A DNA stretch of 64,000 nucleotides, from the NCBI RefSeq assembly GCF_002205845.1, contig NZ_NISI01000006.1, positions 248,001 to 312,000 on the forward strand, in the 5' to 3' direction. The position numbers and the translations under genes are program-made. Source of the stretch: Roseateles puraquae. Lineage in GTDB: Bacteria > Pseudomonadota > Gammaproteobacteria > Burkholderiales > Burkholderiaceae_C. This document shows, in pieces, positions 1 through 64,000 of the stretch. Each line of letters starts with the position of its first letter. The stretch's first letter is position 1. The notes below the pieces were generated by a model. The model searched no databases. It had not been told where the DNA came from and saw only the letters and a program-made list of their open reading frames with translations.

Positions 1-252
1 GCCCCCGCCGCGCCGCCCCCCGCCCCGTCAACGCCCACCAGCACCGGCGTGACCACGGCCCAGGCGGTGGCGCCGCTGCCGGAGCTGATCGAGGCCCTGG
101 AGCGCGACGCGATCGCCCGCGCGCTGCAGGCCACCGGCGGCAACCGCATGGCGGCGGCCCGGCTGCTGCAGATCTCGCGCGCGTCGCTCTACGAGCGCCT
201 GGCCAAGTGGCCGGATCTGGAATCGAAAGTCCAGGTTTCAGGCAACGCCTGA
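1..252 (+). CDS. Fis-type helix-turn-helix regulator, C-terminal part
   Basis: The reading frame is open from base 1, so this is the 3' end of a larger gene; 83 residues are visible. The first ~20 residues are a Pro/Ala/Thr-rich linker. They are followed by a Fis-type helix-turn-helix: a helix around ALERDAIARAL, then GGNRMAAARLL and ISRASLYERL. This layout is typical of the C-terminus of sigma-54-dependent activators (NtrC family) or of small two-component regulators with a Fis domain. The receiver or AAA+ part, if any, lies outside the window, so the exact class cannot be decided. It sits 158 bp upstream of, and reads toward, the transport cluster and could control it, but that is only positional inference. 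Confidence 0.8.
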   Translation, partial: APAAPPPAPSTPTSTGVTTAQAVAPLPELIEALERDAIARALQATGGNRMAAARLLQISRASLYERLAKWPDLESKVQVSGNA

Positions 253-410
253 ATTTCAGACACTCCGCAGGTGGCCGACCGCCCGAAACCTCGGGTCAAC
301 CCGCAGGAAAAACGCCCCCGGCGCCCCTTCCCCGCCGGGCACGGGCCTTGCACAAGAGGAAGACACCGTCTGCCGACAGAGCAGACCCGACAAGACCAGG
401 AGACACGCCC

Positions 411-1610
411 ATGCGCTTCACCACGCGCCGATTTGCCCTCGCCGCCGCCACCCTCGCGGTCGCCCTGCCCGGCCTCACGATGGCCGCCGGCAATGAGATC
501 CGCATCGCCCACGTCTACAGCAAGACCGGCCCGCTGGAGGCCTACGGCAAGCAGACCCAGATCGGCCTCATGATGGGGCTGGACTACGCCACTGGCGGCA
601 CGATGATGGTCGCGGGCAAGAAGCTCGTCGTCATCGAGAAGGACGATCAGGGCAAGCCCGACGTGGGCAAGAGCCTGCTGGCCGCAGCCTACGGTGACGA
701 CAAGGCCGACGTCGCGGTCGGCCCGTCTTCCAGCGGCGTGGCCCTGGCCATGCTGCCCGTGGCCGAGGAGTACAAGAAGATCCTGCTGGTGGAGCCCGCC
801 GTGGCCGACTCCATCACCGGCGACAAGTGGAACAAGTACATCTTCCGCACCGGCCGCAACTCCTCGCAGGACGCCATCGGCAACGCGGTAGCCTCCGACA
901 TCGCGGGCCTGAACATCGGCATCCTCGCGCAGGACTACGCCTTCGGCCGTGACGCCGTGAAGGCCTACAAGGAGGCCCTCAAGAAGGCCAAGATCGTCCA
1001 CGAGGAGTACCTGCCCACGGCCACGACCGACTTCACCGCCGGCATCCAGCGACTGGTGGATTCGCTCAAGGACAAGCCCGGCCCCAAGGTCATCGCGGTG
1101 GTGTGGGCGGGTGCCACCACGCCCTTTGGCGCCCTGGCGGCGCTGGACCTGCAAAAGCGCTACGGCATCGCGGTGGGCTCGGGCGGCAACATCCTGCCGG
1201 CCATGGCGGCCTACAAGCAATTCCCGGGCATGGAAGGCGCCACCTACTACTACTTCGGCATTCCGAAGAACCCGGTCAACGAATGGCTGGTGGCCAACCA
1301 CTACAAGCAGTTCAAGGCGCCGCCGGACTTCTTCACCGCGGGCGGCATGAGCGCCGGCATCGCGCTGGTGGAGGCCCTCAAGAAAACGGGCGGTGACACG
1401 GCGACGAACAAGCTCATCAAGACCATGGAAGGCATGAGCTTCGAGACGCCCAAGGGCAAGATGACCTTCCGCGCCGAAGACCACCAGGCGATGCAGTCGA
1501 TGTACCACTTCCGCATCAAGATCGACCCGGCCTTCCCGTGGGGCGTGCCGGAGCTGGTGCGCGAGATCAAGCCGGAAGAAATGGCCGTGCCGATCCGCAA
1601 CAAGCGTTGA
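411..1610 (+). CDS. ABC transporter substrate-binding protein, HAAT (LivJ/LivK-like) family, set 1
   Basis: A 399-residue periplasmic binding protein of the branched-chain amino-acid/amide (type I, Peripla_BP_6) family. Residues 1-25 form a signal peptide with Arg residues, a hydrophobic core and a TMAAG cleavage region. The mature start EIRIAHVYSKTGPLEAYGKQ is characteristic of the fold. The ATG at 411 follows AGGAGA with 7-nt spacing; the frame is open upstream, but the signal peptide and ribosome site fix this start. It probably captures the ligand for the permeases LivH/LivM and the ATPases downstream. The true substrate cannot be read from sequence; family members take amino acids, amides, urea or aromatic acids. 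Confidence 0.9.
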   Translation: MRFTTRRFALAAATLAVALPGLTMAAGNEIRIAHVYSKTGPLEAYGKQTQIGLMMGLDYATGGTMMVAGKKLVVIEKDDQGKPDVGKSLLAAAYGDDKADVAVGPSSSGVALAMLPVAEEYKKILLVEPAVADSITGDKWNKYIFRTGRNSSQDAIGNAVASDIAGLNIGILAQDYAFGRDAVKAYKEALKKAKIVHEEYLPTATTDFTAGIQRLVDSLKDKPGPKVIAVVWAGATTPFGALAALDLQKRYGIAVGSGGNILPAMAAYKQFPGMEGATYYYFGIPKNPVNEWLVANHYKQFKAPPDFFTAGGMSAGIALVEALKKTGGDTATNKLIKTMEGMSFETPKGKMTFRAEDHQAMQSMYHFRIKIDPAFPWGVPELVREIKPEEMAVPIRNKR

Positions 1611-1624
1611 CAGCCCACCCCCTA

Positions 1625-1677
1625 CCGACTTCGTCGGCCCCCTCAAGGGGGCGCTGCCAGTGGCCCGGCAAAGCCGG
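1625..1677. repeat. Three consecutive small hairpins in the spacer after the first binding-protein gene
   Basis: Three perfect stems lie in a row: ccgac/gtcgg (1625-1637), ccccc/ggggg with a TCAA loop (1638-1651) and ccggc/gccgg (1665-1677). No T-tract follows, so a classical intrinsic terminator is not supported. The cluster could attenuate or stabilise mRNA between the abundant binding protein and the ATPase gene. From memory, similar hairpin strings are common between genes in Burkholderiales; no second copy was seen in this window. Confidence 0.6.
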
Positions 1678-1716
1678 TTCCACGGCAGCCGCTGAGTCAT
1701 TCACCACGCCCCTGCA

Positions 1717-2460
1717 GTGCTCGAAACCAAGAACCTCACCATCCGCTTCGGCGGCCATGTGGCCGTCGATGGCGTGAGCTGTGCCTTCCAGCCGGGCACG
1801 CTGACCGCCATCGTCGGCCCCAACGGCGCGGGCAAGACGACCTACTTCAACCTCATCTCGGGCCAGCTGGGTGCGAGCAGCGGCGAGGTGTGGCTGGACG
1901 GTGAGAACCTGACCGCCCTCGGCGCCCCGCAGCGCACGCGGCGCGGCCTGGGCCGGGCCTTCCAGCTGACCCAGCTCTTCGCCCACCTGACCGTGCTGGA
2001 GAACGTGCGCCTGGCGGTGCAGGCACGGCGCGGCCTGGGCCTGCGGCTGCTGTCGGTGTGGCTGTCGCACCGCGACCTGATCGACGAAGCCGAAGGCATT
2101 CTGAAACGCGTGCGGCTCGACCACCGTGCCACCGACCTCGCCGCCAGCCTGCCGCATGGCGACCAACGCAAGCTCGAAGTGGCCCTGCTCATCGCACTCG
2201 ACCCCAAGGTCTACCTCTTCGACGAGCCCACCGCCGGCATGAGCGTGGACGAAGTGCCCGTGGTGCTGGACCTGATCCGCGCGCTCAAGGCCGAGAAGCG
2301 CCACACCCTGCTGCTGGTGGAGCACAAGATGGACGTGGTGCGCGAGCTGGCTGACCGCATCATCGTGCTGCACCAGGGCAAGCTCGTGGCCGACGGCGAC
2401 CCCGCCACCGTGATCGCGTCGCCCGTGGTGCAAGAGGCTTACCTGGGGGTGGCGGCATGA
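1717..2460 (+). CDS. HAAT ABC transporter ATP-binding protein, LivG-like, set 1
   Basis: A 247-residue cytoplasmic ATPase that powers import through a LivH/LivM-type channel. Visible motifs are Walker A GPNGAGKTT, a LivG-type signature LPHGDQRKLEVA, Walker B VYLFDEPTAGMS and a switch His in LLVEHKMDVV. The C-terminal tail VVQEAYLGV is typical of LivG. The start is a GTG (1717); no ATG or clear Shine-Dalgarno lies just upstream, so the start is moderately sure. The last four bases overlap the next ATPase start (ATGA), indicating translational coupling. Confidence 0.9.
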   Translation: MLETKNLTIRFGGHVAVDGVSCAFQPGTLTAIVGPNGAGKTTYFNLISGQLGASSGEVWLDGENLTALGAPQRTRRGLGRAFQLTQLFAHLTVLENVRLAVQARRGLGLRLLSVWLSHRDLIDEAEGILKRVRLDHRATDLAASLPHGDQRKLEVALLIALDPKVYLFDEPTAGMSVDEVPVVLDLIRALKAEKRHTLLLVEHKMDVVRELADRIIVLHQGKLVADGDPATVIASPVVQEAYLGVAA

Positions 2461-3191
2461 GCGCGTTGCTGACCCTGCAGGGCGTGCACACGCATGTCGG
2501 GGCGTACCACATCCTGCATGGCGTGGACCTCACCGTGCCGGTGGGCGAGGTGACGATGCTGCTGGGCCGCAACGGCGCCGGCAAGACCAGCACGCTGCGC
2601 ACGCTCATGGGCCTATGGACGGCGAGTCGCGGCACCGTCACCTTCAAGGGTGAAGACATCACCCACCTGCCGACCCCCGACATCGCCGCCCGCGGCATCG
2701 CCTACGTGCCCGAAACCATGGGCATCTTCGGCGAGCTCAGCGTGGCCGAGAACCTCCTGCTGGCTGCCCGCTCCGCGCGGCGCATGGCCGACCTGGATGC
2801 GGCCCGGCTGGACTGGCTCTTCAGCCTCTTTCCGGCACTCAAGACCTTCTGGCACCACCCAGCCGGCAAGCTCAGCGGTGGCCAGAAGCAGATGGTCGCG
2901 ATCGCCCGCGCGCTGGTGGAGCCGCGCGAGCTGCTGGTCATCGACGAACCGAGCAAGGGGCTGGCGCCGGCCATCGTGGCGAACCTGATCTCGGCGTTGC
3001 GCGAGTTGAAGGCGACGCGCACGACCGTGCTGCTGGTGGAGCAGAACTTCCGGGTGGCTGCCGAACTGGGAGATTCCGTGGCCGTGATGGACGACGGCCG
3101 CGTGGTGCATCGCGGGGCAATGGCGGAGCTGATCGAGGATGGGTCGTTGCAGCAGCGGTTGCTGGGGTTGGCGTTGGGGGCGCATCAATGA
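2457..3191 (+). CDS. HAAT ABC transporter ATP-binding protein, LivF-like, set 1
   Basis: A 244-residue LivF-type ATPase, partner of the preceding LivG-like subunit. It has Walker A GRNGAGKTS, signature LSGGQKQMVA, Walker B LLVIDEPSKGLAP and a His-equivalent region LLVEQNFRVA (Gln in the H-loop position, usual in LivF). The start ATG overlaps the stop of the LivG gene. Instead of running on into the permease genes, it is followed by ~700 bp without genes that holds a 568-bp palindromic repeat. This is unusual for a liv operon. Confidence 0.9.
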   Translation: MSALLTLQGVHTHVGAYHILHGVDLTVPVGEVTMLLGRNGAGKTSTLRTLMGLWTASRGTVTFKGEDITHLPTPDIAARGIAYVPETMGIFGELSVAENLLLAARSARRMADLDAARLDWLFSLFPALKTFWHHPAGKLSGGQKQMVAIARALVEPRELLVIDEPSKGLAPAIVANLISALRELKATRTTVLLVEQNFRVAAELGDSVAVMDDGRVVHRGAMAELIEDGSLQQRLLGLALGAHQ

Positions 3192-3246
3192 GTGCTCGGG
3201 GCGCTGGCCGCTTGGCTTGTTTTGCTGCTTTTGCCGCTTTTGCGAA

Positions 3247-3814
3247 GAGCCTTTGCAGCTCGGTGCACCGTGCCGGGAGTTCGCCCCGGCGGGCGAGTAA
3301 CTTTCTTCTGCTGCGCCAGAAGAAAGTCACCAAAGAAGAGGCGCTGAACCGCAAGTCGCCTCTGGCCTGCGAAGGAAATCGCGCGAAAACAGGCGCTCGG
3401 AGCCTCAGCCGAGGCGAGCCGCTGCGCTCTCGCTGCTGTCCCTATCCAGAGCCCGACGCCGCCACCGCTTGTGCGGTCAACGTCGGCTGCACGCCGAACT
3501 CACGAGTTGAAGTCAAGCGCCGTCGACGGCGCGTCGTGGCGCTTGGTGCATTCACTGGTGAGCCCGGCGTGCAGCCGGCGTTAACGGGCGTGAAGGTGCG
3601 ATGGATGGCGCTCGTGACAGGGACAGCAGCGAGAGCGCAGCGGGTCGCTTCTTCGCAGTCCACGAGCGAGAGTTTTCGCGCGCGAGCTTCAGCACCAGCC
3701 CGATGGCTTGCGGTTCAGCGCCTCTTCTTTGGTGACTTTCTTCTGGCGCGACAGAAGAAAGTTACCCGCCCGCCGGGGCGGACTCCCGGCACAGTGCACC
3801 GAGTCCAAAGGCTC
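3247..3814. repeat. 568-bp near-palindromic repeat element, copy A
   Basis: This fills most of the 3192-3891 spacer. The outer ~115 bp on each side are near-perfect reverse complements (left gagcctttgcagctcggtgc, right end ggctc). The symmetry continues patchily inward to a perfect 16-bp palindrome, gcgccgtcgacggcgc (3517-3532). The same element occurs at 7690-8257 at equal length but in opposite orientation, with the off-centre core shifted to the other side as inversion predicts. No transposase is encoded. Short ORFs through it, with peptide fragments such as RQKKVTKEEALNRK, are by-products of the repeat. Bases 3192-3246 are a short T-rich stretch without features. It may be a non-autonomous element or a long hairpin acting on transcription. 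Confidence 0.85.
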
Positions 3815-3891
3815 CCCGCAAAAGCGACCGAACAACCGGCCTACCGAGTCGAACGGCTCTACGCAAAAGAATCTCTCGAAGGCGGCAGCCC

Positions 3892-4866
3892 ATGAAGCTC
3901 GACCCCAAACCCCTCGCGCTGCTCACAGCCCTCATCCTGCTGGCCCTGCCCCTGACCGGCAGCCCCAGCACCTGGCTCAACCTGACCCTGGCCGGCCTGG
4001 CCATGGGCCTCATCATCTTCGTCATCGCCTCCGGCCTGACCCTGGTCTTCGGCCTGATGGACGTGCTGAACTTCGGCCACGGCGTGTTCATCGCGCTGGG
4101 CGCGTTCATGGCGACAACGGTCCTGGCAGCGCTCGCGCCGTGGGCGGGCAGCCCTGACGTGCTGGCCAACCTCGCGGCGCTGGCCGCCGCCTGCCTGGCC
4201 GGCATGGCGATCGCCGCCGCGGTGGGCCTGGTGTTCGAGCGGGTGCTGGTGCGGCCCGTCTACGGCCAGCACCTCAAGCAGATCCTCATCACCATGGGCG
4301 GCATGATCATCGGCGAGGAGCTGATCAAGGCAACCTGGGGCGCCCAGCTCATCCCGCTGCCGCTGCCCGAGGCGCTGCGCGGCATCTTCCTGCTGGGCGA
4401 CGTGGCGGTGGAGAAGTTCCGCGTGCTGGCCATGCTCGTCGGCGTGGTGGTGCTGGCCGGCCTGCTGCTCGTGCTCAACCGCACCAAGATCGGCCTGCTC
4501 ATCCGCGCCGGCGTGCAGGACCGCGAGATGGTCGAGGCCCTGGGCTACCGCGTGAGGCGCCTGTTCGTGGGCGTGTTCGTGGCCGGTTCGGCGCTGGCCG
4601 GGCTGGGTGGCGTGCTATGGGGGCTGGTGCAGCAGGGCGTCACGCCGCAGATCGGCGCGCAGGTCAATCTGCTGCTGTTCATCGTCATCATCATCGGCGG
4701 GCTGGGATCAACCGTGGGTTGCCTGGTGGGTGCGCTGCTGGTGGGGCTGGTGGCCAACTACGTCGGCTTCCTTGCGCCCAAGGCGGCCCTGTTCTCCAAC
4801 ATCGGCCTGATGGTGGCGGTGCTGCTGTGGCGCCCGCAGGGCCTCTACCCGGTGGGAGCCAAGTGA
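3892..4866 (+). CDS. HAAT ABC transporter permease, LivH-like, set 1
   Basis: A 324-residue inner-membrane permease with about eight hydrophobic segments. The LivH hallmark is GLTLVFGLMDVLNFGHGVFIALGAF near residues 45-75. A cytoplasmic coupling region RTKIGLLIRAGVQDREMVEALGY is near 195-220, and the C-terminus WRPQGLYPVGA is typical. It starts at ATG 3892 after GAAGG. The stop overlaps the start of the LivM-like gene (TGATG), so the two permeases are coupled. It should form the import channel together with LivM and the ATPases of either set. Confidence 0.9.
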   Translation: MKLDPKPLALLTALILLALPLTGSPSTWLNLTLAGLAMGLIIFVIASGLTLVFGLMDVLNFGHGVFIALGAFMATTVLAALAPWAGSPDVLANLAALAAACLAGMAIAAAVGLVFERVLVRPVYGQHLKQILITMGGMIIGEELIKATWGAQLIPLPLPEALRGIFLLGDVAVEKFRVLAMLVGVVVLAGLLLVLNRTKIGLLIRAGVQDREMVEALGYRVRRLFVGVFVAGSALAGLGGVLWGLVQQGVTPQIGAQVNLLLFIVIIIGGLGSTVGCLVGALLVGLVANYVGFLAPKAALFSNIGLMVAVLLWRPQGLYPVGAK

Positions 4867-5948
4867 TGCGCGCCCTGCTCTCCCACGACCTGCCGCGCAG
4901 CCGCCTGCTCGCGGCGCTGCTCATCGCCTGCTTCGTCGGGCTGCTGGGCGCGCCCTTCATCTTTCCGGGCACGCAGGCACTCAACGTCGCCGCCAAGGTG
5001 CTGGTGTTCATCCTGCTGGTGGCGAGCTATGACCTGCTGCTGGGCTACACCGGCATCGTCAGCTTCGCGCACACGATGTTTGTCGGCATCGGTGCGTATG
5101 GCATTGCGATCGCGTCCACGCGGCTCGGGCCCGACTGGGCGTCGCTGGCCATCGGCTTCGTGGCGGCGCTGGCGCTCAGCGCGGTGCTGGCCCTGGCGAT
5201 GGGCCTGGCCAGCCTGCGCGTGAAGGCCATCTTCTTCGCGATGATCACGCTCGCCGTGGCCTCGGCCTTCATGACGCTGTGCTCGCAGTTGAGCGACATC
5301 ACGGGCGGCGAAGACGGCCTGAACTTCCAGTTGCCCGAAGCGCTGCGGCCCTCCACCGAGTTCCTCGAAGAGCCGGTGCTTGGCGTCATGATCGACGGCC
5401 GGCTGCTGACCTATTACGGCCTGTTCGTCGCGGTCACGGCGCTGATCCTGCTGCTGCTGCGCATCGTGAACTCGCCCTTCGGCCGCGTGCTGCAGGCCAT
5501 CCGCGAGAACGAGTTCCGCGCCGAGGCCATCGGCTACCGGCCGGTGGTCTACCGCACCGGCGCCAACGTCATCGCCGCGCTGCTGGCCTGCTGCGGTGGC
5601 GCGCTGCTGGCGCTGTGGCTGCGCTACACCGGGCCCGAGACGGCGATGAGCATGGAGATCATGCTGGACCTGCTGCTCATCGTCGTCATCGGCGGCATGG
5701 GCACGGTCTACGGCGCGGTCATCGGCAGCGTGCTCTTCATCGTGGCGCAGAACTACCTGCAGGCCCTGCTCAAGGGGGCCGGCAGCTGGGTGGAGGGCGT
5801 GCCGGTGCTGGGGACGCTCATCTCACCCGACCGATGGCTGCTGTGGCTGGGCTTGCTGTTCGTGCTGGCCGTGTACCACTTCCCGGGCGGCATCGTCGGC
5901 CGCTTGCGACTGGCCGCGTGGGCCCGCGCGCGGAGAACGCCAACATGA
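4866..5948 (+). CDS. HAAT ABC transporter permease, LivM-like, set 1
   Basis: A 360-residue inner-membrane permease. The LivM signature YDLLLGYTGIVSFAHTMFVGIGAYG is near residue 60, followed by GEDGLNF and the coupling segment SPFGRVLQAIRENEFRAEAIGY, both diagnostic of LivM. The start at 4866 shares its A with the LivH stop; longer frames upstream are within LivH and are rejected. The stop overlaps the next gene (ATGA at 5945-5948), which places the hydrolase in the same transcript. Confidence 0.9.
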   Translation: MRALLSHDLPRSRLLAALLIACFVGLLGAPFIFPGTQALNVAAKVLVFILLVASYDLLLGYTGIVSFAHTMFVGIGAYGIAIASTRLGPDWASLAIGFVAALALSAVLALAMGLASLRVKAIFFAMITLAVASAFMTLCSQLSDITGGEDGLNFQLPEALRPSTEFLEEPVLGVMIDGRLLTYYGLFVAVTALILLLLRIVNSPFGRVLQAIRENEFRAEAIGYRPVVYRTGANVIAALLACCGGALLALWLRYTGPETAMSMEIMLDLLLIVVIGGMGTVYGAVIGSVLFIVAQNYLQALLKGAGSWVEGVPVLGTLISPDRWLLWLGLLFVLAVYHFPGGIVGRLRLAAWARARRTPT

Positions 5949-6787
5949 GATCGCGCTACGTCACTTGCCTGGGCCGCGAACTGCACCTCACCGAATGGGG
6001 CGACCCAGCCGCGCCCACCGTCATCGCCTGGCACGGCCTGGCCCGCAGCGGCCGTGACTTCGACGACTTCGCCCGCGCCCTGAGCCCCCGCTGGCACGTC
6101 GTTTGCCCTGACACCCTGGGCCGTGGCCTGTCGCAGTGGGCGGTAGACCCGGCCAAGGAGTATTGCCTCGCGTTCTACGTCGAGCAGGCTGAGGCCTTGC
6201 TGGACCTGCTCGGCCTGGCCAAGGTCCACTGGGTGGGCACGTCAATGGGCGGGGCCATCGGCACGCTGGGCGCCGCCACGCGGCTGCGCGGCCGCATCAA
6301 GCGCCTGGTGCTCAATGACAACGGCCCCGAACTGGCCGCGCCGGCCCTCGCACGCATCCAGGCCTATGCCGGCCAACCGCCGAGCTTCATCACCGTCAGC
6401 GAGCTGGAGGCCTACTTCCGCCTCATCTATGCCAGCTTCGGCGCCCTCAGCGATGCGCAGTGGCTGCACCTCACCGAGACCTCGCTGCGCCGCCTGCCCG
6501 ACGGCCGCGTGACACCGCACTACGACCCCGCACTGGTGCAGCAGTTCGCGCACCACCCTGACGACTACGGCCTGTGGGCCGCCTGGGACCAGCTCGACCT
6601 GCCGGTGCTGTGCCTGCGCGGCGAGGCCTCCACGCTGCTGACGGCCGAGACCGCCCAGGCCATGCGCGAGCGGGGGCCGCGGGCGGCCGTGGCGCTCATC
6701 CCAGGCTGCGGCCATGCGCCCGCGCTGAACACGCCGGAGCAGATCAGCCTCATCGAACGGTTTCTTCAAGTTGACCGTACCCCGTGA
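5945..6787 (+). CDS. Alpha/beta hydrolase embedded in the transport operon
   Basis: A 280-residue soluble alpha/beta-hydrolase fold protein. The oxyanion segment AWHGLARSGRDF is near residue 30, the nucleophile elbow GTSMGG has Ser100, and the base His257 is in PGCGHAPAL. The strand-7 acid is normally Asp in RGExSDLL; here the matching residue reads Thr230 (RGEASTLL), so another acid must serve or activity is altered. Its start overlaps the LivM stop by four bases. The context suggests it works on the imported compound or a derivative (ester, lactone or C-C hydrolase), but the substrate cannot be read from sequence. Confidence 0.85.
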   Translation: MRSRYVTCLGRELHLTEWGDPAAPTVIAWHGLARSGRDFDDFARALSPRWHVVCPDTLGRGLSQWAVDPAKEYCLAFYVEQAEALLDLLGLAKVHWVGTSMGGAIGTLGAATRLRGRIKRLVLNDNGPELAAPALARIQAYAGQPPSFITVSELEAYFRLIYASFGALSDAQWLHLTETSLRRLPDGRVTPHYDPALVQQFAHHPDDYGLWAAWDQLDLPVLCLRGEASTLLTAETAQAMRERGPRAAVALIPGCGHAPALNTPEQISLIERFLQVDRTP

Positions 6788-6848
6788 ATGCCCGTAAGCC
6801 AGCGTAAGGCCCCAAGCCCTAGAGTCGCCCAGCCACTGCCCCAAGCCC

Positions 6849-7619
6849 ATGAGTGATTTCATTCTCGAAACGCAGGACCTGACCAAGGAGTTCAAGGGCT
6901 TCACCGCCGTGGACGCCGTCAACCTGCGCGTGCAACGCGGCCACATCCATGCGCTGCTCGGCCCCAACGGTGCCGGCAAGACGACCTGCTTCAACCTGCT
7001 CACCAAGTTCCTGACGCCCACGCGCGGGCGCATCGTGTTCGCTGGCCACGACATCACCCGCGAGACCTCGGCCCAGATCGCCCGCCGCGGCGTGATCCGC
7101 TCCTTCCAGATCTCCGCCGTGTTCCCGCACCTCACGGTGCTGGAGAACGTGCGCATCGGCCTGCAGCGCTTCACCGGCACGAGCTTCCACTTCTGGCGGG
7201 GCCTGACCGGCCTGAAGACGCTCGACGCCAAGGTGCTGGCCCTGCTCGAACTCGTCGACCTGCGCGACATGGCCCACCTCAAGGCCGCCGACCTGCCCTA
7301 CGGCCGCAAGCGGGCGCTGGAGATCGCCACCACCATGGCCATGGAGCCGCAGCTCATGCTGCTGGACGAACCCACGCAAGGCATGGGTCACGAAGACGTG
7401 GACCGCGTGACCGCCCTCATCAAGCGCGTGGCCGAAGGGCGCACGGTGCTGATGGTGGAGCACAACATGAAGGTGGTCGCCAGCATCGCCGACCGCATCA
7501 CGGTGCTGGCCCGCGGCGCGGTGCTGGCCGAGGGCGACTACGCCACCGTGTCCAAGCACCCCGCGGTGTTGGAGGCGTACATGGGCACTGAGGCGACTGA
7601 GTTGCAGGGGGCGCATTGA
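6849..7619 (+). CDS. HAAT ABC transporter ATP-binding protein, LivG-like, set 2
   Basis: A 256-residue ATPase of the LivG class. It has Walker A GPNGAGKTT, a Q-loop region RSFQISAVFPHLTVLENV, a weakened signature LPYGRKRALEIA, Walker B LMLLDEPTQGMG and H-loop MVEHNMKVV. The ATG at 6849 is preceded by a possible -10 (TAGAGT, 6820-6825) in a 61-bp gap, so it may have its own promoter. It is separated from its LivF-like partner by the second 568-bp palindrome. It is distinct enough from the set 1 LivG to suggest an ancestral second transporter rather than a recent duplication. Confidence 0.9.
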   Translation: MSDFILETQDLTKEFKGFTAVDAVNLRVQRGHIHALLGPNGAGKTTCFNLLTKFLTPTRGRIVFAGHDITRETSAQIARRGVIRSFQISAVFPHLTVLENVRIGLQRFTGTSFHFWRGLTGLKTLDAKVLALLELVDLRDMAHLKAADLPYGRKRALEIATTMAMEPQLMLLDEPTQGMGHEDVDRVTALIKRVAEGRTVLMVEHNMKVVASIADRITVLARGAVLAEGDYATVSKHPAVLEAYMGTEATELQGAH

Positions 7620-7670
7620 AGTCCTTGGTGGTCGCCGCCATGCACGACGCGGGTCCGCTCGCGGACAGCC

Positions 7671-7701
7671 GTCGAGAGGCTCTTGCCAAGAGCCTCTCGA
7701 C
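7671..7701 (+). terminator. Strong hairpin downstream of the second LivG-like gene
   Basis: A 15-bp perfect stem (gtcgagaggctcttg paired with its reverse complement, one-base loop) lies 52 bp after the stop. No T-run follows, so it is a possible but unproven terminator. Its right half runs into the terminal sequence of repeat copy B, so it may be a duplicated, inverted end of that element. Confidence 0.45.
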
Positions 7702-8257
7702 TCGGTGCACCGTGCCGGGAGTCCGCCCCGGCGGGCGGGTAACTTTCTTCTGCTGCGCCAGAAGAAAGTCACCAAAGAAGAGGCGCTTAACCGCAAGTCA
7801 TCGGGCTGCTGCCAAGGCTCACGCGCGAAAACTCTCGCTCCGCTGGTTCGCCGAAGCGACCCGCTGCGCTCTCGCTGCTGTCCCTGTCACGAGCACCATC
7901 CATCGCACCTTCACGCCCGTTAACGCCGGCTGCACGCCGGGCTCACCAATGAATGCAGCTGCCGCCACGACGCGCCGTCGACGGCGCTTGACTTCAACTC
8001 GTGAGTTCGGCGTGCAGCCGACGTTGACCGCACAAGCGGTGGATGACTCGGGCTCTGGACAGGGACAGCAGCGAGAGCGTAGCGGCTCGCCTCGTCTGAG
8101 GCTTCGAGCGTTCGTTTTCGCGCGATGTCCTTCGCAGGCCACAGGCGACTTGCGGTTCAGCGCCTCTCTTTTGGTGACTTTTCTCTGGCGCGACAGAGAA
8201 AAGTTACTCGCCCGCCGGGGCGAACTCCCGGCACGGTGCACCGCGCTGCAAAGGCTC
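7690..8257. repeat. 568-bp near-palindromic repeat element, copy B (inverted relative to copy A)
   Basis: It has the same length as copy A and is closely similar to its reverse complement. Right-half blocks such as ttgacttcaactcgtgag and cgttgaccgcacaagcggtg match the complement of copy A's left half. The perfect core gcgccgtcgacggcgc is at 7972-7987. The element lies between the LivG-like and LivF-like genes of set 2. The rest of the spacer (8258-8341) contains only a shorter echo of the terminal sequence near 8281-8303. Frames through the element were rejected as genes. Confidence 0.85.
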
Positions 8258-8341
8258 GCGCCACAAGCATCACAAACGCAAGTGCACCGAGCTGCAAACG
8301 CTCCCGGCAAGACCAACCCAACGCCCAGCGCTGCCTGACCC

Positions 8342-9055
8342 ATGGCCACGCCCGCCCTCGACATCACCAACCTCCACGCCTGGTACGGCGAAAGCCACAT
8401 CCTGCACGGCATCAACCTGCGCGTGCAGCCCGGCCAGGTCGTCACCTTGCTCGGCCGCAACGGCGCCGGCCGCACCACCACGCTGCGGGCCATCATGGGC
8501 CTGACCGGGGCGCGCAAGGGGTCCATCAAGGTCCATGGCGAAGAGACCATCGGCCTGTCCACCCACCGCATCGCCCAACTCGGCATCGGCTACTGCCCCG
8601 AGGAGCGCGGCATCTTCGCCAGCCTCACGACGGAAGAGAACCTGCGCCTGCCGCCTCTGCTCAAGAGCCGCCGCGGCAAGGTCATGAGCGAGAGCGAGAT
8701 CTACGCGATGTTCCCCAACCTCGCGGAGCGGCGCGCCAGCCCCGGCACACGGCTGTCGGGCGGCGAGCAGCAGATGCTGGCGGTCGCGCGCATCCTGCGT
8801 ACCGGTGCCGACATCCTGCTGCTCGACGAAATCTCCGAGGGCCTCGCGCCGGTGATCGTCCAGGCCCTGGCACGCATGATCCGCGAGCTCAAGAAGCAGG
8901 GTTTCACCATCATCATGGTCGAGCAGAACTTCCGCTTCGCTGCGCCCCTGGCCGACCACTTCATCGTCATCGAGCACGGCGAGGTCGTGCTCTCCTTCCC
9001 CGCCGCCGACCTTCCCGCCCACCAGGCGCAGATGGACGAGCTGCTCAGCGTCTGA
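8342..9055 (+). CDS. HAAT ABC transporter ATP-binding protein, LivF-like, set 2, with Arg in Walker A
   Basis: A 237-residue LivF-class ATPase. The Walker A reads GRNGAGRTT, so the catalytic Lys is Arg44. The signature LSGGEQQMLAVARIL is intact, Walker B is ILLLDEISEGLAP (Ile for the usual Pro), and the H-loop region is MVEQNFRFA. Lys-to-Arg changes usually cripple nucleotide hydrolysis in ABC proteins. From memory, LivF relatives with Arg here do exist, so it may be a tolerated lineage variant in which the LivG partner does most of the hydrolysis. It is followed after 23 bp by a binding-protein gene. Confidence 0.9.
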   Translation: MATPALDITNLHAWYGESHILHGINLRVQPGQVVTLLGRNGAGRTTTLRAIMGLTGARKGSIKVHGEETIGLSTHRIAQLGIGYCPEERGIFASLTTEENLRLPPLLKSRRGKVMSESEIYAMFPNLAERRASPGTRLSGGEQQMLAVARILRTGADILLLDEISEGLAPVIVQALARMIRELKKQGFTIIMVEQNFRFAAPLADHFIVIEHGEVVLSFPAADLPAHQAQMDELLSV

Positions 9056-9078
9056 ACCAACAACCCACTGGAGACATC

Positions 9079-10287
9079 ATGAAGAAGACCCTCATCGCCA
9101 CCGCCTTGGTCACCGCCGGCTTCGCCGTGTCCATGAACGCACACGCGCAAATCTCGGGTGACGTCATCAAGATCGGCTTCCTGACCGACATGTCCAGCGT
9201 CTACGCCGACATCGACGGCGCCGGTGGCGTGGAAGCCATCAAGATGGCGATCGCCGACCTCAAGGGCGTGGCCGCGGGCAAGAAGGTCGAGCTGATCTTT
9301 GCCGACCACCAGAACAAGGCCGACGTCGCCTCCGCCAAGGCCCGCGAGTGGATCGACACCCAGGGGCTGGACCTGCTCATCGGCGGCACCAACTCCGGGG
9401 CCAACCTGGCCATGGCCACGGTGGCGGCCGAGAAGAAGAAGCCCTTCATCTCCATCGGCGCCGGCAGCTCCGCGCTCACCAACGCCAACTGCACGCCCTA
9501 CACCATCCACTACGCCTACGACACCGTGGCCCTGGCCAACGGCACGGGCGGCGCAGTCACCAAGGCCGGCGGCAAGAACTGGTACTTCCTGACGGCCGAC
9601 TACGCCTTCGGCCAGGCCCTGCAGGCCGACACCACCGCCGTGGTGCAGAAGAACGGCGGCACGGTGAAGGGCAGCGTCAAGCACCCGCTGAACGCGAGCG
9701 ACTTCTCCAGCTTCCTGCTGCAGGCGCAAGGCTCGGGCGCGCAGATCCTGGGCCTGGCCAATGCCGGTGGCGACACCATCAACGCCATCAAGGCCGCAGG
9801 CGAGTTCGGCATCACCAAGAGCATGAAGCTCGCCGGCCTGCTGATGTTCATCAATGACGTGCACTCCCTGGGCCTGAAGACGACCGAAGGCATGTACCTG
9901 ACCGACTCCTGGTACTGGAACCAAAGCCCCGAAGCCCGCGCCTGGAGCCGCCGCTTCTTCGAGAAGATGAAGCGCATGCCCTCGTCGCTGCAGGCGGCCG
10001 ACTACTCCGCCGTGACGCACTACCTGAAGGCGGTGGAAGCCATCAAGACCGACGATGCGGACAAGGTCATGGCCCAGATGAAGGCCACGCCCATCAACGA
10101 CTTCTACACCAAGGGCACGATCCGCAAGGAAGACGGCCGCGGCATCCATGACATGTTCCTGATGCAGGTGAAGTCGGTGAAGGAGTCCACCGAGCCCTGG
10201 GACTACTACAAGGTCGTCGCCAAGATCCCGGGCGAAGAGGCGTTCACCAAACTGGCCGACAGCAAGTGCCCCCTGGTGAAGAAGTAA
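9079..10287 (+). CDS. ABC transporter substrate-binding protein, HAAT family, set 2
   Basis: A 402-residue periplasmic binding protein (Peripla_BP_6). The signal peptide MKKTLIATALVTAGFAVS ends at AHA before Gln. The mature protein begins ISGDVIKIGFLTDMSSVYAD. The GGTNSGANLAMATVAAEKKKPF and DYAFGQAL segments are typical of the family. ATG 9079 follows GGAG with good spacing; the frame upstream is open but lies in the LivF gene and the repeat. A mature Cys pair (NANC and SKC near the C-terminus) could form a disulfide. The ligand cannot be told from sequence. Confidence 0.9.
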   Translation: MKKTLIATALVTAGFAVSMNAHAQISGDVIKIGFLTDMSSVYADIDGAGGVEAIKMAIADLKGVAAGKKVELIFADHQNKADVASAKAREWIDTQGLDLLIGGTNSGANLAMATVAAEKKKPFISIGAGSSALTNANCTPYTIHYAYDTVALANGTGGAVTKAGGKNWYFLTADYAFGQALQADTTAVVQKNGGTVKGSVKHPLNASDFSSFLLQAQGSGAQILGLANAGGDTINAIKAAGEFGITKSMKLAGLLMFINDVHSLGLKTTEGMYLTDSWYWNQSPEARAWSRRFFEKMKRMPSSLQAADYSAVTHYLKAVEAIKTDDADKVMAQMKATPINDFYTKGTIRKEDGRGIHDMFLMQVKSVKESTEPWDYYKVVAKIPGEEAFTKLADSKCPLVKK

Positions 10288-10288
10288 G

Positions 10289-10374
10289 AACACAGCCACA
10301 GAGGCACAGAGCCACAGAGAAGCCCCGGCGCTTCTCTGCGTCCCGATCTCTCTGTGCCTCTGTGTCTCTGTGGC
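10289..10374. repeat. CACAGAGGCACAGAG-type hairpin, first copy
   Basis: Most of the spacer before the second LivH-like gene is an imperfect inverted repeat. Cacagaggcacagag (10296-10310) pairs with ctctgtgcctctgtg (about 10350-10364), and an inner cagagaagc pairs with gcttctctg. A better copy occurs about 1 kb downstream. The family is known to me as common intergenic hairpins in beta- and gamma-proteobacteria. It could protect mRNA of the upstream binding protein. Confidence 0.7.
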
Positions 10375-10396
10375 GTATTCCTGAGACGCGCACGAC

Positions 10397-11284
10397 ATGA
10401 CAGAACTGTTCGGCATTCCCCTCCCCGCCCTGCTCGGCCAGCTGCTGCTCGGCCTGGTCAACGGCTCGTTCTACGCGATGCTGTCGCTGGGCCTGGCGGT
10501 CATCTTCGGCATGCTCAACATCATCAACTTCGCCCACGGGGCGCTGTACATGATGGGGGCCTTCTTCGCCTGGATGGGGCTCGAGTACCTGGGCCTGAAC
10601 TACTGGGTCATGCTGGGCCTGGCGCCAATCGCGGTGGGCCTGGTCGGCATCGTGATCGAGCGCACCATGCTGCAGTGGCTCTACAAGCTCGACCACCTCT
10701 ACGGCCTGCTGCTGACCTTTGGCATCACGCTGGTCATTGAAGGGGTCTTCCGCAGCTTCTACGGCGTCTCCGGCCAGCCCTACCAGGTGCCGGAGCAGCT
10801 CACCGGCGCCACCAACCTCGGCTTCATGATCCTGCCCAACTACCGGGCCTGGGTGGTGGTGGCGTCCCTCATCGTGTGCTTCGCGGTGTGGGCCCTCATC
10901 GAGAAGACCTCACTCGGCGCCAAGCTGCGGGCCGGCACCGAGAACCCCAAGCTCGTGCAGGCCTTCGGCATCAACGTGCCGCGCATGGTCACGCTCACCT
11001 ATGCCGGCGGCGTGGCCCTGGCGGCGTTTGCCGGCGTGCTGGCCGCCCCCATCCTGCAGGTGTCGGCGTTGATGGGCAGCAACCTCATCATCGTGGTGTT
11101 CGCGGTGGTGGTCATCGGCGGCATGGGCTCCATCCTGGGTTCCATCCTCACCGGCCTGGGGCTGGGCATCGTCGAGGGTCTGACCAAGGTCTTCTACCCC
11201 GAGGCATCCAACACCGTCGTGTTCGTCGTAATGGCGATCGTCCTCCTCGTCCGTCCCGCCGGCCTCTTCGGTAAAGAGAAATGA
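10397..11284 (+). CDS. HAAT ABC transporter permease, LivH-like, set 2
   Basis: A 295-residue integral membrane permease. The LivH signature is GLAVIFGMLNIINFAHGALYMMGAF near residues 33-57. The coupling loop EKTSLGAKLRAGTENPKLVQAFGI is near 170-195, and VVIGGMGSILGSILTGLGLG and the C-terminal VRPAGLFGKEK follow. It starts at ATG 10397 directly after the first CACAGAGG hairpin and ends just before the second, so both its borders carry copies of one repeat family. It presumably pairs with the LivM-like product downstream. Confidence 0.9.
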   Translation: MTELFGIPLPALLGQLLLGLVNGSFYAMLSLGLAVIFGMLNIINFAHGALYMMGAFFAWMGLEYLGLNYWVMLGLAPIAVGLVGIVIERTMLQWLYKLDHLYGLLLTFGITLVIEGVFRSFYGVSGQPYQVPEQLTGATNLGFMILPNYRAWVVVASLIVCFAVWALIEKTSLGAKLRAGTENPKLVQAFGINVPRMVTLTYAGGVALAAFAGVLAAPILQVSALMGSNLIIVVFAVVVIGGMGSILGSILTGLGLGIVEGLTKVFYPEASNTVVFVVMAIVLLVRPAGLFGKEK

Positions 11285-11288
11285 CTTC

Positions 11289-11382
11289 AACACAGCCACA
11301 GAGGCACAGAGACTCAGAGAGGCTGCGCATGCTCAAGCGGCCAACCGGCCTCTCTGTGTCTCTGTGCCTCTGTGGCTGTGTT
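11289..11382. repeat. CACAGAGGCACAGAG-type hairpin, second copy
   Basis: Left arm 11289-11323 and right arm 11348-11382 are 35 bp each and complementary with one mismatch, around a 24-nt loop. It fills nearly all of the gap between the LivH-like and LivM-like genes. Such a structure within an operon should hinder read-through or act as an RNA-stability element; it has no T-tract. Confidence 0.8.
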
Positions 11383-11402
11383 CCTGCCTGACTGCGACAA
11401 CC

Positions 11403-12419
11403 ATGCCTTCCTCCCCTCGCGCCACCCTGCTCGGCTACGCCGCCCTCTTCATCGGCATCGGCCTGCTGCCGCTGCTGGGCGCCTATCCCGTGTTCGTGAT
11501 GAAGGTGCTCTGCTACGCCCTCTTCGCCTGCGCCTTCAACTTGTTGGTGGGCTTCACCGGGCTGCTGTCCTTCGGGCATGCCGCCTTCCTGGGCACGGCC
11601 GGCTATGTGACCGGCCATGCGCTCAAGGTCTGGGCGCTGCCCACGCCGGTGGGGCTGTTGCTGGGCATGGGTGCCGCGGCGGCGGTGGGCCTGGTGTTCG
11701 GATTGCTGGCCATCCGGCGCTCGGGCATCTACTTCTCGATGATCACCCTGGCCCTGGCGCAGATGCTGTATTTCTTCTTCCTCCAGGCGCCCTTCACCGG
11801 CGGTGAGGATGGACTGCAGTCGGTGCCGCGCGGCAGCTTCCTGGGGCTGAACCTGGAAAACGACCTCACCTTGTTCTACGTCGTGCTGGGCCTCTTCGTC
11901 GCGGCCTTCTGGCTCATCTACCGCATCGTGCATTCGCCTTTCGGTCAGGTGCTGACTTCCATCCGCGAGAACGAGGCCCGCGCTACCTCGCTGGGCTACG
12001 ACACGGCCCACTTCAAGCTGCTCGCCTTCGTGCTGTCGGCCGCCCTCGCCGGCCTGGCGGGCTCCACCAAGACGCTGGTGCTGGGCTTCGCCACCCTCAC
12101 CGACGCGATCTGGACCACCTCGGGCCTCGTCATCCTGATGACGCTGGTGGGCGGCATGGGCACGCTGCTCGGGCCCATGGTCGGCGCGCTGGTCATCATC
12201 GCGCTCGAGAACAAGATCGGCGACTTCGGCACCGCGCTCGCCGACCTCACCGACGTGGCCTGGTTCAACGGGCTGGGCGAATCGGTCAGCCTCGTGACCG
12301 GGCTGATCTTCATCGTCTGCGTGCTGGCCTTCAGGCGCGGTTTGGTGGGCGAGGCGATGGCGCTGTGGGAGAAGCTGCAGGCGCGGGGGCGCTCGCCGGG
12401 GTCGCAGGCTTCCGCCTGA
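11403..12419 (+). CDS. HAAT ABC transporter permease, LivM-like, set 2
   Basis: A 338-residue membrane permease. It has the LivM motifs NLLVGFTGLLSFGHAAFLGTAGYV near residue 45, GEDGLQSVPRGSF, the coupling segment SPFGQVLTSIRENEARATSLGYD and MTLVGGMGTLLGPMVGAL. ATG 11403 is chosen because the in-frame upstream ATG (11364) lies in the CACAGAGG hairpin arm; no strong Shine-Dalgarno is visible. The last 89 bp overlap the 3' end of the oppositely oriented EamA gene. Confidence 0.9.
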   Translation: MPSSPRATLLGYAALFIGIGLLPLLGAYPVFVMKVLCYALFACAFNLLVGFTGLLSFGHAAFLGTAGYVTGHALKVWALPTPVGLLLGMGAAAAVGLVFGLLAIRRSGIYFSMITLALAQMLYFFFLQAPFTGGEDGLQSVPRGSFLGLNLENDLTLFYVVLGLFVAAFWLIYRIVHSPFGQVLTSIRENEARATSLGYDTAHFKLLAFVLSAALAGLAGSTKTLVLGFATLTDAIWTTSGLVILMTLVGGMGTLLGPMVGALVIIALENKIGDFGTALADLTDVAWFNGLGESVSLVTGLIFIVCVLAFRRGLVGEAMALWEKLQARGRSPGSQASA

Positions 12420-13272
12420 ACACCAGCACATTGCCCGCCATCACGAGCACCAGCCCAACCAGGGCCGGTGCTGTCCAACGGTAGCCTTCCGCCCAGGCCG
12501 ACACGTTCAGCGCCACCACCGGAAACACCACCGTGCTGTAGGCCGCCCGCTCGGGGCCCAGGCGCCCCACCAGCGTCAGGTACGCCGTGAAACCGATGAC
12601 CGAGCCCGGGATGGCCAGGTAGAGCAGCGCGCCCACGTACCGCGGGCTGGTGTCGAACGCCCAGGGCACGCCGGCCACCGCGGCATAGCCCACGAGCAGC
12701 ACCGTGCCCACGGCCATGCCCCAGGCATTGGTTTGCACGGGCTTGAGCCCCTGGCCCTGCAGCGCAGCCGACAGCAGGTTGCCCGTGGAGAAGCACAGCG
12801 TGCCCCCCAGCGCCCAGGCCAGCCCCGCCAGCGTCGCCGCCCCTGCCTGGTGCGCGGTGATCTCGGGCCAGAACAGCAACAACAGCCCGGCCAGCCCCAG
12901 CGTACCGCCACCCAGCACCTGGGGCGCCACCACGCGGCCATGCACCACGCGGGCCAGCAGCGCATTCCACAGTGCCGCACTGGAGAACACCACCGCCACC
13001 AGGCCGCTGGCGATATGCCGGCTGGCGTTCAGGAAGCAGACAAAGTTCAGGCAGAACAGGCACAGCCCCTGCGCCAGCACCCACAGCCGGGCGCGCCCGC
13101 GCGGCAGCACCAGCTGGCGCCGCCACAGCAGCCAGGCGAACAGCACCGCAGCCGCCAGGCCGAAGCGGTAGGCAATCGACAGCGCGATGGGCACCTCGCC
13201 CAGCTGCCACTTCAACGCGATCCAGGTGGTGCCCCAGATCAGCACCACCAGTCCATACAACAAGGCATTCAT
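12331..13272 (-). CDS. EamA/DMT-family permease
   Basis: A 313-residue protein with about ten hydrophobic segments in two EamA repeats. It starts MNALLYGLVVLIWGTTWIALKW, a hallmark of drug/metabolite exporters of the RhaT/YdcZ/EamA class. The C-terminal ~30 residues are a Pro/Ala/Ser-rich tail that runs convergently into the LivM-like gene. The start is set at 13272 (MNALLYG); a longer frame to 13344 gives an unconvincing Arg-rich leader. It is divergent from an AraC-type regulator with a ~100-bp shared promoter region, a common exporter-regulator pairing. The substrate is unknown. Confidence 0.85.
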   Translation of the reverse strand: MNALLYGLVVLIWGTTWIALKWQLGEVPIALSIAYRFGLAAAVLFAWLLWRRQLVLPRGRARLWVLAQGLCLFCLNFVCFLNASRHIASGLVAVVFSSAALWNALLARVVHGRVVAPQVLGGGTLGLAGLLLLFWPEITAHQAGAATLAGLAWALGGTLCFSTGNLLSAALQGQGLKPVQTNAWGMAVGTVLLVGYAAVAGVPWAFDTSPRYVGALLYLAIPGSVIGFTAYLTLVGRLGPERAAYSTVVFPVVALNVSAWAEGYRWTAPALVGLVLVMAGNVLVFRRKPATPASAPAPAASPTAPSPRPPNRA

Positions 13273-13373
13273 GCCGCCAGCATCGCGGCGGCGGGCGTGC
13301 GGCGATTGCATATTCCTGCGGTTGCTTGCGCGCGCCCCACGCACGGCGCCCGGGTCGGCCCTAGCATCTCGGC

Positions 13374-14273
13374 ATGGCCGACCTCACCGCCGCCGTCACC
13401 GCTGACCTGCCCGTCTTCGACGTGCTGGGCCGCTCCAGCGCACGCCGCGAGCGCGAACTGGCGCTGCCGGGTGCGCTGCGCCTCGTGCAATGGCGCAACC
13501 AGGGCGGCCGCATGGACTACCAGCGGCCGGGCCACCACACGCTGTCGGTCTATCTGCAGGGCGGCACCGACACCCACCTCATCGAAACACCGCGCGAGAC
13601 CGGCCACCCCGGCTGCCACTGCATCCTGCCCGCCGAGCATGAATCCCGCTGGAACGTGGCCGGGCCGCTGCGCTTCGTGCACCTCTACCTGTCGGAGGCG
13701 AGTTGGGCCGACCGCATCGTGCGCCTGCTGGATGCCGAGCCCCGCGCACTGACGCTGGAGCAGCGCATCTTCGGCCAGGACGCCACCCTCGCCGCCTGGG
13801 CCCAGGGCGTGGCCGCGCTCGACTGGACCCACCCCGCCGATCGCCTGCAGGCCGACGTGCTGACCCAGGCCGCACTCGACCACCTCGTGCTGCAGGCGGC
13901 GCGGCCAAGGCAGCGCGAGCGCGCCGGGAAGCCGGCCGGCGGGCTGTCCAGCGTCGCCCGGCGGCGGGTGCTGGCGTTTGTCGATGCCCACCTGGACAGC
14001 AGCGACCTGAGCCTGCCGCGCCTGGCCGCCGAGGCGCATCTGTCGGAATTCCACTTCGCACGCATGTTCCGGATCAGCCTGGGCTGCAGCGTGCACGACT
14101 GGGTGGCCACCCGGCGGCTGGCCAGCGCCCGCGAACTGCTGCGCGCCACCCGCCTGCCGCTGGCCGACATCGCCGCCGCCTGCGGCTATGCCAACGCCAG
14201 CCACCTGAGCCGCGCGGTGAAGGCGGGCACCGGCGCGACGCCCGGCCAGTGGCGCCGCAGCAGCACGGGATGA
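13374..14273 (+). CDS. AraC-family transcriptional regulator
   Basis: A 299-residue regulator. The N-terminal ~165 residues are a sensing region (YQRPGHHTLSVYLQGG, PAEHESRWNV) and the C-terminal ~100 residues are the AraC double helix-turn-helix. Visible elements are LSLPRLAAEAHLSEFHFARMF, then LPLADIAAACGYANASHLSRAVK and GATPGQWRR. It is divergent from the EamA exporter gene and probably regulates it. A -10-like CCCTAGCAT (13359-13367) lies just upstream of the ATG, implying a very short leader. The ligand is unknown. Confidence 0.9.
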   Translation: MADLTAAVTADLPVFDVLGRSSARRERELALPGALRLVQWRNQGGRMDYQRPGHHTLSVYLQGGTDTHLIETPRETGHPGCHCILPAEHESRWNVAGPLRFVHLYLSEASWADRIVRLLDAEPRALTLEQRIFGQDATLAAWAQGVAALDWTHPADRLQADVLTQAALDHLVLQAARPRQRERAGKPAGGLSSVARRRVLAFVDAHLDSSDLSLPRLAAEAHLSEFHFARMFRISLGCSVHDWVATRRLASARELLRATRLPLADIAAACGYANASHLSRAVKAGTGATPGQWRRSSTG

Positions 14274-14368
14274 GGCCGGCAGCGGCTGGCGCCGCGGCCT
14301 TGCTGCCAGCACGTCGTCAGGATGCACATCCGAGTTAGGGGGGCCACCGCGGCGGGAACAGGCGCACC

Positions 14369-14515
14369 ATGCCGGCCATGGTCACGTCACCCCGCTTCAC
14401 GTTCATCGCCACGCTGGTCGTGGCGGTGGCGGCGGTCGTGCTGACGCTGGTCGTGACCGTCGACAGCGACCCGCCCGTGCGCCTGGCCAGCCAGCTGCCG
14501 CCGCCCCAGCGCTGA
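14369..14515 (+). CDS. Small single-pass membrane protein, 48 residues
   Basis: A short frame reading MPAMVTSPRFTF, a hydrophobic helix of about 18 residues (IATLVVAVAAVVLTLVVTV), then a polar tail ending ASQLPPPQR. The composition is that of a genuine inner-membrane microprotein with a periplasmic tail. A second possible start is the ATG at 14378. No Shine-Dalgarno is convincing. It stands alone between the AraC gene and the tethered-receiver gene. Function unknown; coding status rests on composition only. Confidence 0.5.
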   Translation: MPAMVTSPRFTFIATLVVAVAAVVLTLVVTVDSDPPVRLASQLPPPQR

Positions 14516-14636
14516 ACGCCGGCCCGCGCGGCGTGACAAACGTCGCCCCTTCGCCACCATCGACGGCCCCGTTCGCGATCTCGACACGCCGGGGCGCGAT
14601 GATGTGCGACCCTGACCTTGCATTCGCTCCCTGACG

Positions 14637-15938
14637 ATGAACGAGCTGTTGATCTGGATCCTGGCCGCCGCGGCGGTCGCCGTCGTGCTGCTGCTGTGGG
14701 GGCTGAGCCGGCGCCGTCAGCGCCAGGCCGAGCTGGATCGTGAAACCGTCGTCCCCACCGGGCTGGAGGATGAGCCCACCGCGCCCGTCTCCACGCCCGA
14801 CGCCGACATGCAGGCGGTGCGCGAGGTCGAGGAAGCGCTGAACCAACGCCTGGCCGAGCAACGTGCCGAGGAAGAGCGCATCGAAGCCGAGCGCGCGCAA
14901 GCGGAGCGCGACGACGCCGCCCGCCGCGCCGCTGAAGCCGAGGCACGCGAGGCACAAGCCCAGGCCGAAGCCGAACGCCTGGCCCGCGAACAAGCCGAAC
15001 GGGAAGCCGCCGAAGCCGCCCGTGCCGCCGCCGAGGCCGAGGCCGAGCGCTTGGCCGAGGAAGCTGCCGCCCGTGAAGCTGAAGCCCGCCGCGCCGCCGA
15101 GGCTCAAGCCGAAGCGGAGCGCCTGGCCCGCGAGCAAGCCGAACGCGAAGCGGCCGAAGCCGAGGCCGCCCGTGCCGCGGCCGCCGCCGAGGCCGAGCGA
15201 CAGGCCGCAGAGGCCGCCGCCCGCGAAGCCGAGGCCCGCCGAGTGGCTGAAGCCCAGGCCGAAGCAGAGCGCCTCGCCCGAGAGCAGGCCGAACGCGAGG
15301 CTGCCGAAGCTGAAGCCGCCCGGGCCGCCGCCGAGGCACAGCGGCTCGCCCAGGCGGCAGCTGCACGCGAAGCCGAAGCCCGCCGTGCCGCTGAAGCCCA
15401 GGCCGAAGCGGAGCGCGTGGCGCGCGAGCAGGCCGAACGTGAAGCCGCCGAAGCCGAGGCTCGCCGCGTCGCCGAAGCGGCTGCGGCACAAGCGGCCGCG
15501 CAAGCTGCTGCGGCAGCGGCCGCCGCCCAGCCCGCCACGGCCCCGCGCGAGCTGCGTGCCGACGAAACCCTGGTGCTCGTGGCCGACGACTCCAAGATCG
15601 TGCGCGTCAAGATCAGCCGCTTGCTCACCGGCCAGACCTACCGCGTCGCCCTGGCCGAAAGCGGCGAGCAGGCGCTCGAACTGCTGGCCGCCGAGCGCCC
15701 GCACGTCGTCATCACCGACGTCGAGATGCCCGGCATCGACGGCTTCGAGCTGACCCGCCAGGTGCGCGCCAACCCGGCGTGGTCCGACCTGCCGGTGCTG
15801 ATGATCACCTCCTCCGACGACAAGCGCGAACAGGCCGAAGCCGCCGGCGTGACCCAGCTGCTCGGCAAGCCCTATTCCGAAGAAGCCCTGATCGCCGCCA
15901 TCGAGCGCGCCCGCCTGGCGGTGCGCGTGCCGGCATAG
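14637..15938 (+). CDS. Membrane-anchored response-regulator receiver with long Ala/Glu helical stalk
   Basis: A 433-residue protein in three parts. A transmembrane helix spans residues 5-22 (LLIWILAAAAVAVVLLLWG). A roughly 240-residue Ala/Glu/Arg-rich region with heptad-like charge follows. A complete CheY-like receiver spans about 311-433, with acidic pair D317/D318, phosphoacceptor D361 in TDVEMPG, T391 and K411 in GKPY. The stalk contains about four ~48-residue repeats, each with QAEAERLAREQAEREAAEAE, expected to be a long single helix or coiled coil. There is no output domain and no kinase nearby. It may hold a phosphorylatable switch at a distance from the inner membrane; the partner is unknown. 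Confidence 0.85.
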   Translation: MNELLIWILAAAAVAVVLLLWGLSRRRQRQAELDRETVVPTGLEDEPTAPVSTPDADMQAVREVEEALNQRLAEQRAEEERIEAERAQAERDDAARRAAEAEAREAQAQAEAERLAREQAEREAAEAARAAAEAEAERLAEEAAAREAEARRAAEAQAEAERLAREQAEREAAEAEAARAAAAAEAERQAAEAAAREAEARRVAEAQAEAERLAREQAEREAAEAEAARAAAEAQRLAQAAAAREAEARRAAEAQAEAERVAREQAEREAAEAEARRVAEAAAAQAAAQAAAAAAAAQPATAPRELRADETLVLVADDSKIVRVKISRLLTGQTYRVALAESGEQALELLAAERPHVVITDVEMPGIDGFELTRQVRANPAWSDLPVLMITSSDDKREQAEAAGVTQLLGKPYSEEALIAAIERARLAVRVPA

Positions 15939-16010
15939 GGCGGCAACTTGGGGCGGCTGTCGGCCAGGAGCAGCCCCTGGCGACCGACGCCTTTCAGGTA
16001 GCCTACCCCG

Positions 16011-16295
16011 ATGGGCATCCCTGAGCTGTACGTCGACTTCAACGAAATGCTCGAACCTGATCTCGTCCTGCTTTCTGCCGCGGACAGCAAGGTAGCGGTG
16101 ACGGGCGAGCAGATCTCGCTACGAGCAGGGCTTAAGGTAGCCATCTACATGGACGACTTCGACGATGAGGGGCGTCCAGACGACTTGGTCGCATTCGGTG
16201 TCGTCGAGGCCAATACTTCAGTGGGCTGGGCTGAACATGTGCGATGGTGCTGTCGCATTGACGACCACGGCATTCGCGACCGCTCGCAACTGTGA
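16011..16295 (+). CDS. Small conserved-looking hypothetical protein, 94 residues
   Basis: An acidic soluble protein beginning MGIPELYVDFNEMLEPDLVLLS and ending WAEHVRWCCRIDDHGIRD. No transmembrane segment or signal. Its codon use and balanced composition look like a true gene, and the pattern YMDDxDDEG...LVAFGVVE...W resembles small proteins of unknown function I have seen in Burkholderiales; I cannot name a family. No clear Shine-Dalgarno. It is followed by a gene-free stretch of 559 bp rich in inverted repeats. Confidence 0.65.
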   Translation: MGIPELYVDFNEMLEPDLVLLSAADSKVAVTGEQISLRAGLKVAIYMDDFDDEGRPDDLVAFGVVEANTSVGWAEHVRWCCRIDDHGIRDRSQL

Positions 16296-16368
16296 CCTTG
16301 ATCCGTGACCCTTTTCGGCCAGGAGCGGTCAGCTGCGGAGGTCTGCTTCCACGCTTGTCGGGGTGGCC

Positions 16369-16584
16369 GTGGGACGCGGGGGGACGCAATTGCTGCGCGG
16401 CCCTCCTCCTTTACCTTCGCAATTGCGTCCCCCCGCGTCCCACTCAGGCACCGTCGGTTTTCTTCGACGAACAAGCCGGGTGTCGCGCAAGCGGGCAGTG
16501 GGGCGGGCCTGATGCGCAAGTAAAGGAGGAGGGCCGCGCAGCAGACCGGGGGACATGGAGCATCAGGCCCGCCCCGCTGCCCGC
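16369..16584. repeat. Pair of perfect or near-perfect hairpins with mutually complementary loops (REP-like)
   Basis: Hairpin 1 has 25-bp perfect arms (16369-16393 and 16419-16443). Hairpin 2 has 25-bp arms with one mismatch (16491-16515 and 16560-16584). In addition, 16391-16414, mostly hairpin 1's loop, is an exact reverse complement of 16520-16543 in the loop of hairpin 2. The nested symmetry resembles REP/BIME pairs mobilised by RAYT transposases, but no transposase is present here. Confidence 0.75.
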
Positions 16585-16854
16585 TTCCATCCCGGTCGAT
16601 GCAGGGGAGCATTGAGGGGGGGGGGCGACCCGACGAGTCGCCGTAGCGAGCAATTTAACGGCTGCTTTCCGGCCGCGATTTCCGTGGATCGGCAGACCGC
16701 TCAGGGTCGAAACCCGTCCTACACACCTCCCGCACACGCCACCTCTGATGCCCCAGCAGACAGGATTGCTGCCTGGGCACCTTACGTGCATGGCTTTCCC
16801 GCACAGGCGCGGGCCGGTATCGTCAGCCGTCTGTTGTCGCCGTCCGCCCCACCC
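16585..16854. other. Gene-free stretch after the hairpin pair
   Basis: No credible frame, tRNA or terminator was found. It begins with a run of ten G (16616-16625), followed by mixed sequence with weak dyads. The only tRNA-like piece, at 16702-16720, lacks a cloverleaf. The promoter of the following TPR-GFA gene must lie here, but no strong box is visible. Confidence 0.5.
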
Positions 16855-17718
16855 ATGGCCTTCCAACGCTTCACCGCCCCCGACCCCGCCGCCCACGAGG
16901 CCAGCATCGCCGAGCACCGGGCCCGGCTGGCCGCCGCTCAGGGTGAGCTGGCACGCCTGGATGCCACGGCCGACCTCGCGGCGCTGCTGACCACCGCGCG
17001 CCAGGAAGCCGAAGCCTTGACGCTGCTGGAACCGGCGGGCGAGGCCGCCGAGGCGTTGAGCCATGAAGAGGCGGCTGGCTGGTTCTGGAACGCCTATGCC
17101 ACCGCGCTGCAGTACAGCGACCGCCGCGCGGAAGCCGAGCCGGTGTTCGCGAAGGCGCTCGCGGTGTCGCAGGCCGGCGGCTGGCAACGGCTGCAGGCCT
17201 TCGTGCTGCAGCACTGGGGCCGCAGCCTCGTCGAGCAGGGTCGGCTTGACGAGGCGCAGGCACGCTTTGAACAGGCACTGGCCCTGCGCCGCGCCCTGAA
17301 CGATCCGCGCGCCAGCTCCACCGAGAACGCACTGACCGGCCTGACCGAGGTCCGTCGACTGCTGCATGGAAGCTGCCACTGCGGCGCGGTGCGGCTCACG
17401 CTGCCCTGGCTGCCGGAGACCGCCACGCGCTGCAACTGCTCGCTGTGCCGGCGAGTTGGCGGCACGTGGGCCTACTACCCGGTCGGCCGCGTGGTGATCG
17501 AGGGCCACCCCGAGCACACGCAAGGCTATGCCTGGGGTGACAAGACCCTCACCACCGTGCGCTGCGCCCACTGCGGCAGCGTCACCCACTGGGACCCGCT
17601 GAACGACGCCAGCGCAGGCCGCCACGGCGTGAACCTGGCCAACTTCGACCCCCAGGTGCTGGCGAGCACGACCGTGCGCCGCTTCGACGGGGCCGAGAGC
17701 TGGACCTATCTGGATTGA
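16855..17718 (+). CDS. TPR protein fused to a GFA (CENP-V/GFA) zinc domain
   Basis: A 287-residue two-domain protein. Residues 1-165 are helical TPR-like repeats (WNAYATALQYSDRRAEAEPVFAKAL; QHWGRSLVEQGRLDEAQARFEQAL). Residues 171-287 form a GFA-type domain with the expected zinc ligands: Cys174/Cys176 (CHCG), Cys193/195/198 (CNCSLC) and Cys237/Cys240 (CAHCG). GFA proteins are usually stand-alone, glutathione-dependent formaldehyde-activating-like. No ATG or GTG starts the GFA part and there is no stop between domains, so a natural fusion is likely. The start ATG has no strong Shine-Dalgarno. Confidence 0.8.
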   Translation: MAFQRFTAPDPAAHEASIAEHRARLAAAQGELARLDATADLAALLTTARQEAEALTLLEPAGEAAEALSHEEAAGWFWNAYATALQYSDRRAEAEPVFAKALAVSQAGGWQRLQAFVLQHWGRSLVEQGRLDEAQARFEQALALRRALNDPRASSTENALTGLTEVRRLLHGSCHCGAVRLTLPWLPETATRCNCSLCRRVGGTWAYYPVGRVVIEGHPEHTQGYAWGDKTLTTVRCAHCGSVTHWDPLNDASAGRHGVNLANFDPQVLASTTVRRFDGAESWTYLD

Positions 17719-17759
17719 GGCAGAGGCGGCGAGTCGCCCGGACCCATCACCGTCGGCCC

Positions 17760-18941
17760 TCAGGACTTGACCGCCGCCACCACCTTGCCGAGAAAGGCAT
17801 CCAGCGCCGGCCCGTTGTCGATCCAGCGCACCACCACGACCAGGTCGTTGTCGGGATCGATGTAGAGGATGTTCTGGCCGTTGCCGCGGAAGGTGACGCT
17901 GCGCTCGGGCGTCGACGGCAGGGCCTTGCGACCGGTGTTCAGGAACCAGTTGCAGTAGCCGTACTCGGCATTGGCGGGGCCGGGTGTGCGGGCCTTCGCG
18001 AGCCAGTCGGGCGAGAGGATCTGCCGGCCGGCCCATTGCCCGTCGCGCAGGTGCAGGTAGCCGAAGCGCGCCAGGTCCCAGGCGTCGATGAACATGCCGC
18101 CGCCCCAGTGCCCACCGCCGCTGACGCTTTGCATGCGCTGACCGTCGAGCTCGACCCAGCTGTTGTCGTAACCGTGCCAGCGCCAGCGGCTGGAGGCACC
18201 GATCGGGTCCATCACCTGCTCGCGCAGCACCTCGGGCAGCGGGCGGCGCCAGACCTGAAGGGCTGCCAACGCCAGCACGTTCACGCGCACGTCGTTGTAC
18301 TTGTAGTGGGCGCCGGGCTCGTACACCGGGCGGTTGGGCCAGTCCTCGGGCGTCTTGCCCACCGGGCGGTCGGCCCAGTCGGGCTTGCCCCAGAGCGTGC
18401 CCTGCCAGTCGCTCGTCTGGCGCAGCAGGTGCTCCCAGGTGATGGGCGCGTTCTTGGGTGACGTGAACAGGTCGACGCCCGGCGGCATCGCATCGGCCAC
18501 ACGGTCGTCGGTACTGCGGATCAGGCCCTGCTGCCAGGCCAGGCCGACCACCGTGGACAGGAAGGTCTTGGTGATGCTGTGGCTCATGTCCACACGCCGG
18601 GTGTCGCCCCATTCGGCCACCACCTTGCCGCGGCGGATGACGAGGCCGTTGACGGCTGCCCGCTCCCGCGTCGGGCCGATCTGCCCGCCAAAATAGGGCT
18701 CGGCCTTGCCGAAGGTCTGCGCCAGCGCGAGGGCCTGGTCCCGCGGGGCCGGGTTCTCGTGCGCTTGCGCGTAGGCCACGGCCTCGGCCAGGCGGGCGGC
18801 GTCCAGGCCCACGGCGGCCGGGTCGGCGCGGGCCCAATCGCCGCGCGGGGGGAAGTAGGCAGCAGGCGCGGCAGCGGCAGCGGTGGCAACCAGCGCCAAG
18901 GACAGGCTGGCGGTGCACAGGAGTCGTCGGGTCGGCAGCAT
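17760..18941 (-). CDS. Exported serine hydrolase, beta-lactamase family (class C-like)
   Basis: A 393-residue protein with a signal peptide (MLPTRRLLCTASLSLALVA, cleavage after an Ala run). The catalytic SxxK motif is in SHSITKTF, the YxN motif in YKYNDV, and a glycine-rich strand in GGGHWGGGMF. This is the fold of penicillin-binding-protein-like esterases and D-aminopeptidases (pfam Beta-lactamase), acting in the periplasm. The start at 18941 is chosen for the signal peptide; longer upstream frames cross the copA promoter. It is divergent from the copper ATPase and not clearly linked to it. Natural substrate unknown. Confidence 0.85.
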   Translation of the reverse strand: MLPTRRLLCTASLSLALVATAAAAAPAAYFPPRGDWARADPAAVGLDAARLAEAVAYAQAHENPAPRDQALALAQTFGKAEPYFGGQIGPTRERAAVNGLVIRRGKVVAEWGDTRRVDMSHSITKTFLSTVVGLAWQQGLIRSTDDRVADAMPPGVDLFTSPKNAPITWEHLLRQTSDWQGTLWGKPDWADRPVGKTPEDWPNRPVYEPGAHYKYNDVRVNVLALAALQVWRRPLPEVLREQVMDPIGASSRWRWHGYDNSWVELDGQRMQSVSGGGHWGGGMFIDAWDLARFGYLHLRDGQWAGRQILSPDWLAKARTPGPANAEYGYCNWFLNTGRKALPSTPERSVTFRGNGQNILYIDPDNDLVVVVRWIDNGPALDAFLGKVVAAVKS

Positions 18942-19030
18942 GCGCGCATTGTGGTGCGGCCGAGATGCCCTGACGGGCTCGCAGCGCAGTTGACCGGCGT
19001 CAGGCCATCGCGAGCCAATCGCGCGCACAC

Positions 19031-19061
19031 TCTTGACCTTCCCACCATGGGAAGGCTGAGC
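19031..19061 (+). promoter_or_regulatory. MerR/CueR-type copper-responsive promoter
   Basis: It has -35 TTGACC (19031-19036) and a dyad CCTTCCC (19035-19041)...GGGAAGG (19047-19053). A 19-bp spacer leads to a GAGCAT -10 (19056-19061). The long spacer spanned by an ACCTTCC/GGAAGG dyad closely matches the known E. coli copA promoter that CueR untwists with Cu(I). It lies 32 bp before the copA start codon. Confidence 0.8.
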
Positions 19062-19092
19062 ATGCCTGCATCTGCCTCTGCCGAGCTTCGCC

Positions 19093-21702
19093 ATGACCGC
19101 CACCACCGCCCCCCTTCCACGCCCATCCGCCCTGCATGACGTGACGCTGCAAGTCAGCGGCATGAGCTGCGCCTCTTGTGTGCGGCGGGTCGAGAAGGCC
19201 CTGCAAGCCGTGCCGGGCGTGCAGGCTGCCAGCGTCAACCTGGCCACCGAGAAGGCCACCGTTCAGGCTCTGCCGAACGTGCCGCCCCTGGCGCTGAAAG
19301 CCGCGCTCGACCAGGCCGGGTACCCGGCCGCCGTCGTCGAGGCCAGCGCGCCGCCGCCCGCTGAATCACCGCCCGACCCACGCGGCTGGTGGCCGGTGGC
19401 TGCGGCTGGCCTGCTGACTTTGCCGCTGGTGCTGCCGATGTTCAGCGGCCTGTTCGGGGCGATGTGGATGCTGCCCGGCTGGCTGCAGCTGCTGCTGGCC
19501 ACGCCGGTGCAGTTCGTGCTCGGCGCGCGCTTCTACCGCGGCGGCTGGCAGGCGCTGAGGGCCGGCAGCGGCAACATGGATCTGCTGGTGGCCCTGGGCA
19601 CCTCGGCGGCGTACGGCCTGTCGGTCTTCCTGATGTGGCGCCACCCGGGCCAAGCTCACCTGTACTTCGAGGGCTCGGCCGCCGTCATCACCCTGGTGCT
19701 GCTCGGCAAGTTTCTGGAACAACGCGCCAAGCGCCAGACCACCGACGCCATCCGCGCGCTCAACGCGCTGCGCCCGACCACGGCCCGCGTGCTGCGCGGC
19801 GAGCAGGAAGTGGACCTGCCGGTGGCGGAGGTACGCGTGGGCGATGTGGTGAGCATCCGCCCGGGCGACCGCATCCCGGTGGACGGTGAGGTCCTGACCG
19901 GCCGCAGCCATGTGGACGAGTCACTGCTCACGGGCGAAAGCCTGCCGGTGGCCAAGTCGCCCGGAGATCGCGTGACCGGCGGCGCCATCAACGCCGAAGG
20001 CGCGCTCACCGTGCGCACGACGGCCATCGGGGCGGAGACGGCACTGGCGCGCATCATCCGCATGGTGGAGTCGGCCCAGGCGGCCAAGGCCCCCATCCAG
20101 CGCATCGTGGACCGCGTGAGCGCCGTCTTCGTGCCGGTGGTGCTGGTGTGTGCGGCGCTGACCTTCGCCGGCTGGTGGCTGCACAACGGCGACGCCGAGG
20201 CCGCGCTGGTCAACGCGGTCGCGGTGCTCGTCATCGCCTGCCCCTGTGCGCTCGGCCTGGCCACGCCCACGACGCTGATGGCCGGCACCGGTGTGGCGGC
20301 CCGACAGGGCATCCTGATCAAGGACGCCGAAGCGCTGGAGCTGGCGCATGCGGTCACGGTGGTGGCCTTCGACAAGACCGGCACCCTGACCGTGGGGCAG
20401 CCCACGCTGACCGACCTCTGTCCCGCCGAAGGCCTGACGCGCGACGAGGTGCTGCAGCAGGCCGCCGCCCTGCAGCGCAGCAGCAGCCATCCGCTGGCCC
20501 TGGCCGTGCTCACTGAGGCGCGCGATCTGGCGCCGCTGACCGCCGAGGATGCCCGCGCACTGCCGGGCCGCGGGGTGCAGGGCCGGGTGCAGGGCCGCGC
20601 GCTCGCGCTGGGCAGCGCCCGGCTGGCGCAGGAACTCGGCGCCCACCGGGGGCCGCTGGTGGCCGAGGCCGACCGGCTGGCCGGGCAGGGCCGCACCGTG
20701 TCGTGGCTGGTGGAGGGTGACCGGCCGCTGGCCCTGCTCGCCTTCGGCGACCGCTTGAAAGACACCGCAGCCGCCGCCGTGGCCCAGCTGCAGGCTCGCG
20801 GCATCCACACCGTGATGCTGACCGGCGACAGCCGCAGCGCCGCTGCCAGTGTGGCGGGGGCCCTGGGCATCACCGATGTGCGCGCCGAAGTGCTGCCCGG
20901 CGACAAGGCTGCGGCGGTGCAAGGGCTGCGCGAGGGCGGCGCGGTGGTGGCCTTCGTGGGCGACGGCATCAACGATGCACCGGCCCTGGCCGCAGCCTCG
21001 GTGGGCTTTGCCATGGCCGGCGGGGCCGACGTGGCCAGCGAAGCCGCCGGCGTCACCTTGATGCGCGGCGACCCGCGCCTGGTGGCCGATGCGCTGGATG
21101 TGTCGCGCCGCACCTACGCCAAGATCCGCCAGGGCCTGTTCTGGGCGTTTGCGTACAACGTGGTCGGCATCCCGCTGGCGGCCTTCGGCCTGCTCAACCC
21201 GGTCATCGCCGGTGCGGCGATGGCCTTCAGCAGCGTCAGCGTAGTGGCCAATGCGCTCACGCTCAAGCGCTGGCGTGGCAGTGCGACCGAGGGTGCAGCC
21301 ATGAACATCGGCGACGCGGCCCGCGCCTCGGGCGTGTCGGCCAAGATGATCCGGCACTACGAAAGCCTGGGCCTCGTCGACCCGCCGGCGCGCACCGACG
21401 CGGGTTACCGCGTCTACGCAGATCGCGAGGTGCACCTGCTGCGCTTCATCCGCCATTCGCGCGACCTGGGCTTTTCGCTGGCCCAGATCCAGGCGCTGCT
21501 CGGCCTGTGGCAAGACCGCGCCCGCCCCAGCCGCGAAGTGAGGGCCCTCGCCCAGAACCACCTGGCCGAGCTGGACGCCAAGCTCGCCGAGCTGCAGGCG
21601 ATGCGCGCCACGCTGGCCGAGCTGATCGCGTGCTGCCACGGCGACGAACGACCGGACTGCCCCATCCTCGACACCCTGGCGGCGCCCGTAACAAAGCGCT
21701 GA
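19093..21702 (+). CDS. copA: Cu(I)-exporting P1B-type ATPase fused in frame to a CueR-like regulator
   Basis: An 869-residue open frame. Residues 1-736 are a copper ATPase: one HMA domain with CxxC (Cys26/Cys29), eight predicted membrane helices, TGES actuator, CPC (Cys383-Cys385), DKTGT with phospho-Asp427, an HP motif in SSSHPLAL and GDGINDAP. Residues 737-869 are a complete MerR/CueR protein. There is no stop between them: [15 protein letters not shown] runs straight into [11 protein letters not shown]. Whether the cell makes a fusion, two proteins by internal initiation, or both is unresolved. It exports Cu(I) from the cytoplasm. The promoter upstream carries a CueR-type operator, implying autoregulation. 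Confidence 0.9.
21301..21702 (+). CDS. cueR: CueR-like Cu(I)-responsive MerR regulator (internal start within the fused frame)
   Basis: The C-terminal 133 residues of the copA frame match CueR in full. A winged-helix DNA-binding part is at 1-70 ([19 protein letters not shown]), a dimerisation helix at 75-110, and a metal loop [10 protein letters not shown] with Cys112 and Cys120 spaced as in E. coli CueR. An ATG at 21301 is preceded by GAGGG with about seven bases spacing, so separate translation is plausible. It should bind the dyad at 19034-19054 and activate copA when Cu(I) rises. Confidence 0.6.
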
Positions 21703-21747
21703 CACATCCGCGCTATCGTTGGCGCCTTGACTCTGCACTGCCTCACC

Positions 21748-22218
21748 ATGCGACGCGTCCCTTCTGCCGCTCTGCTGGCTGCCCTGCTGGCTGCAACCAC
21801 GGCCGCCCAGGCCGATTCCTTCGTCTCGTCTGCTGCCGGCGCCGGCTCGGCCTCGTCGGGCAGCGTGTCCGATTCGCTGAAGCAGTCGTCCGGCAGCAGC
21901 AGCGGCGGCGAACGCCGGGCCGAAGGCCGCTATCGCGTCACCGACGTGGCCCAGGCCGAGGCCGGCAAGCTGCGCCTCACACTGCAGCGCAACGGCGCGG
22001 AGCCCGTCGAGCTGACCCTGCCCAGGCAAGCCCTGGCGGCGCGCCCGGTGCAGGTGGGTGACGAGGTGCAGGCCACGCCGCAGCCCTACGGCATCGCTTT
22101 CGCCCATGCCGACACCGGCCGGGCGTTCTACCTGGTGCTGGAAGACGCCTGGCACCGCGAGCTGGCGGCCCGCCCGGTTGGCCCGGTCAGCCCGGTCAGC
22201 GCCTTGGCCGGGTCTTGA
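21748..22218 (+). CDS. Exported hypothetical protein
   Basis: A 156-residue protein with a signal peptide (MRRVPSAALLAALLAATTAAQA). A Ser/Gly-rich linker (DSFVSSAAGAGSAS to SSGSSSGG) is followed by a small beta-rich domain (RYRVTDVAQAEAGKLRLTLQ...VELTLPRQAL...YGIAFAHADTGRAFYLVLEDAW). It starts at ATG 21748; an upstream TTG would add seven residues. Its stop overlaps the next start (TTGA), and the neighbour is a DUF2145 protein. From memory these two are often adjacent in Burkholderiales. Function unknown; probably periplasmic. Confidence 0.75.
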   Translation: MRRVPSAALLAALLAATTAAQADSFVSSAAGAGSASSGSVSDSLKQSSGSSSGGERRAEGRYRVTDVAQAEAGKLRLTLQRNGAEPVELTLPRQALAARPVQVGDEVQATPQPYGIAFAHADTGRAFYLVLEDAWHRELAARPVGPVSPVSALAGS

Positions 22219-23108
22219 TCCGTCGCGCCGCGGCGGCGCTTGGCGCGGCGCTCGGGCTGGCCGTCGGCACCGCCCACGCAGCTTCGGTGCTGCCCCAGGG
22301 CTGCGACCGCCCCTTGCAGATCGACGCGGGCCAGCAGGACCGCCTGCTGCGCTTCGCGGCCGTCGTGCGCGAACAGCTCGCCGGCTCGGGCAGTGCGGCG
22401 GCGCTGATCGCCCGTTCCGGCACGGATCTCTCGCGCTTCGGGCTGCGCTATTCGCATGCCGCCGTCGCCCTGGCCGACGGACTCGACCTGCCCTGGGCCG
22501 TGCGCCAGCTCTACTACGACTGCCAGGAGCGCCAGCCGCGCCTGTACGACCAAGGGCTGGCGGGCTTCGTGGTGGGCAGCGACAACCCCGCCGTGGGCTA
22601 TGTGCGCCTGCTGCTGCTGCCGCCCGAGGCCGCCGAGCCGCTCGCCCACGCCACACGCGACCGCCCCCTCGCCCTGGGCCTGTTGAACGCCCGCTACAGC
22701 GCCAACGCCTATCCCTTCAGCACCAGCTACCAGAACTGCAACCAATGGGTGGCCGAGCTGCTGGCCGCGGCGCTGAGCGGCGTGCGCCGTCGCGAGGATG
22801 CCCAGGCCTGGCTGCGCGCCGAGGGCTATGCGCCAGCCCCGGTCCCGGCCTCGCCCTGGCTGATGCTGGCGGGGCGCTTCGTGCCCTGGCTGCATTTCCA
22901 TGATCACCCGGAGGAGCTGCTGAACGCCGGCCTGGTGCAGACCAGCCTGCCCGACAGCCTGGAGGCCTTCGCGCAGCGCCGCTGGCCTGCGGCCCGGCGC
23001 GTGGAGCTTTGTCACGGCCCGCAAGGCATCGTGCTGCGCACCGCGGGGCCGCCGCTGCCGGACGGCTGCCGGCCCGAGCCGGGCGACCGCGTCACCCCCT
23101 GGCTCTGA
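22215..23108 (+). CDS. DUF2145 family exported protein
   Basis: A 297-residue protein with a signal peptide (RRAAAALGAALGLAVGTAHA). Segments characteristic of DUF2145 are FGLRYSHAAVAL, WAVRQLYYDCQERQPRLYDQGLAGF and YSANAYPFSTSYQNCNQWVAELL. The conserved His in RYSHA, the Cys in YYDC and the NCNQW element suggest an NlpC/P60-like cysteine-hydrolase fold, which is inference. The start is TTG (22215) overlapping the previous stop, implying coupled translation. It is convergent with the next gene, with only six bases between them. Confidence 0.8.
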   Translation: MIRRAAAALGAALGLAVGTAHAASVLPQGCDRPLQIDAGQQDRLLRFAAVVREQLAGSGSAAALIARSGTDLSRFGLRYSHAAVALADGLDLPWAVRQLYYDCQERQPRLYDQGLAGFVVGSDNPAVGYVRLLLLPPEAAEPLAHATRDRPLALGLLNARYSANAYPFSTSYQNCNQWVAELLAAALSGVRRREDAQAWLRAEGYAPAPVPASPWLMLAGRFVPWLHFHDHPEELLNAGLVQTSLPDSLEAFAQRRWPAARRVELCHGPQGIVLRTAGPPLPDGCRPEPGDRVTPWL

Positions 23109-23114
23109 CGCGTC

Positions 23115-24392
23115 TCAGCGCAGCGCCTGCCAGCCCTCGGGCGTCCAGCGCAGCAGCAGCTCGGTGAGGGGGGCGGGGGAGCGCTTGGCAAGGTCACGGG
23201 CCTGCAGGCGCAAGGCTTGCAGGCCTGCGGGCGAATCGTCGGCACCGTAGAGCAGCAGGTTCTTGGCCGGCAGGGCCACCACCAGCACACCTTTCTGCGC
23301 CCGGGCCAGCGATGCCCAGTCGTCATGCAGCAGCACGCGACCCGACTCGTAGAAATCGCCCTCGAGCGCGCCCACCTGGCCCGCCACCACCGGCCGCGCC
23401 GCCTTGGCCATGGGCGAGAGCTGGCCGCGCAGCTGGGCCAGGGCCTCGGCGTAGGTGTCATCCACCGACAGGCCCAGGGCCTGGGCATCCGCTTCGCTGA
23501 CCAGCCGTGCACTGCGGGGCGAATCCAGCATCACCAGGGCCACCAGGCCGTCGACCAGCGGCCGGCGGATGAAGTTGCTGCGGCCGCCCAGCGAGCCGGC
23601 GGCTCCGTCGGCGAAGGCGGTCGGGCGCACCACGGCCCGCAAAGCCGTGCGCGTGGGCGGCAGCGCCGCGTTCTTTTGCATGTCCACCACCGCACTCACA
23701 TAACGCGCCAGCTCGGCGTCGCAGCCGGCGGCGTTGGCACGGCAGAAGGCGTTGACGCGGTCGAGGTTGGCCTGCGTCCCGCCGACCTTCAGCGTCAGCG
23801 GTTCGGTGACGTGCACCGCAGCCTCGCCGAGCTGGGCGCGCAGCAAGCTCGCCACCCGCTCCGTGAACGCCGCCTGCTCGGCCGGGCTGCCGTCGCTGCT
23901 GACCCATTGCGTGGTGCTGAACAACCCCAGCAGGCTGTCGTGCTCCGCCACCGCCTCACCGGAGCCCTCGAACGTCACCAGCGCCAGCGCGCCGCTGCGC
24001 GACAGCAGCGCGTACTGCAGCAGGAAGCTGCGCTGGAACAGCCCCGAGCGCTCACTGCCGATGAACTGCAGCCGCGTGCCGTCTGGCAGAGACTGGGTGC
24101 CCAACGGCAGCACCACGCGACCCGCCTGCGCGGCGCTGGTGGCCAGCAGCCCCTCGACCGACGCCTGCAGGCCTGCCAGCGACTCCGCCGTGGCGGTGGC
24201 GCCGGGCTTGGGCCGCATGACCGTGACCAGCGCCTTGATACCGCCCGGTCCGGCCAGCTCGAAAGGCGATTGCGTGGACTTGAGCGTGTAGCCCGCCGGC
24301 CAGTCCAACGACAGGGACCCAAGCCGGATCTCGGCGGCCCCGGCCAGCCCGGTGGACAGTGTGAAGGCAGCAAGCAGCAGGAGACAGCGCAT
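23115..24392 (-). CDS. Exported hypothetical protein, 425 residues
   Basis: A signal peptide (MRCLLLLAAFTLSTGLAGA) is followed by two alpha/beta-looking halves, AEIRLGSLSLDWPAGYTL... and a C-terminal part with DGLVALVMLDSPRSARLVSEADAQALGLSVDDTYAEAL and FYESGRVLLHDDW. The C-terminal half faintly recalls the DUF1444/YtpQ pattern, but I would not assign it. The start ATG is 24392; three upstream codons without an ATG are possible. It is divergent from the oxoamine synthase, sharing a ~120-bp promoter region with a -10-like CCTAGCT on the minus strand (24406-24412). Confidence 0.75.
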   Translation of the reverse strand: MRCLLLLAAFTLSTGLAGAAEIRLGSLSLDWPAGYTLKSTQSPFELAGPGGIKALVTVMRPKPGATATAESLAGLQASVEGLLATSAAQAGRVVLPLGTQSLPDGTRLQFIGSERSGLFQRSFLLQYALLSRSGALALVTFEGSGEAVAEHDSLLGLFSTTQWVSSDGSPAEQAAFTERVASLLRAQLGEAAVHVTEPLTLKVGGTQANLDRVNAFCRANAAGCDAELARYVSAVVDMQKNAALPPTRTALRAVVRPTAFADGAAGSLGGRSNFIRRPLVDGLVALVMLDSPRSARLVSEADAQALGLSVDDTYAEALAQLRGQLSPMAKAARPVVAGQVGALEGDFYESGRVLLHDDWASLARAQKGVLVVALPAKNLLLYGADDSPAGLQALRLQARDLAKRSPAPLTELLLRWTPEGWQALR

Positions 24393-24515
24393 CGGCAACA
24401 CGGGCAGCTAGGACGCGCCAGTATGCCCACTCGACAAAACTGCGGATGGCAAGGCCGCCCGGCTTGCGCACAGTCCGCCCCCACAACACCAACCAACCTG
24501 TTCCTGGGGGCTTTC

Positions 24516-25868
24516 ATGGACGACTTGCTGGAACCTGCCGCACCCGAAGCGGCGACCATGGCCGCTGCAGGCGATGCAGCCACGAGCGACGGTGCCGAGC
24601 TGCGCGGCTCTTCCTTCGACTACCTGACACAGCCGGGCACCGACCTCGCGGCCAAGGCCCAGGCCTTTCATGCCTGGGCGCAGACCCGGGTGCGGCGCGG
24701 CGTGTTCCCCTACGCCAAACGGCTGGGGGGCCGGCCAGGCGCCACCGCCGAGCTCACGCTGCTGGACGGCCAGCGGCACGCCGGGCTGAACTTCTCGTCG
24801 CAGGAGTACCTGTCGCTGGCCCGGCATCCGCAGGTGTGTGCCGCCGCGCAGGCGGCGATGGAGCGCTACGGCGTGCACAGCGCCGGCTCCACGGCCCTGG
24901 CCGGCAATGTGGAGGAAACCGTCGCCCTCGAACAAGAACTCGGCGCGCTGCTGCGCACGCCGGAAGTGCTGCTCTTCCCGACCGGCTGGGCCGCCGGCTT
25001 CGGCGCGATCAAGGGCCTGGTGCGGGAAAGCGACCACATCATCATCGACCAGCTCGCCCACAACTGCCTGCACGAGGGCGCACGCGCCGCCACGCCCAAC
25101 ATCCATCTGCACCGCCACCTGGACGTGGACCACGCCGAGCGCCTGCTCAAGCGGGTGCGCCAGCGTGATCCGCACAACGGCATCCTGGTGGTGACCGAGG
25201 GCTGCTTCTCGATGGACGCCGACGCCCCCGACATCGCCCGGCTGCAGGCCCTGGCCCGCGCACACGGCGCCCTGCTGATGGTGGACGTGGCGCATGACCT
25301 CGGCTCGCTGGGCGCGGGCGGCGGCGGGCAGCTGGAGCTGCAGGGGCTGCTCGGCCAGGTGGACCTGGTGATGGGTTCCTTCTCCAAGACCTTTGCGTCC
25401 AACGGTGGCTTCGTGGCCAGCCACGACCCGGCGATCAAGGAGTACCTGCGCTTCTACGCCGCGCCCAACACCTTCTCCAACGCGCTGTCGCCGGTGCAGG
25501 TGGCCGTCGTGCGCGCCTGCCTGAAGCTGGTGCGGTCCGAGGAAGGCGCGCAACGCCGCGGGCAGCTGATGCAGGCCATCCTGGCCTTGCGCGGGGCGCT
25601 GACCGCCCAGGGCATCACGGTACTGGGCCAGCCCTCGCCCATCGTGCCGGTCATGCTGGGCCCGGACGCGCTCGCGCGCATCGCCTGCCGCGAGATGGCC
25701 CAGGCCGGCCTGCTGGCCAATCTGGTGGAGTACCCGGCGGTGTCGCTGAACAGCGCCCGGCTGCGCATGCAGGTGATGGCCGACCACACGCCGGCGCTGG
25801 CCCGCACCGCCGCCGGCATCGTGGCCGAGTCGCTGAGCCGCGCGCGGGTGCTGACGTCGTTGTCTTGA
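24516..25868 (+). CDS. Alpha-oxoamine synthase family PLP enzyme
   Basis: A 450-residue class II fold-type I PLP enzyme of the BioF/Kbl/SPT/ALAS group. Visible are NFSSQEYLSLARHP, GVHSAGSTALAGN, the PLP-contacting DVAHDLGSLG (Asp257, His260) and the Schiff-base Lys291 in GSFSKTFASNGG. These enzymes condense an amino acid with an acyl-CoA or acyl-ACP. No biotin, haem or sphingolipid partner gene is adjacent. The ~60-residue N-terminal extension before the core is longer than in BioF and closer to serine palmitoyltransferase-like or CqsA-like members. The precise reaction cannot be assigned. Start at ATG 24516. Confidence 0.85.
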   Translation: MDDLLEPAAPEAATMAAAGDAATSDGAELRGSSFDYLTQPGTDLAAKAQAFHAWAQTRVRRGVFPYAKRLGGRPGATAELTLLDGQRHAGLNFSSQEYLSLARHPQVCAAAQAAMERYGVHSAGSTALAGNVEETVALEQELGALLRTPEVLLFPTGWAAGFGAIKGLVRESDHIIIDQLAHNCLHEGARAATPNIHLHRHLDVDHAERLLKRVRQRDPHNGILVVTEGCFSMDADAPDIARLQALARAHGALLMVDVAHDLGSLGAGGGGQLELQGLLGQVDLVMGSFSKTFASNGGFVASHDPAIKEYLRFYAAPNTFSNALSPVQVAVVRACLKLVRSEEGAQRRGQLMQAILALRGALTAQGITVLGQPSPIVPVMLGPDALARIACREMAQAGLLANLVEYPAVSLNSARLRMQVMADHTPALARTAAGIVAESLSRARVLTSLS

Positions 25869-25874
25869 GCGGGG

Positions 25875-26579
25875 TCAGTCGCGGGCCGGAATCTTGAGCC
25901 CCCGCTGCACGGCGGGGCGCGCCAGGAAAGCCTGCAGCACGCGGTCCACGTGCTTGAAGTCGGCATAACCCACCAGCTCGCCGGCGCCGTAGAAGCCGAT
26001 CAGGTTGTTGACCCACGGGAAGGTGGCGATGTCGGCGATGCCGTACTCGTCGCCCACCAGCCACTCGCGGCCGGCGAGATGCTGGTCGAGCACCTTGAGC
26101 AGCCGGCGCGACTCCGCCACGTAGCGGTCGCGCGGGCGCTTGTCTTCGTAGTCCTTGCCAGCGAACTTGTGGAAGAACCCCAGCTGGCCGAAAATCGGCC
26201 CCACGCCGCCCATCTGGAACATCAGCCACTGCAACGCCTCGAAGCGCCGCGCGGTGTCGGTGGGCAGCAGCTGGCCGGTCTTGCTGGCCAGATACACCAG
26301 GATGGCACCGCTCTCGAACAACGCCAGCGGCTGGCCATCCGGCCCGTGGGGGTCGAGGATGGCCGGGATCTTGTTGTTCGGGTTGAGCGACAGGAAGGCC
26401 GGGCTCAGCTGGTCATTGGCATCGAAGCGCACCAGGTGCGGCTCGTACGGCAGGCCGGTCTCCTCCAGCGCGATCGACACCTTCACGCCATTGGGCGTGG
26501 GCAGCGAGTACAGCTGCAGCAAATCGGGGTGGCGGGCGGGCCATTTCTGGGTGATGGGGAAGGCGCTGAGGTCGGTCAT
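25875..26579 (-). CDS. Glutathione S-transferase, YfcG/YghU-like
   Basis: A 234-residue GST with the nu-class pattern. The N-terminal thioredoxin-like domain has LYSLPTPNGVKVSIALEETGLPYE, a Pro in NPNNKIPAI and ESGAILVYLA for glutathione binding. The helical domain has EWLVGDEYGIADIATFPWV. YfcG-type GSTs act as disulfide-bond reductases with two glutathiones. It is convergent with the oxoamine synthase (6-bp gap). Start ATG 26579. Probably a cytoplasmic redox enzyme. Confidence 0.85.
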   Translation of the reverse strand: MTDLSAFPITQKWPARHPDLLQLYSLPTPNGVKVSIALEETGLPYEPHLVRFDANDQLSPAFLSLNPNNKIPAILDPHGPDGQPLALFESGAILVYLASKTGQLLPTDTARRFEALQWLMFQMGGVGPIFGQLGFFHKFAGKDYEDKRPRDRYVAESRRLLKVLDQHLAGREWLVGDEYGIADIATFPWVNNLIGFYGAGELVGYADFKHVDRVLQAFLARPAVQRGLKIPARD

Positions 26580-26645
26580 GGGGGTCAGCCGGTGTCGAGG
26601 GAAGCCCGACTGTAGGCAGGCCGCCTTGGCCCTGCGACGGACAGG

Positions 26646-27071
26646 TCATGCGCTGGGTGGCAGGGCCTCGCCGGGCCAGGGCAGACGCTGCACCTGCGCC
26701 CCGGACCGCAAGGTGTTGTGCACCTCGGCCACGGCGTCGGTCTCATGGAGCAGCTGTTCGATCAGTGCCGGCGCGGCCGGGGACACGAGGCGGGCGCTGT
26801 AGCGCACGTCGCGTGCGGCCAGGCCGATGCCGTCGAAATCCGCGACGACCTGCACCTCGACCTCGGTCAACGGGATGCCCAGGCGCGCGGCCTCGCGGTA
26901 GAGATCGTTGCAATAGCAGGTGGCCAGAGCCAGCATGAGGAACTCGCCGCCATTGACGGCCGAGCCGCCACCCGCACGCCCCTCGATGGCCAGAGCCTGG
27001 GCGCGACCCGCGGTCGTGACGCTGACATGATGGGTACTGGCGGTGTTGCGGAGCTGGGCTGAAATCTGCAT
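26646..27071 (-). CDS. OsmC family protein
   Basis: A 141-residue OsmC/Ohr-fold protein. It has [41 protein letters not shown] and [13 protein letters not shown]. The cysteine of the central helix (LATCYCND) is present. The second cysteine of peroxidase members is missing: the corresponding helix reads [12 protein letters not shown]. It may therefore lack classic two-Cys organic-peroxidase activity and belong to the single-Cys OsmC subgroup. The start at 27071 gives a normal length; a longer frame runs into ubiA on the opposite strand. Confidence 0.8.
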
Positions 27072-27153
27072 GCGAGCACTCCTGCGCGGCCGGGCACCGC
27101 CTGCGGCGGATGATGCCGCGGCGGGTGCTTCGCGCGGCAGCACAATACCCCCT

Positions 27154-28059
27154 ATGTCCATCACCGCTCCCGCCGCCACGCCACCGTCGCGCCTGGCCCT
27201 GTACCTGCAGCTCATCCGCTGGGACCGCCCGGCCGGCTGGCTGTTGCTGCTGTGGCCGACGCTGTCGGCGCTGTGGATCGCGGCGGACGGTTTCCCCGGC
27301 TGGCACCTGCTGGCGGTGTTCACCCTCGGCACGGTGCTGATGCGCTCCGCCGGATGCTGCATCAACGACGTCGCCGACCGCGATTTCGACCGGCACGTGA
27401 AGCGCACCGCAGCCCGCCCGGTGACGACCGGCGCAGTGTCGGTGAAGGAAGCCCTGCTGCTGGGCGCCGGCCTGGCCCTGGTGTCCTTCGGCCTCGTGCT
27501 GACGACCAACCCGCCGGCCATCCTGCTGAGCTTTGCGGCGCTGGCGGTCGCCATCGCCTATCCCTTCGCCAAGCGCGTGCTGGCCATGCCGCAGGCCGTG
27601 CTGGGCGTGGCCTTTTCCTTCGGCATCCCGATGGCCTTCGCGGCGGCGCTGGGCGGTGTCGAATGGCACCTGCGCTCGGTGCCGCTGTCAGCCTGGGCGA
27701 TGCTGGTCGCCAACCTGTTCTGGGTGCTGGCCTACGACACCGAGTACGCCATGGTCGACCGTGACGACGACCTTCAAATCGGCGTGCGCTCTTCGGCCAT
27801 CGCGCTGGGCCGCTGGGATGTGGCGGGCATCATGGCCTTCTACGCCGTCTACCTGGCACTGTGGACGGCCCTCAGCCTGCGGCTCGGCCTGGGGCGGTGG
27901 TTCCTGCTCGGCGTGGCCGCCGCGGCGGCCCAGGCGGTGTGGCACTTCACACTGATCCGGCACCGCCGCCGCGATGACTGCTTCCGCGCTTTCCGCGCCA
28001 ACCACTGGGTGGGCTTCGCGATCTTCGCGGGCACCGCACTGGACCTGGCCTTGCGCTGA
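27154..28059 (+). CDS. ubiA: 4-hydroxybenzoate polyprenyltransferase
   Basis: A 301-residue membrane prenyltransferase for ubiquinone synthesis, attaching the polyprenyl chain to 4-hydroxybenzoate. The first Asp motif is [22 protein letters not shown] and the second is [13 protein letters not shown]. The N-terminus [17 protein letters not shown] is typical. It starts at ATG 27154 with a CACAATA -10-like box just upstream. The substrate-forming UbiC is also in the window (33779-34321) but in another operon. Its stop shares bases with the next start (TGATG). Confidence 0.95.
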
Positions 28060-28832
28060 TGGACACCCGGCGACGTTTCCTGAGCAGCGGTTCGCTGCTG
28101 CTGCCGGGCTGGGCGACCGCCCAGCCCAAGGCCGAACCGGCCACCACCGGCCCGCTGCTGCTGGCCAACACGGTCTACCCGCCGCTGGTGAATCCCCAAG
28201 GGCATGCCAGCGGCGAAGGCGTGGACGTGGACATCGCCCGCGAAGCCCTGCGCCGCGGCGGCTGGCGAGACGGCGTCGAGGTGCAGTGGGTGCCCTGGAA
28301 GCGGGTCCTCTTCATGCTGGAGCGCGGTCTGGCGGACTTCACCACCACCGTCAACCACAGCGCCGAGCGCGACCGCTTCCTGCGCTGGAGCACCAGCTAC
28401 CGTGCCGGCAAGCACTATCACTTCTACACCCGGCGCGGCGCCGGGGTGAAGCTGGACAAGCTGCAAGACCTGCGCGGGCTGCGACTGGCCGTGGGGTCGG
28501 GCTACATCTATCCGCAGCCTGTGCTCGACGAAGTCGAAGGCCGGGTCGAGCACGCCCGCGACGTAGGCTCGGCCGTGCAGCTGGTCGAGCACCAGCGGGC
28601 GGACGTGGTCATCGTGACCGCCCTGGTCGGGCTGTGGGAGATCCGCCAGCTCGGCCTCGCAGACCGGCTGGAGCGCCAGCCGCTGCAGTACTTCAATCCC
28701 GAGCCGACCTACATGGGCTTCGCCAAGGCCAGCCCCCGCGCCGCCGCCGGCCTCGCGGCCATGGATGCTGGACTGGCCAGCATGCTGCGCGACGGCAGCA
28801 TCGGGCGCATCGAGAAGCGTTACGTGCGCTGA
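28059..28832 (+). CDS. Periplasmic solute-binding protein, family 3-like
   Basis: A 257-residue protein with an Arg-rich leader TRRRFLSSGSLLLPG, possibly a Tat signal. It continues into an SBP_bac_3-type fold (NTVYPPLV...GEGVDVDIAREALRRGG, RGLADFTTTVNHSAERD, LRGLRLAVGSGYIY). No ABC permease or ATPase accompanies it. It overlaps the ubiA stop by one base, so it is coupled to quinone-gene translation. It may be a stand-alone sensor-like binding protein. Ligand unknown. Confidence 0.75.
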   Translation: MDTRRRFLSSGSLLLPGWATAQPKAEPATTGPLLLANTVYPPLVNPQGHASGEGVDVDIAREALRRGGWRDGVEVQWVPWKRVLFMLERGLADFTTTVNHSAERDRFLRWSTSYRAGKHYHFYTRRGAGVKLDKLQDLRGLRLAVGSGYIYPQPVLDEVEGRVEHARDVGSAVQLVEHQRADVVIVTALVGLWEIRQLGLADRLERQPLQYFNPEPTYMGFAKASPRAAAGLAAMDAGLASMLRDGSIGRIEKRYVR

Positions 28833-28978
28833 GCCCGCGCTGCAAGGCTGCGGCGTACGTCACACCAACCTGGGCCCGGTCAGCCCCGGAAAGGGGGAGG
28901 GAGCGGCCCCCTGCTCAGCCCTCCCTAAACTACGGCCGGCGGCAACGACCGCCATGCAGTGAATCAGGGAGTTTGCAG

Positions 28979-30622
28979 ATGTCAGTTTCGATCCGCGGCA
29001 CCGCCGCGATGGCCATGGTTCTGTGCGGCCTTCTGGCTGCTTGCGGCGGTGGCGGCGGCCCGAGCGGCTCGCCGTCGCTGGGCGGCACCAGTGGGTCCTC
29101 CAGCGGTTCATCCGGCAGTTCCTCGGGTAGTTCCTCAGGCAGCAGCGGCAGCTCATCCGGCAGCGCGGACATCGACCCTGCCGGCCCCTCCAGCAGCTTC
29201 GCCCAGCAATGCGCCGCGGCCAACACGCTGGCGCCCGCAGCCCAGCGCACCGCCACCCTGGCGACCGAAAAGAAATGGCTGCGCGCCTATTTCGACGAGG
29301 CCTATCTGTGGCGCGACGAGGTGCCCCGGGTCGACCCCTCGCTGGCGGCCTACAACCTCGGCGACACCTATGCCTCCATGGACGCCTACTTCGAGGCGCT
29401 CAAGTCCCGCAACATCACCGACACCGGTGCGCTGCGCGACCGTTTCAGCTTCACCTACCCCACCGAGAAGTGGAACGCGCTGTCACAGAGCGGGGTCGAG
29501 GCCGGCTATGGCATTGAATGGAAGCTCGGCGCCTCCACACCGCCGCGCCGCATCCGCATCGCCTATGTGGAGGCCGGCAGCCCGGCCGCCGCCGCAGGCC
29601 TGATGCGTGGTGACGAGCTCGTCAGCGCAGACGGTGTCAGCGCCGACGACGCCACCGCCGCCGGTGTGGACGCGCTCAATGCCGCCCTCTTCCCGGACGC
29701 CCGCGATGCCCGCCACACGTTCAGTTTCAAGCGCGGCGGCACGGCGCTCACGGCCAGCCTGACCAGCGCCGACATCACCCGCACACCCGTGCCGCAGTCG
29801 CGCGTGCTGACCCTGCCTTCGGGTCAGCGAGCCGGCTACCTGGTCTTCAACGACCATGTGCTGCCGGCCGAGCGCCAGCTGATCACGGCGATCTCCAGCT
29901 TCCAGGCGCAAGGCATCAAGGAGCTGGTGCTGGACCTGCGCTACAACGGCGGTGGCTACCTGTTCATCGCCAGTGAGCTGGCCACCATGATCGCCGGCAC
30001 CACGCGCACCGCCGGCCAAGCGTTCGAGACGCTGAAGTACAACGCCAAGCGCAGCAGCGAGAACGAAACCACCCCCTTCTACAGCGACTCCTGTATCGCC
30101 GTAAACGGCCTGTGCACCGATGTGAAGCCGCTGCCGACGCTCAACCTGAGCCGGGTCTATGTGCTGGCCCAGTCCGGCACCTGCTCGGCCAGCGAGGCCA
30201 TCATCAACGGCCTGCGCGGCGTGAATGTCGACGTGGTGCTGATCGGCGGCAAGACCTGCGGCAAGCCCTATGGCTTCACGGCCAAGGACAACTGCGGCAT
30301 CAGCTACTTCCCGATCGAGTTCGCCGGCGTCAACGCCAAGGGCTTCGGGGACTATGCCGATGGCTTCGAGCCCGGCATCGGCACGTCGCAACGCCTGGTG
30401 AACGGCTGTGTGGTGGACGACGACCTCGACCACGCCCTGGGCGACACGCAAGAGGCCATGCTGGCCGCCGCGCTCAACCACACCAGCACCGGCCAATGCC
30501 CGGCGCGCCCGCAAGGCTCGGCCGGCGTGCGCGCCCAAGCGGCCACCGATGCCGCGCCGCTGCTGTCCGTCCGCCATCCGGCGCGCAACAACCGCCTGCG
30601 CCTGCCGCTAACGTCGCGCTAA
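28979..30622 (+). CDS. S41-family (C-terminal-processing-like) peptidase lipoprotein
   Basis: A 547-residue lipoprotein with lipobox LLAAC (Cys22), a Gly/Ser linker to ~65, a helical region, a PDZ domain (~170-250) and an S41 protease domain. The catalytic Ser is probably Ser403 in GTCSASEAI and the Lys Lys429 in KTCGKPYGF; DLRYNGGG forms the oxyanion region. Many Cys residues (Cys372, 379, 402, 427 and others) suggest disulfides. It starts at ATG 28979 after AGGGAG with a -10-like CCCTAAACT (28923-28931). It is probably a periplasmic or outer-membrane protease. Confidence 0.85.
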   Translation: MSVSIRGTAAMAMVLCGLLAACGGGGGPSGSPSLGGTSGSSSGSSGSSSGSSSGSSGSSSGSADIDPAGPSSSFAQQCAAANTLAPAAQRTATLATEKKWLRAYFDEAYLWRDEVPRVDPSLAAYNLGDTYASMDAYFEALKSRNITDTGALRDRFSFTYPTEKWNALSQSGVEAGYGIEWKLGASTPPRRIRIAYVEAGSPAAAAGLMRGDELVSADGVSADDATAAGVDALNAALFPDARDARHTFSFKRGGTALTASLTSADITRTPVPQSRVLTLPSGQRAGYLVFNDHVLPAERQLITAISSFQAQGIKELVLDLRYNGGGYLFIASELATMIAGTTRTAGQAFETLKYNAKRSSENETTPFYSDSCIAVNGLCTDVKPLPTLNLSRVYVLAQSGTCSASEAIINGLRGVNVDVVLIGGKTCGKPYGFTAKDNCGISYFPIEFAGVNAKGFGDYADGFEPGIGTSQRLVNGCVVDDDLDHALGDTQEAMLAAALNHTSTGQCPARPQGSAGVRAQAATDAAPLLSVRHPARNNRLRLPLTSR

Positions 30623-30656
30623 GCCCTGCCCGAGGCGTGAAACCCGCGCGCCCAGC

Positions 30657-30678
30657 GCCGCAGCCTCAAGGCTGCGGC
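30657..30678. terminator. Hairpin between convergent genes
   Basis: A perfect nine-base stem gccgcagcc/ggctgcggc with a TCAA loop lies between the S41 peptidase stop and the Gfo/Idh stop. Its position between convergent genes supports a bidirectional terminator, though the T-run is short. Confidence 0.55.
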
Positions 30679-30679
30679 T

Positions 30680-31702
30680 TCACACCTTCGGGAAGCGCGC
30701 CCGGATCGCGTCCATCCAGGCCAGCAGCGCGAGCGTCTCGGCATGGGGCATGCGCGGGCTCTCGACCCAGCCCGCGCGGATGCAGGCCTGCGCCTCGGCG
30801 ATCTCGCCCTCGAAGCCGTTGATCACAAACGGCGCCGCCACCCGCTCGGGCGGCGCCTTGCGGGTGACCAGCTCCATCGCCTCCGCCTGCCAGAAGTCCG
30901 TCGGGAAACGCAGAGCGGCCTTGGAGCCCAGGGCCTCGAAGCTGTTCACCGACGACGCATCGAATCCGCAACGGAACTGCGAGGTCACGCCTCCCGGGAA
31001 GACCAGCGTGGCGTTGACGACCGCATCCACGCCGGTCGGCGCGAGCTGAGCCTGGATGTTCATCGCCTCGGGCTCGGGGCAGACGCCGCCGTTCATCTGC
31101 TGCAGCACCCAGCGCGTGACGGCAAGGTTGTAGATGCCGATGTCCCACAGCGCACCGCCGGCCAGCGCCGGGTTCCATTGCCGATGCTCCGGGTTGTAGA
31201 CCGACGAGAAGCAAAAGCTCGACTGCATCGCGCGCAGCTCACCGATGGCACCATCCTGCAGCAGGCGGGCCGCCACGTCATACGCGGGCAGGAAGCGCGT
31301 CCACAGGGCTTCCATCAGGAACACACCCCGCGAGCGGGCCAGGGTCACCAGGGCCTGGCCTTCGGCATGGGTGGTGACGAGCGGCTTCTCGCACAGCACC
31401 GGTTTGCCGGCCTCCAGCGCGGCGCGCACGTACTCGCCGTGGTAGGAGTGGGGGGTGGCGATGTAGACCGCATCGACCTCGTCGCTGCCGAGGACCTCCG
31501 CCAGCACCGTGGTCACGCGGGCTGGCGCTTCGCCCTCGCGCTGCCACTGGTTCGCGTAGGCCTGGCCTTTGGAGGCGTCGCGGGCAAAGACGGCTGACAG
31601 CCGGGCGCCCGGCACCGCCGGCAGCGCGCCGGCGAACCGGTTGGCGATGCCGCCCGGGCCGATCACGGCCCAACGAAAGGCAGGAGTGGAGTCAGGGGCC
31701 AT
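30680..31702 (-). CDS. Gfo/Idh/MocA-family oxidoreductase
   Basis: A 340-residue NAD(P)-dependent oxidoreductase. It has the Rossmann start FRWAVIGPGGIANRFAGAL, CEKPLVTT with the catalytic Lys of the family, ALWTRFLP and GGALWDIGIYNL. The pattern is close to dihydrodiol- or xylose-dehydrogenase-type members. It overlaps the upstream HPP-CBS gene by 11 bp, so the two are co-translated. Substrate is probably a sugar or polyol, unconfirmed. Confidence 0.85.
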   Translation of the reverse strand: MAPDSTPAFRWAVIGPGGIANRFAGALPAVPGARLSAVFARDASKGQAYANQWQREGEAPARVTTVLAEVLGSDEVDAVYIATPHSYHGEYVRAALEAGKPVLCEKPLVTTHAEGQALVTLARSRGVFLMEALWTRFLPAYDVAARLLQDGAIGELRAMQSSFCFSSVYNPEHRQWNPALAGGALWDIGIYNLAVTRWVLQQMNGGVCPEPEAMNIQAQLAPTGVDAVVNATLVFPGGVTSQFRCGFDASSVNSFEALGSKAALRFPTDFWQAEAMELVTRKAPPERVAAPFVINGFEGEIAEAQACIRAGWVESPRMPHAETLALLAWMDAIRARFPKV

Positions 31703-32822
31703 GGCTGAGCGCTTTCACGAGGTCGGACTGGGTCAGGATGCCGACGAGCCGGGCTTGCTCGCCGACGATGGGAATGTGGTGATGGCCGGTGGCCGAGAAC
31801 AGCGGCACCAGCTCGGCAATCGGCCGGTCGGCGCTGGCCACGCGCACCTGGCGGCTCATGATCTGGCCGACCACCTCGGGCTTGGTCGAATGCGTGCCGG
31901 GCGAAGGCTTGAGCAGGGACTGCAGCCGCCCCGCGAGGCCGTCACGCCGGTCGGCCTCGGCGGCGCGCATGAAGTCGGCCCGGGTCACGATGCCGGTGAT
32001 GCGCTGCACCCGGTCCACCACCGGCAGGGCCTTGATGCGGTGCTGCTGCAGCAGGGCCCACGCTTCGGCCAGCGGCGTGCCGAACTCGGCCGTGATGACG
32101 GGGCTGCTCATGATGTCGCGGCAGCGCAGGCCGCCCAGGCGGTTGCGGTAGCTCAGCAACTCGGCCTCGTGCAGCAGATCGGCCAGGTCATCGCGCGGCA
32201 CGTCCAGCACCTGGTTGTAGCGAACCAGCACCGCATCGAGCTCCGCCTCGCCGAAGCGCGGTGGCGCCACCTGCGCGCCGGCCGGCATCACGGCGGCCTG
32301 CTGGGCATGCGGGTAGCGCCGACCGGTGAGACTGTTGTAGGCCATGCCCGCGAGCACAAGCAGCAGCGAATTGAGGGCCACCGGCTCGAAGGCGAAATGC
32401 CAGTCTTGTGTGGCGCTCAGCACCATCAGCAGGCTGGCCGCGCCGCCCGGCGGATGCAGGCAGCGCAGCAGGAACATGAGCCCGATGGCCAGCGCCACCG
32501 CCACGGCAGCGATCGCAAACGGCGGCAGCGGCAGCCAGCGCAGGCAGGCGATGCCCACCAGCGCCGACACCGTGTTGCCGCCCACCACGGCCCACGGCTG
32601 CGCCAGCGGGCTGGCCGGCACACCGAACACCAGCACCGCACTGGCGCCGAGTGGCGCGACCAGCCACGGCAGGCTGGCCGGCATGAGCGCATGGCTCAAG
32701 CCGCCCGCGAGCAGCAGACCCAGCGCCGCCCCCAGCACGACCCGCAGGCGCTCACGCGTGTTGACCGCCTGCGGCGCGGGCCGCAGGGCGTTCAACCAGG
32801 GTCGGAGGTGGTCGGAGAGCAA
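31692..32822 (-). CDS. HPP family membrane protein with C-terminal CBS pair
   Basis: A 376-residue protein. Four to five membrane helices (residues ~30-165) contain the HPP motif RCLHPPGGAA. Two CBS domains follow (CRDIMSSPVITAEFGTPL...KALPVVDRVQRITGIVTRADF and VGQIMSRQVRVASADRPI...HHIPIVGEQARLVGILTQSDLV). HPP proteins are linked to nitrite transport in some bacteria and plants, and CBS pairs sense adenine nucleotides. It is the first gene of a two-gene operon with the Gfo/Idh gene. Confidence 0.85.
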   Translation of the reverse strand: MLSDHLRPWLNALRPAPQAVNTRERLRVVLGAALGLLLAGGLSHALMPASLPWLVAPLGASAVLVFGVPASPLAQPWAVVGGNTVSALVGIACLRWLPLPPFAIAAVAVALAIGLMFLLRCLHPPGGAASLLMVLSATQDWHFAFEPVALNSLLLVLAGMAYNSLTGRRYPHAQQAAVMPAGAQVAPPRFGEAELDAVLVRYNQVLDVPRDDLADLLHEAELLSYRNRLGGLRCRDIMSSPVITAEFGTPLAEAWALLQQHRIKALPVVDRVQRITGIVTRADFMRAAEADRRDGLAGRLQSLLKPSPGTHSTKPEVVGQIMSRQVRVASADRPIAELVPLFSATGHHHIPIVGEQARLVGILTQSDLVKALSHGP

Positions 32823-32951
32823 GGCGGGAGACAGGTCGACGGCACGCGCCCGGAAGCCGGGCCGCCGATTGTGTCTGCCGCCGGCGCTCGCGCCGGATCA
32901 ACCGGGTTTCATGCCGCCGGGATGCGGCTCACGAAATGACCCGCCTTGCGG

Positions 32952-33500
32952 TCAGGCCTTGCTGAGCAGGCCGTTGAGCTTGGCCTTGAGCACCAGCGCC
33001 TCGGCGCGGCGCGCCTTGGTCGCGGCGCGTTGGTAGGCGGCTTCGGCCTTCTCGCGCAGCGCGATGGCGCGCTGCAGGGCTTCCTGGTAACGCTCGACCG
33101 TGTAGGTGTTCTCGGTGCCGATGTAGACGCTGCGGGCCAGCGGCGTGTCGCCGAAGCGCGGCAGGGTCACGGCGAAGCTGCAGTCGCGCACCCGGCTGCC
33201 CGCGCGCTGGCGCACGATGGGCCCGGAGATGCCGGAGGGGAGGTCGCTTTGTTTCTTGCGGCTCGGCGTGCGGCGCAGCCGCGACGGTGCCGGCATCGTG
33301 GCGATGCGCTTGAGCAGCTCCTTGGTGGCCAGCGCCAGCGCCTTGCGCGCGCCGCTGCCATCCTGGCTGTGATCGGAATACAGCTTGGTGCCGCCATAAC
33401 GCAGCTGCCAGCCGTGGGTCGACAAGTGGTCGATCCTTTGAATGCATTGCGGCACGACGAAGCGTTCGCCGCTGAAGATCACCACGTCTCGCGTGTTCAT
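32952..33500 (-). CDS. Hypothetical protein with Lys/Arg-rich C-terminal helix
   Basis: A 182-residue soluble basic protein (MNTRDVVIFSGERFVVPQCIQRID...GTKLYSDHSQDGSGARKAL). The middle segment GISGPIVRQRAGSRVRDCSFAV...RSVYIGTENTYTVERYQEALQRAIALREKAEAAY resembles the beta-sheet plus helix of AP2-like DNA-binding folds. That resemblance is weak and made by eye. It has its own ~280-bp upstream region (33501-33778) that is noticeably more AT-rich than the surroundings. Function unknown. Confidence 0.65.
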   Translation of the reverse strand: MNTRDVVIFSGERFVVPQCIQRIDHLSTHGWQLRYGGTKLYSDHSQDGSGARKALALATKELLKRIATMPAPSRLRRTPSRKKQSDLPSGISGPIVRQRAGSRVRDCSFAVTLPRFGDTPLARSVYIGTENTYTVERYQEALQRAIALREKAEAAYQRAATKARRAEALVLKAKLNGLLSKA

Positions 33501-33778
33501 GTTCTATCCCCATTCGCTACGCCGGCCTGTGCCCCAGTTGCTGGCCGGTCTGGTTACTAACGTCTCCCTGATGCGGATGGAGTTTATGAGCGTTTATTCG
33601 TCGGCTGCGAATTTATGACTTTGCCAACACACATTCATGGGAATTCAGTCAGCTCTCAGACAGCGAATGACGGCCGAATGCGGCGAATGACAGCGTTAAC
33701 TGCGGGAAAACACCGCAATCGATTGCAGCGTCCGCACCACAGTCCACCTGGCGACCAGCGACGGGCCGCCGCTCAGAT

Positions 33779-34321
33779 CTAGCGTCTCGGGCGCCCCGGC
33801 CGGGCCCGGGCCAGCTCGGGTGCGAACAGTTCCATCACCCGCAATTGCGCGCCGCCGCGGGTGAAGACGGAATTGCGCGACCACAGCATCTGCGCCGAGG
33901 CTGGCGCCCCGGTGGCCGCCAGCCACTGCCGCTCGGCATGCCGCCGGGTGTGGCCATGCCGGGCCAGCCGGCGGGGCTGCAGTTCGCTGCGGCTGATGGC
34001 AGGGTCGTCGTACAGCAGATGCGCCAGCGGCCGGGCGCCCAGGCCCTTGAGAGCGCGCCAGGGGCCGGTGGTGGCGCGCTGATGCACCGCAGAACGTGCC
34101 CAGACCAGCGGCTGGCCGTCCACCCGCAGGATGACCTCCCGCACCAGCGTCAGCCCGCGCGGTGGCAGGCCCAGCGCCGCACGTTCCAGCGCACGGAACG
34201 GCGCCACGCCCTGGCGCAGCACCTGCACCTCGAAGCGCTCGCCCAGACGCGCCAGACGCCGGCTCAGCGAGCCCGGCGCCCGCAGCCAGTCACGCAGGCT
34301 GTCGCGGGTGGCGATGCCCAC
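33779..34321 (-). CDS. ubiC: Chorismate--pyruvate lyase
   Basis: A 180-residue soluble enzyme that converts chorismate to 4-hydroxybenzoate, the first step of ubiquinone synthesis. It contains LTLVREVILRVDGQPLVWARSAV, LGARPLAHLLYDDP and the C-terminal LWSRNSVFTRGGAQLRVMELF, all diagnostic of UbiC. The start is GTG (34321) immediately after the ProC stop, so translation is coupled. It feeds the UbiA reaction encoded at 27154-28059. Confidence 0.9.
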   Translation of the reverse strand: MGIATRDSLRDWLRAPGSLSRRLARLGERFEVQVLRQGVAPFRALERAALGLPPRGLTLVREVILRVDGQPLVWARSAVHQRATTGPWRALKGLGARPLAHLLYDDPAISRSELQPRRLARHGHTRRHAERQWLAATGAPASAQMLWSRNSVFTRGGAQLRVMELFAPELARARPGRPRR

Positions 34322-35134
34322 TCAGCCGAACTCGCGGCCAAGTTCCGCCGCGCGCTGCTGAGCTGCGCGCACCGCACGGCGGATGGCGGCGTCCACACCG
34401 TCTGCCTGCAGCGACGTGATCGCCGCATGCGTCGTGCCGCCCTTGCTCGTGACCCGCTCGCGCAAGGTGGTGGGCGATTCATCGGAGCGCAGGCCCAGCG
34501 CCGCGGCACCACCGCAGGTGGCCAGCGCCAGGCGCCGGCCCTGCTCGGCGGTCAGGCCCATGTCCACGGCCGCGGCCATCATGGCCTCGACGAAGAAGAA
34601 GAAATAGGCCGGCCCCGACCCCGACAGCGCGGTGACCGCATCCAGGTCGTCCTCGCGGTCCACCCACAGGGTCTGCCCGGTCGGCTTGAGCAGTCGCTCC
34701 ACCGCCGCCCGCTCGTCGGCCGACACCGACGGCCGGGCATACAGGCCGGCGATGCCCTTGCCGATCAGGGCTGGCGTGTTGGGCATGCTGCGCACGACGC
34801 GCTCGCTGCCCGTCACACGCGCCAGGCTGTCCGACGGGATGCCGGCCATGACCGACAGATGCAAGGCGTGCGCCAACCAAGCCTGCAACGGTTCGGCCGC
34901 GGCCGTGAACAGCTGAGGCTTGACCGCCCAGACGATGGTGCCAGCCTGGGCCAGCGAGGCGTCACCTGCGGGCAGGGCCTCGATGCCGAGGTCGGCGCGC
35001 AGCTTGTCGCGCTGCGCCTCGTGCGGTTCCACGACGATGACGTCGTTCGCCTTGACCTGGCCCGCACGCAGCAGGCCGCCGAGGATGGCGCCGGCCATGT
35101 TGCCGCCGCCGATGAATGCCAGGGAAGAAGCCAT
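34322..35134 (-). CDS. proC: Pyrroline-5-carboxylate reductase
   Basis: A 270-residue last-step proline biosynthesis enzyme. It has an N-terminal Rossmann FIGGGNMAGAILGGLL, WAVKPQLF, VRSMPNTPALIGKGIAGLY and the substrate-site LSGSGPAYFFFFVEAMMAAAVDMGL. It has normal length and an intact ATG at 35134, with a -10-like CCCTAGACT on the minus strand (35142-35150) giving a very short leader. It is followed directly by ubiC, an operon seen in other beta-proteobacteria. Confidence 0.95.
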   Translation of the reverse strand: MASSLAFIGGGNMAGAILGGLLRAGQVKANDVIVVEPHEAQRDKLRADLGIEALPAGDASLAQAGTIVWAVKPQLFTAAAEPLQAWLAHALHLSVMAGIPSDSLARVTGSERVVRSMPNTPALIGKGIAGLYARPSVSADERAAVERLLKPTGQTLWVDREDDLDAVTALSGSGPAYFFFFVEAMMAAAVDMGLTAEQGRRLALATCGGAAALGLRSDESPTTLRERVTSKGGTTHAAITSLQADGVDAAIRRAVRAAQQRAAELGREFG

Positions 35135-35166
35135 GGGCGGCAGTCTAGGGCTTGTTCAGCAGGCGC

Positions 35167-37506
35167 TTAGACGATCAGCGCCCGCCGCTGCGCCTCGACC
35201 TGCTGCCTGACCTGCGACTGCAGCGCCACCACGCGCGGCAGCTCGCGCACGCTGGCCAGGGCCGGGTCATGCGGCACCGTCCAGGCCCGCCGCCAACCCA
35301 GGTTGACCGCCTCTTCCAGCAACGCCGCCGCCGCTTGCGGCCGCCCGCGCAGGGCTTCGATGCGGGCGCGCAGGAAGGGCCCGGTGTGCCAGGTGTTGCC
35401 CTGCTGGCGATAGCGCTTGAGGAAGGTCTCGGCCTGGGCGAGCAGCGGCTCGGCGCGCGCTGACTCCCCCAGGGCCACCCACACCGCCGCGGCATCGATC
35501 AGCGCATGGCGCCCATTGAAGGCATCCCAGTTGCCCCAGGCGGGCAGCGGGTCGGACAGCATCAGCCCCACGGCGGGCTCGAACAGGCGCCGAGCGCGCG
35601 ACAGGTCACCGAGCTGAACCCACAGCAGGGCCGTCTCGATCTCCAACTCGCGCGCACCGCTGGCGGGCAACTTCAGGCCTTCCAGCGTGCGGCGCAGCGC
35701 GGCCTCGTCGGCCAGCTGCAGGCGTGCAGCGCCCAGCCGCGATTCCGCCGGGTGGGCGGCCAGCGACTCGCTCTGCGCGAAGGCATGGCGCGCCTCGTCG
35801 GCCAGCCCGAGGTCAAGGTAGAGCCAGCCCAGCTGCAGCCACAGCGCATCGCGGCGCGGATCGATCACCAGCGCCTTGCGGTAGCCCTGCACCGCCTCGC
35901 CCAGCTGGCCGCGGGCGTAGCCCACCAGCCCGAGGCCCCAGGCGCCATTGGCATGCCGGGGCGCCAGCGTCATGGCACGTCGGTAATGGGCCTGAGCGGC
36001 GTCGAAGCGGCCGGCGTAGGTGGCCGCCAGGCCCAGCAGATGCTGCACCTGCACCGCAAGCGGGCTGAGCTGCGCCGCCCGCTCCAACAGCGGCAGGGCC
36101 GCCACCGGGCGCCCGTCGTCCATCTCGTTCTTGGCCATCCAGCCGAGCAGGGTCACGTCACTGGGCGACTGCTGCAGGGCCGGCGCCAACCAGCGCCGGG
36201 CCTCGTCGTGCAGGCTGAGGTTGGCCTTGAGATGCCCCTGCAGGCCCTGGGCGAGCGGCAGGTCGGGGGCCAGCTGCAGGGCGCGGTCGATCAGGGGCTG
36301 CGCGCGGGCGTCCATGTCGCGCAGGGACAGGCCGCCGCCGTAGTGGAACTGGGCGATCCAGGTCGCCGCCTGGCCGACATAGGCCGGCGCGAAACCGGCA
36401 TCGCGATCGATGGCCCGCTGGAAATACTCGCGTGCCTTCAGGATGCCCGGCAGCTGCGCGCTGCGCTGGTGCTGCAGGCCGGTCAGGTAGAGCTCGTAGG
36501 CATCCGGCGCCGCGGGGGGTGTCGCCCGCGCCACCGGCGTCGCGCCCAGCGCCTGCAGCGCCTGGTTGGCCACCTGCACCGCCAGCCGGCTCAGGTCGGC
36601 CAGTTCGACCTCCAACGCCTGCTGCCAGACCAGTCGCAGGCGCGGCAGGCCGTGCAGGTGCAGGCTCAGGCTGACCCGTTGTGCCGAACGCGTCAGCTCG
36701 CCGCCGAGCACATGGGTCACGAAGCGCTGCTCGGCCAGCGGCTGCAGCGCATCGGGGCTGTCGAACTGGAAGGAGGTCGCTCGCGCCAGCACGCGCACCT
36801 GGCCGTGCGCGGTCAGCGCGCCAATGACCTGCTCGGCCAGGCCCTCGGCCAGCGGCTGCTCGAGCTTGTGCGCCGAGGTGTCCTTGAAGGGCAGCACCGC
36901 CAGGCGCACCTGGTCAGGCGGCATCTGCGCGGCGCGGGGCCACCACCACACCGCGCCGCCGGCGGCCGCCAGCGCGGTCAAGCCGCCGCCCAGCAGCCAG
37001 CCGCGCCGGCGAGGACCAGGCTGCGATGTGCGCGCCGCCACCTCCGCCGGCTGGGGCGCCGGGCTGACTGCCGGCGGCTGGACCGGTGCCGCTGCCGCTG
37101 GCTCGGCTGGCACCGGTGCCCGCGGCACCCGCACCGGCTGCACCACCGCCACCAGCCGGTAGCCCTTGCGCGGCACCGTGGCGATGTAGCGCGGGCGGCT
37201 GGCGTCGTCGCCGAGCACCTGGCGTAACTGAGACACCGCCTGGTAGACCGAACTCTGGGTCACGACCAGATCGGCCCAGACCTCGGTCAGCAGCTCGTCG
37301 ACCGTCAGCACCTCACCCGGGCGCTGGGCCAGCGCGGCCAGCAGGCGCATGTTGCGCGGCTCGATCTTCACGATCTCGTCGCCCCGGCGCAGCTCGTCCA
37401 GCCGGCTGTCGGCCAGCCAGTCACCGATGAGCCACTGTTCCGCGGGCGCCTGCGAAGCGTCCGGCTCCGTCGATCGCACGTCACCCCCCGGGTTGAATGG
37501 CTGCAT
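35167..37506 (-). CDS. CadC-like winged-helix regulator with TPR sensor region
   Basis: A 779-residue membrane regulator. The N-terminal OmpR-type winged helix is at about residues 25-115 (LLAALAQRPGEVLTVDELLTEVW, VYQAVSQLRQVLGDD, YIATVPRKGYRLV), followed by a Pro/Ala linker. A transmembrane helix is near 168-190 (GWLLGGGLTALAAAGGAVWWW). A periplasmic part of alpha/beta plus many TPR-like helices extends to the C-terminus. The arrangement matches CadC/ToxR-type one-component regulators. It is divergent from a SARP-like ATPase gene; the 235-bp shared spacer probably holds targets of one or both. Signal unknown. Confidence 0.85.
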   Translation of the reverse strand: MQPFNPGGDVRSTEPDASQAPAEQWLIGDWLADSRLDELRRGDEIVKIEPRNMRLLAALAQRPGEVLTVDELLTEVWADLVVTQSSVYQAVSQLRQVLGDDASRPRYIATVPRKGYRLVAVVQPVRVPRAPVPAEPAAAAPVQPPAVSPAPQPAEVAARTSQPGPRRRGWLLGGGLTALAAAGGAVWWWPRAAQMPPDQVRLAVLPFKDTSAHKLEQPLAEGLAEQVIGALTAHGQVRVLARATSFQFDSPDALQPLAEQRFVTHVLGGELTRSAQRVSLSLHLHGLPRLRLVWQQALEVELADLSRLAVQVANQALQALGATPVARATPPAAPDAYELYLTGLQHQRSAQLPGILKAREYFQRAIDRDAGFAPAYVGQAATWIAQFHYGGGLSLRDMDARAQPLIDRALQLAPDLPLAQGLQGHLKANLSLHDEARRWLAPALQQSPSDVTLLGWMAKNEMDDGRPVAALPLLERAAQLSPLAVQVQHLLGLAATYAGRFDAAQAHYRRAMTLAPRHANGAWGLGLVGYARGQLGEAVQGYRKALVIDPRRDALWLQLGWLYLDLGLADEARHAFAQSESLAAHPAESRLGAARLQLADEAALRRTLEGLKLPASGARELEIETALLWVQLGDLSRARRLFEPAVGLMLSDPLPAWGNWDAFNGRHALIDAAAVWVALGESARAEPLLAQAETFLKRYRQQGNTWHTGPFLRARIEALRGRPQAAAALLEEAVNLGWRRAWTVPHDPALASVRELPRVVALQSQVRQQVEAQRRALIV

Positions 37507-37530
37507 AAGTCGTTGTTTTCACTGCAGAAA

Positions 37531-37557
37531 TTCTCTCTTGAGGCAAGCCTCAGAGAA
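37531..37557. promoter_or_regulatory. Bulged hairpin in the divergent regulator spacer
   Basis: An inverted repeat ttctct-ct-tgagg / cctca-gagaa with a two-base bulge lies 25 bp upstream of the CadC-like start and about 185 bp before the SARP-like ATPase gene. It may be an operator for the winged-helix regulator; no further evidence. Confidence 0.35.
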
Positions 37558-37741
37558 GGTTGAGGACATCCGTGTCGCCGCTCGACAGCATGCGTCACAC
37601 GCGGCACGGCCGGCGCGGCGGCGCAGCCGGGCCCCACCGCCCACTGCCGCGCAGTATCCGAAGAACCCAGGCCCCGCAGCGTCCCCTTTTTGAGGGCGGC
37701 ATGCGGCGCCCACCTGCCGACCGACATTCCGACACCCGTCC

Positions 37742-40700
37742 ATGCTGCGCCTGCTGACCGTTCCCGCCTGGGCCCCCGAGGGCGCCGCGCCGCACCGCCT
37801 GCCAGCCACCGTGCCTGGCGCCCTCGTCCTGGTGCTGGCCCTGCAGGGCGACACCGGCATGCCGCGCGAGCGGCTGGCGGCGCTGTTCTGGCCCGACGCC
37901 GCGCCGGCCGATGCGCTGCATCACCTGCGCGTGAACCTGCACCGCGCCCGCACCCTGCTGCGCGGCTGGGGCTTTGCCGAGCACTTGCGGGCCGAGGGCA
38001 CGCACCTGCACCTGACGCTGCCCACCGACCTGACCGACGACGCCGGCGCCAGCGCGCCGCCCGACGCGCAGGACTGGCTGGCCGGCTGGCGGCTGAGTGG
38101 CTACGAAGGCTTCGAGGCCTGGCGGCGAGAAACCGCTCAGGCCCTGCACCGGCGCTGGCTGCAACGACAGCGCCAGCAGCCCGCGGCCGCCCCCGCCAGC
38201 CCGCCGCCGCCCGCGCGTGAGGCCGAGCACGAGGCCCTGCGCACCAGCACGGCGCCCGCCCTGCTGCTGCTGGGTGAGCCCGGGGCCGGCAAGACCACGC
38301 TGCTCAGCGCCGCTTTCCCACAGGCACCCTGCCTGCGCGGGCTGGAAGGGCTGCACGGCATGCCCTACCGGCCGCTGCTCGACGCCCTGCGCACCCGCAT
38401 GCCCACCCTGCAGGCCGCCGTCGACGACCCCCGCGGGGCGCTGGGCGCCTACCGCCTGGACCTGGCGCGCCTGCTGCCCGAACTCGCCCCGGACGAACCC
38501 CTGCCCCCGCTGGACGCGCTGACCGCCCAGGCCCGGCTGACGGAGGCGCTGGCGCGCGCCTTCGAGGCCCTGGGCCCCGTGCTGCTGGTGGACGACCTGC
38601 AATGGTGCGACCCCGCCACCGTCGAGTGGCTGCTCATGCTGGCCCAGGGAGATCGCCTGCGGTGGCGTGCCGCGGCTCGCTGCCACGACATGCCGACCGC
38701 CACCACGCAGGCCCTGCGCCCGCTGGTGGATGCCGGGCGGCTGCTGACCCTGTCGCTGGCGCCGCTGACCCGGGCCGAGCTCGCCGCCGTCTGCCGCGCC
38801 CGCTGGCCGGGCAGCAACTTCGCCGACACCGCTCTGGACCAGCTCCATGCGCTGAGCGCCGGCAACCCCTTCGCCCTGAACGAGCTGGTCGCCGCAGGCG
38901 CTCCTGCACAGGCCTTGGGGCAGTCGCTGCCCGAACGTGTCCAGCAGATGGTGCAGCGGCGGCTGCAGGCCCTCCCACCCCTGGCGGCCCAGGCCGTGGA
39001 GGCAGCCGCCGTGATGGTGCAGCCCGCGCCCGCACAAGCCCTGCGCCACCTGCTGGGCCTGCCAGCCGGCGACGCAGGCGACGCCGCCTGCCAGCAGGCG
39101 CTGGCGCAAGCGCTGGACGCCGGCATGCTCGCCGAGCAGGCCGCCGGCCTGGCCTGCGCGCACGACCTCATCCGCCAGGCCACGGCCGCCCAGCTGGGCG
39201 ACGCGCGCCGGCTCAGCCTGCATCGCCACGCCGCGCTGTGGCTGGGCACGCGGCCGGAGGCCGACGCCATGACCGTGGCCGAGCACTGGCGCACCGCCGG
39301 TGAGCCGCAAACGGCACTGGCGTGGCGACATCGCGGCGCCGAACAACTCAAGGCGCGTGGCCGCTACGACGAAGCCTGCGCCGTCTGGCGCGAGGTGGCC
39401 GACGAATCGCTGGACCTGACCCAGTCGCTGCTCGCCCGACTGGAGCTGGCCGCCTGCGATCTGTTCGAAGACCTCGCACGGGGCGAGCAGGCCTTGAACG
39501 CCATCCGCGCCCAGTTGGACGGTGTGAGCGACCCGGCGCAGCGCCAGCTGATGGAAGGCCGGCTGCGCGCCGCGCTGGTGGACAACCGCGTCTTCGCGGG
39601 TGACCTGGCCAGCGCCGGCAGGCACGCCGCGCGGCTGCGGGAGCTGCTGCCCGAGCTGCCCACGCGAGAGCGCATCCAGGCTTGCGAGGTGCTCATCGAG
39701 CTGGCCATGCGCGAGCCCGACATTCCGGCCGCCTGGGCGCTGCTGGCCCAGCTGCGCGAACTCGCGCCACGGCTGCCGTCCGTGCTCAGCTTCGAAGGCC
39801 AGATCCACTGGTTCGGCGGCCATGTGCGTGCGGCGCACGACGCGCTGGCCCGGCTGCTGCAGCGCCACCCCGACTACTGCCGCGGCCTGACCGTCGAGAA
39901 CGACCTCGCCGTGATGCTGCACACGCTGGGCGAATTGGCGACCGCCGAAGACATGGCCCGCCGCAGCCTGCGGAGCTGGGCCGGTGTGATGCACACCGAA
40001 TGCCTGTCCAGCCTGGTACTCGGCAGCGTGCTGACCTCCGCCGGCCGCCACGCCGACGCGCAGGCCAGCCTCCAGCGCGCCCTGAGCCTGGCGCAGGCCC
40101 AGTCCAGCGCACTGTTCGAGGCCGAGGCCCGGGTGCGCCTGGCCCGGCTGCACCTGCAATGCGGCCGGCCGGCGGAGGCCGCCGGGCTGCTGGCCGCCGC
40201 TGCACCGCTGTTGCGCGACGCCGAGGAGCCGCTGCGCGTGTCGAACTGGGTGCTGATGGCCACGCTCAAGGCCACCGCCAATGGCCACGCCCCCGCCCCA
40301 CAGGATATCGACCGCCTGCGGGCCGCCAGCGCCCGGCTCCAGCACCCCTTGGTGCAAGCGCGCGAGGCCCGCGTGGATGCCGAACTGGCGCTCATCGCGG
40401 GTGACGGCACGGCCGCCCTGGCCGCCGCCGACCGCCAGGCGGCCGTGGCCCGCAGCCACGGACTGCAGGAATGGGCCACCGAGGCCGCCTTGCTGGCTCT
40501 GCGCGCCCGCCGCCTGCTGGGCGAGCCCGCCGCCAAGCTGCGCCCGCTCGCGCAGGACATCGAGGCCCAGGCCGCAGCCCAGGGCTATGCCGACCTGCGC
40601 TGGCGTGCGGCGGCCTGGCTGGCCGCGCATGGCGGCACGGCGGCCGATGGACGTCGGGCACGGGCCGCCCTCTCGAGGCTGCGGGGCAGCGAGCGCCCCT

Positions 40701-40750
40701 CGCTGTTCAACGCCGACGTCGCCGCGACGCGGGAGCCCCGGTGGGCCTGA
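37742..40750 (+). CDS. SARP-like regulator with AAA-type ATPase and TPR array
   Basis: A 1002-residue cytoplasmic protein. Residues 1-140 resemble a SARP/BTAD head (LVLVLALQGDTGMPRERLAALFWPD, HHLRVNLHRARTLLRGWG). A STAND-like ATPase follows, with P-loop GEPGAGKTT (Lys184) and Walker B VLLVDDLQWCDPAT. After residue ~480 come long TPR-type repeats with no C-terminal LuxR helix-turn-helix. This architecture fits AfsR/MalT-like signalling regulators. It lies 158 bp upstream of and in the same direction as the PEP-CTERM operon, making it a candidate activator. Effector unknown. Confidence 0.8.
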   Translation: MLRLLTVPAWAPEGAAPHRLPATVPGALVLVLALQGDTGMPRERLAALFWPDAAPADALHHLRVNLHRARTLLRGWGFAEHLRAEGTHLHLTLPTDLTDDAGASAPPDAQDWLAGWRLSGYEGFEAWRRETAQALHRRWLQRQRQQPAAAPASPPPPAREAEHEALRTSTAPALLLLGEPGAGKTTLLSAAFPQAPCLRGLEGLHGMPYRPLLDALRTRMPTLQAAVDDPRGALGAYRLDLARLLPELAPDEPLPPLDALTAQARLTEALARAFEALGPVLLVDDLQWCDPATVEWLLMLAQGDRLRWRAAARCHDMPTATTQALRPLVDAGRLLTLSLAPLTRAELAAVCRARWPGSNFADTALDQLHALSAGNPFALNELVAAGAPAQALGQSLPERVQQMVQRRLQALPPLAAQAVEAAAVMVQPAPAQALRHLLGLPAGDAGDAACQQALAQALDAGMLAEQAAGLACAHDLIRQATAAQLGDARRLSLHRHAALWLGTRPEADAMTVAEHWRTAGEPQTALAWRHRGAEQLKARGRYDEACAVWREVADESLDLTQSLLARLELAACDLFEDLARGEQALNAIRAQLDGVSDPAQRQLMEGRLRAALVDNRVFAGDLASAGRHAARLRELLPELPTRERIQACEVLIELAMREPDIPAAWALLAQLRELAPRLPSVLSFEGQIHWFGGHVRAAHDALARLLQRHPDYCRGLTVENDLAVMLHTLGELATAEDMARRSLRSWAGVMHTECLSSLVLGSVLTSAGRHADAQASLQRALSLAQAQSSALFEAEARVRLARLHLQCGRPAEAAGLLAAAAPLLRDAEEPLRVSNWVLMATLKATANGHAPAPQDIDRLRAASARLQHPLVQAREARVDAELALIAGDGTAALAAADRQAAVARSHGLQEWATEAALLALRARRLLGEPAAKLRPLAQDIEAQAAAQGYADLRWRAAAWLAAHGGTAADGRRARAALSRLRGSERPSLFNADVAATREPRWA

Positions 40751-40908
40751 CCGCCTCTCCTCCCCCATCCGCGGGGGCGCCACGAGGCGGCCAAGCCGCA
40801 GCGGAGACCACGGCTGAGACGCCGCTGAGACGCCCGCCGGACAGCATGACAGCCAGACCGATACGCCCCGACAGCCGGGGCACCGCCCTTTCAGGAGAGG
40901 ACCGCTGC

Positions 40909-41610
40909 ATGACCCCCACCCCCGTCGCCTTCCCCCGCACGCCGATGCCCACCGCGCGCCGCACGCTCGCGCTGCTGGCCACGCTGTGCGCCGCCGCCAG
41001 CGCCCAGGCCGACACCCGCGTCTACACCAGCGAGGCCGAGTTCCTGGCGGCCCTGGCTGGCACGCGGACCGAGACCTTCAACCAGTTCAACCGCGACATC
41101 TCCATCGCGTCCGACCACCCGGCTTCCAGCGGCAACTTCGGCGGCGACTTCACGTTGCAAGGCGGCTGGATGATCGACGCCCCGCAGACGCTGAGGGACA
41201 TCGACGGCAGCACCAACCTGTTCTTCGGCATGAGCCCGGGCAGCTGGGCCGACATGAGCTTCAGCACGCCGCTGCGCGCCTTCGGCGCCTGGTTCAACGG
41301 GGTGCCGCCGACCTTCATCATCGACGCCAACAGCCTGGAGGGCTACGGCTCCTACCGGCGCGTCGCCCGGCTGGAGCCTACCGGCAGCGGCCTGCAGTTC
41401 ATCGGCTTCACGTCCGACCAGACGTTCAACCGCCTCGTGTTCGAGAGCGCCGGCTGCTGCTCGACCAGCTTCGCCATCGACAACCTGAGCTATGCCACGG
41501 CCCTGGCCCCGGTGCCCGAGCCCGAGACCTGGGGGCTGATGGGCCTGGGCCTGGCCGGGCTGGCGGCCTGGACGCGCCGTCCCGGCCAGCGGCGCCCACG
41601 CCGCGGCTGA
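40909..41610 (+). CDS. PEP-CTERM sorted exported protein
   Basis: A 233-residue secreted protein. The signal peptide is around residues 16-34 (ARRTLALLATLCAAASAQA), then a single beta-sandwich-like domain (FNQFNRDISIASDHPASSG...FGAWFNG...RLVFESAGCCSTSFAIDNLSYA). The C-terminal PEP-CTERM signal is VPEPETWGLMGLGLAGLAAW plus RR. Such tails are cut by an exosortase, absent from this window. The start at 40909 follows AGGAGAGG. It is first in a four-gene operon (gaps 30, 44 and 24 bp). Confidence 0.85.
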   Translation: MTPTPVAFPRTPMPTARRTLALLATLCAAASAQADTRVYTSEAEFLAALAGTRTETFNQFNRDISIASDHPASSGNFGGDFTLQGGWMIDAPQTLRDIDGSTNLFFGMSPGSWADMSFSTPLRAFGAWFNGVPPTFIIDANSLEGYGSYRRVARLEPTGSGLQFIGFTSDQTFNRLVFESAGCCSTSFAIDNLSYATALAPVPEPETWGLMGLGLAGLAAWTRRPGQRRPRRG

Positions 41611-41640
41611 CGCGCACGACACCTGGCCCGGGAGAACGCC

Positions 41641-42522
41641 ATGTCCAAGTCCCTCGATGAGCTCCTCACCAAGCTGCCCGAGTGGCTGGGCGAGTTCACG
41701 CGCACGCTGGCCCACCCGAGCCGCGTGCTGGCGGAGCAGCTCAGCACCGCCGCACCCGCCAGCGGCGAAGCCGGCGGCCCAGCGCCAGGCAAGCCGATGC
41801 AGGACGGCGCGGCCTTCCTGATCCTGTCCTTCGCCGTGGCGGCGGGCGTGGCCATCGCCTTCCCCGTCGCCAGCATGGATTCGCTCGACGCGACCCCGTC
41901 CGACGGCGTGCTGGCCCGCAGCGCGGTGGTGCTGCGCCACCTGTTCGTCTTCCTGGCCGCGGCCGCCATCGTGCATGGCGCCAGCAGGCTGCTGGGCAAC
42001 CGGCAGGCCTTCGCCGGCTTCTTCGGTGCGGTGGCGCGCTTCGGCGGCGCCACGCTCGTGCTGCTGGCGCTGGCCGGCGCCCTGACCAACATCGGCATGG
42101 CCGACCCCGTCGCCGCGCGCAACTGGCAGGAGCTGCGCCAGATCACGCAGCAGATGGGCGAGGGCGCCCGCACGCTGGCATGCGCCGCCGACGCCAAGAC
42201 AGGCGTGCCGGCGCCGGGCGCCGCGGTGCCGTCACTGGACCCGGCGCAGCTGGCCCGCGGCCAGGCGCTCTACCTCGACACCGCCGCGCGCCCGCTGATG
42301 CTGGTGGCCAGCGGCCTGGAGTTCCTCTGCCTGCTGGCGCTCACCGTCTGGCTGGGCTGGGTCTGGTGGCGCTATCTGCGGGTGAGCCAACTGACCCCCG
42401 CCCGCGCGCTGGCGGCCAGCGCGCTGGGTGTCACGGGGCTGGGGGCAGGCTATCTGGTGCTGGTGCTCATCGACAGCGGCCAAAGGGTGTCCTCGCTCAT
42501 GCAGACCTGCCCGCAGCCCTGA
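41641..42522 (+). CDS. Five-helix membrane protein, possibly Yip1-like
   Basis: A 293-residue protein with a soluble N-terminus (MSKSLDELLTKLPEWLGEFTRTLAHPSRVL). Five hydrophobic helices follow at about 58-78, 95-115, 130-150, 220-240 and 255-275. The short N-terminal amphipathic segment before five helices resembles bacterial Yip1-domain proteins, but by pattern only. It is embedded between two PEP-CTERM genes in one operon, so it may help in membrane handling of those exported proteins. Confidence 0.7.
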   Translation: MSKSLDELLTKLPEWLGEFTRTLAHPSRVLAEQLSTAAPASGEAGGPAPGKPMQDGAAFLILSFAVAAGVAIAFPVASMDSLDATPSDGVLARSAVVLRHLFVFLAAAAIVHGASRLLGNRQAFAGFFGAVARFGGATLVLLALAGALTNIGMADPVAARNWQELRQITQQMGEGARTLACAADAKTGVPAPGAAVPSLDPAQLARGQALYLDTAARPLMLVASGLEFLCLLALTVWLGWVWWRYLRVSQLTPARALAASALGVTGLGAGYLVLVLIDSGQRVSSLMQTCPQP

Positions 42523-42566
42523 GTTCCATCGCACCGTTCTTACCTCGCATCCATGGGAGATTCACC

Positions 42567-43280
42567 ATGAAGAAGTTGCTCCAACCTCGCTTGCTGGCCG
42601 CCGCGGCACTCGCCGCCGGGGCTGCACCGGCCACGGCCGCCACGCCGGTGTTCGTGAACCCGACCACGCCGTACCTGTCGAGCGCCGACATCCCCGTGGG
42701 CTTCTACTTCGGCGGCGCGCCCACGCTGCTGGACACGCTGGAAGACGGCAGCCTGGATGCCAGCCTCACCGGCACCCACGGCGTGCTGCTGGACGTGGGC
42801 TTCGGCGGCGCACGCGACTCGGTGGACGCCGACGATGGCCTCATTGACGGCAACTGCGGGCCGCAGACCGCGGGGCGCTGCGTCAGCTGGTTCAACGGCA
42901 ACGGCGCGGAGGGCGTGACCTTCACCTTCGTCGGCAGCGGCGCCATGCCGACCGCCTTCGGCCTGGTTTGGACAGATGGCGGCGGCATCGTCACCTTCAG
43001 CGCCATCGGCGCCGATGGCCAGAGCCTGGGCAGCATCAACGCCAGCGGCTTTGCGGATGGCAGCTTCGGCGGCACCACCGGTGAAGACCGCTTCTTCGGC
43101 GTGCAGTTCGCCGGGGGCATCCGGTCCATCACCATCACCAACAGCAGCGGCGGCATCGAGGTCGACCACATCCAGTACGGCGCCATGGCGCCGGTGCCCG
43201 AGCCGGGCAGCTGGGCGCTGCTGGCCGCCGGTCTGGCCGGGATGGCCGGCTGCAAGCGCCGCCACACCGCCCGCGCTTGA
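42567..43280 (+). CDS. PEP-CTERM sorted exported protein
   Basis: A 237-residue secreted protein. The signal peptide is MKKLLQPRLLAAAALAAGAAPATA, then a compact beta-rich domain (VGFYFGGAPTLLDTLEDG, FGLVWTDGGGIVTFSAIGADG, ITNSSGGIEVDHIQYG). The C-terminal sorting signal is VPEPGSWALLAAGLAGMAG followed by CKRR. The start ATG follows GGGAGA with six bases spacing. It is a companion of the flanking PEP-CTERM genes, probably co-exported and exosortase-processed. The role may be in biofilm or extracellular matrix, as proposed for the family. Confidence 0.85.
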   Translation: MKKLLQPRLLAAAALAAGAAPATAATPVFVNPTTPYLSSADIPVGFYFGGAPTLLDTLEDGSLDASLTGTHGVLLDVGFGGARDSVDADDGLIDGNCGPQTAGRCVSWFNGNGAEGVTFTFVGSGAMPTAFGLVWTDGGGIVTFSAIGADGQSLGSINASGFADGSFGGTTGEDRFFGVQFAGGIRSITITNSSGGIEVDHIQYGAMAPVPEPGSWALLAAGLAGMAGCKRRHTARA

Positions 43281-43304
43281 GATCCGACGTCAAGGAGCCC
43301 ACCC

Positions 43305-46300
43305 ATGCGTCCCTGCCCCACGCTCATGCGCGCCCTGCCCGCCGCCCTCGCCCTGATCGGCCTGCTGCCTCACAGCGTCGGCGCCGCCGTGCATCTGTGG
43401 ACGGGTGCAGGCAGCAGCGCCAACTGGAGCGACACCGCCAACTGGACGGGCGGCCTGCCGGCCAATGGCGGCGAGCTGCTGCTGGACAGCGCCGCCCGCC
43501 CGGCCAGCTTCAATGACCTGGCAGGCCTGAGCCTGCTCGGCCTGACGCTGGGCGCGAACGCGCCGGCACCCACGCTCAGCGGCAATGCGCTGCGCTTCCA
43601 GGGCCCGGGCGCCTACCTGCGCATGCTGTCCAACGGCGGCGCCGGCACCGTCAGCAACGCGCTCGTGCTGGACAGCACGCTGCAACTGACCGGCGGCCCC
43701 AGCACCGCCAGCCAGCTCTTCCTGCGCGGCGCCATCAGCGGCAGCGGCGGTCTGGACGTGGTCGGGGGCACGGCGGTGCTCAGCGGCAACAACAGCTTCG
43801 GCGGCACGACCCGCGTGGCAGCCGGTGCCGCCCTCGGCGTCGCCGGCAACGCGCTGGCAGGTACGGCCGGCATTCAGGTGGCGCGCGGGGGCGAACTGCA
43901 AATCGTCGGCTCGAATGTCATCACCTCGCTGAACGCGCCGCTGGCGCTCGGAGGCCGGCTCAGCAGCAGCGCGCCCGAAATCGTCGTGAACCCGTTGATC
44001 GGCCTCCAGCCGGGTGGCCTGTACACAGGCCCGATCACCGTCACCGACGATGCTGAGATCCTGGCGCTGGGCGGCACGCCGGGGGCACCGGTGCGATTCA
44101 TCGTCAACGGCGGCATCGACCTCGCCGGTCAATCGCTCACGCTGGCCACCGACAGCGGCAGCAACCGCCTTCAGACCGCGGCGATCGGCGGCACCGGCAC
44201 CCTCACGCTGCGGCCGCAAGGTGGCGAGATCACCACAGGCGCCGTCACCGGCACCACGACACTCGCCGCCAGAGGCAACGCCGGCAGCGCCACCGTGGCC
44301 AGCCTGGCCGGCGATGGGCGCGTGCTGGTGGACTTCGACAGCAGCTTCGGCCAGCTCACCATCACCGGCGCCTTGACCGGCCAGCGCGACCTCGACGTGC
44401 GCCGCGGCACGCTGAACCTGGGCACGGTCACACCGCTGAGCTTCACGGGCCAGATCACGCTGCGCGGCGAGGGCACGCTGAGCCTGGGGCGGGAGAGCTA
44501 TCTCGGCAGCGCCAGCCCCGTGCTGCAGTTCGACGGCGGCGGCCGGCTCGTGCTGCGTGATGGCTTCGGCCTCACGCGCGACATCAGCACCACCGGTGGC
44601 CGTGGCGTGCTGGCGTTCGGCGGCACGACGAACACCGTCAGCGGCAACATCAGCGGGGACGGCGGCATCAGCTTCATCGGCGGTGTCATTACCGTCACCG
44701 GCAGCAACGGCTTTGCCGGTGGCCTGGCCGTCTTCAACGACGGCAGCATCAACGCGGCGGGCCAACCCAACACGACCACGCTGCGCTTCGTGCACGACGG
44801 CAACCTGGGCGCCGCAGGACAGGGCATCACGCTCGGCGGCGGCCTCGCCCTGCCCGATGGCTACGACCTCAGCCGGCCCCTGACCGTGGTGGACACGGCG
44901 GCCAACCTCAGCGGCAGCGGCAACCACGTCATCAGCAGTGCCATCAGCGGCGACGGCCGACTCAACCTCGGCGGCGCCGCGCGCTACGTGCTGACCGGCA
45001 TCAACACGCACACTGGCGGCGTGGCGCTGGCCGGGCAATCCAACGGCCAGGCGGCCGAGCTGGTGATCGACAGCGACGCCCGCCTGGGCGCCGCGACCGG
45101 TGTGCTCAACATCGGCCGCACCGCAGCCAACAACGCCCTCATCACGCTGCCCGGCACTTTGGTCGCGGCGGGCAACCTGGACATCGCGGCCACGCGCAGC
45201 ACCAGCTTCCGCAACATGACCGTGGACACCAACGCCTTCGACGTGGTGTTCAACCAGCCCATCAACGGCCTGGGCATCACCAAGGCCGGTGCAGGCACCT
45301 GGACGCTCAACACGGCCAACACCAACACCAGCGGTGACAACGTCGTGCAGGTGCTGCAGGGCACGCTGGCCCTGGGCGCCAACGAAGCGCTGGGCGCACG
45401 CAACCTCGTGACCGTGGCCGATGGCGCCCGGCTGGCGCTGAGCGGCCACGTGCTGACCATGACGTCGCTGGACACCGCCGCCGGCAGCACGGTCGACCTG
45501 GGCACGGGCGGCACGCTGCGGCCGTTGTTCGGAACACTGGAAGGCGCGCTGACCGGGCAAGGCAGCCTCGTCGTCGGCCGCGCGGGCTTTTCGCCCGCCG
45601 CCGTGACGCTGAACGGCGCCAACCGTTTCACCGGGGCCATCGTCGTCACCCAAGGCAGCCGGCTGACCATGGGCCATGCGGATGCGCTGGGCAACTCCGG
45701 CACCTTGCTGACGCTGGACAACGGTGCGCTGGAAGCCAGCAACCGGCTGACCGCACCCGTGGTCATCAGCGCAGCGACGCCCCTGCAGATCGGCGCGGGT
45801 GGCGCCGGATTCGTGGCCGGCGGGCAGTCCATCGTCATCGAGCGCGCACTGACCGGCCCGCTGACGCTCAGCATCCAGGGCGGCAGCCGGCCGGGCGACA
45901 GCGGCGACAAGTTCGACGTGCGCCTGGCCAACCGCGCCAACAGCTTCGTCGGTGACCTGCAGCTGGGTGACCCCCAAGGCTTCGGCACCGCGGTGCTGGG
46001 CATCACGGCCGACGGCTCCCTGGGGGCCGCCGGCAACCGACTCATCCTCGGCAAAAGCTTCTTTGACGGCGAGTCCACCCGCAGCGCCCAAGGCGGGCTG
46101 CGCGCCTGGGATTCGCTGACGCTGGCCGCCACGCGGACGGTGCTGCTGGATGGCGAGTCGGGCAGCACGGCCGGCTTCATCGACACCAACGGCCACACCC
46201 TGGTGCTGGCGGGCCGCATCGGCGAACTGCAGTCCGGCCTCGGGCTGCTCAAGACCGGCGCCGGCACGCTGGTCGTCAACGGCGTGCAGGCCTACACCGG

Positions 46301-46808
46301 CCGCACGACGGTCGAGGCCGGCACGCTCGGCGGCCATGGCGAACTGGAGGCCGTGCGCCTGCGCGGTGCCGAACTCGCCCCTGGCGAGAGTGCGGGCTTG
46401 CTCAGCATCCGCCAGGACCTGAGCTTCAGCGATGGCGCGCTGCTGACGCTGGAGCTGGGTGGCCTGCTGCGCGGCAGCGGCTACGACGCGCTCGACGTGG
46501 GCGGCAGCGTCGACCTGGGCGACAGTACAACGCTGCGGCTGAGCTTCATCGGCGGCTTCGTGGCGGCGGCCGGCCAGACCTTTGAGCTCATCCACACGGG
46601 CGGCGGCCTCTTCGGCCAATTCGCCAACGCGGCCGATGGCGAGCGGCTGCTCACCACCGACGGCAGCGGCAGCTTCGTCGTGCACTATGCCGACGGCCAA
46701 AGGCTGCTGCTCAGCGACTTCCAGGCCACCGCCGTGCCCGAACCGGGAAGCTGGCTGCTGATGCTGGCGGGCCTCGCGGCGCTGGGTGTGCGGCGGCCAA
46801 AGCGCTGA
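43305..46808 (+). CDS. Large PEP-CTERM protein with autotransporter-associated beta-strand repeats
   Basis: A 1167-residue exported protein. The signal peptide is MRALPAALALIGLLPHSVGA. A long right-handed beta-helix follows, built of PATR-type repeats (GSGGLDVVGGTAVLSGNNSFGGTT; KAGAGTWTLNTANTNTSGDN; KTGAGTLVVNGVQAYTGRTT). The C-terminal PEP-CTERM tail is VPEPGSWLLMLAGLAALG plus RRPKR in place of an autotransporter beta-barrel. It is probably a surface-attached or secreted adhesin-like protein that depends on exosortase rather than on a barrel. It is last in the operon. A long frame on the opposite strand is a composition artefact. Confidence 0.9.
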   Translation: MRPCPTLMRALPAALALIGLLPHSVGAAVHLWTGAGSSANWSDTANWTGGLPANGGELLLDSAARPASFNDLAGLSLLGLTLGANAPAPTLSGNALRFQGPGAYLRMLSNGGAGTVSNALVLDSTLQLTGGPSTASQLFLRGAISGSGGLDVVGGTAVLSGNNSFGGTTRVAAGAALGVAGNALAGTAGIQVARGGELQIVGSNVITSLNAPLALGGRLSSSAPEIVVNPLIGLQPGGLYTGPITVTDDAEILALGGTPGAPVRFIVNGGIDLAGQSLTLATDSGSNRLQTAAIGGTGTLTLRPQGGEITTGAVTGTTTLAARGNAGSATVASLAGDGRVLVDFDSSFGQLTITGALTGQRDLDVRRGTLNLGTVTPLSFTGQITLRGEGTLSLGRESYLGSASPVLQFDGGGRLVLRDGFGLTRDISTTGGRGVLAFGGTTNTVSGNISGDGGISFIGGVITVTGSNGFAGGLAVFNDGSINAAGQPNTTTLRFVHDGNLGAAGQGITLGGGLALPDGYDLSRPLTVVDTAANLSGSGNHVISSAISGDGRLNLGGAARYVLTGINTHTGGVALAGQSNGQAAELVIDSDARLGAATGVLNIGRTAANNALITLPGTLVAAGNLDIAATRSTSFRNMTVDTNAFDVVFNQPINGLGITKAGAGTWTLNTANTNTSGDNVVQVLQGTLALGANEALGARNLVTVADGARLALSGHVLTMTSLDTAAGSTVDLGTGGTLRPLFGTLEGALTGQGSLVVGRAGFSPAAVTLNGANRFTGAIVVTQGSRLTMGHADALGNSGTLLTLDNGALEASNRLTAPVVISAATPLQIGAGGAGFVAGGQSIVIERALTGPLTLSIQGGSRPGDSGDKFDVRLANRANSFVGDLQLGDPQGFGTAVLGITADGSLGAAGNRLILGKSFFDGESTRSAQGGLRAWDSLTLAATRTVLLDGESGSTAGFIDTNGHTLVLAGRIGELQSGLGLLKTGAGTLVVNGVQAYTGRTTVEAGTLGGHGELEAVRLRGAELAPGESAGLLSIRQDLSFSDGALLTLELGGLLRGSGYDALDVGGSVDLGDSTTLRLSFIGGFVAAAGQTFELIHTGGGLFGQFANAADGERLLTTDGSGSFVVHYADGQRLLLSDFQATAVPEPGSWLLMLAGLAALGVRRPKR

Positions 46809-47060
46809 AGTCGCACGAGGCTGCGGGCGTCGGCGGCAGGCCGACTGGTGGCGCGGCCGGGCCGCTTGGTTCCCGGCCGGCCCCGTCTCGTGGCATCGGC
46901 ACCCGAGCTGGGGAGAGCCTCCCTAGAGTGCGGCCCTGAGGTCACCGGCCAGGGCCGGCGAGAGGTGACGGGGCTTGCCATGCCAGGCGCCCCGCCCGCG
47001 GACCTCACCTGCCCCGGAGCCAGCCGCGCCGGCTCGAGTCCCGCTTCTCCCGCAACGCCC

Positions 47061-48215
47061 GTGTCCACCACTTACATTTTCTACTCTTCCGACGACAGCT
47101 GCGGCCCTTGGTTCGGCCTTCAGCTGGCCCGAGGCCTGGCCGAGCACCGCATGCGCGTGCGGCTGTTCTGCCACGACGTGCCGGCCCTGTCGGTGGCACA
47201 GGCCCACCTGGACCCGCGCGTGGTCATCCAGCACCTCGGCCAGGTCGAAGTGCTCGACCACCGGCTGGCCCGCAACGTGGGCGCTGCGCGCAACCTCGTC
47301 GACCTCTTCGGCGCCGTGCCGCCGGCGGCCTACATGGCGCGCTACTTCAGCCAGCCGACCAGCGGCAACCGCTACTCACTGCATGCGCCGTGGTCCACCC
47401 AGGGCGCGGGCACGCCCATCCTGCTGCGCTCGCAGACCCAGACCCACCGCCATTTCGACCTGCATCTGGGCGACTCCCCCCAGACCGCCGGCCTCATCCG
47501 CAGCTTTGGCCACAGCCACCTGCTGCGCAACAGCCCGCACAGCACGCTGGCCGCGCGCGCCAGCCTGCTGAGCCTGCTGGGCCTGCCGAGCGACCTGATC
47601 AGCGGCGAGCGCAGCCTCTACCTCAGCGCCAGCCCCTCCATCGCCTGGCCGAAATGGCTGCAGAGCCTGATCGAAGGGGAGACCACGCACTGCCTCTTCA
47701 TCGAGTACGGCGAGTTGCAGCAGCACATCGCCCCCATCTTCTCGCGCGTGCCCGGGCAGCCGGGCACCAGCTCGCTCGGCGGGCTCACGGTGGTCTTCCT
47801 GCCGCCGCTGCTGTGGGCGCTGGAAGACGAAGTGCTGACCCTCAGCGACCTCGTGCTGACCGACCGCACCGACGTCGCCTTCCGCGCCGCCGAGCGCGGC
47901 ACGCCGGCCATCCGCGCACGCCTCAGCTCGGTCGATACCGACCTCACCGACTGGTGCTTCGGCCGCACGCAGGTGGCCCTGGCTGAGGTGCACCGGCAGG
48001 CGGCCAACTCCTTCGGCTCCGGGCGCAGCCTGGTGGAAAGCTTCGACGCCGTGATGGCCCGCCTGGCCGACTTCAAGGCGCATGCCCGGCAACTGCAGAC
48101 ACGCATCGGCCGCGCGCCAGACCTCGTCTCGATGATGCTCACCGCCAGTGACATCAGCAGCGCGACCCATGTCGAGCGCCTGTTCGCGCCGACCGAACCC
48201 AACCCGATGCTGTGA
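47061..48215 (+). CDS. EarP-like (DUF2331-like) protein, probably catalytically altered
   Basis: A 384-residue GT-B-looking protein that aligns by eye with EarP, the arginine rhamnosyltransferase of EF-P. IFYSSDDSCGPWFGLQLARGL and VRLFCHDV resemble EarP's N-terminus; VDLFGAVPPAAYMARYF, LHLGDSPQTAGLIRSF and LVLTDRTDVAFRAAERGTPAIR follow in order. The EarP second catalytic Asp position reads Pro16 and the sugar-nucleotide motif with Arg/Glu is changed, so activity is doubtful. The start is GTG 47061 or an in-frame ATG at 46980, the latter giving an unlikely Pro-rich leader. It is first of a three-gene operon with a degenerate receiver and a hybrid kinase. Confidence 0.6.
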   Translation: MSTTYIFYSSDDSCGPWFGLQLARGLAEHRMRVRLFCHDVPALSVAQAHLDPRVVIQHLGQVEVLDHRLARNVGAARNLVDLFGAVPPAAYMARYFSQPTSGNRYSLHAPWSTQGAGTPILLRSQTQTHRHFDLHLGDSPQTAGLIRSFGHSHLLRNSPHSTLAARASLLSLLGLPSDLISGERSLYLSASPSIAWPKWLQSLIEGETTHCLFIEYGELQQHIAPIFSRVPGQPGTSSLGGLTVVFLPPLLWALEDEVLTLSDLVLTDRTDVAFRAAERGTPAIRARLSSVDTDLTDWCFGRTQVALAEVHRQAANSFGSGRSLVESFDAVMARLADFKAHARQLQTRIGRAPDLVSMMLTASDISSATHVERLFAPTEPNPML

Positions 48216-48216
48216 C

Positions 48217-48678
48217 ATGCCGCAGGACACGCCCTACGACCTGCCGCGCGTGCTGGTGGTGTGCAACACCACGGCGCTGCGCCGCGAACTGGCCGATCTG
48301 CTGTACGAAATGTGGGTAGAGCCGCACTGGCATCTGCAGCTCGGCGGCCTGGCCGAATACGCGGCCTGGTGCCGGCCCCAGGTGATCGTGCTGGCCATGC
48401 GCAGCCCGCAGGAGAACCTCGCCGCCTACACCGCCCTGGAAGCCGCCTACGGCGACTCGCCGGCCGTGGTCATCGGCATGCTCGGCGTGCCGATGGACGG
48501 CCTGGCCTTTCCGGCGCGAAGCCGGCTGCAGCTCGACAGCTACCTCACCCCGCCGCCCAGCCTGCACGAACTCGCCTGGCTCATCGGCCGCGCCACCGAG
48601 GGCAAGCGCCCGAGATCCATCCGAGACCTTCCGGCCGAGGTCCCCACCGTCACCCAGGGCAAGCCCGATGCAACCTGA
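48217..48678 (+). CDS. Degenerate receiver-like protein
   Basis: A 153-residue soluble protein whose start is one base after the preceding stop. It begins YDLPRVLVVCNTTALRRELADLLYEMWVEPHWHLQ, a receiver-like beta1-alpha1. The acidic pair is replaced (CNTT) and the phosphoacceptor strand reads QVIVLAMRSPQE without Asp. It could be a pseudo-receiver or an ANTAR/FleQ-like fold; classification is by eye. It overlaps the hybrid kinase gene by 11 bp, so it is probably a partner of that kinase. Confidence 0.65.
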   Translation: MPQDTPYDLPRVLVVCNTTALRRELADLLYEMWVEPHWHLQLGGLAEYAAWCRPQVIVLAMRSPQENLAAYTALEAAYGDSPAVVIGMLGVPMDGLAFPARSRLQLDSYLTPPPSLHELAWLIGRATEGKRPRSIRDLPAEVPTVTQGKPDAT

Positions 48679-50398
48679 CACCCCGCCCGGCAACGACACC
48701 GAGGCCAGCCCGCCCGCCCCCCCGCATGCCGAGCCACATGCCGAGCCACATGCCGAGCCACATGCCGGGCCGGATGGTGCGCCAGCGCCGCACGCCGGGC
48801 TGCCGCGTTCGGTCGTGCCCTGGCTGGCCGCCGGAGCGGGCGCGCTGGCCGCCCTGCCCCTGTGGCTGCTGCGCGACTCAGCCGCCGCGCAGGCCTTCGC
48901 GCTGCTGGTCAGCGTGATCGCGGCCACCACCGCAGCCGGCATGGCCCGGCGGCCCGCTGCCGGCTGTGCCTTTGCCTTGGCCCTGCTGGCCGGGGCAGCC
49001 ATGTCACTGCTGCTGGCCTCAAGCCCCGCCTCGCCGCCCGCGGCGGACGCGACCCACATGCCGGCCCTGGCGGCACTCGCGCTGGCTGCGCTGGCCTGCA
49101 TCGCTGTGTCGCGCCATGCCCGTGCACGCCTGCAGGCCCACCGAGACGAGCGAGCCCGACACCGCGACACCGCCGAGGCCCTGCGCGCCCGCAGCCGCGA
49201 GCTGCAGGAGGCCACCAGCTCGCGCATCCGCATCCTCGGGACGGTCAGCCACGAGATCCGCCAGCCGGTGCACGCGCTGGGCATGATGGTCGAGCGGCTG
49301 CGCATCGACCCCGGCACCACCGAATTCCGCAGCCAGATCAGCGACATCGGCGCCGTGGTGCGTTCGCTGGCCCATTCGCTGGCCATGTTGCTCGACATCT
49401 CCCGGCTGGATGCCGGCACGGTCAACGTGAAGATGGGGACGGAGAGCGTGCGGGTGCTGATGGACCGGCTGCGGCGCGAGTTCGCGGTCGACGCCCGGCG
49501 CAAACACCTGATGCTGGACTGCAGCAGCACGCTCGACCTCAAGATCGAGACCGACATCGCGCTCTTCTACAACGTGCTCGCCAACTTCGTCAGCAACGCC
49601 ATCCGCTACACCGACCAGGGGCACGTGAAGGTCTACACCTCGCGCAAGAGCGAGCAGGAGCTGTGGGTTCACGTGGCCGACAGCGGCCGCGGCATTCCGG
49701 ACGACAAGCTCGGCGAGATCTTCAACGAGTACGTCCGCCTGGACCGTGAGCACCAGTCCGCCCAGGGCTTTGGGCTGGGCCTGGCCATCGTCAAGCGCAC
49801 CGCCCAGCTCCTGGACCTGTCCATCCAGGTCGACTCCCGGCCCGGCGTGGGCAGCGAGTTCCGCATCTCGGTGCCCTGCACCGGCCCGCAAGGCGCGGCG
49901 GGCACGCCGGCCACGACCCTGCCGCGGCCCTCGATGGTCAGCCGCTCGCTGGTCGGGCTGCGCGTGGTGCTGGTGGACAACGACGAGCCGGTGCTGCGCG
50001 GCATGGACAGCATGGTGCGCGGCTGGGGCTGCGTGCCCCTGGCCTGCCAGAGCGTGGCCGAGCTGCAGGACAAGCTCGACGACATGGCCGGCGAGGAAGT
50101 CGACTGCATCATTGCGGACTACCACCTCGGCGTCGGCATGCCCAATGGGCTGGACGCGATCGAGCTGGTCCGCCGCCGGGTGCCCACACCGGTGGCCGCC
50201 ACCCTGTTCACCGGCGACCTGAACATCCGCCAGGCCGACGTGGGCCTGCAGGACATCCGCGTGGCCCACAAGCCGGTCGTCCCGGGCCGCACGCTGGCGC
50301 TGCTGGAGGAAATGGCGGCCGAGGCGCGCCGCCACCGGCAGCAGGCGGCCGCTCAGCCCGCCGCCGCCGACGCCTTGCCTTGGGACCCTCCGGCCTGA
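48668..50398 (+). CDS. Hybrid sensor histidine kinase with C-terminal receiver
   Basis: A 576-residue membrane kinase. A Pro/His-rich N-terminus contains four tandem EPHA units (residues 19-35). Four to five membrane helices span about 50-150. A HisKA domain has His195 in TVSHEIRQPVHAL; HATPase motifs are N306/N310, G1 DSGRG near 338 and G2 GFGLGL near 367. A receiver has Asp484 in IIADYHLG. Its signal is unknown; there is no periplasmic sensor domain, so it may sense within the membrane or through partner proteins. It is last in an operon with the EarP-like and receiver-like genes, closed by a hairpin at 50402-50425. Confidence 0.9.
   Translation: MQPDTPPGNDTEASPPAPPHAEPHAEPHAEPHAGPDGAPAPHAGLPRSVVPWLAAGAGALAALPLWLLRDSAAAQAFALLVSVIAATTAAGMARRPAAGCAFALALLAGAAMSLLLASSPASPPAADATHMPALAALALAALACIAVSRHARARLQAHRDERARHRDTAEALRARSRELQEATSSRIRILGTVSHEIRQPVHALGMMVERLRIDPGTTEFRSQISDIGAVVRSLAHSLAMLLDISRLDAGTVNVKMGTESVRVLMDRLRREFAVDARRKHLMLDCSSTLDLKIETDIALFYNVLANFVSNAIRYTDQGHVKVYTSRKSEQELWVHVADSGRGIPDDKLGEIFNEYVRLDREHQSAQGFGLGLAIVKRTAQLLDLSIQVDSRPGVGSEFRISVPCTGPQGAAGTPATTLPRPSMVSRSLVGLRVVLVDNDEPVLRGMDSMVRGWGCVPLACQSVAELQDKLDDMAGEEVDCIIADYHLGVGMPNGLDAIELVRRRVPTPVAATLFTGDLNIRQADVGLQDIRVAHKPVVPGRTLALLEEMAAEARRHRQQAAAQPAAADALPWDPPA
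48725..48772 (+). repeat. 12-bp tandem repeat, four copies, within the kinase gene
   Basis: Catgccgagcca repeats three times exactly (48725, 48737, 48749), then once with two changes (48761-48772), encoding His-Ala-Glu-Pro units. Because 12 bp is a multiple of three, slippage changes the protein length by four residues without a frameshift. Confidence 0.9.
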
Positions 50399-50401
50399 CT
50401 T

Positions 50402-50425
50402 CCTTGCCTGAGGTGTCAGGCAAGG
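50402..50425 (+). terminator. Intrinsic terminator-like hairpin after the hybrid kinase
   Basis: A perfect ten-base stem ccttgcctga / tcaggcaagg with a GGTG loop lies three bases after the kinase stop. It is followed by a short C-rich tract rather than T, so termination efficiency is uncertain, but its position fits the operon end. Confidence 0.55.
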
Positions 50426-50489
50426 CCCCCGCGCCTCAACCCGCGCGAGACACAAACCAGCGACACGGCTTGGCTATGCTGCCGCCGCC

Positions 50490-51521
50490 ATGCCTGCACG
50501 CCGCTCGCCCGCCACGCCACGCCTCCTTGCCACGTTGACACTCGCCCTGGCCGGGTGCGCCAGCGGCCCGCCGGCTCCGCGGCCCTGGGTCGAAACGGCC
50601 ACGCGGACCCTGAACCTGTCACTGGCCAGCGTCGAGGTGCAGGGCCGGCGCGTGACCCTGACCCGCAGCGCCTCGGCCAGCGGGCCGCTGCCGGTGGTGA
50701 TCTATCTGCCCGGCATCGGGCAGGAGGGCGACAGCGGCCAGCGCTGGGCCACCGCCTGGGCACAGGCGGGCTATGCGGTGCTGGGCGTGCAACCCCTGGA
50801 AGACGATGCCGCGGCCTGGCGCTCGCCGCTGGCCCGCACGGGCGAGTTCCGCGCGCTGGGCGAGCGGCACTATGGCGCCGCCCAGCAGGCCGACCGTCAA
50901 GCCGCGCTCGGCCGCCTGCTGCAGGCGCTGCGGGCGTCCCCCAGCCTGGCCGGCGTGCCCCTGGACTGGCAGCGCACCGCGCTGGCCGGCTACGAGATTG
51001 GTGCGCAGGCGGTGCTGGCACTGGGCGGCGAGGCCGGGGGCTGGCAGCCGCGCGCGGTCATCGCGATCAGCCCGCCGCCGATGACCGCGGTGCCCGGCAC
51101 ACCGCCGGCGCTGATCATCACGAGCGACGCTGACGGCGACGCGCTGGGCCTGGTCACTGACCCCGCTCAGCGGCGTCGCGCTTTCGACAGCCTCAGCCCC
51201 GGCGCGGGCTGGCTGCTGCGCCTGCCAAGCCTGTCGCATGCCGCGCTGTCGGGCACGCTCGCGCCGGACGGCTGGCATGCGCAGGACCAACACCGCGGCG
51301 GCCCGAGCGGCGCCGGGGGCGGCGGTGGCCGGGGCGAGATGGGCGGCGGTCGTGCACCGCAAGGCCCGGCCGGCGGCGCGCCGCGCGGCCCGCGCAGTGG
51401 CAGTGCCACCGAGGCGGCGCAGGCCGACCTCGGCGAGGCGCTGCGCATGAGCCGCGCCTTCCTGGATGCCCAGTTGCGCGGCGCGGCGCTGCCGCCCTCA
51501 CCCAGCCTCGTGGTGCGCTGA
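50490..51521 (+). CDS. Alpha/beta-hydrolase-like lipoprotein lacking the nucleophile serine
   Basis: A 343-residue lipoprotein with lipobox LALAGC (Cys23). The core resembles dienelactone-hydrolase/lipase folds (PVVIYLPGIGQEGDSGQRWATAWAQAGYAVLGVQPL; ALIITSDADGD). The nucleophile elbow reads GYEIG with Glu169 where Ser, Cys or Asp should be. A Gly-rich insertion (residues ~275-305) precedes the C-terminal helix. It is likely a catalytically dead or repurposed binder in the outer-membrane lipoprotein pool. It is divergent in role from neighbours; no operon partner. Confidence 0.75.
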   Translation: MPARRSPATPRLLATLTLALAGCASGPPAPRPWVETATRTLNLSLASVEVQGRRVTLTRSASASGPLPVVIYLPGIGQEGDSGQRWATAWAQAGYAVLGVQPLEDDAAAWRSPLARTGEFRALGERHYGAAQQADRQAALGRLLQALRASPSLAGVPLDWQRTALAGYEIGAQAVLALGGEAGGWQPRAVIAISPPPMTAVPGTPPALIITSDADGDALGLVTDPAQRRRAFDSLSPGAGWLLRLPSLSHAALSGTLAPDGWHAQDQHRGGPSGAGGGGGRGEMGGGRAPQGPAGGAPRGPRSGSATEAAQADLGEALRMSRAFLDAQLRGAALPPSPSLVVR

Positions 51522-51541
51522 CGCCTGTCGGCCGCGGCCGC

Positions 51542-53398
51542 TCAGTCTTCCAGGCCCAGGAAACCGCCGCTCTGGTGCGCCCACAGGCGCGCGTAGATGC
51601 CGTTCATGGCGAGCAGCTCGGCGTGCGTGCCCTGCTCGACGATGCGGCCAACGTCCATCACGATGAGCCGGTCCAGCGCCGCGATGGTGGACAGGCGGTG
51701 TGCAATGGCCACCACCGTCTTGCCCTCCATCAGCGTGTACAGGCTTTGCTGGATGGCGGCTTCAACCTCGCTGTCCAGCGCGCTGGTGGCCTCGTCCAGA
51801 AGCAGGATGGGCGCGTCTTTCAGCATCACGCGGGCGATGGCAATGCGCTGGCGCTGGCCGCCGCTGAGCTTCACGCCGCGCTCGCCCACGAAGGCCTCGA
51901 AGCCGGTGCGGCCCTTGGGGTCAGACAGGCTCGCGATGAACTCATCGGCATGCGCGCGCTCGGCCGCGCGATGCATCTCGGCTGCCGTGGCGTCGGGCCG
52001 GCCGTAGAGGATGTTGTCAGCCACCGAGCGGTGCAGGAGTGACGTGTCCTGCGTGACCATGCCGATGTGGCGGCGCAGGCTGTCCTGCGTGACCTGGGCG
52101 ATGTCCTGGCCATCGATGGTGATGCGGCCACCGTCCGCGGGCAGGTCGTACAGGCGCAGCAGCAGATTCACCAGCGTGCTCTTGCCCGCGCCGCTGCGGC
52201 CGACCAGGCCGATCTTCTCGCCGGGGCGGATGGTCAGGTCCAGGCCGTCCACCACGACCTTGCCATTGGGGTAGGCGAAGCGCAGCTGTTCGAAGCGCAC
52301 CTCGCCGCGCTTGACGGTCAGCTCAGTCGCGCCGCTTGCATCGGTGATGGCCTGCGGCTTGGACAGCGTGGCCAGCCCGTCCTGCACCGTGCCGATGTGC
52401 TCGAACAGCGAGGCCATCTCCCACATCACCCAGTGCGAGATGCCGTTGAGCCGCATCGCCATGGCGGTGGCGGCCGCCACCGCGCCCACGCCCACGGCAG
52501 AGACGCCCCACAGCCACAGCGACAGCAGCGCCGTGCTGCCGACCAGCAGGGCCGACAGCAGCGAGTTGACGATCTCGAAGCCGGTCACCAGGCGCATCTG
52601 GCCGTAGGCCGTGACCATGAAGTCCTGCATCGCCGACTTGGCATAGCCCGCCTCCCGCCGGCCGTGGGCGAAGAGCTTGACGGTGGCGATGTTGGTGTAG
52701 GCGTCGGTGATGCGACCGGTCATCAGGCTACGCGCATCGGCCTGGGCCTGGGCGATCTTGCCCAGCCGGGGCACGAAGAAGCGCAGCGCGCAGATGTACA
52801 GGCCCAGCCACACGGCAAAGGGCGCCATCAGCCAGGCATCGAAGCTGGCCACGATGCCCACCATGGTGCCGAAATACACCGCCACATAGACGAGGATGTC
52901 CACCACGATGAGCCAGGTGTCGCGCACGGCCAGCGCCGTCTGCATGACCTTGGTCGCGATGCGGCCGGCGAACTCGTCGCCGAAAAAGGCCAGGCTCTGG
53001 CCCAGCATGCGGCGGTGGAAGATCCAGCGCAGCCGCATCGGGAAATTGCCGAACACGCCCTGGTACTTCAACAGGGCCTGCGCGCCGGCCAGCAGCACGC
53101 CTGCGCCCAGCACGGCCAGCAGCAGGATCACGACCGGCTGCGGCCGGCTCCACAGCTCGGCCGGCTTGAGCTGCGCCAGCCAGTCCACCAGCGAGGCCAT
53201 CAGGCTGAACAGCAGCGCCTCGGCCGCCGCGATGCCGGCCGTGAACAGCATGACCGCGAACAGATGCGGCCGCACGCCGTCGGCACAGCGCCACAGGAAC
53301 GCGAAGAAACCGGCGGGCGGCGCGACGGCCGGGGTTTCGGGGTAGGGGTCGACGAGTCGCTCGAAGCGCGACACCAGCGGTTGGAACAGCGAAGCCAT
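51542..53398 (-). CDS. ABC-type exporter, fused permease and ATPase
   Basis: A 618-residue half-transporter of the MsbA/multidrug type. Six membrane helices lie in the N-terminal ~330 residues. The nucleotide domain has Walker A GRSGAGKST, signature LSGGQRQRIAIARVML, Walker B ILLLDEATSALDSE and H-loop AIAHRLSTIAALD. It should act as a homodimer exporting a lipid, peptide or drug; the substrate cannot be predicted. It ends 20 bp after the preceding lipoprotein stop and is convergent with it. Start ATG 53398. Confidence 0.9.
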   Translation of the reverse strand: MASLFQPLVSRFERLVDPYPETPAVAPPAGFFAFLWRCADGVRPHLFAVMLFTAGIAAAEALLFSLMASLVDWLAQLKPAELWSRPQPVVILLLAVLGAGVLLAGAQALLKYQGVFGNFPMRLRWIFHRRMLGQSLAFFGDEFAGRIATKVMQTALAVRDTWLIVVDILVYVAVYFGTMVGIVASFDAWLMAPFAVWLGLYICALRFFVPRLGKIAQAQADARSLMTGRITDAYTNIATVKLFAHGRREAGYAKSAMQDFMVTAYGQMRLVTGFEIVNSLLSALLVGSTALLSLWLWGVSAVGVGAVAAATAMAMRLNGISHWVMWEMASLFEHIGTVQDGLATLSKPQAITDASGATELTVKRGEVRFEQLRFAYPNGKVVVDGLDLTIRPGEKIGLVGRSGAGKSTLVNLLLRLYDLPADGGRITIDGQDIAQVTQDSLRRHIGMVTQDTSLLHRSVADNILYGRPDATAAEMHRAAERAHADEFIASLSDPKGRTGFEAFVGERGVKLSGGQRQRIAIARVMLKDAPILLLDEATSALDSEVEAAIQQSLYTLMEGKTVVAIAHRLSTIAALDRLIVMDVGRIVEQGTHAELLAMNGIYARLWAHQSGGFLGLED

Positions 53399-53459
53399 GG
53401 CGCTAGTGTCGCTTGGTAGCGCTGTCAGTGGCGCCGCCCATGGCGCCGGAGCGTGCAGG

Positions 53460-53882
53460 TCAGCGGCTCGCGGCCGAGGCCGGCAGCCCCGGCTGAGGCA
53501 CCGTGACGCCCGGCGTCAGCGAGATCTCATCCACCAGCGTCACGCCGGTGACGAAGTAGCGCGTCTCGCCGAAGCAGGAGGTCGGCAGGCCGACCTTCTC
53601 CTCGTAGTGCAGGTTCACCCGCCGGCCCATGACCTTGTTGATGGCCGCAGCCGTCGCCTCGTCGTGCACCGTGAAGTAGAACTTCTCCACCGTGCTGGAG
53701 CCCGGCAGCGACACCAGCGCCTGCTCGCCCTCCCAGGTCTTGCAGATCCAGCCCTTGCGCGAGAACTTCTGCACCCAGCCGGCACGCTCGCCTTCGGAGT
53801 AGCTCCAGCGCCAGGCAAACGCGAACCAGGCGGACACGAGCAGCAGCAGGGCGACGACGGCGAGGGCAATCTTGGTGCGCAT
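53460..53882 (-). CDS. Single-pass membrane hypothetical protein, 140 residues
   Basis: An N-terminal membrane anchor (MRTKIALAVVALLLLVSAWFAFAW) is followed by a small periplasmic domain with two Cys (WICKTWEG, LPTSCFGETRYFVTGVTLV) that may pair. No catalytic motif. This pattern (YSEGERAGWVQKFSRKGWICKTWEGE) recalls a widespread Burkholderiales hypothetical family that I cannot name with confidence. The start at 53882 is chosen because the longer frame adds an unconvincing leader. Confidence 0.75.
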   Translation of the reverse strand: MRTKIALAVVALLLLVSAWFAFAWRWSYSEGERAGWVQKFSRKGWICKTWEGEQALVSLPGSSTVEKFYFTVHDEATAAAINKVMGRRVNLHYEEKVGLPTSCFGETRYFVTGVTLVDEISLTPGVTVPQPGLPASAASR

Positions 53883-54054
53883 GGGGCCAGGGCGAGTGAG
53901 GGCGCGGCGATTGTGCGTCAGCGCGGCGCAGGCCTCGTCCTCGGAAGCGAGCGGCCAGTCATGTGCTGGTAAGTCAGGCGCCACGAGACTGGGGCGCATC
54001 ACCCTCAGCGCCCCGATGCATGACCCCAGATGCCCGCCCGACCGGAGGCTCTGC

Positions 54055-54783
54055 ATGAGCCCCACACTGGCCAGCCGCCGAACGCCGCGCCGCCCCGACA
54101 GTTGGGCCGGCGAGTGGCTGACACGGCTCTTCTTCCACGACGCCGAGGTGCAGGCCAACGAGGCCCTCGCACCCGGCCTGCACCGGATCACCCTGCAGGG
54201 GCCGCAGCTGCGCGGCCTGCTCTGGTCGCCGGGCGACAAGCTCCAGCTCAAGCTCGGCCGCGGCATGCAGACGCGCACCTACACGCCGATGTTCTGGGAC
54301 AGTCAATCCGGCCGCACCGCCGTCCTCGCCCACGCGCTGGCGGACGGCCCCGGCAGCGACTGGGCGCGCCATGCGGCACCGGGCGACGTGCTGTCCGTGT
54401 TCGGGCCGCGCAATTCGCTGGCGCTGGGCGAGCTGCCCGCCACCCACAGCCTGCTGGTGGGTGACGAGACCACGCTCGGCCTGGCCGCGGCGTGGCGCCC
54501 GGCGCAAGTCCTGCTGGAGGCCAGCATCCCGACCGCCGTGCACATGGCCGCCCAAGCACTGGCGCAGCCGGTGCAGGTGGTGGCACGTGCTCCGGCCGAT
54601 GCTCACTGGGCCGACCTCGCCGCGCTTGCTCGAAGCCAGTTCACGCCCGACACCTGGCTCGTGCTGGCCGGTCGCGCCGCCACGGTGCAGCACCTGCTGC
54701 GCGACTTCAAGGCCCACGGCATGCCGGCCCGCCGCATCCGCACCAGGGCCTACTGGGCCGACGGCAAGATCGGAATGGACTGA
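54055..54783 (+). CDS. Siderophore-interacting FAD-binding protein (ferric reductase-like)
   Basis: A 242-residue flavoprotein of the SIP/ViuB group. It has an FAD-binding RTYTPM in the barrel domain, a phosphate-contacting LLVGDETTLGLAA and a C-terminal YWADGKIGMD. It probably reduces ferric siderophores in the cytoplasm with NAD(P)H. GGAGG six bases before ATG 54055 is an excellent ribosome site, supporting this start over a longer frame. It lies 68 bp upstream of a MipA/OmpV porin gene. It is slightly shorter than typical SIP proteins (~270), chiefly in the N-terminal barrel. Confidence 0.8.
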   Translation: MSPTLASRRTPRRPDSWAGEWLTRLFFHDAEVQANEALAPGLHRITLQGPQLRGLLWSPGDKLQLKLGRGMQTRTYTPMFWDSQSGRTAVLAHALADGPGSDWARHAAPGDVLSVFGPRNSLALGELPATHSLLVGDETTLGLAAAWRPAQVLLEASIPTAVHMAAQALAQPVQVVARAPADAHWADLAALARSQFTPDTWLVLAGRAATVQHLLRDFKAHGMPARRIRTRAYWADGKIGMD

Positions 54784-54851
54784 CTTGCCGTCAGGTTGAA
54801 CCCCTCGCATGACACTGCGGCCTCCCGCACTTCACCGCTGATCGAATCACC

Positions 54852-55637
54852 ATGACCCCGACCCTGATGAAGCGTTCCACCCGCGCCCTGCTGACCGCAG
54901 GCTTGCTTGCCACCACACCCTGGGCCAGCCAAGCCCAGCCGACGGGAGACGACAGCCAGGAAGGCCGAAGCCGCTGGGGCCTCGGCCTGGCCGTGATGCC
55001 CGAGATCAAGCCCTACCGCGACTTCGACGGCAAGACCGAAGTCTGGCCGCTCATCACCTTCGAGAACCGCTGGGTGCGGGTGTTCGGCCCCGGGCTGGAA
55101 TTCAAGCTCGGCCGCAGCGGCCCGCTGACCTACGGCCTGACGCTCGCCTATGCCGGCGACGGCTACAAGTCCAGCGACGCGCCCATCCTGACCAGCATGG
55201 ACCGTCGCCGGGCGAGCGCCTGGCTGGGTGGCCGTCTCGGGCTGCAAACGAGCTGGGCGCAGTTCAGCGCCGAATGGTCGGCCGACACGCTGAGCTACAG
55301 CAAAGGCCAGCGGCTGCGCCTGGGCGCCGAGCGCCGTTTCTCGCTCGGCGAGTTCGGCCTGACGCCGCGCCTGACCGCCACGTGGATGGACAGCAAGTAC
55401 GTCGACTACTACTACGGCGTCCGCGGCAACGAAGTCATCCCGGGTCGCGCGGCCTATTCGGCCGGCTCCACGGTCAACACCGAGCTCGGCCTGCGGGTGG
55501 ACTACCGCATCGCACCCGAGCAGGTGCTCTTCGCTGACGTCAGCGCCACCGCACTGGGGAGCGCCATCAAGAGCAGCCCGCTGGTCGACCGCAGCACCTT
55601 GCCCGGCGTGCGCCTGGGCTGGCTCTACCGCTTCTGA
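54852..55637 (+). CDS. MipA/OmpV family outer-membrane protein
   Basis: A 261-residue outer-membrane protein with a signal peptide (LMKRSTRALLTAGLLATTPWASQA). The repetitive beta-strand pattern of MipA/OmpV follows (RWGLGLAVMPEIKPYRDFDG, FGPGLEFKLGRSGPLTYGLTLAYAG, ERRFSLGEFGLTPRLTATWMDS, YYYGVRGNEV). A C-terminal Phe (WLYRF) is recognised by the BAM complex. It lies 13 bp before a GTG-started response-regulator gene, so it heads or co-runs with a two-component operon that likely controls it. Confidence 0.85.
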   Translation: MTPTLMKRSTRALLTAGLLATTPWASQAQPTGDDSQEGRSRWGLGLAVMPEIKPYRDFDGKTEVWPLITFENRWVRVFGPGLEFKLGRSGPLTYGLTLAYAGDGYKSSDAPILTSMDRRRASAWLGGRLGLQTSWAQFSAEWSADTLSYSKGQRLRLGAERRFSLGEFGLTPRLTATWMDSKYVDYYYGVRGNEVIPGRAAYSAGSTVNTELGLRVDYRIAPEQVLFADVSATALGSAIKSSPLVDRSTLPGVRLGWLYRF

Positions 55638-55650
55638 CCCCGTCGCTGAC

Positions 55651-56322
55651 GTGGCCCGCGTTCTGCTTGTCGAAGACCATCCACGCCTGGCGTCCCTCGT
55701 GCAGCGAGCCCTGGAGGCCGCCGGCATCGCCTGCGACACGGTGGAGCGGATCGACCATGCCTGGCCGGCCCTGCAGTCGCAAGCTTATGCCGCAGCCCTG
55801 ATCGACCGAGGCCTGCCCGATGGCGACGGCCTCGCCCTGGTGCAACGCCTGCGTGAACGCCAGCAGCACCTGCCCTGCCTGCTGCTGACGGCGCGAGACG
55901 CGCTGCATGACCGCATCACGGGGCTGGAAGCGGGTGCCGACGACTACCTCACCAAGCCCTTCCCCATGGACGAGCTGGTGGCCCGGGTGCGGGCCCTGCT
56001 GCGCCGGCCGCCGGTTCAGACCTCACTGGAGCCGAGCTTCGGCGACCTGCAGGTACAGCCGGCACTCGCCCGCCTGGTGTGTGGCGAGCAGACGGTGGCG
56101 CTGCCGCGCAGTGAGCTGCAGATCCTGCTCAGCCTGATGCAGGCCGGTGGCACGCCGGTGCGTCGCCAAGCCCTGGAAGCGGCCGGCTGGGGCGCGCACG
56201 AGGCCGTCACGCCGAACGCGCTGGACGTGGCCCTGCACCGCTTGCGCCGCAAGCTTGGCGCTGCCGGCTCGCGGGTGCGCATCCTCAATCAGCGCAATGT
56301 CGGCTATGCGCTGGCCGACTAG
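55651..56322 (+). CDS. OmpR/PhoB-family response regulator
   Basis: A 223-residue DNA-binding regulator. The receiver has E8/D9, phosphoacceptor Asp52, Thr80 and Lys102. The C-terminal winged helix (ALPRSELQILLSLMQAGG, VTPNALDVALHRLRRKLG) ends in NVGYAL. The start is GTG (55651) with no strong Shine-Dalgarno, but any longer frame lacks sense. It overlaps the kinase gene by 17 bp. Partner of the histidine kinase downstream, in line with MipA upstream. Confidence 0.9.
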   Translation: MARVLLVEDHPRLASLVQRALEAAGIACDTVERIDHAWPALQSQAYAAALIDRGLPDGDGLALVQRLRERQQHLPCLLLTARDALHDRITGLEAGADDYLTKPFPMDELVARVRALLRRPPVQTSLEPSFGDLQVQPALARLVCGEQTVALPRSELQILLSLMQAGGTPVRRQALEAAGWGAHEAVTPNALDVALHRLRRKLGAAGSRVRILNQRNVGYALAD

Positions 56323-57652
56323 CCTCCAGGGCCGGCTGCTGGCCGCCTACCTCGCTGCCTGGCTCGGCACCGCCGCGCTCGTGGGTGGCGCCGTCATGCT
56401 GTACCTGCGCGGCGACCCGATGCGCTGGGCCGACCATTCCGGCGCCATCTTCGCGATGAAGCTGGCCGACGCGCTTGGCCAGGATGCCGACGACCGGCTC
56501 ACTGTCGTGCCACCCCCGGAAGCCGTCCGCTGGCTCATCGAGGCGCTGCCGCATGACTTTGGCTACCGCGTCTTCGACGCCCGCGGCCGTGTGCTGCTGT
56601 GGAGCTCGCCGGAGACCGCGTCCGGATGGACCGCAGCCGGCCTCGTGGCCCAACCCAAAGAAGGCCCGAGCCGGGCCGACATCGGCGGCCAGCCCATGCG
56701 ACTGTGGACCCGCGCGGCCGAGTTGCCCAACGGCCCGGTCTGGGTCCAGGTCGGCGCCAGCGAGCGCCTGATCGCCCTCGTGCACTCCGGCACCACGATG
56801 CGCTTGGGCGGCGCGATGGCGGTGACGGCGGTGCTGTCGATCCTGCTGCTGGGCGTGGTGCAGTTCTTCGTGCTGCGCCAGTTGATGCGGCCGGTCAGGC
56901 GCCTCTCGCGGGAAGCCATGGATGTGGCCCACCAGCCCGGCCGGCGTCTCCGGCTGGACGACCTTCCGGCCGAGCTGCAGCCGCTGGTGCAGACCTTCAA
57001 CCAGAGCCTGGACAGCGTGGAGCTGGGCTATGAGCGGCAGCTGCGCTTCCTGGCCGATGCGGCGCATGAACTCAAGACGCCGCTGGCCTTGCTGCGCGCC
57101 CAGGTCGAGCTGGGCGAGAAGCCCGCGGTACTGCTCGAAGACATCGACCACATGACCCGGCAGGTGCAGCAACTGCTGCTCTTGGCCGAGGTGACCGAGC
57201 TGCACAGCTACCGTCACGAGCCGCTGGACGTGGCCTGCGTGGTCGACGACGTCGGCCGATTCCTGCAGCCACTGGCCGCCCGCCACCGGGTGCTGCTGCG
57301 CAGCGAGACCAGCCAGCCGCCCAGCGGCCTGCAAGGCGACCGCGACGCGCTGTTCGCGCTGGTGAAGAACCTGGCCGAGAACGCCATCTCCTGCTCACCG
57401 GCCGGCGGCACCGTGCGGCTGTCGCTGTCGCCGTCCAGCCTGGTGGTGCGTGACGAGGGCGGCGGCATCGCACCGGCGCATTTCGAGCACCTGTTCAAGC
57501 GCTTCTGGCGCGCACCCAGCCGGCGCGACCGCGGCGCAGGGCTGGGCCTGGCCATCTGCGAGGCGGTCAGCCGGGCGCACGGCTGGCGCATCGCGGTGCG
57601 CAATGCGCAGCCGGGCGCGGAGTTCACAGTGCACTTCGGCGCCCAGTCCTGA
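56306..57652 (+). CDS. Two-component sensor histidine kinase (QseC/TctE-like)
   Basis: A 448-residue membrane kinase. TM1 is at ~10-34, a periplasmic region at ~35-165 and TM2 at ~170-192, then a HAMP-like linker. HisKA has His254 in DAAHELKTP; the HATPase region has a degenerate N-box (NLAENAIS), DEGGGI and GAGLGLAIC. The start is probably 56306 (MRWPTS), with an ATG at 56297 possible. It is cotranslated with the OmpR-type regulator and placed after mipA. Sensed signal unknown; relatives of this arrangement respond to metals or organic acids. Confidence 0.9.
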   Translation: MRWPTSLQGRLLAAYLAAWLGTAALVGGAVMLYLRGDPMRWADHSGAIFAMKLADALGQDADDRLTVVPPPEAVRWLIEALPHDFGYRVFDARGRVLLWSSPETASGWTAAGLVAQPKEGPSRADIGGQPMRLWTRAAELPNGPVWVQVGASERLIALVHSGTTMRLGGAMAVTAVLSILLLGVVQFFVLRQLMRPVRRLSREAMDVAHQPGRRLRLDDLPAELQPLVQTFNQSLDSVELGYERQLRFLADAAHELKTPLALLRAQVELGEKPAVLLEDIDHMTRQVQQLLLLAEVTELHSYRHEPLDVACVVDDVGRFLQPLAARHRVLLRSETSQPPSGLQGDRDALFALVKNLAENAISCSPAGGTVRLSLSPSSLVVRDEGGGIAPAHFEHLFKRFWRAPSRRDRGAGLGLAICEAVSRAHGWRIAVRNAQPGAEFTVHFGAQS

Positions 57653-57670
57653 GCGCTGGCGCCGGGCCGA

Positions 57671-57859
57671 TCAGTCGGCAGCCTCGGGATGCCGCTCCCG
57701 CCAGGCGCGCAGGGCGCGGCGGTAGTCGTCCATCGCGAGGTCGTGCAGGTCGAAGATGCACGGGTCGCAGCCGTTGCCGCAGCAGGCATCGAAATCGGGC
57801 GCCGGCGGCGGCTCGGGGCGGGGGTCGTCAGTGGGAGCGGGTGATGCGGGCACGGTCAT
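57671..57859 (-). CDS. Oxidoreductase-like Cys-rich small protein
   Basis: A 62-residue cytoplasmic protein ending in a CCGNGCDPCIFD Cys cluster followed by DYRRALRAWRERHP. This matches the oxidoreductase-like N-terminal small family (pfam09791-type), which I recognise by pattern. Four Cys may bind a metal. It starts at 57859; the larger frame upstream is a shadow. It is convergent with the preceding kinase gene. Confidence 0.7.
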   Translation of the reverse strand: MTVPASPAPTDDPRPEPPPAPDFDACCGNGCDPCIFDLHDLAMDDYRRALRAWRERHPEAAD

Positions 57860-57919
57860 CGCGCCGAGATTTTGAAGCAGCGAAGATGACCGCATGACAC
57901 ACGCGCCCACCGAAGGTTC

Positions 57920-59155
57920 ATGGACTCGCTGATCACGGCCGCCGGCCGGGCCTTGGCGGCGGGTGACGCGCTGACCGCGCTCAAGCGGGTGGCGTTGCGC
58001 GAGGACCCACCGGCGCTGGCCCTGCGCGGGATTGCGATGGCCCAGCTCGGCGAACTGGCGCGCGCGCAGGACTTGCTGAAGCGCGCGGCCCGAGGCTTCG
58101 GGCCGCAGGAGCCCCTCGCCCAGGCCCGCTGCACCGTGGCGGAGGCCGAGGTCGCCCTGGCGCTGCGCAACCTCGCCCAAGCGCCGGCTGCCCGCGCCGC
58201 GCTGGCCAACGCGCAGTCGGTGCTCGCCCAACGCGGCGACATCGCGAACGCGGCGCACGCCCGTCTCATCGCGGCCCGCCGCGCGCTGCTGATGGGCCAC
58301 CTGCAGGCCGCCGCCGACGGGTTGGCGACACTCGACGCCACGGCGCTGGCGCCGCAGCAGCGCGCGCTCGCGGCCCTGGTGCGCCTGGAGCTGGCGTTGC
58401 GAGGCCTGCAACTCGATCAGGCCCGGCAAGCGCTCGCACAGGCCCAGACCGCCGCCCGGCAGGCTGGCATTCCCGCGCTGCAGGCCGAAGTGGCCGATGC
58501 AGGCGCAGTACTGGACCGGGTGGCCGCACGCCGCTGGCTACCGGCTTCACAGCAGTGGCAGCCGCTGCGGCTGGCCGACGTGGCGACGCTGCTCTCGGAC
58601 CCCGACCTGGTGGTGGATGGCTGCCGCCATGCCCTGCATGCCGGCACGTGGCGCTTGTCGCTCGCGCGGCGCCCCGTCCTGTTCACGCTGTTGCAGGGCC
58701 TTGCCGAGGCCTGGCCGCAGGCCGCCACACGCGAGCACCTCATCGAGCGCGCGTTCCGGCTGAACCCGCCGGACGACAGCCATCGGGCACGGCTGCGCGT
58801 GGAAATCGGTCGACTGCGGCGACTCGTTGCGCCGGTCGTCGGCATCGAGGCCACGCCCCAAGGCTTCGCGCTGCAACTGCGACCGGGCCAGTCGCTGGCG
58901 CTGCTCGCGCCCCCGTTGGCGAGCACGCTGGATGCCGTGACGGCGCTGCTGGCCGACGGGGCCGCCTGGTCCACCTCGGCGCTGGCCCTGGCCACTGGAG
59001 AGAGCCAGCGTCAGCTGCAACGCAGCCTCGCTGAACTGCTCGCCCAGGGCCGCGTACGCGCCATCGGGCAGGGCCGCGCACGCCGGTGGCTGGCTCCGAC
59101 GCTGACGGGTTTCACGACGATCTTGTTACTCCCCGCCGCGCTGCCGTCTGGTTAA
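57920..59155 (+). CDS. TPR-containing regulator with C-terminal winged helix
   Basis: A 411-residue soluble protein. N-terminal helical repeats (residues ~1-190, LALRGIAMAQLGELARAQDLLKRA; RLELALRGLQLDQARQAL) have TPR character. They lead into a winged-helix-like DNA-binding region (~230-330, LARRPVLFTLLQGLAEAWPQAATREHLIERAFR, SHRARLRVEIGRLRRLV). A C-terminal helical tail includes a second helix-turn-helix-like piece. Such regulators are often found beside DUF899 and propeller-protein genes, as here. Its ligand is unknown. Confidence 0.75.
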   Translation: MDSLITAAGRALAAGDALTALKRVALREDPPALALRGIAMAQLGELARAQDLLKRAARGFGPQEPLAQARCTVAEAEVALALRNLAQAPAARAALANAQSVLAQRGDIANAAHARLIAARRALLMGHLQAAADGLATLDATALAPQQRALAALVRLELALRGLQLDQARQALAQAQTAARQAGIPALQAEVADAGAVLDRVAARRWLPASQQWQPLRLADVATLLSDPDLVVDGCRHALHAGTWRLSLARRPVLFTLLQGLAEAWPQAATREHLIERAFRLNPPDDSHRARLRVEIGRLRRLVAPVVGIEATPQGFALQLRPGQSLALLAPPLASTLDAVTALLADGAAWSTSALALATGESQRQLQRSLAELLAQGRVRAIGQGRARRWLAPTLTGFTTILLLPAALPSG

Positions 59156-59183
59156 GGTTCAGACCTCACCACCGGAGCCCTGC

Positions 59184-59828
59184 ATGAGTACCCAGCCCGC
59201 CGACATCGTTCGTGAATACGGTCCGTTTGAAGGCCATGACCAGGTCGCCGGGGTCACGCATGACGGCCGGCGGGTGTGGGCTGCCACCAGCACCACCCTG
59301 CTCGCCTTCGATCCCGCCACCGGCGAGGTCGAGCAGCGCCTGGAGCGGCCCTGCGATGCCGGCACCGCCTTCGACGGGCGCTATCTCTACCAGCTGGCCG
59401 AGGCCCGCATCGACAAGATCGACCCGGCGACCGGTGCCGTGGTGCACACCATCCCGGCGCCCGGGCAGGGCGGCGACTCGGGGCTGGCCTGGGCCGAAGG
59501 CAGCCTGTGGGTGGGCGAGTACCGGGCGCGCCGCATCCACCAGGTGGACCCCGAGACCGGCGCAGTGCGACGCAGCATCACCTCCGACCGCTTCGTGACC
59601 GGCGTGACCTGGGTCGACGGCGAGCTCTGGCACGGCACCTGGCAGGACGAGGCGAGCGACATCCGCCGCATCGACCCCGCCGATGGCCGCGTGCTGCACT
59701 GCCTGCAGATGCCCCCCGGCACCGGCGTGAGCGGCCTGGAGTCCGACGGCGGCGCACTGTTCTACGCCGGTGGCGGCCGCAGCGGCAAGGTTCGCGCCGT
59801 GCGCCGGCCAGTCACGCCAGCGGACTGA
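59184..59828 (+). CDS. YncE/Vgb-like beta-propeller protein
   Basis: A 214-residue cytoplasmic protein of repeated beta-propeller blades (TLLAFDPATGEVEQRLE; RIDKIDPATGAVVHTIPAPG; RIHQVDPETGAVRRSIT; DIRRIDPADGRVLHCL). The N-terminus lacks a signal peptide, unlike exported glutaminyl cyclotransferases of this fold. It is short, probably about five blades. It lies between the TPR-winged-helix regulator and a DUF899 protein, an arrangement I recall from other proteobacteria. Function unknown. Confidence 0.75.
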   Translation: MSTQPADIVREYGPFEGHDQVAGVTHDGRRVWAATSTTLLAFDPATGEVEQRLERPCDAGTAFDGRYLYQLAEARIDKIDPATGAVVHTIPAPGQGGDSGLAWAEGSLWVGEYRARRIHQVDPETGAVRRSITSDRFVTGVTWVDGELWHGTWQDEASDIRRIDPADGRVLHCLQMPPGTGVSGLESDGGALFYAGGGRSGKVRAVRRPVTPAD

Positions 59829-59912
59829 AACCTGACCGATCCACCGCCCACCCGGGCACCGGGTGGCGCCGCTGCATGCCCGACTTCCTTCACCCCCGAC
59901 CCAGGAGATGTC

Positions 59913-60656
59913 ATGACCCCCACCATCGTCACCCGCGACCAATGGCTCGCCGAGCGCCGCGCCTTGCTGGCCCGCGAGAAGGAACTCACGCTGCTGAACG
60001 ACCGCCTCGCCGAGGCCCGCCGCGCCCTGCCGTGGGTGCGTCTGGCCCAGGACTATGTGTTCGACACCCCCGACGGCCCGCGGCGCCTGGCGGACCTATT
60101 CCAGGGGCGACGCCAACTGCTCGTGCAGCACTTCATGTTCGGGCCCGGCTGGGCCGAAGGCTGCCCGAGCTGCTCCTTCATGGCCGACCACCTCGACGCC
60201 ATGGCACCGCACCTGGCCCAGCGCGACATCAGCTTGCTGGTCGTGTCGCGGGCACCGCTGGCCGAGATCGAGGCCTTCCGGCACCGCATGGGATGGCGGT
60301 TCGCCTGGGCCTCCTCGCACGGCAACAGCTTCAACCGCGACTTCAACGTCAGCTTCGGCCCGCAGGATCGCATCGACGGCGAGGTGTTCTACAACTTCGA
60401 GATGCAGCCGCTGACCTTGCAGGAGGCGCCCGGCATCAGCATCTTCTGCAAGGACGATGCGGGCGAGGTCTTCCACACCTACGCCACCTTCGGCCGCGGC
60501 CTGGAGGTGATGATGGGCAGCTACGACCTGATCGACCTGACCCCACGCGGCCGCGACGAGGCCGGGCTGCCCTACCCCATGGCCTGGGTGCGCCACCACG
60601 ACCGCTACGAGGCGACGACCCCGCCAGCCGCCGCCTGCTGCGCCCGCCAGGCCTGA
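59913..60656 (+). CDS. DUF899 family thioredoxin-fold protein
   Basis: A 247-residue protein with thioredoxin-like topology and a CxxC in EGCPSCSFMAD (Cys84/Cys87). It shows WVRLAQDYVFDTPDGPRRLADLF, VQHFMFGPGW and ISIFCKDDAGEVFHTYATFGRGLE, all typical of DUF899. Two adjacent Cys lie near the C-terminus (AACCARQ). It probably acts as a cytoplasmic redox protein. Start ATG 59913. Three bases separate it from the next membrane gene. Confidence 0.85.
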   Translation: MTPTIVTRDQWLAERRALLAREKELTLLNDRLAEARRALPWVRLAQDYVFDTPDGPRRLADLFQGRRQLLVQHFMFGPGWAEGCPSCSFMADHLDAMAPHLAQRDISLLVVSRAPLAEIEAFRHRMGWRFAWASSHGNSFNRDFNVSFGPQDRIDGEVFYNFEMQPLTLQEAPGISIFCKDDAGEVFHTYATFGRGLEVMMGSYDLIDLTPRGRDEAGLPYPMAWVRHHDRYEATTPPAAACCARQA

Positions 60657-60659
60657 GGC

Positions 60660-61187
60660 ATGGACAGCCTCGCCCCCTGGCTGGCCGTGGCGGGCGCCGG
60701 CGCTCTGCACGGCCTGCACCCGGCCTGCGGCTGGGCGGCGGCGGCCTGCATGCCCAGCCCGCGCGCCGCCCTGTGGCCGATCGCGGTCGGGCACGCCGCG
60801 ACGCTGCTCGGCGTGGCCGTGGTGGTTGCGCTGGGCGGGCCGGTGGCGGCCTGGGCCTGGGGCAGCGCGGCAGGGCTTGGCGCCGCGCTGATCGCCCGGC
60901 GCGCCCGCGCCAGCCTCGCCCTCGGCGCTGGCCTCGCTTCAGCGCTCCACGGCAGCGCGCTGATGCTGCTGCCGGCCTTGATGCCGGTCTGCCTGGGGAA
61001 TGGCGCGGTGCGGAGCCTGACCGCCTCCGGCTCACTGCCACTGGTGCTGGCCGCCGCTGCCGTGCACCTGGCTGGCCTGCTGGCCGCAACGGCAGTGATG
61101 GCTTTCGGCGGCCGCCGGCTGGCGCGGCGGTGGATTTCTATACTCGCCCGCCATGAGTGCTTCTCCCGCCATCACCCCCGCCGATGA
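60660..61187 (+). CDS. Hydrophobic membrane protein, 175 residues
   Basis: About five membrane helices (HGLHPACGWAAAACM, AVGHAATLLGVAVVVALGG, AAGLGAALIARR, ALMLLPALMPVCLG, AAAAVHLAGLLAATAVM). The start of the protein has two Cys in membrane-facing positions (HPACGW, AACM), perhaps a metal or redox site. Its last 35 bp overlap the acetyltransferase gene start. It is coupled to the DUF899 gene by a 3-bp gap, so these two probably function together. Function unknown. Confidence 0.7.
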   Translation: MDSLAPWLAVAGAGALHGLHPACGWAAAACMPSPRAALWPIAVGHAATLLGVAVVVALGGPVAAWAWGSAAGLGAALIARRARASLALGAGLASALHGSALMLLPALMPVCLGNGAVRSLTASGSLPLVLAAAAVHLAGLLAATAVMAFGGRRLARRWISILARHECFSRHHPRR

Positions 61188-62061
61188 ACTGAGCGACGTT
61201 GTCGAAGCGCTGCGCGCCGCCCGCCGGCAGTGGCGCGAGGCCCACCGCCGTGGCGGTGATGGCCGCGAGCTGCCGTCGCGCGAACTGCTGGCCGGCATGG
61301 TGCAGTGCCTGTCGGGCGCGCTGTTCCCGATGCGCCTGGGCCCGCCGACGCTGCGGCCGGAGAACGAGGATTTCTACGTCGGCCACACGCTGGGGGCCGC
61401 CATGACCACGTTGCGCCAGCAGGCCGCGCTGGAGCTGCGCCACGATGCCCGCCAGCGCGGCGAGGCCGAGCCGGCGCAGGATGCCGGCGAGCTGGCCAGC
61501 CGCTTTCTGCGCACGCTGCCGCGCCTGCGCGTGCTGCTCGACAGTGACGTGCTCGCCGCCTACCAGGGCGACCCCGCCGCACGCAGCGTCGACGAGGTGC
61601 TGCTGTGCTACCCGGGCCTGCGCGCGCTCATCAGTCACCGCATCGCGCATGAGCTCTACCAGCTCGGCCTGCCGCTGCTGGCCCGCGTGGTGGCGGAGCT
61701 GGCGCATGCCGACACCGGCATCGACATCCACCCCGGCGCCACCATCGGCAGCGGCTGCTTCATCGACCATGGCACGGGCGTCGTCATCGGCGAGACCGCC
61801 GTGCTGGGCGAGCGGGTGCGCATCTACCAGAACGTCACGCTCGGTGCGAAGAGCATCCCGACCGACGGCGACGGCCTGGCCGTGAAGGGCCAGCCCCGTC
61901 ACCCGGTGGTGGAAGACGAGGTCGTCATCTACGCCGGCGCCACCGTGCTGGGCCGGGTGACCATCGGCCGCGGCTCCATCATCGGCGGCAATGTGTGGCT
62001 CACCCGCAGCGTGCCGCCCGGCAGCGTGGTCACGCAGGCCGACTCAGTCGGCTGCGGCTGA
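61153..62061 (+). CDS. epsC: Serine O-acetyltransferase, EpsC-type
   Basis: A 302-residue left-handed beta-helix acetyltransferase. An alpha-helical N-terminal half is followed by hexapeptide repeats from ~190 (DTGIDIHPGATIGSGCFIDHGTGVVIGETAVLG, VRIYQNVTLGAKSIP). It uses acetyl-CoA and L-serine to make O-acetylserine for cysteine synthesis. The ~300-residue length and the N-terminal domain fit the EpsC subgroup rather than the shorter CysE. It starts inside the preceding gene end. It is convergent with an antiporter gene, overlapping it by 18 bp. Confidence 0.85.
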   Translation: MSASPAITPADELSDVVEALRAARRQWREAHRRGGDGRELPSRELLAGMVQCLSGALFPMRLGPPTLRPENEDFYVGHTLGAAMTTLRQQAALELRHDARQRGEAEPAQDAGELASRFLRTLPRLRVLLDSDVLAAYQGDPAARSVDEVLLCYPGLRALISHRIAHELYQLGLPLLARVVAELAHADTGIDIHPGATIGSGCFIDHGTGVVIGETAVLGERVRIYQNVTLGAKSIPTDGDGLAVKGQPRHPVVEDEVVIYAGATVLGRVTIGRGSIIGGNVWLTRSVPPGSVVTQADSVGCG

Positions 62062-63297
62062 ACCGGGCTGGGCCTGCACGTCCAGGCCCAGACGCCGTGC
62101 CAGCGGCGCCAGCGTCGGCCCCTGCACGAGCAGCGACAGCAGCACCACGACAAACGCGACATCGAAGAAGCGCCATCCGTCGGGCAGCCCGGCCAGCACC
62201 GGGTAGGTTGCCAGCACGATGGGCACCGCCCCGCGCAGGCCCGACCACGCGACGAAACACTGCGCCCGCCAGCTGAATCCCAGCGGCGCGAGACACAGCA
62301 CCACGGCGGCGGGCCGGGCGACGAACATCAGGCCTGCGGCCATCGCCAACGCGGGCCCGATGAGGCGCCACACCTCGTGCGGCGTCACCAGCAAGCCCAG
62401 CAGCAGGAACAGCACCGCCTGCGCCAGCCAGGTGTAGCCATTGAGCCCCGGCAGGCTCATCACCGCCACACGCTCGCCGCGATGGCGAACCAGCAGGCCG
62501 GCGAGGTAGACCGCCAGGAAGCCCGAGCCGCCACTGCGGTTGGTCACGGCGAACAGCAGCAGACCGAGGGCGGCCATCAAGAGCGCGGCCAGGCCGTCGT
62601 GGTCATCGGCGATCGGCAGCCGGCGCACCCACCAGGCCGCCAGCATGCCGCCGCCCAGGCCCATCAGCAGGCCCAGCCCGAGCTGCTCGGCCAGCAGCGG
62701 CAACAGGTCGCCTGCGCCGGCCACGCGCAGGTCGCCCGCCTGGCCCAAGGGGGTCAGCCAGGCGATGAGGCCGAGCGTGAGCACCATGGCCATCGGGTCG
62801 TTCATGGCCGACTCGACCTCGATGGTGGCTGCCAGCCGCGGCGCCAGGCGCAACTGGCTGGCGCTGAACTGGGCGAACACCGCGGCCGCGTCGGTGGACG
62901 ACACCGCCGCGCCCAGCAACAGCCCTTCCACCCAGCTCACGCCCAGCACGGCACGCGCCAGACCTGCCACGATCAAGGCCGTGACGGCCACGCCCACCGT
63001 GGCCAGCAGGCCCGCCGGCCACATGCCGCGGCGCACATCCACCCAGCGGGTGCGCAACCCGCCGTCGAACAGGATGAGGGCCAGCGCGAGATTGCCCACG
63101 TTGACCGCCAGCCGATGGTTGTCAAAAGGCAGGCCCAACGGCCCGTCCACCCCGGTGAGCATGCCCACCGCCATGAACACGAGCAGATGCGACAGGCCGA
63201 AGCGGTGGGTGTAGAGCGCCCCCGCGATGGCGACCAGCACGAGGGCGGCCACCGCCGCCGTCAGCAGCTCGGGCCCGGCGGCGATGTCATGCAGCAC
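62044..63297 (-). CDS. CPA1-type cation/proton antiporter (NhaP-like)
   Basis: A 417-residue protein with about 12 membrane helices. Conserved motifs are GVSWVEGLLLGAAVSSTDAAAVFAQF and VESAMNDPMA with the ion-binding Asp of the NhaP/CPA1 fold. RLRR-type C-terminal basic residues follow, without a long RCK or TrkA tail. It probably exchanges Na+ or K+ for H+ in the inner membrane. It is convergent with the acetyltransferase and lies 13 bp from the MscS gene end on the same strand. Confidence 0.85.
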   Translation of the reverse strand: MLHDIAAGPELLTAAVAALVLVAIAGALYTHRFGLSHLLVFMAVGMLTGVDGPLGLPFDNHRLAVNVGNLALALILFDGGLRTRWVDVRRGMWPAGLLATVGVAVTALIVAGLARAVLGVSWVEGLLLGAAVSSTDAAAVFAQFSASQLRLAPRLAATIEVESAMNDPMAMVLTLGLIAWLTPLGQAGDLRVAGAGDLLPLLAEQLGLGLLMGLGGGMLAAWWVRRLPIADDHDGLAALLMAALGLLLFAVTNRSGGSGFLAVYLAGLLVRHRGERVAVMSLPGLNGYTWLAQAVLFLLLGLLVTPHEVWRLIGPALAMAAGLMFVARPAAVVLCLAPLGFSWRAQCFVAWSGLRGAVPIVLATYPVLAGLPDGWRFFDVAFVVVLLSLLVQGPTLAPLARRLGLDVQAQPGSAAAD

Positions 63298-63310
63298 GGG
63301 TCAGCCTGCC

Positions 63311-64000
63311 TCAGCCTGCGGGCTGGGGCACGATGTCAGGCGCATCGGGCTGCGGACCCGGCCGACCACCCGAGCCTGGCAGACCGACCACCTGCAGGGT
63401 GTTGGACACGTAGGCGAAGTTCAGTCCTCGCGCCTGCAACGCCCGCATCAAGGCCAGGTTCAAGGCCTGTTGGCGGTCCATGTAGACGTCGTAGCTCGGG
63501 TCCTTCACGCGGTAGACCACCTCGAAGTTCAGCGCGTTCTGGCCAAAGCCCTTGAAATGGGCGCGCACGTACTCCAGCAACGGGTCGGCCTCGATCAGCT
63601 GCTGCACCAGCGGCGGCACGCCGGCCACCTCGTCGGCGGTGGCGTCGTAGGTGATACCGAAGCTGAACAGCACCCGCCGCGTCTGCAGCCGCTTGAAGTT
63701 GGCCACCGTGCGCTTGAGCAGCTCGGCGTTGGACATGACGATCTGCTCGCCGCCCAGGCTTCGGATGCGCGTCGTCTTCAATCCGACCCGCTCGACCGTG
63801 CCCGTCACGTCGCCCACCGTGATGGAGTCGCCCACCTCGAAGGGCTTGTCCACCGCAATCGCCAGCGACGCGAACAGGTCGCTCAGGATGTTCTGCACGG
63901 CCAGTGCCACCGCGATGCCGCCGATGCCCAGGCTCGCCACGAAGGCAGTGATGTTGACGCCCAGGTTGGACAGCACCGCCAGCACGACCACCACCCACAC
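63311..64000 (-). CDS. MscS-family mechanosensitive channel, 3' part
   Basis: The frame runs off the window edge, so only ~229 C-terminal residues are visible. They include part of the pore helix (VNITAFVASLGIGGIAVALAVQNILSDLFASLAIAVDKPF) and the conserved beta domain (VGDSITVGDVTGTVERVGLKTTRIRSLGGEQIVMSNAELL). The MscS cytoplasmic cage follows. It is an osmotic-shock channel in the inner membrane. It is on the same strand as the antiporter upstream of it, possibly one unit for ion and osmotic control. Confidence 0.9.
   Translation of the reverse strand: MWVVVVLAVLSNLGVNITAFVASLGIGGIAVALAVQNILSDLFASLAIAVDKPFEVGDSITVGDVTGTVERVGLKTTRIRSLGGEQIVMSNAELLKRTVANFKRLQTRRVLFSFGITYDATADEVAGVPPLVQQLIEADPLLEYVRAHFKGFGQNALNFEVVYRVKDPSYDVYMDRQQALNLALMRALQARGLNFAYVSNTLQVVGLPGSGGRPGPQPDAPDIVPQPAG

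Follow-up and report, generated by a model that had tools for sequence, protein, structure and literature searches.

One open reading frame on the plus strand of the window (the whole 64,000-nucleotide stretch of DNA analyzed here) runs from an ATG at position 19093 to position 21702 and encodes 869 amino acids with zero internal stop codons, joining a Cu(I)-transporting ATPase, CopA, to a complete copper regulator, CueR. The fusion is a true open frame in the assembly and is known at the sequence level from one assembly of one genome. Comparison with related loci makes it reasonably probable that an ordinary copA-cueR operon was fused by a recent one-base event in one lineage and that the fusion is not a selected device. 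Within the genomes sampled and the matches listed, the fusion is a singleton as judged by homology searches.

Two domain sets in a single frame

The sequence-only reading had described copA as running straight into a full-length CueR with no stop between them. This was confirmed, as the 869-residue frame carries both sets of Pfam domains: HMA (residues 18 to 77), E1-E2_ATPase (226 to 405), and Hydrolase (422 to 635), followed by MerR_1 (737 to 803) and MerR-DNA-bind (781 to 844). The protein letters quoted for the junction also matched the sequence. The CopA part contains GMSCASC (the heavy-metal-domain CxxC), TGES, CPC, DKTGT, and GDGINDAP. These motifs, the Pfam domains, and the NCBIfam copper ATPase model TIGR01511 (score of 583, cut-off of 397) place it among the CopA Cu(I) P1B-ATPases; its score against the narrower equivalog model PRK10671 (604) was below the cut-off of 1316. 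CopA residues 1 to 733 share 95.6% identity with the orthologue in genome G017.

A complete CueR occupies residues 737 to 869 and shares 88% identity with the G017 CueR. The TIGR02044 CueR model scored 168.0 in the fusion and 173.6 for CueR alone, both above the cut-off of 147.4, and the Cys112 and Cys120 claimed from the sequence are present (cysteines occur at 111, 112, and 120); these features identify the part as CueR, with a score against the narrower equivalog model PRK10227 (101) below its cut-off of 244. Chains of PDB entries 1q05, 4wlw, 6ldi, and 7c17, structures of E. coli CueR, matched over CueR residues 1 to 127 with both Cys ligands aligned. In contrast to these solved proteins, the window CueR is preceded in frame by CopA. 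The coordinates of the features are listed in Table 1.

Table 1. Features of the fused copA-cueR locus, in window coordinates
Feature	Coordinates	Strand	Basis
Predicted CueR-type operator/promoter, TTGACC −35-like element plus dyad CCTTCCCACCATGGGAAGG	19033..19055	+	Pattern search, relatives
−10-like GAGCAT, 19 bp after the −35-like element	19058-19063	+	Sequence
CopA-type Cu(I) P-type ATPase part, residues 1-733	19093..21291	+	Pfam/NCBIfam, motifs, G017 orthologue identity
Tail/linker, residues 727-736, between last predicted CopA helix (703-726) and CueR	21271..21300	+	pLDDT <50 at 725-734
GAGGG, Shine-Dalgarno-like, 7 nt 5' of cueR ATG	21289..21293	+	Sequence; anti-SD duplex −6.4 kcal/mol
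CueR part (133 aa and stop codon); the ATG at 21301 is a possible internal start	21301..21702	+	TIGR02044, G017 CueR identity, dN/dS
TGA within ATGA of cueR start, copA end in close relatives, here off the CopA frame	21302..21304	+	Sequence, relatives

Purifying selection appears to act on both parts, as indicated by dN/dS values against G017 of 0.08 for CopA and 0.15 for CueR. On the window branch, polarized residue changes numbered 6 for CopA and 2 for CueR; the corresponding counts for the G017 branch are 11 and 4. Given these counts and the low dN/dS, neither part looks to be decaying. The low dN/dS could mean that CueR is still used, that the event was recent, or that the base is an error.

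A single structure prediction (mean pLDDT of 81.9, pTM of 0.70, 31 sequences) placed the last CopA helix at residues 703 to 726, followed by a low-confidence linker (725 to 734) and then a CueR-like part that includes a long helix (813 to 847). As the tail was predicted with low confidence, the linker is probably flexible.

The element just 5' of copA reads TTGACCTTCCCACCATGGGAAGG, a putative CueR site. The pattern TTGACCTTCCN{5,7}GGAAGG matched once in the 6.06-Mb genome, and the reversed-pattern control matched 0 times. A near-identical element lies upstream of copA in genomes G017 and G014; G007 and G008 carry a variant upstream of copA, TTGACCTTGCC followed by a GG-AAG arm. A CueR-type element shared with relatives in this position suggests that the operon is most likely autoregulated by CueR. 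A promoter and terminator scan found nothing within its spacer range, which excludes MerR-type promoters. Elsewhere in the genome, contigs C8 and C12 carry two further, separate copA-cueR pairs.

The junction and its counterparts in relatives

Six same-genus orthologues were found whose CopA is at least 80% identical across the available part; in each, copA occupies a different frame and terminates within an ATGA that it shares with a cueR start. The overlap is exact in five of the six, and the sixth (L013) shows ATGA at the first ATG of a duplicated start. The sequence-only reading had proposed checking the junction in related strains; the fusion stood for the window, and it did not extend to these six closest same-genus genes found, each part of an ATGA-overlapping pair. 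At L013 (genome G006, contig C17, near 534,343), a 12-nt duplication of the cueR start (MNIGMNIG) was observed with the overlap kept at the first copy. A further locus above 80% identity, L070 from a Rubrivivax metagenome-assembled genome, shares one frame between the two parts, but a stop interrupts it 24 nt ahead of the start; its CopA match covers residues 633 to 731 only. The ATGA pair of Pelomonas sp. Root405 (L075) has the same gene order, both proteins, and a CueR-type site upstream of copA; it differs in that the window has the copA stop position out of frame and one 869-residue frame rather than two.

CopA residue 733 and the cueR ATG are separated by 9 nt in the window versus 8 nt in L010, L011, L012, and L014, and the extra base relative to these relatives sits at the end of the tail. 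One additional base before the cueR ATG brings the CopA and cueR frames into register and puts the relatives' stop out of frame. The window thus lacks the ATGA-overlapping coupled pair found in close relatives, its TGA at 21302 being retained but off the CopA frame. The tail has diverged between species, and the linker is without conservation in relatives.

Internal initiation at 21301 had been called plausible on account of the GAGGG before the ATG, and that reading of the sequence is correct. The anti-Shine-Dalgarno duplex energy given for the window in Table 1 compares with −6.0 to −11.0 kcal/mol in 12 relatives, 9 of which have a stronger duplex. RNA folding around 21301 was unremarkable (z of 0.85). 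With an internal Shine-Dalgarno sequence weaker than in 9 of 12 relatives and an ordinary RNA fold, free CueR may be scarce.

Searches for further fusions

Frame relationships were compared at 99 distinct copA-to-cueR junctions, which come from the loci ranked best by the searches and are not a random sample. The comparison covered cueR matches of at least 45% identity and 90 residues whose upstream 400 nt include a same-strand copA match that is at least 40% identical and extends to residue 690. The three frame classes held 64, 21, and 14 junctions. Among the 21 same-frame junctions, 19 have a stop between the two parts, one is a broken locus (L109), and one is the window. L109 (Massilia sp. 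H-1, CP087969.1) was considered as a second fusion and rejected, as its copA is broken over three frames; it is probably an uncorrected assembly that mimics a fusion.

No second uninterrupted CopA-CueR frame was found among the 30 cueR loci listed for the genus with a CueR query, 21 of which, including the window, have copA upstream. Likewise, a query spanning the junction revealed no second fusion among the matches listed in samples of 399 genomes of the family (244 matching at 1e-30), 399 of the order (73 matching at 1e-40; also at 1e-55), 369 of the class (28 matching at 1e-30), and 398 of the phylum (107 matching at 1e-30). These counts include the window's own genome, genomes recur across the four samples, and scoring took in at most 8 or 9 first-look candidates per genome. 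The window therefore stands alone among the listed matches and the genus loci, and a conserved transporter-regulator fusion was not found there. Full-text literature searches gave no description of a natural CopA-CueR fusion in the excerpts returned.

Another 25 cueR loci whose frames stay open over long stretches were inspected, and none is fused; their CopA lies in another frame or runs into a stop. A shadow cueR frame extends over copA for 460 to 830 codons upstream at L041, L044, L045, L053, L059, L232, and L234 to L237 and also at L240, L241, L244, L245, and L247 to L249, and it reaches the locus edge in L044, L045, L053, and L059. As shadow frames are open in many high-GC relatives, counts of long open reading frames are misleading.

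Among plasmids, 4,982 records matched. Of the 60 records listed among these 4,982, the match was annotated as two features in 43; the remaining rows comprised 1 with the ATPase alone, 4 with the regulator alone, 6 featureless under the match, and 6 unannotated records. The row with the ATPase alone (H3) is not a fusion, as its annotated coding sequence stops short of the match end.

Origin of the fusion and alternative explanations

If the favored one-base origin is correct, copA and cueR would ancestrally have overlapped by ATGA, the usual arrangement for termination-reinitiation coupling, and a single base gained in the non-conserved tail of CopA would have moved copA into the cueR frame with loss of the copA stop. 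Every CopA made from the fused gene would then be a CopA-CueR protein, with CueR carried behind a presumably flexible tail of about 10 residues and, given the topology of CopA, located in the cytoplasm. As no ribosome would terminate at the overlap, coupled reinitiation should cease, and free CueR would be produced solely by de novo initiation at the internal Shine-Dalgarno sequence and ATG at 21301. Experiments on other gene pairs show that translational coupling needs a stop near the start (PMC10666635; PMC6728339).

The fusion could be tolerated because the C terminus of CopA varies, CueR withstands a tag at its N terminus, and the genome has two other copA-cueR pairs. E. coli CueR with an N-terminal Strep tag is reported to activate transcription still (PMC5329002). 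By analogy, the fused CueR may still function, although CopA is a much larger addition than a Strep tag. Provided that the extra base is genuine, the locus would offer a snapshot of gene fusion by loss of an ATGA overlap through a single indel, as well as a natural experiment on whether a MerR-family activator can work while attached to its transporter.

A less likely, though still weighty, alternative is that the extra base arose from an error in sequencing or assembly and that the organism has ordinary ATGA-overlapping copA and cueR genes. A single base decides the fusion, and the overlap is kept in all six same-genus orthologues found at or above 80% CopA identity. Furthermore, a survey of frame transitions inside predicted prokaryotic genes expects singleton transitions to arise through errors or recent indels (PMC3711429), which we apply to copA-cueR by analogy. 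An error would mean that one base in an overlapping pair had yielded a striking but false chimera.

However, 190 gene-by-reference comparisons (95, 41, 24, and 30) across 400 kb of the contig gave 0 frame changes, in an audit that used coding-frame segments, asked for 80% coverage, counted genes recurring between references, and is blind near gene ends. The lack of frame changes nearby argues against an indel-ridden assembly; the assembly is rated 100% complete with 0.07% contamination, and an indel would be unremarkable in a tail that has diverged between species. We therefore regard the extra base as likely to be a real natural mutation.

The 190 comparisons included five rows with one in-frame stop each, four at gene edges and one internal, outside the window. 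A small gene at about 220.1 kb on contig C38 of genome G000, outside the window, has one internal in-frame stop relative to G007. In a first audit, 6 of 74 contig genes were flagged against G007, and, judging by the alignments, the reference open reading frames in these cases lie wholly or in part in a wrong frame; in the reverse direction 9 of 67 were flagged, one of them being the CopA-CueR fusion.

The sequence-only reading had pictured a membrane pump carrying its regulator and tying promoter DNA to the membrane. As a selected functional fusion, membrane-tethered CueR would sense Cu(I) at the pump and feed back on the promoter at 19033-19055; we consider this improbable. The same low standing applies to a pump-sensor chimera in which copper at the pump would gate pump-gene transcription from the membrane, with free CueR as an internally initiated isoform. 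Each half is whole and carries its motifs, a CueR-type site precedes copA, the E. coli protein tolerates an N-terminal tag, and the structure model folds both parts around a low-confidence linker, all of which are consistent with a working fusion. However, the matches listed for the samples included no second fusion, the linker of about 10 residues is short and lacks conservation among relatives, and a CueR dimer would presumably require two adjacent pump molecules.

CadC and ToxR are membrane-tethered one-component regulators and Amt-type proteins include transporter-sensor fusions, and these architectures recur across species. They resemble the CopA-CueR protein in that a membrane protein bears a DNA-binding or sensor domain; in contrast, one CopA-CueR case was found here. 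The tethering claim is without comparative support, as the six closest same-genus genes found are paired with cueR by overlap, the wider searches listed no other fusion, and one base accounts for the fusion. As a one-base difference explains it, the fusion probably reflects a recent accident or a slip in assembly and not a conserved device. Tethering as a selected mechanism is unsupported, and the feature, a variant of a familiar gene pair seen in one genome, gives no evidence of a new regulatory device.

It is very improbable that separate CopA and CueR are mostly made anyway, through ribosome slippage in the tail to the TGA at 21302 or a protease cut in the linker: no slippery heptamer was seen by eye and the RNA fold is not special, although that TGA is retained one base out of frame and the tail, of low confidence in the model, is probably flexible.
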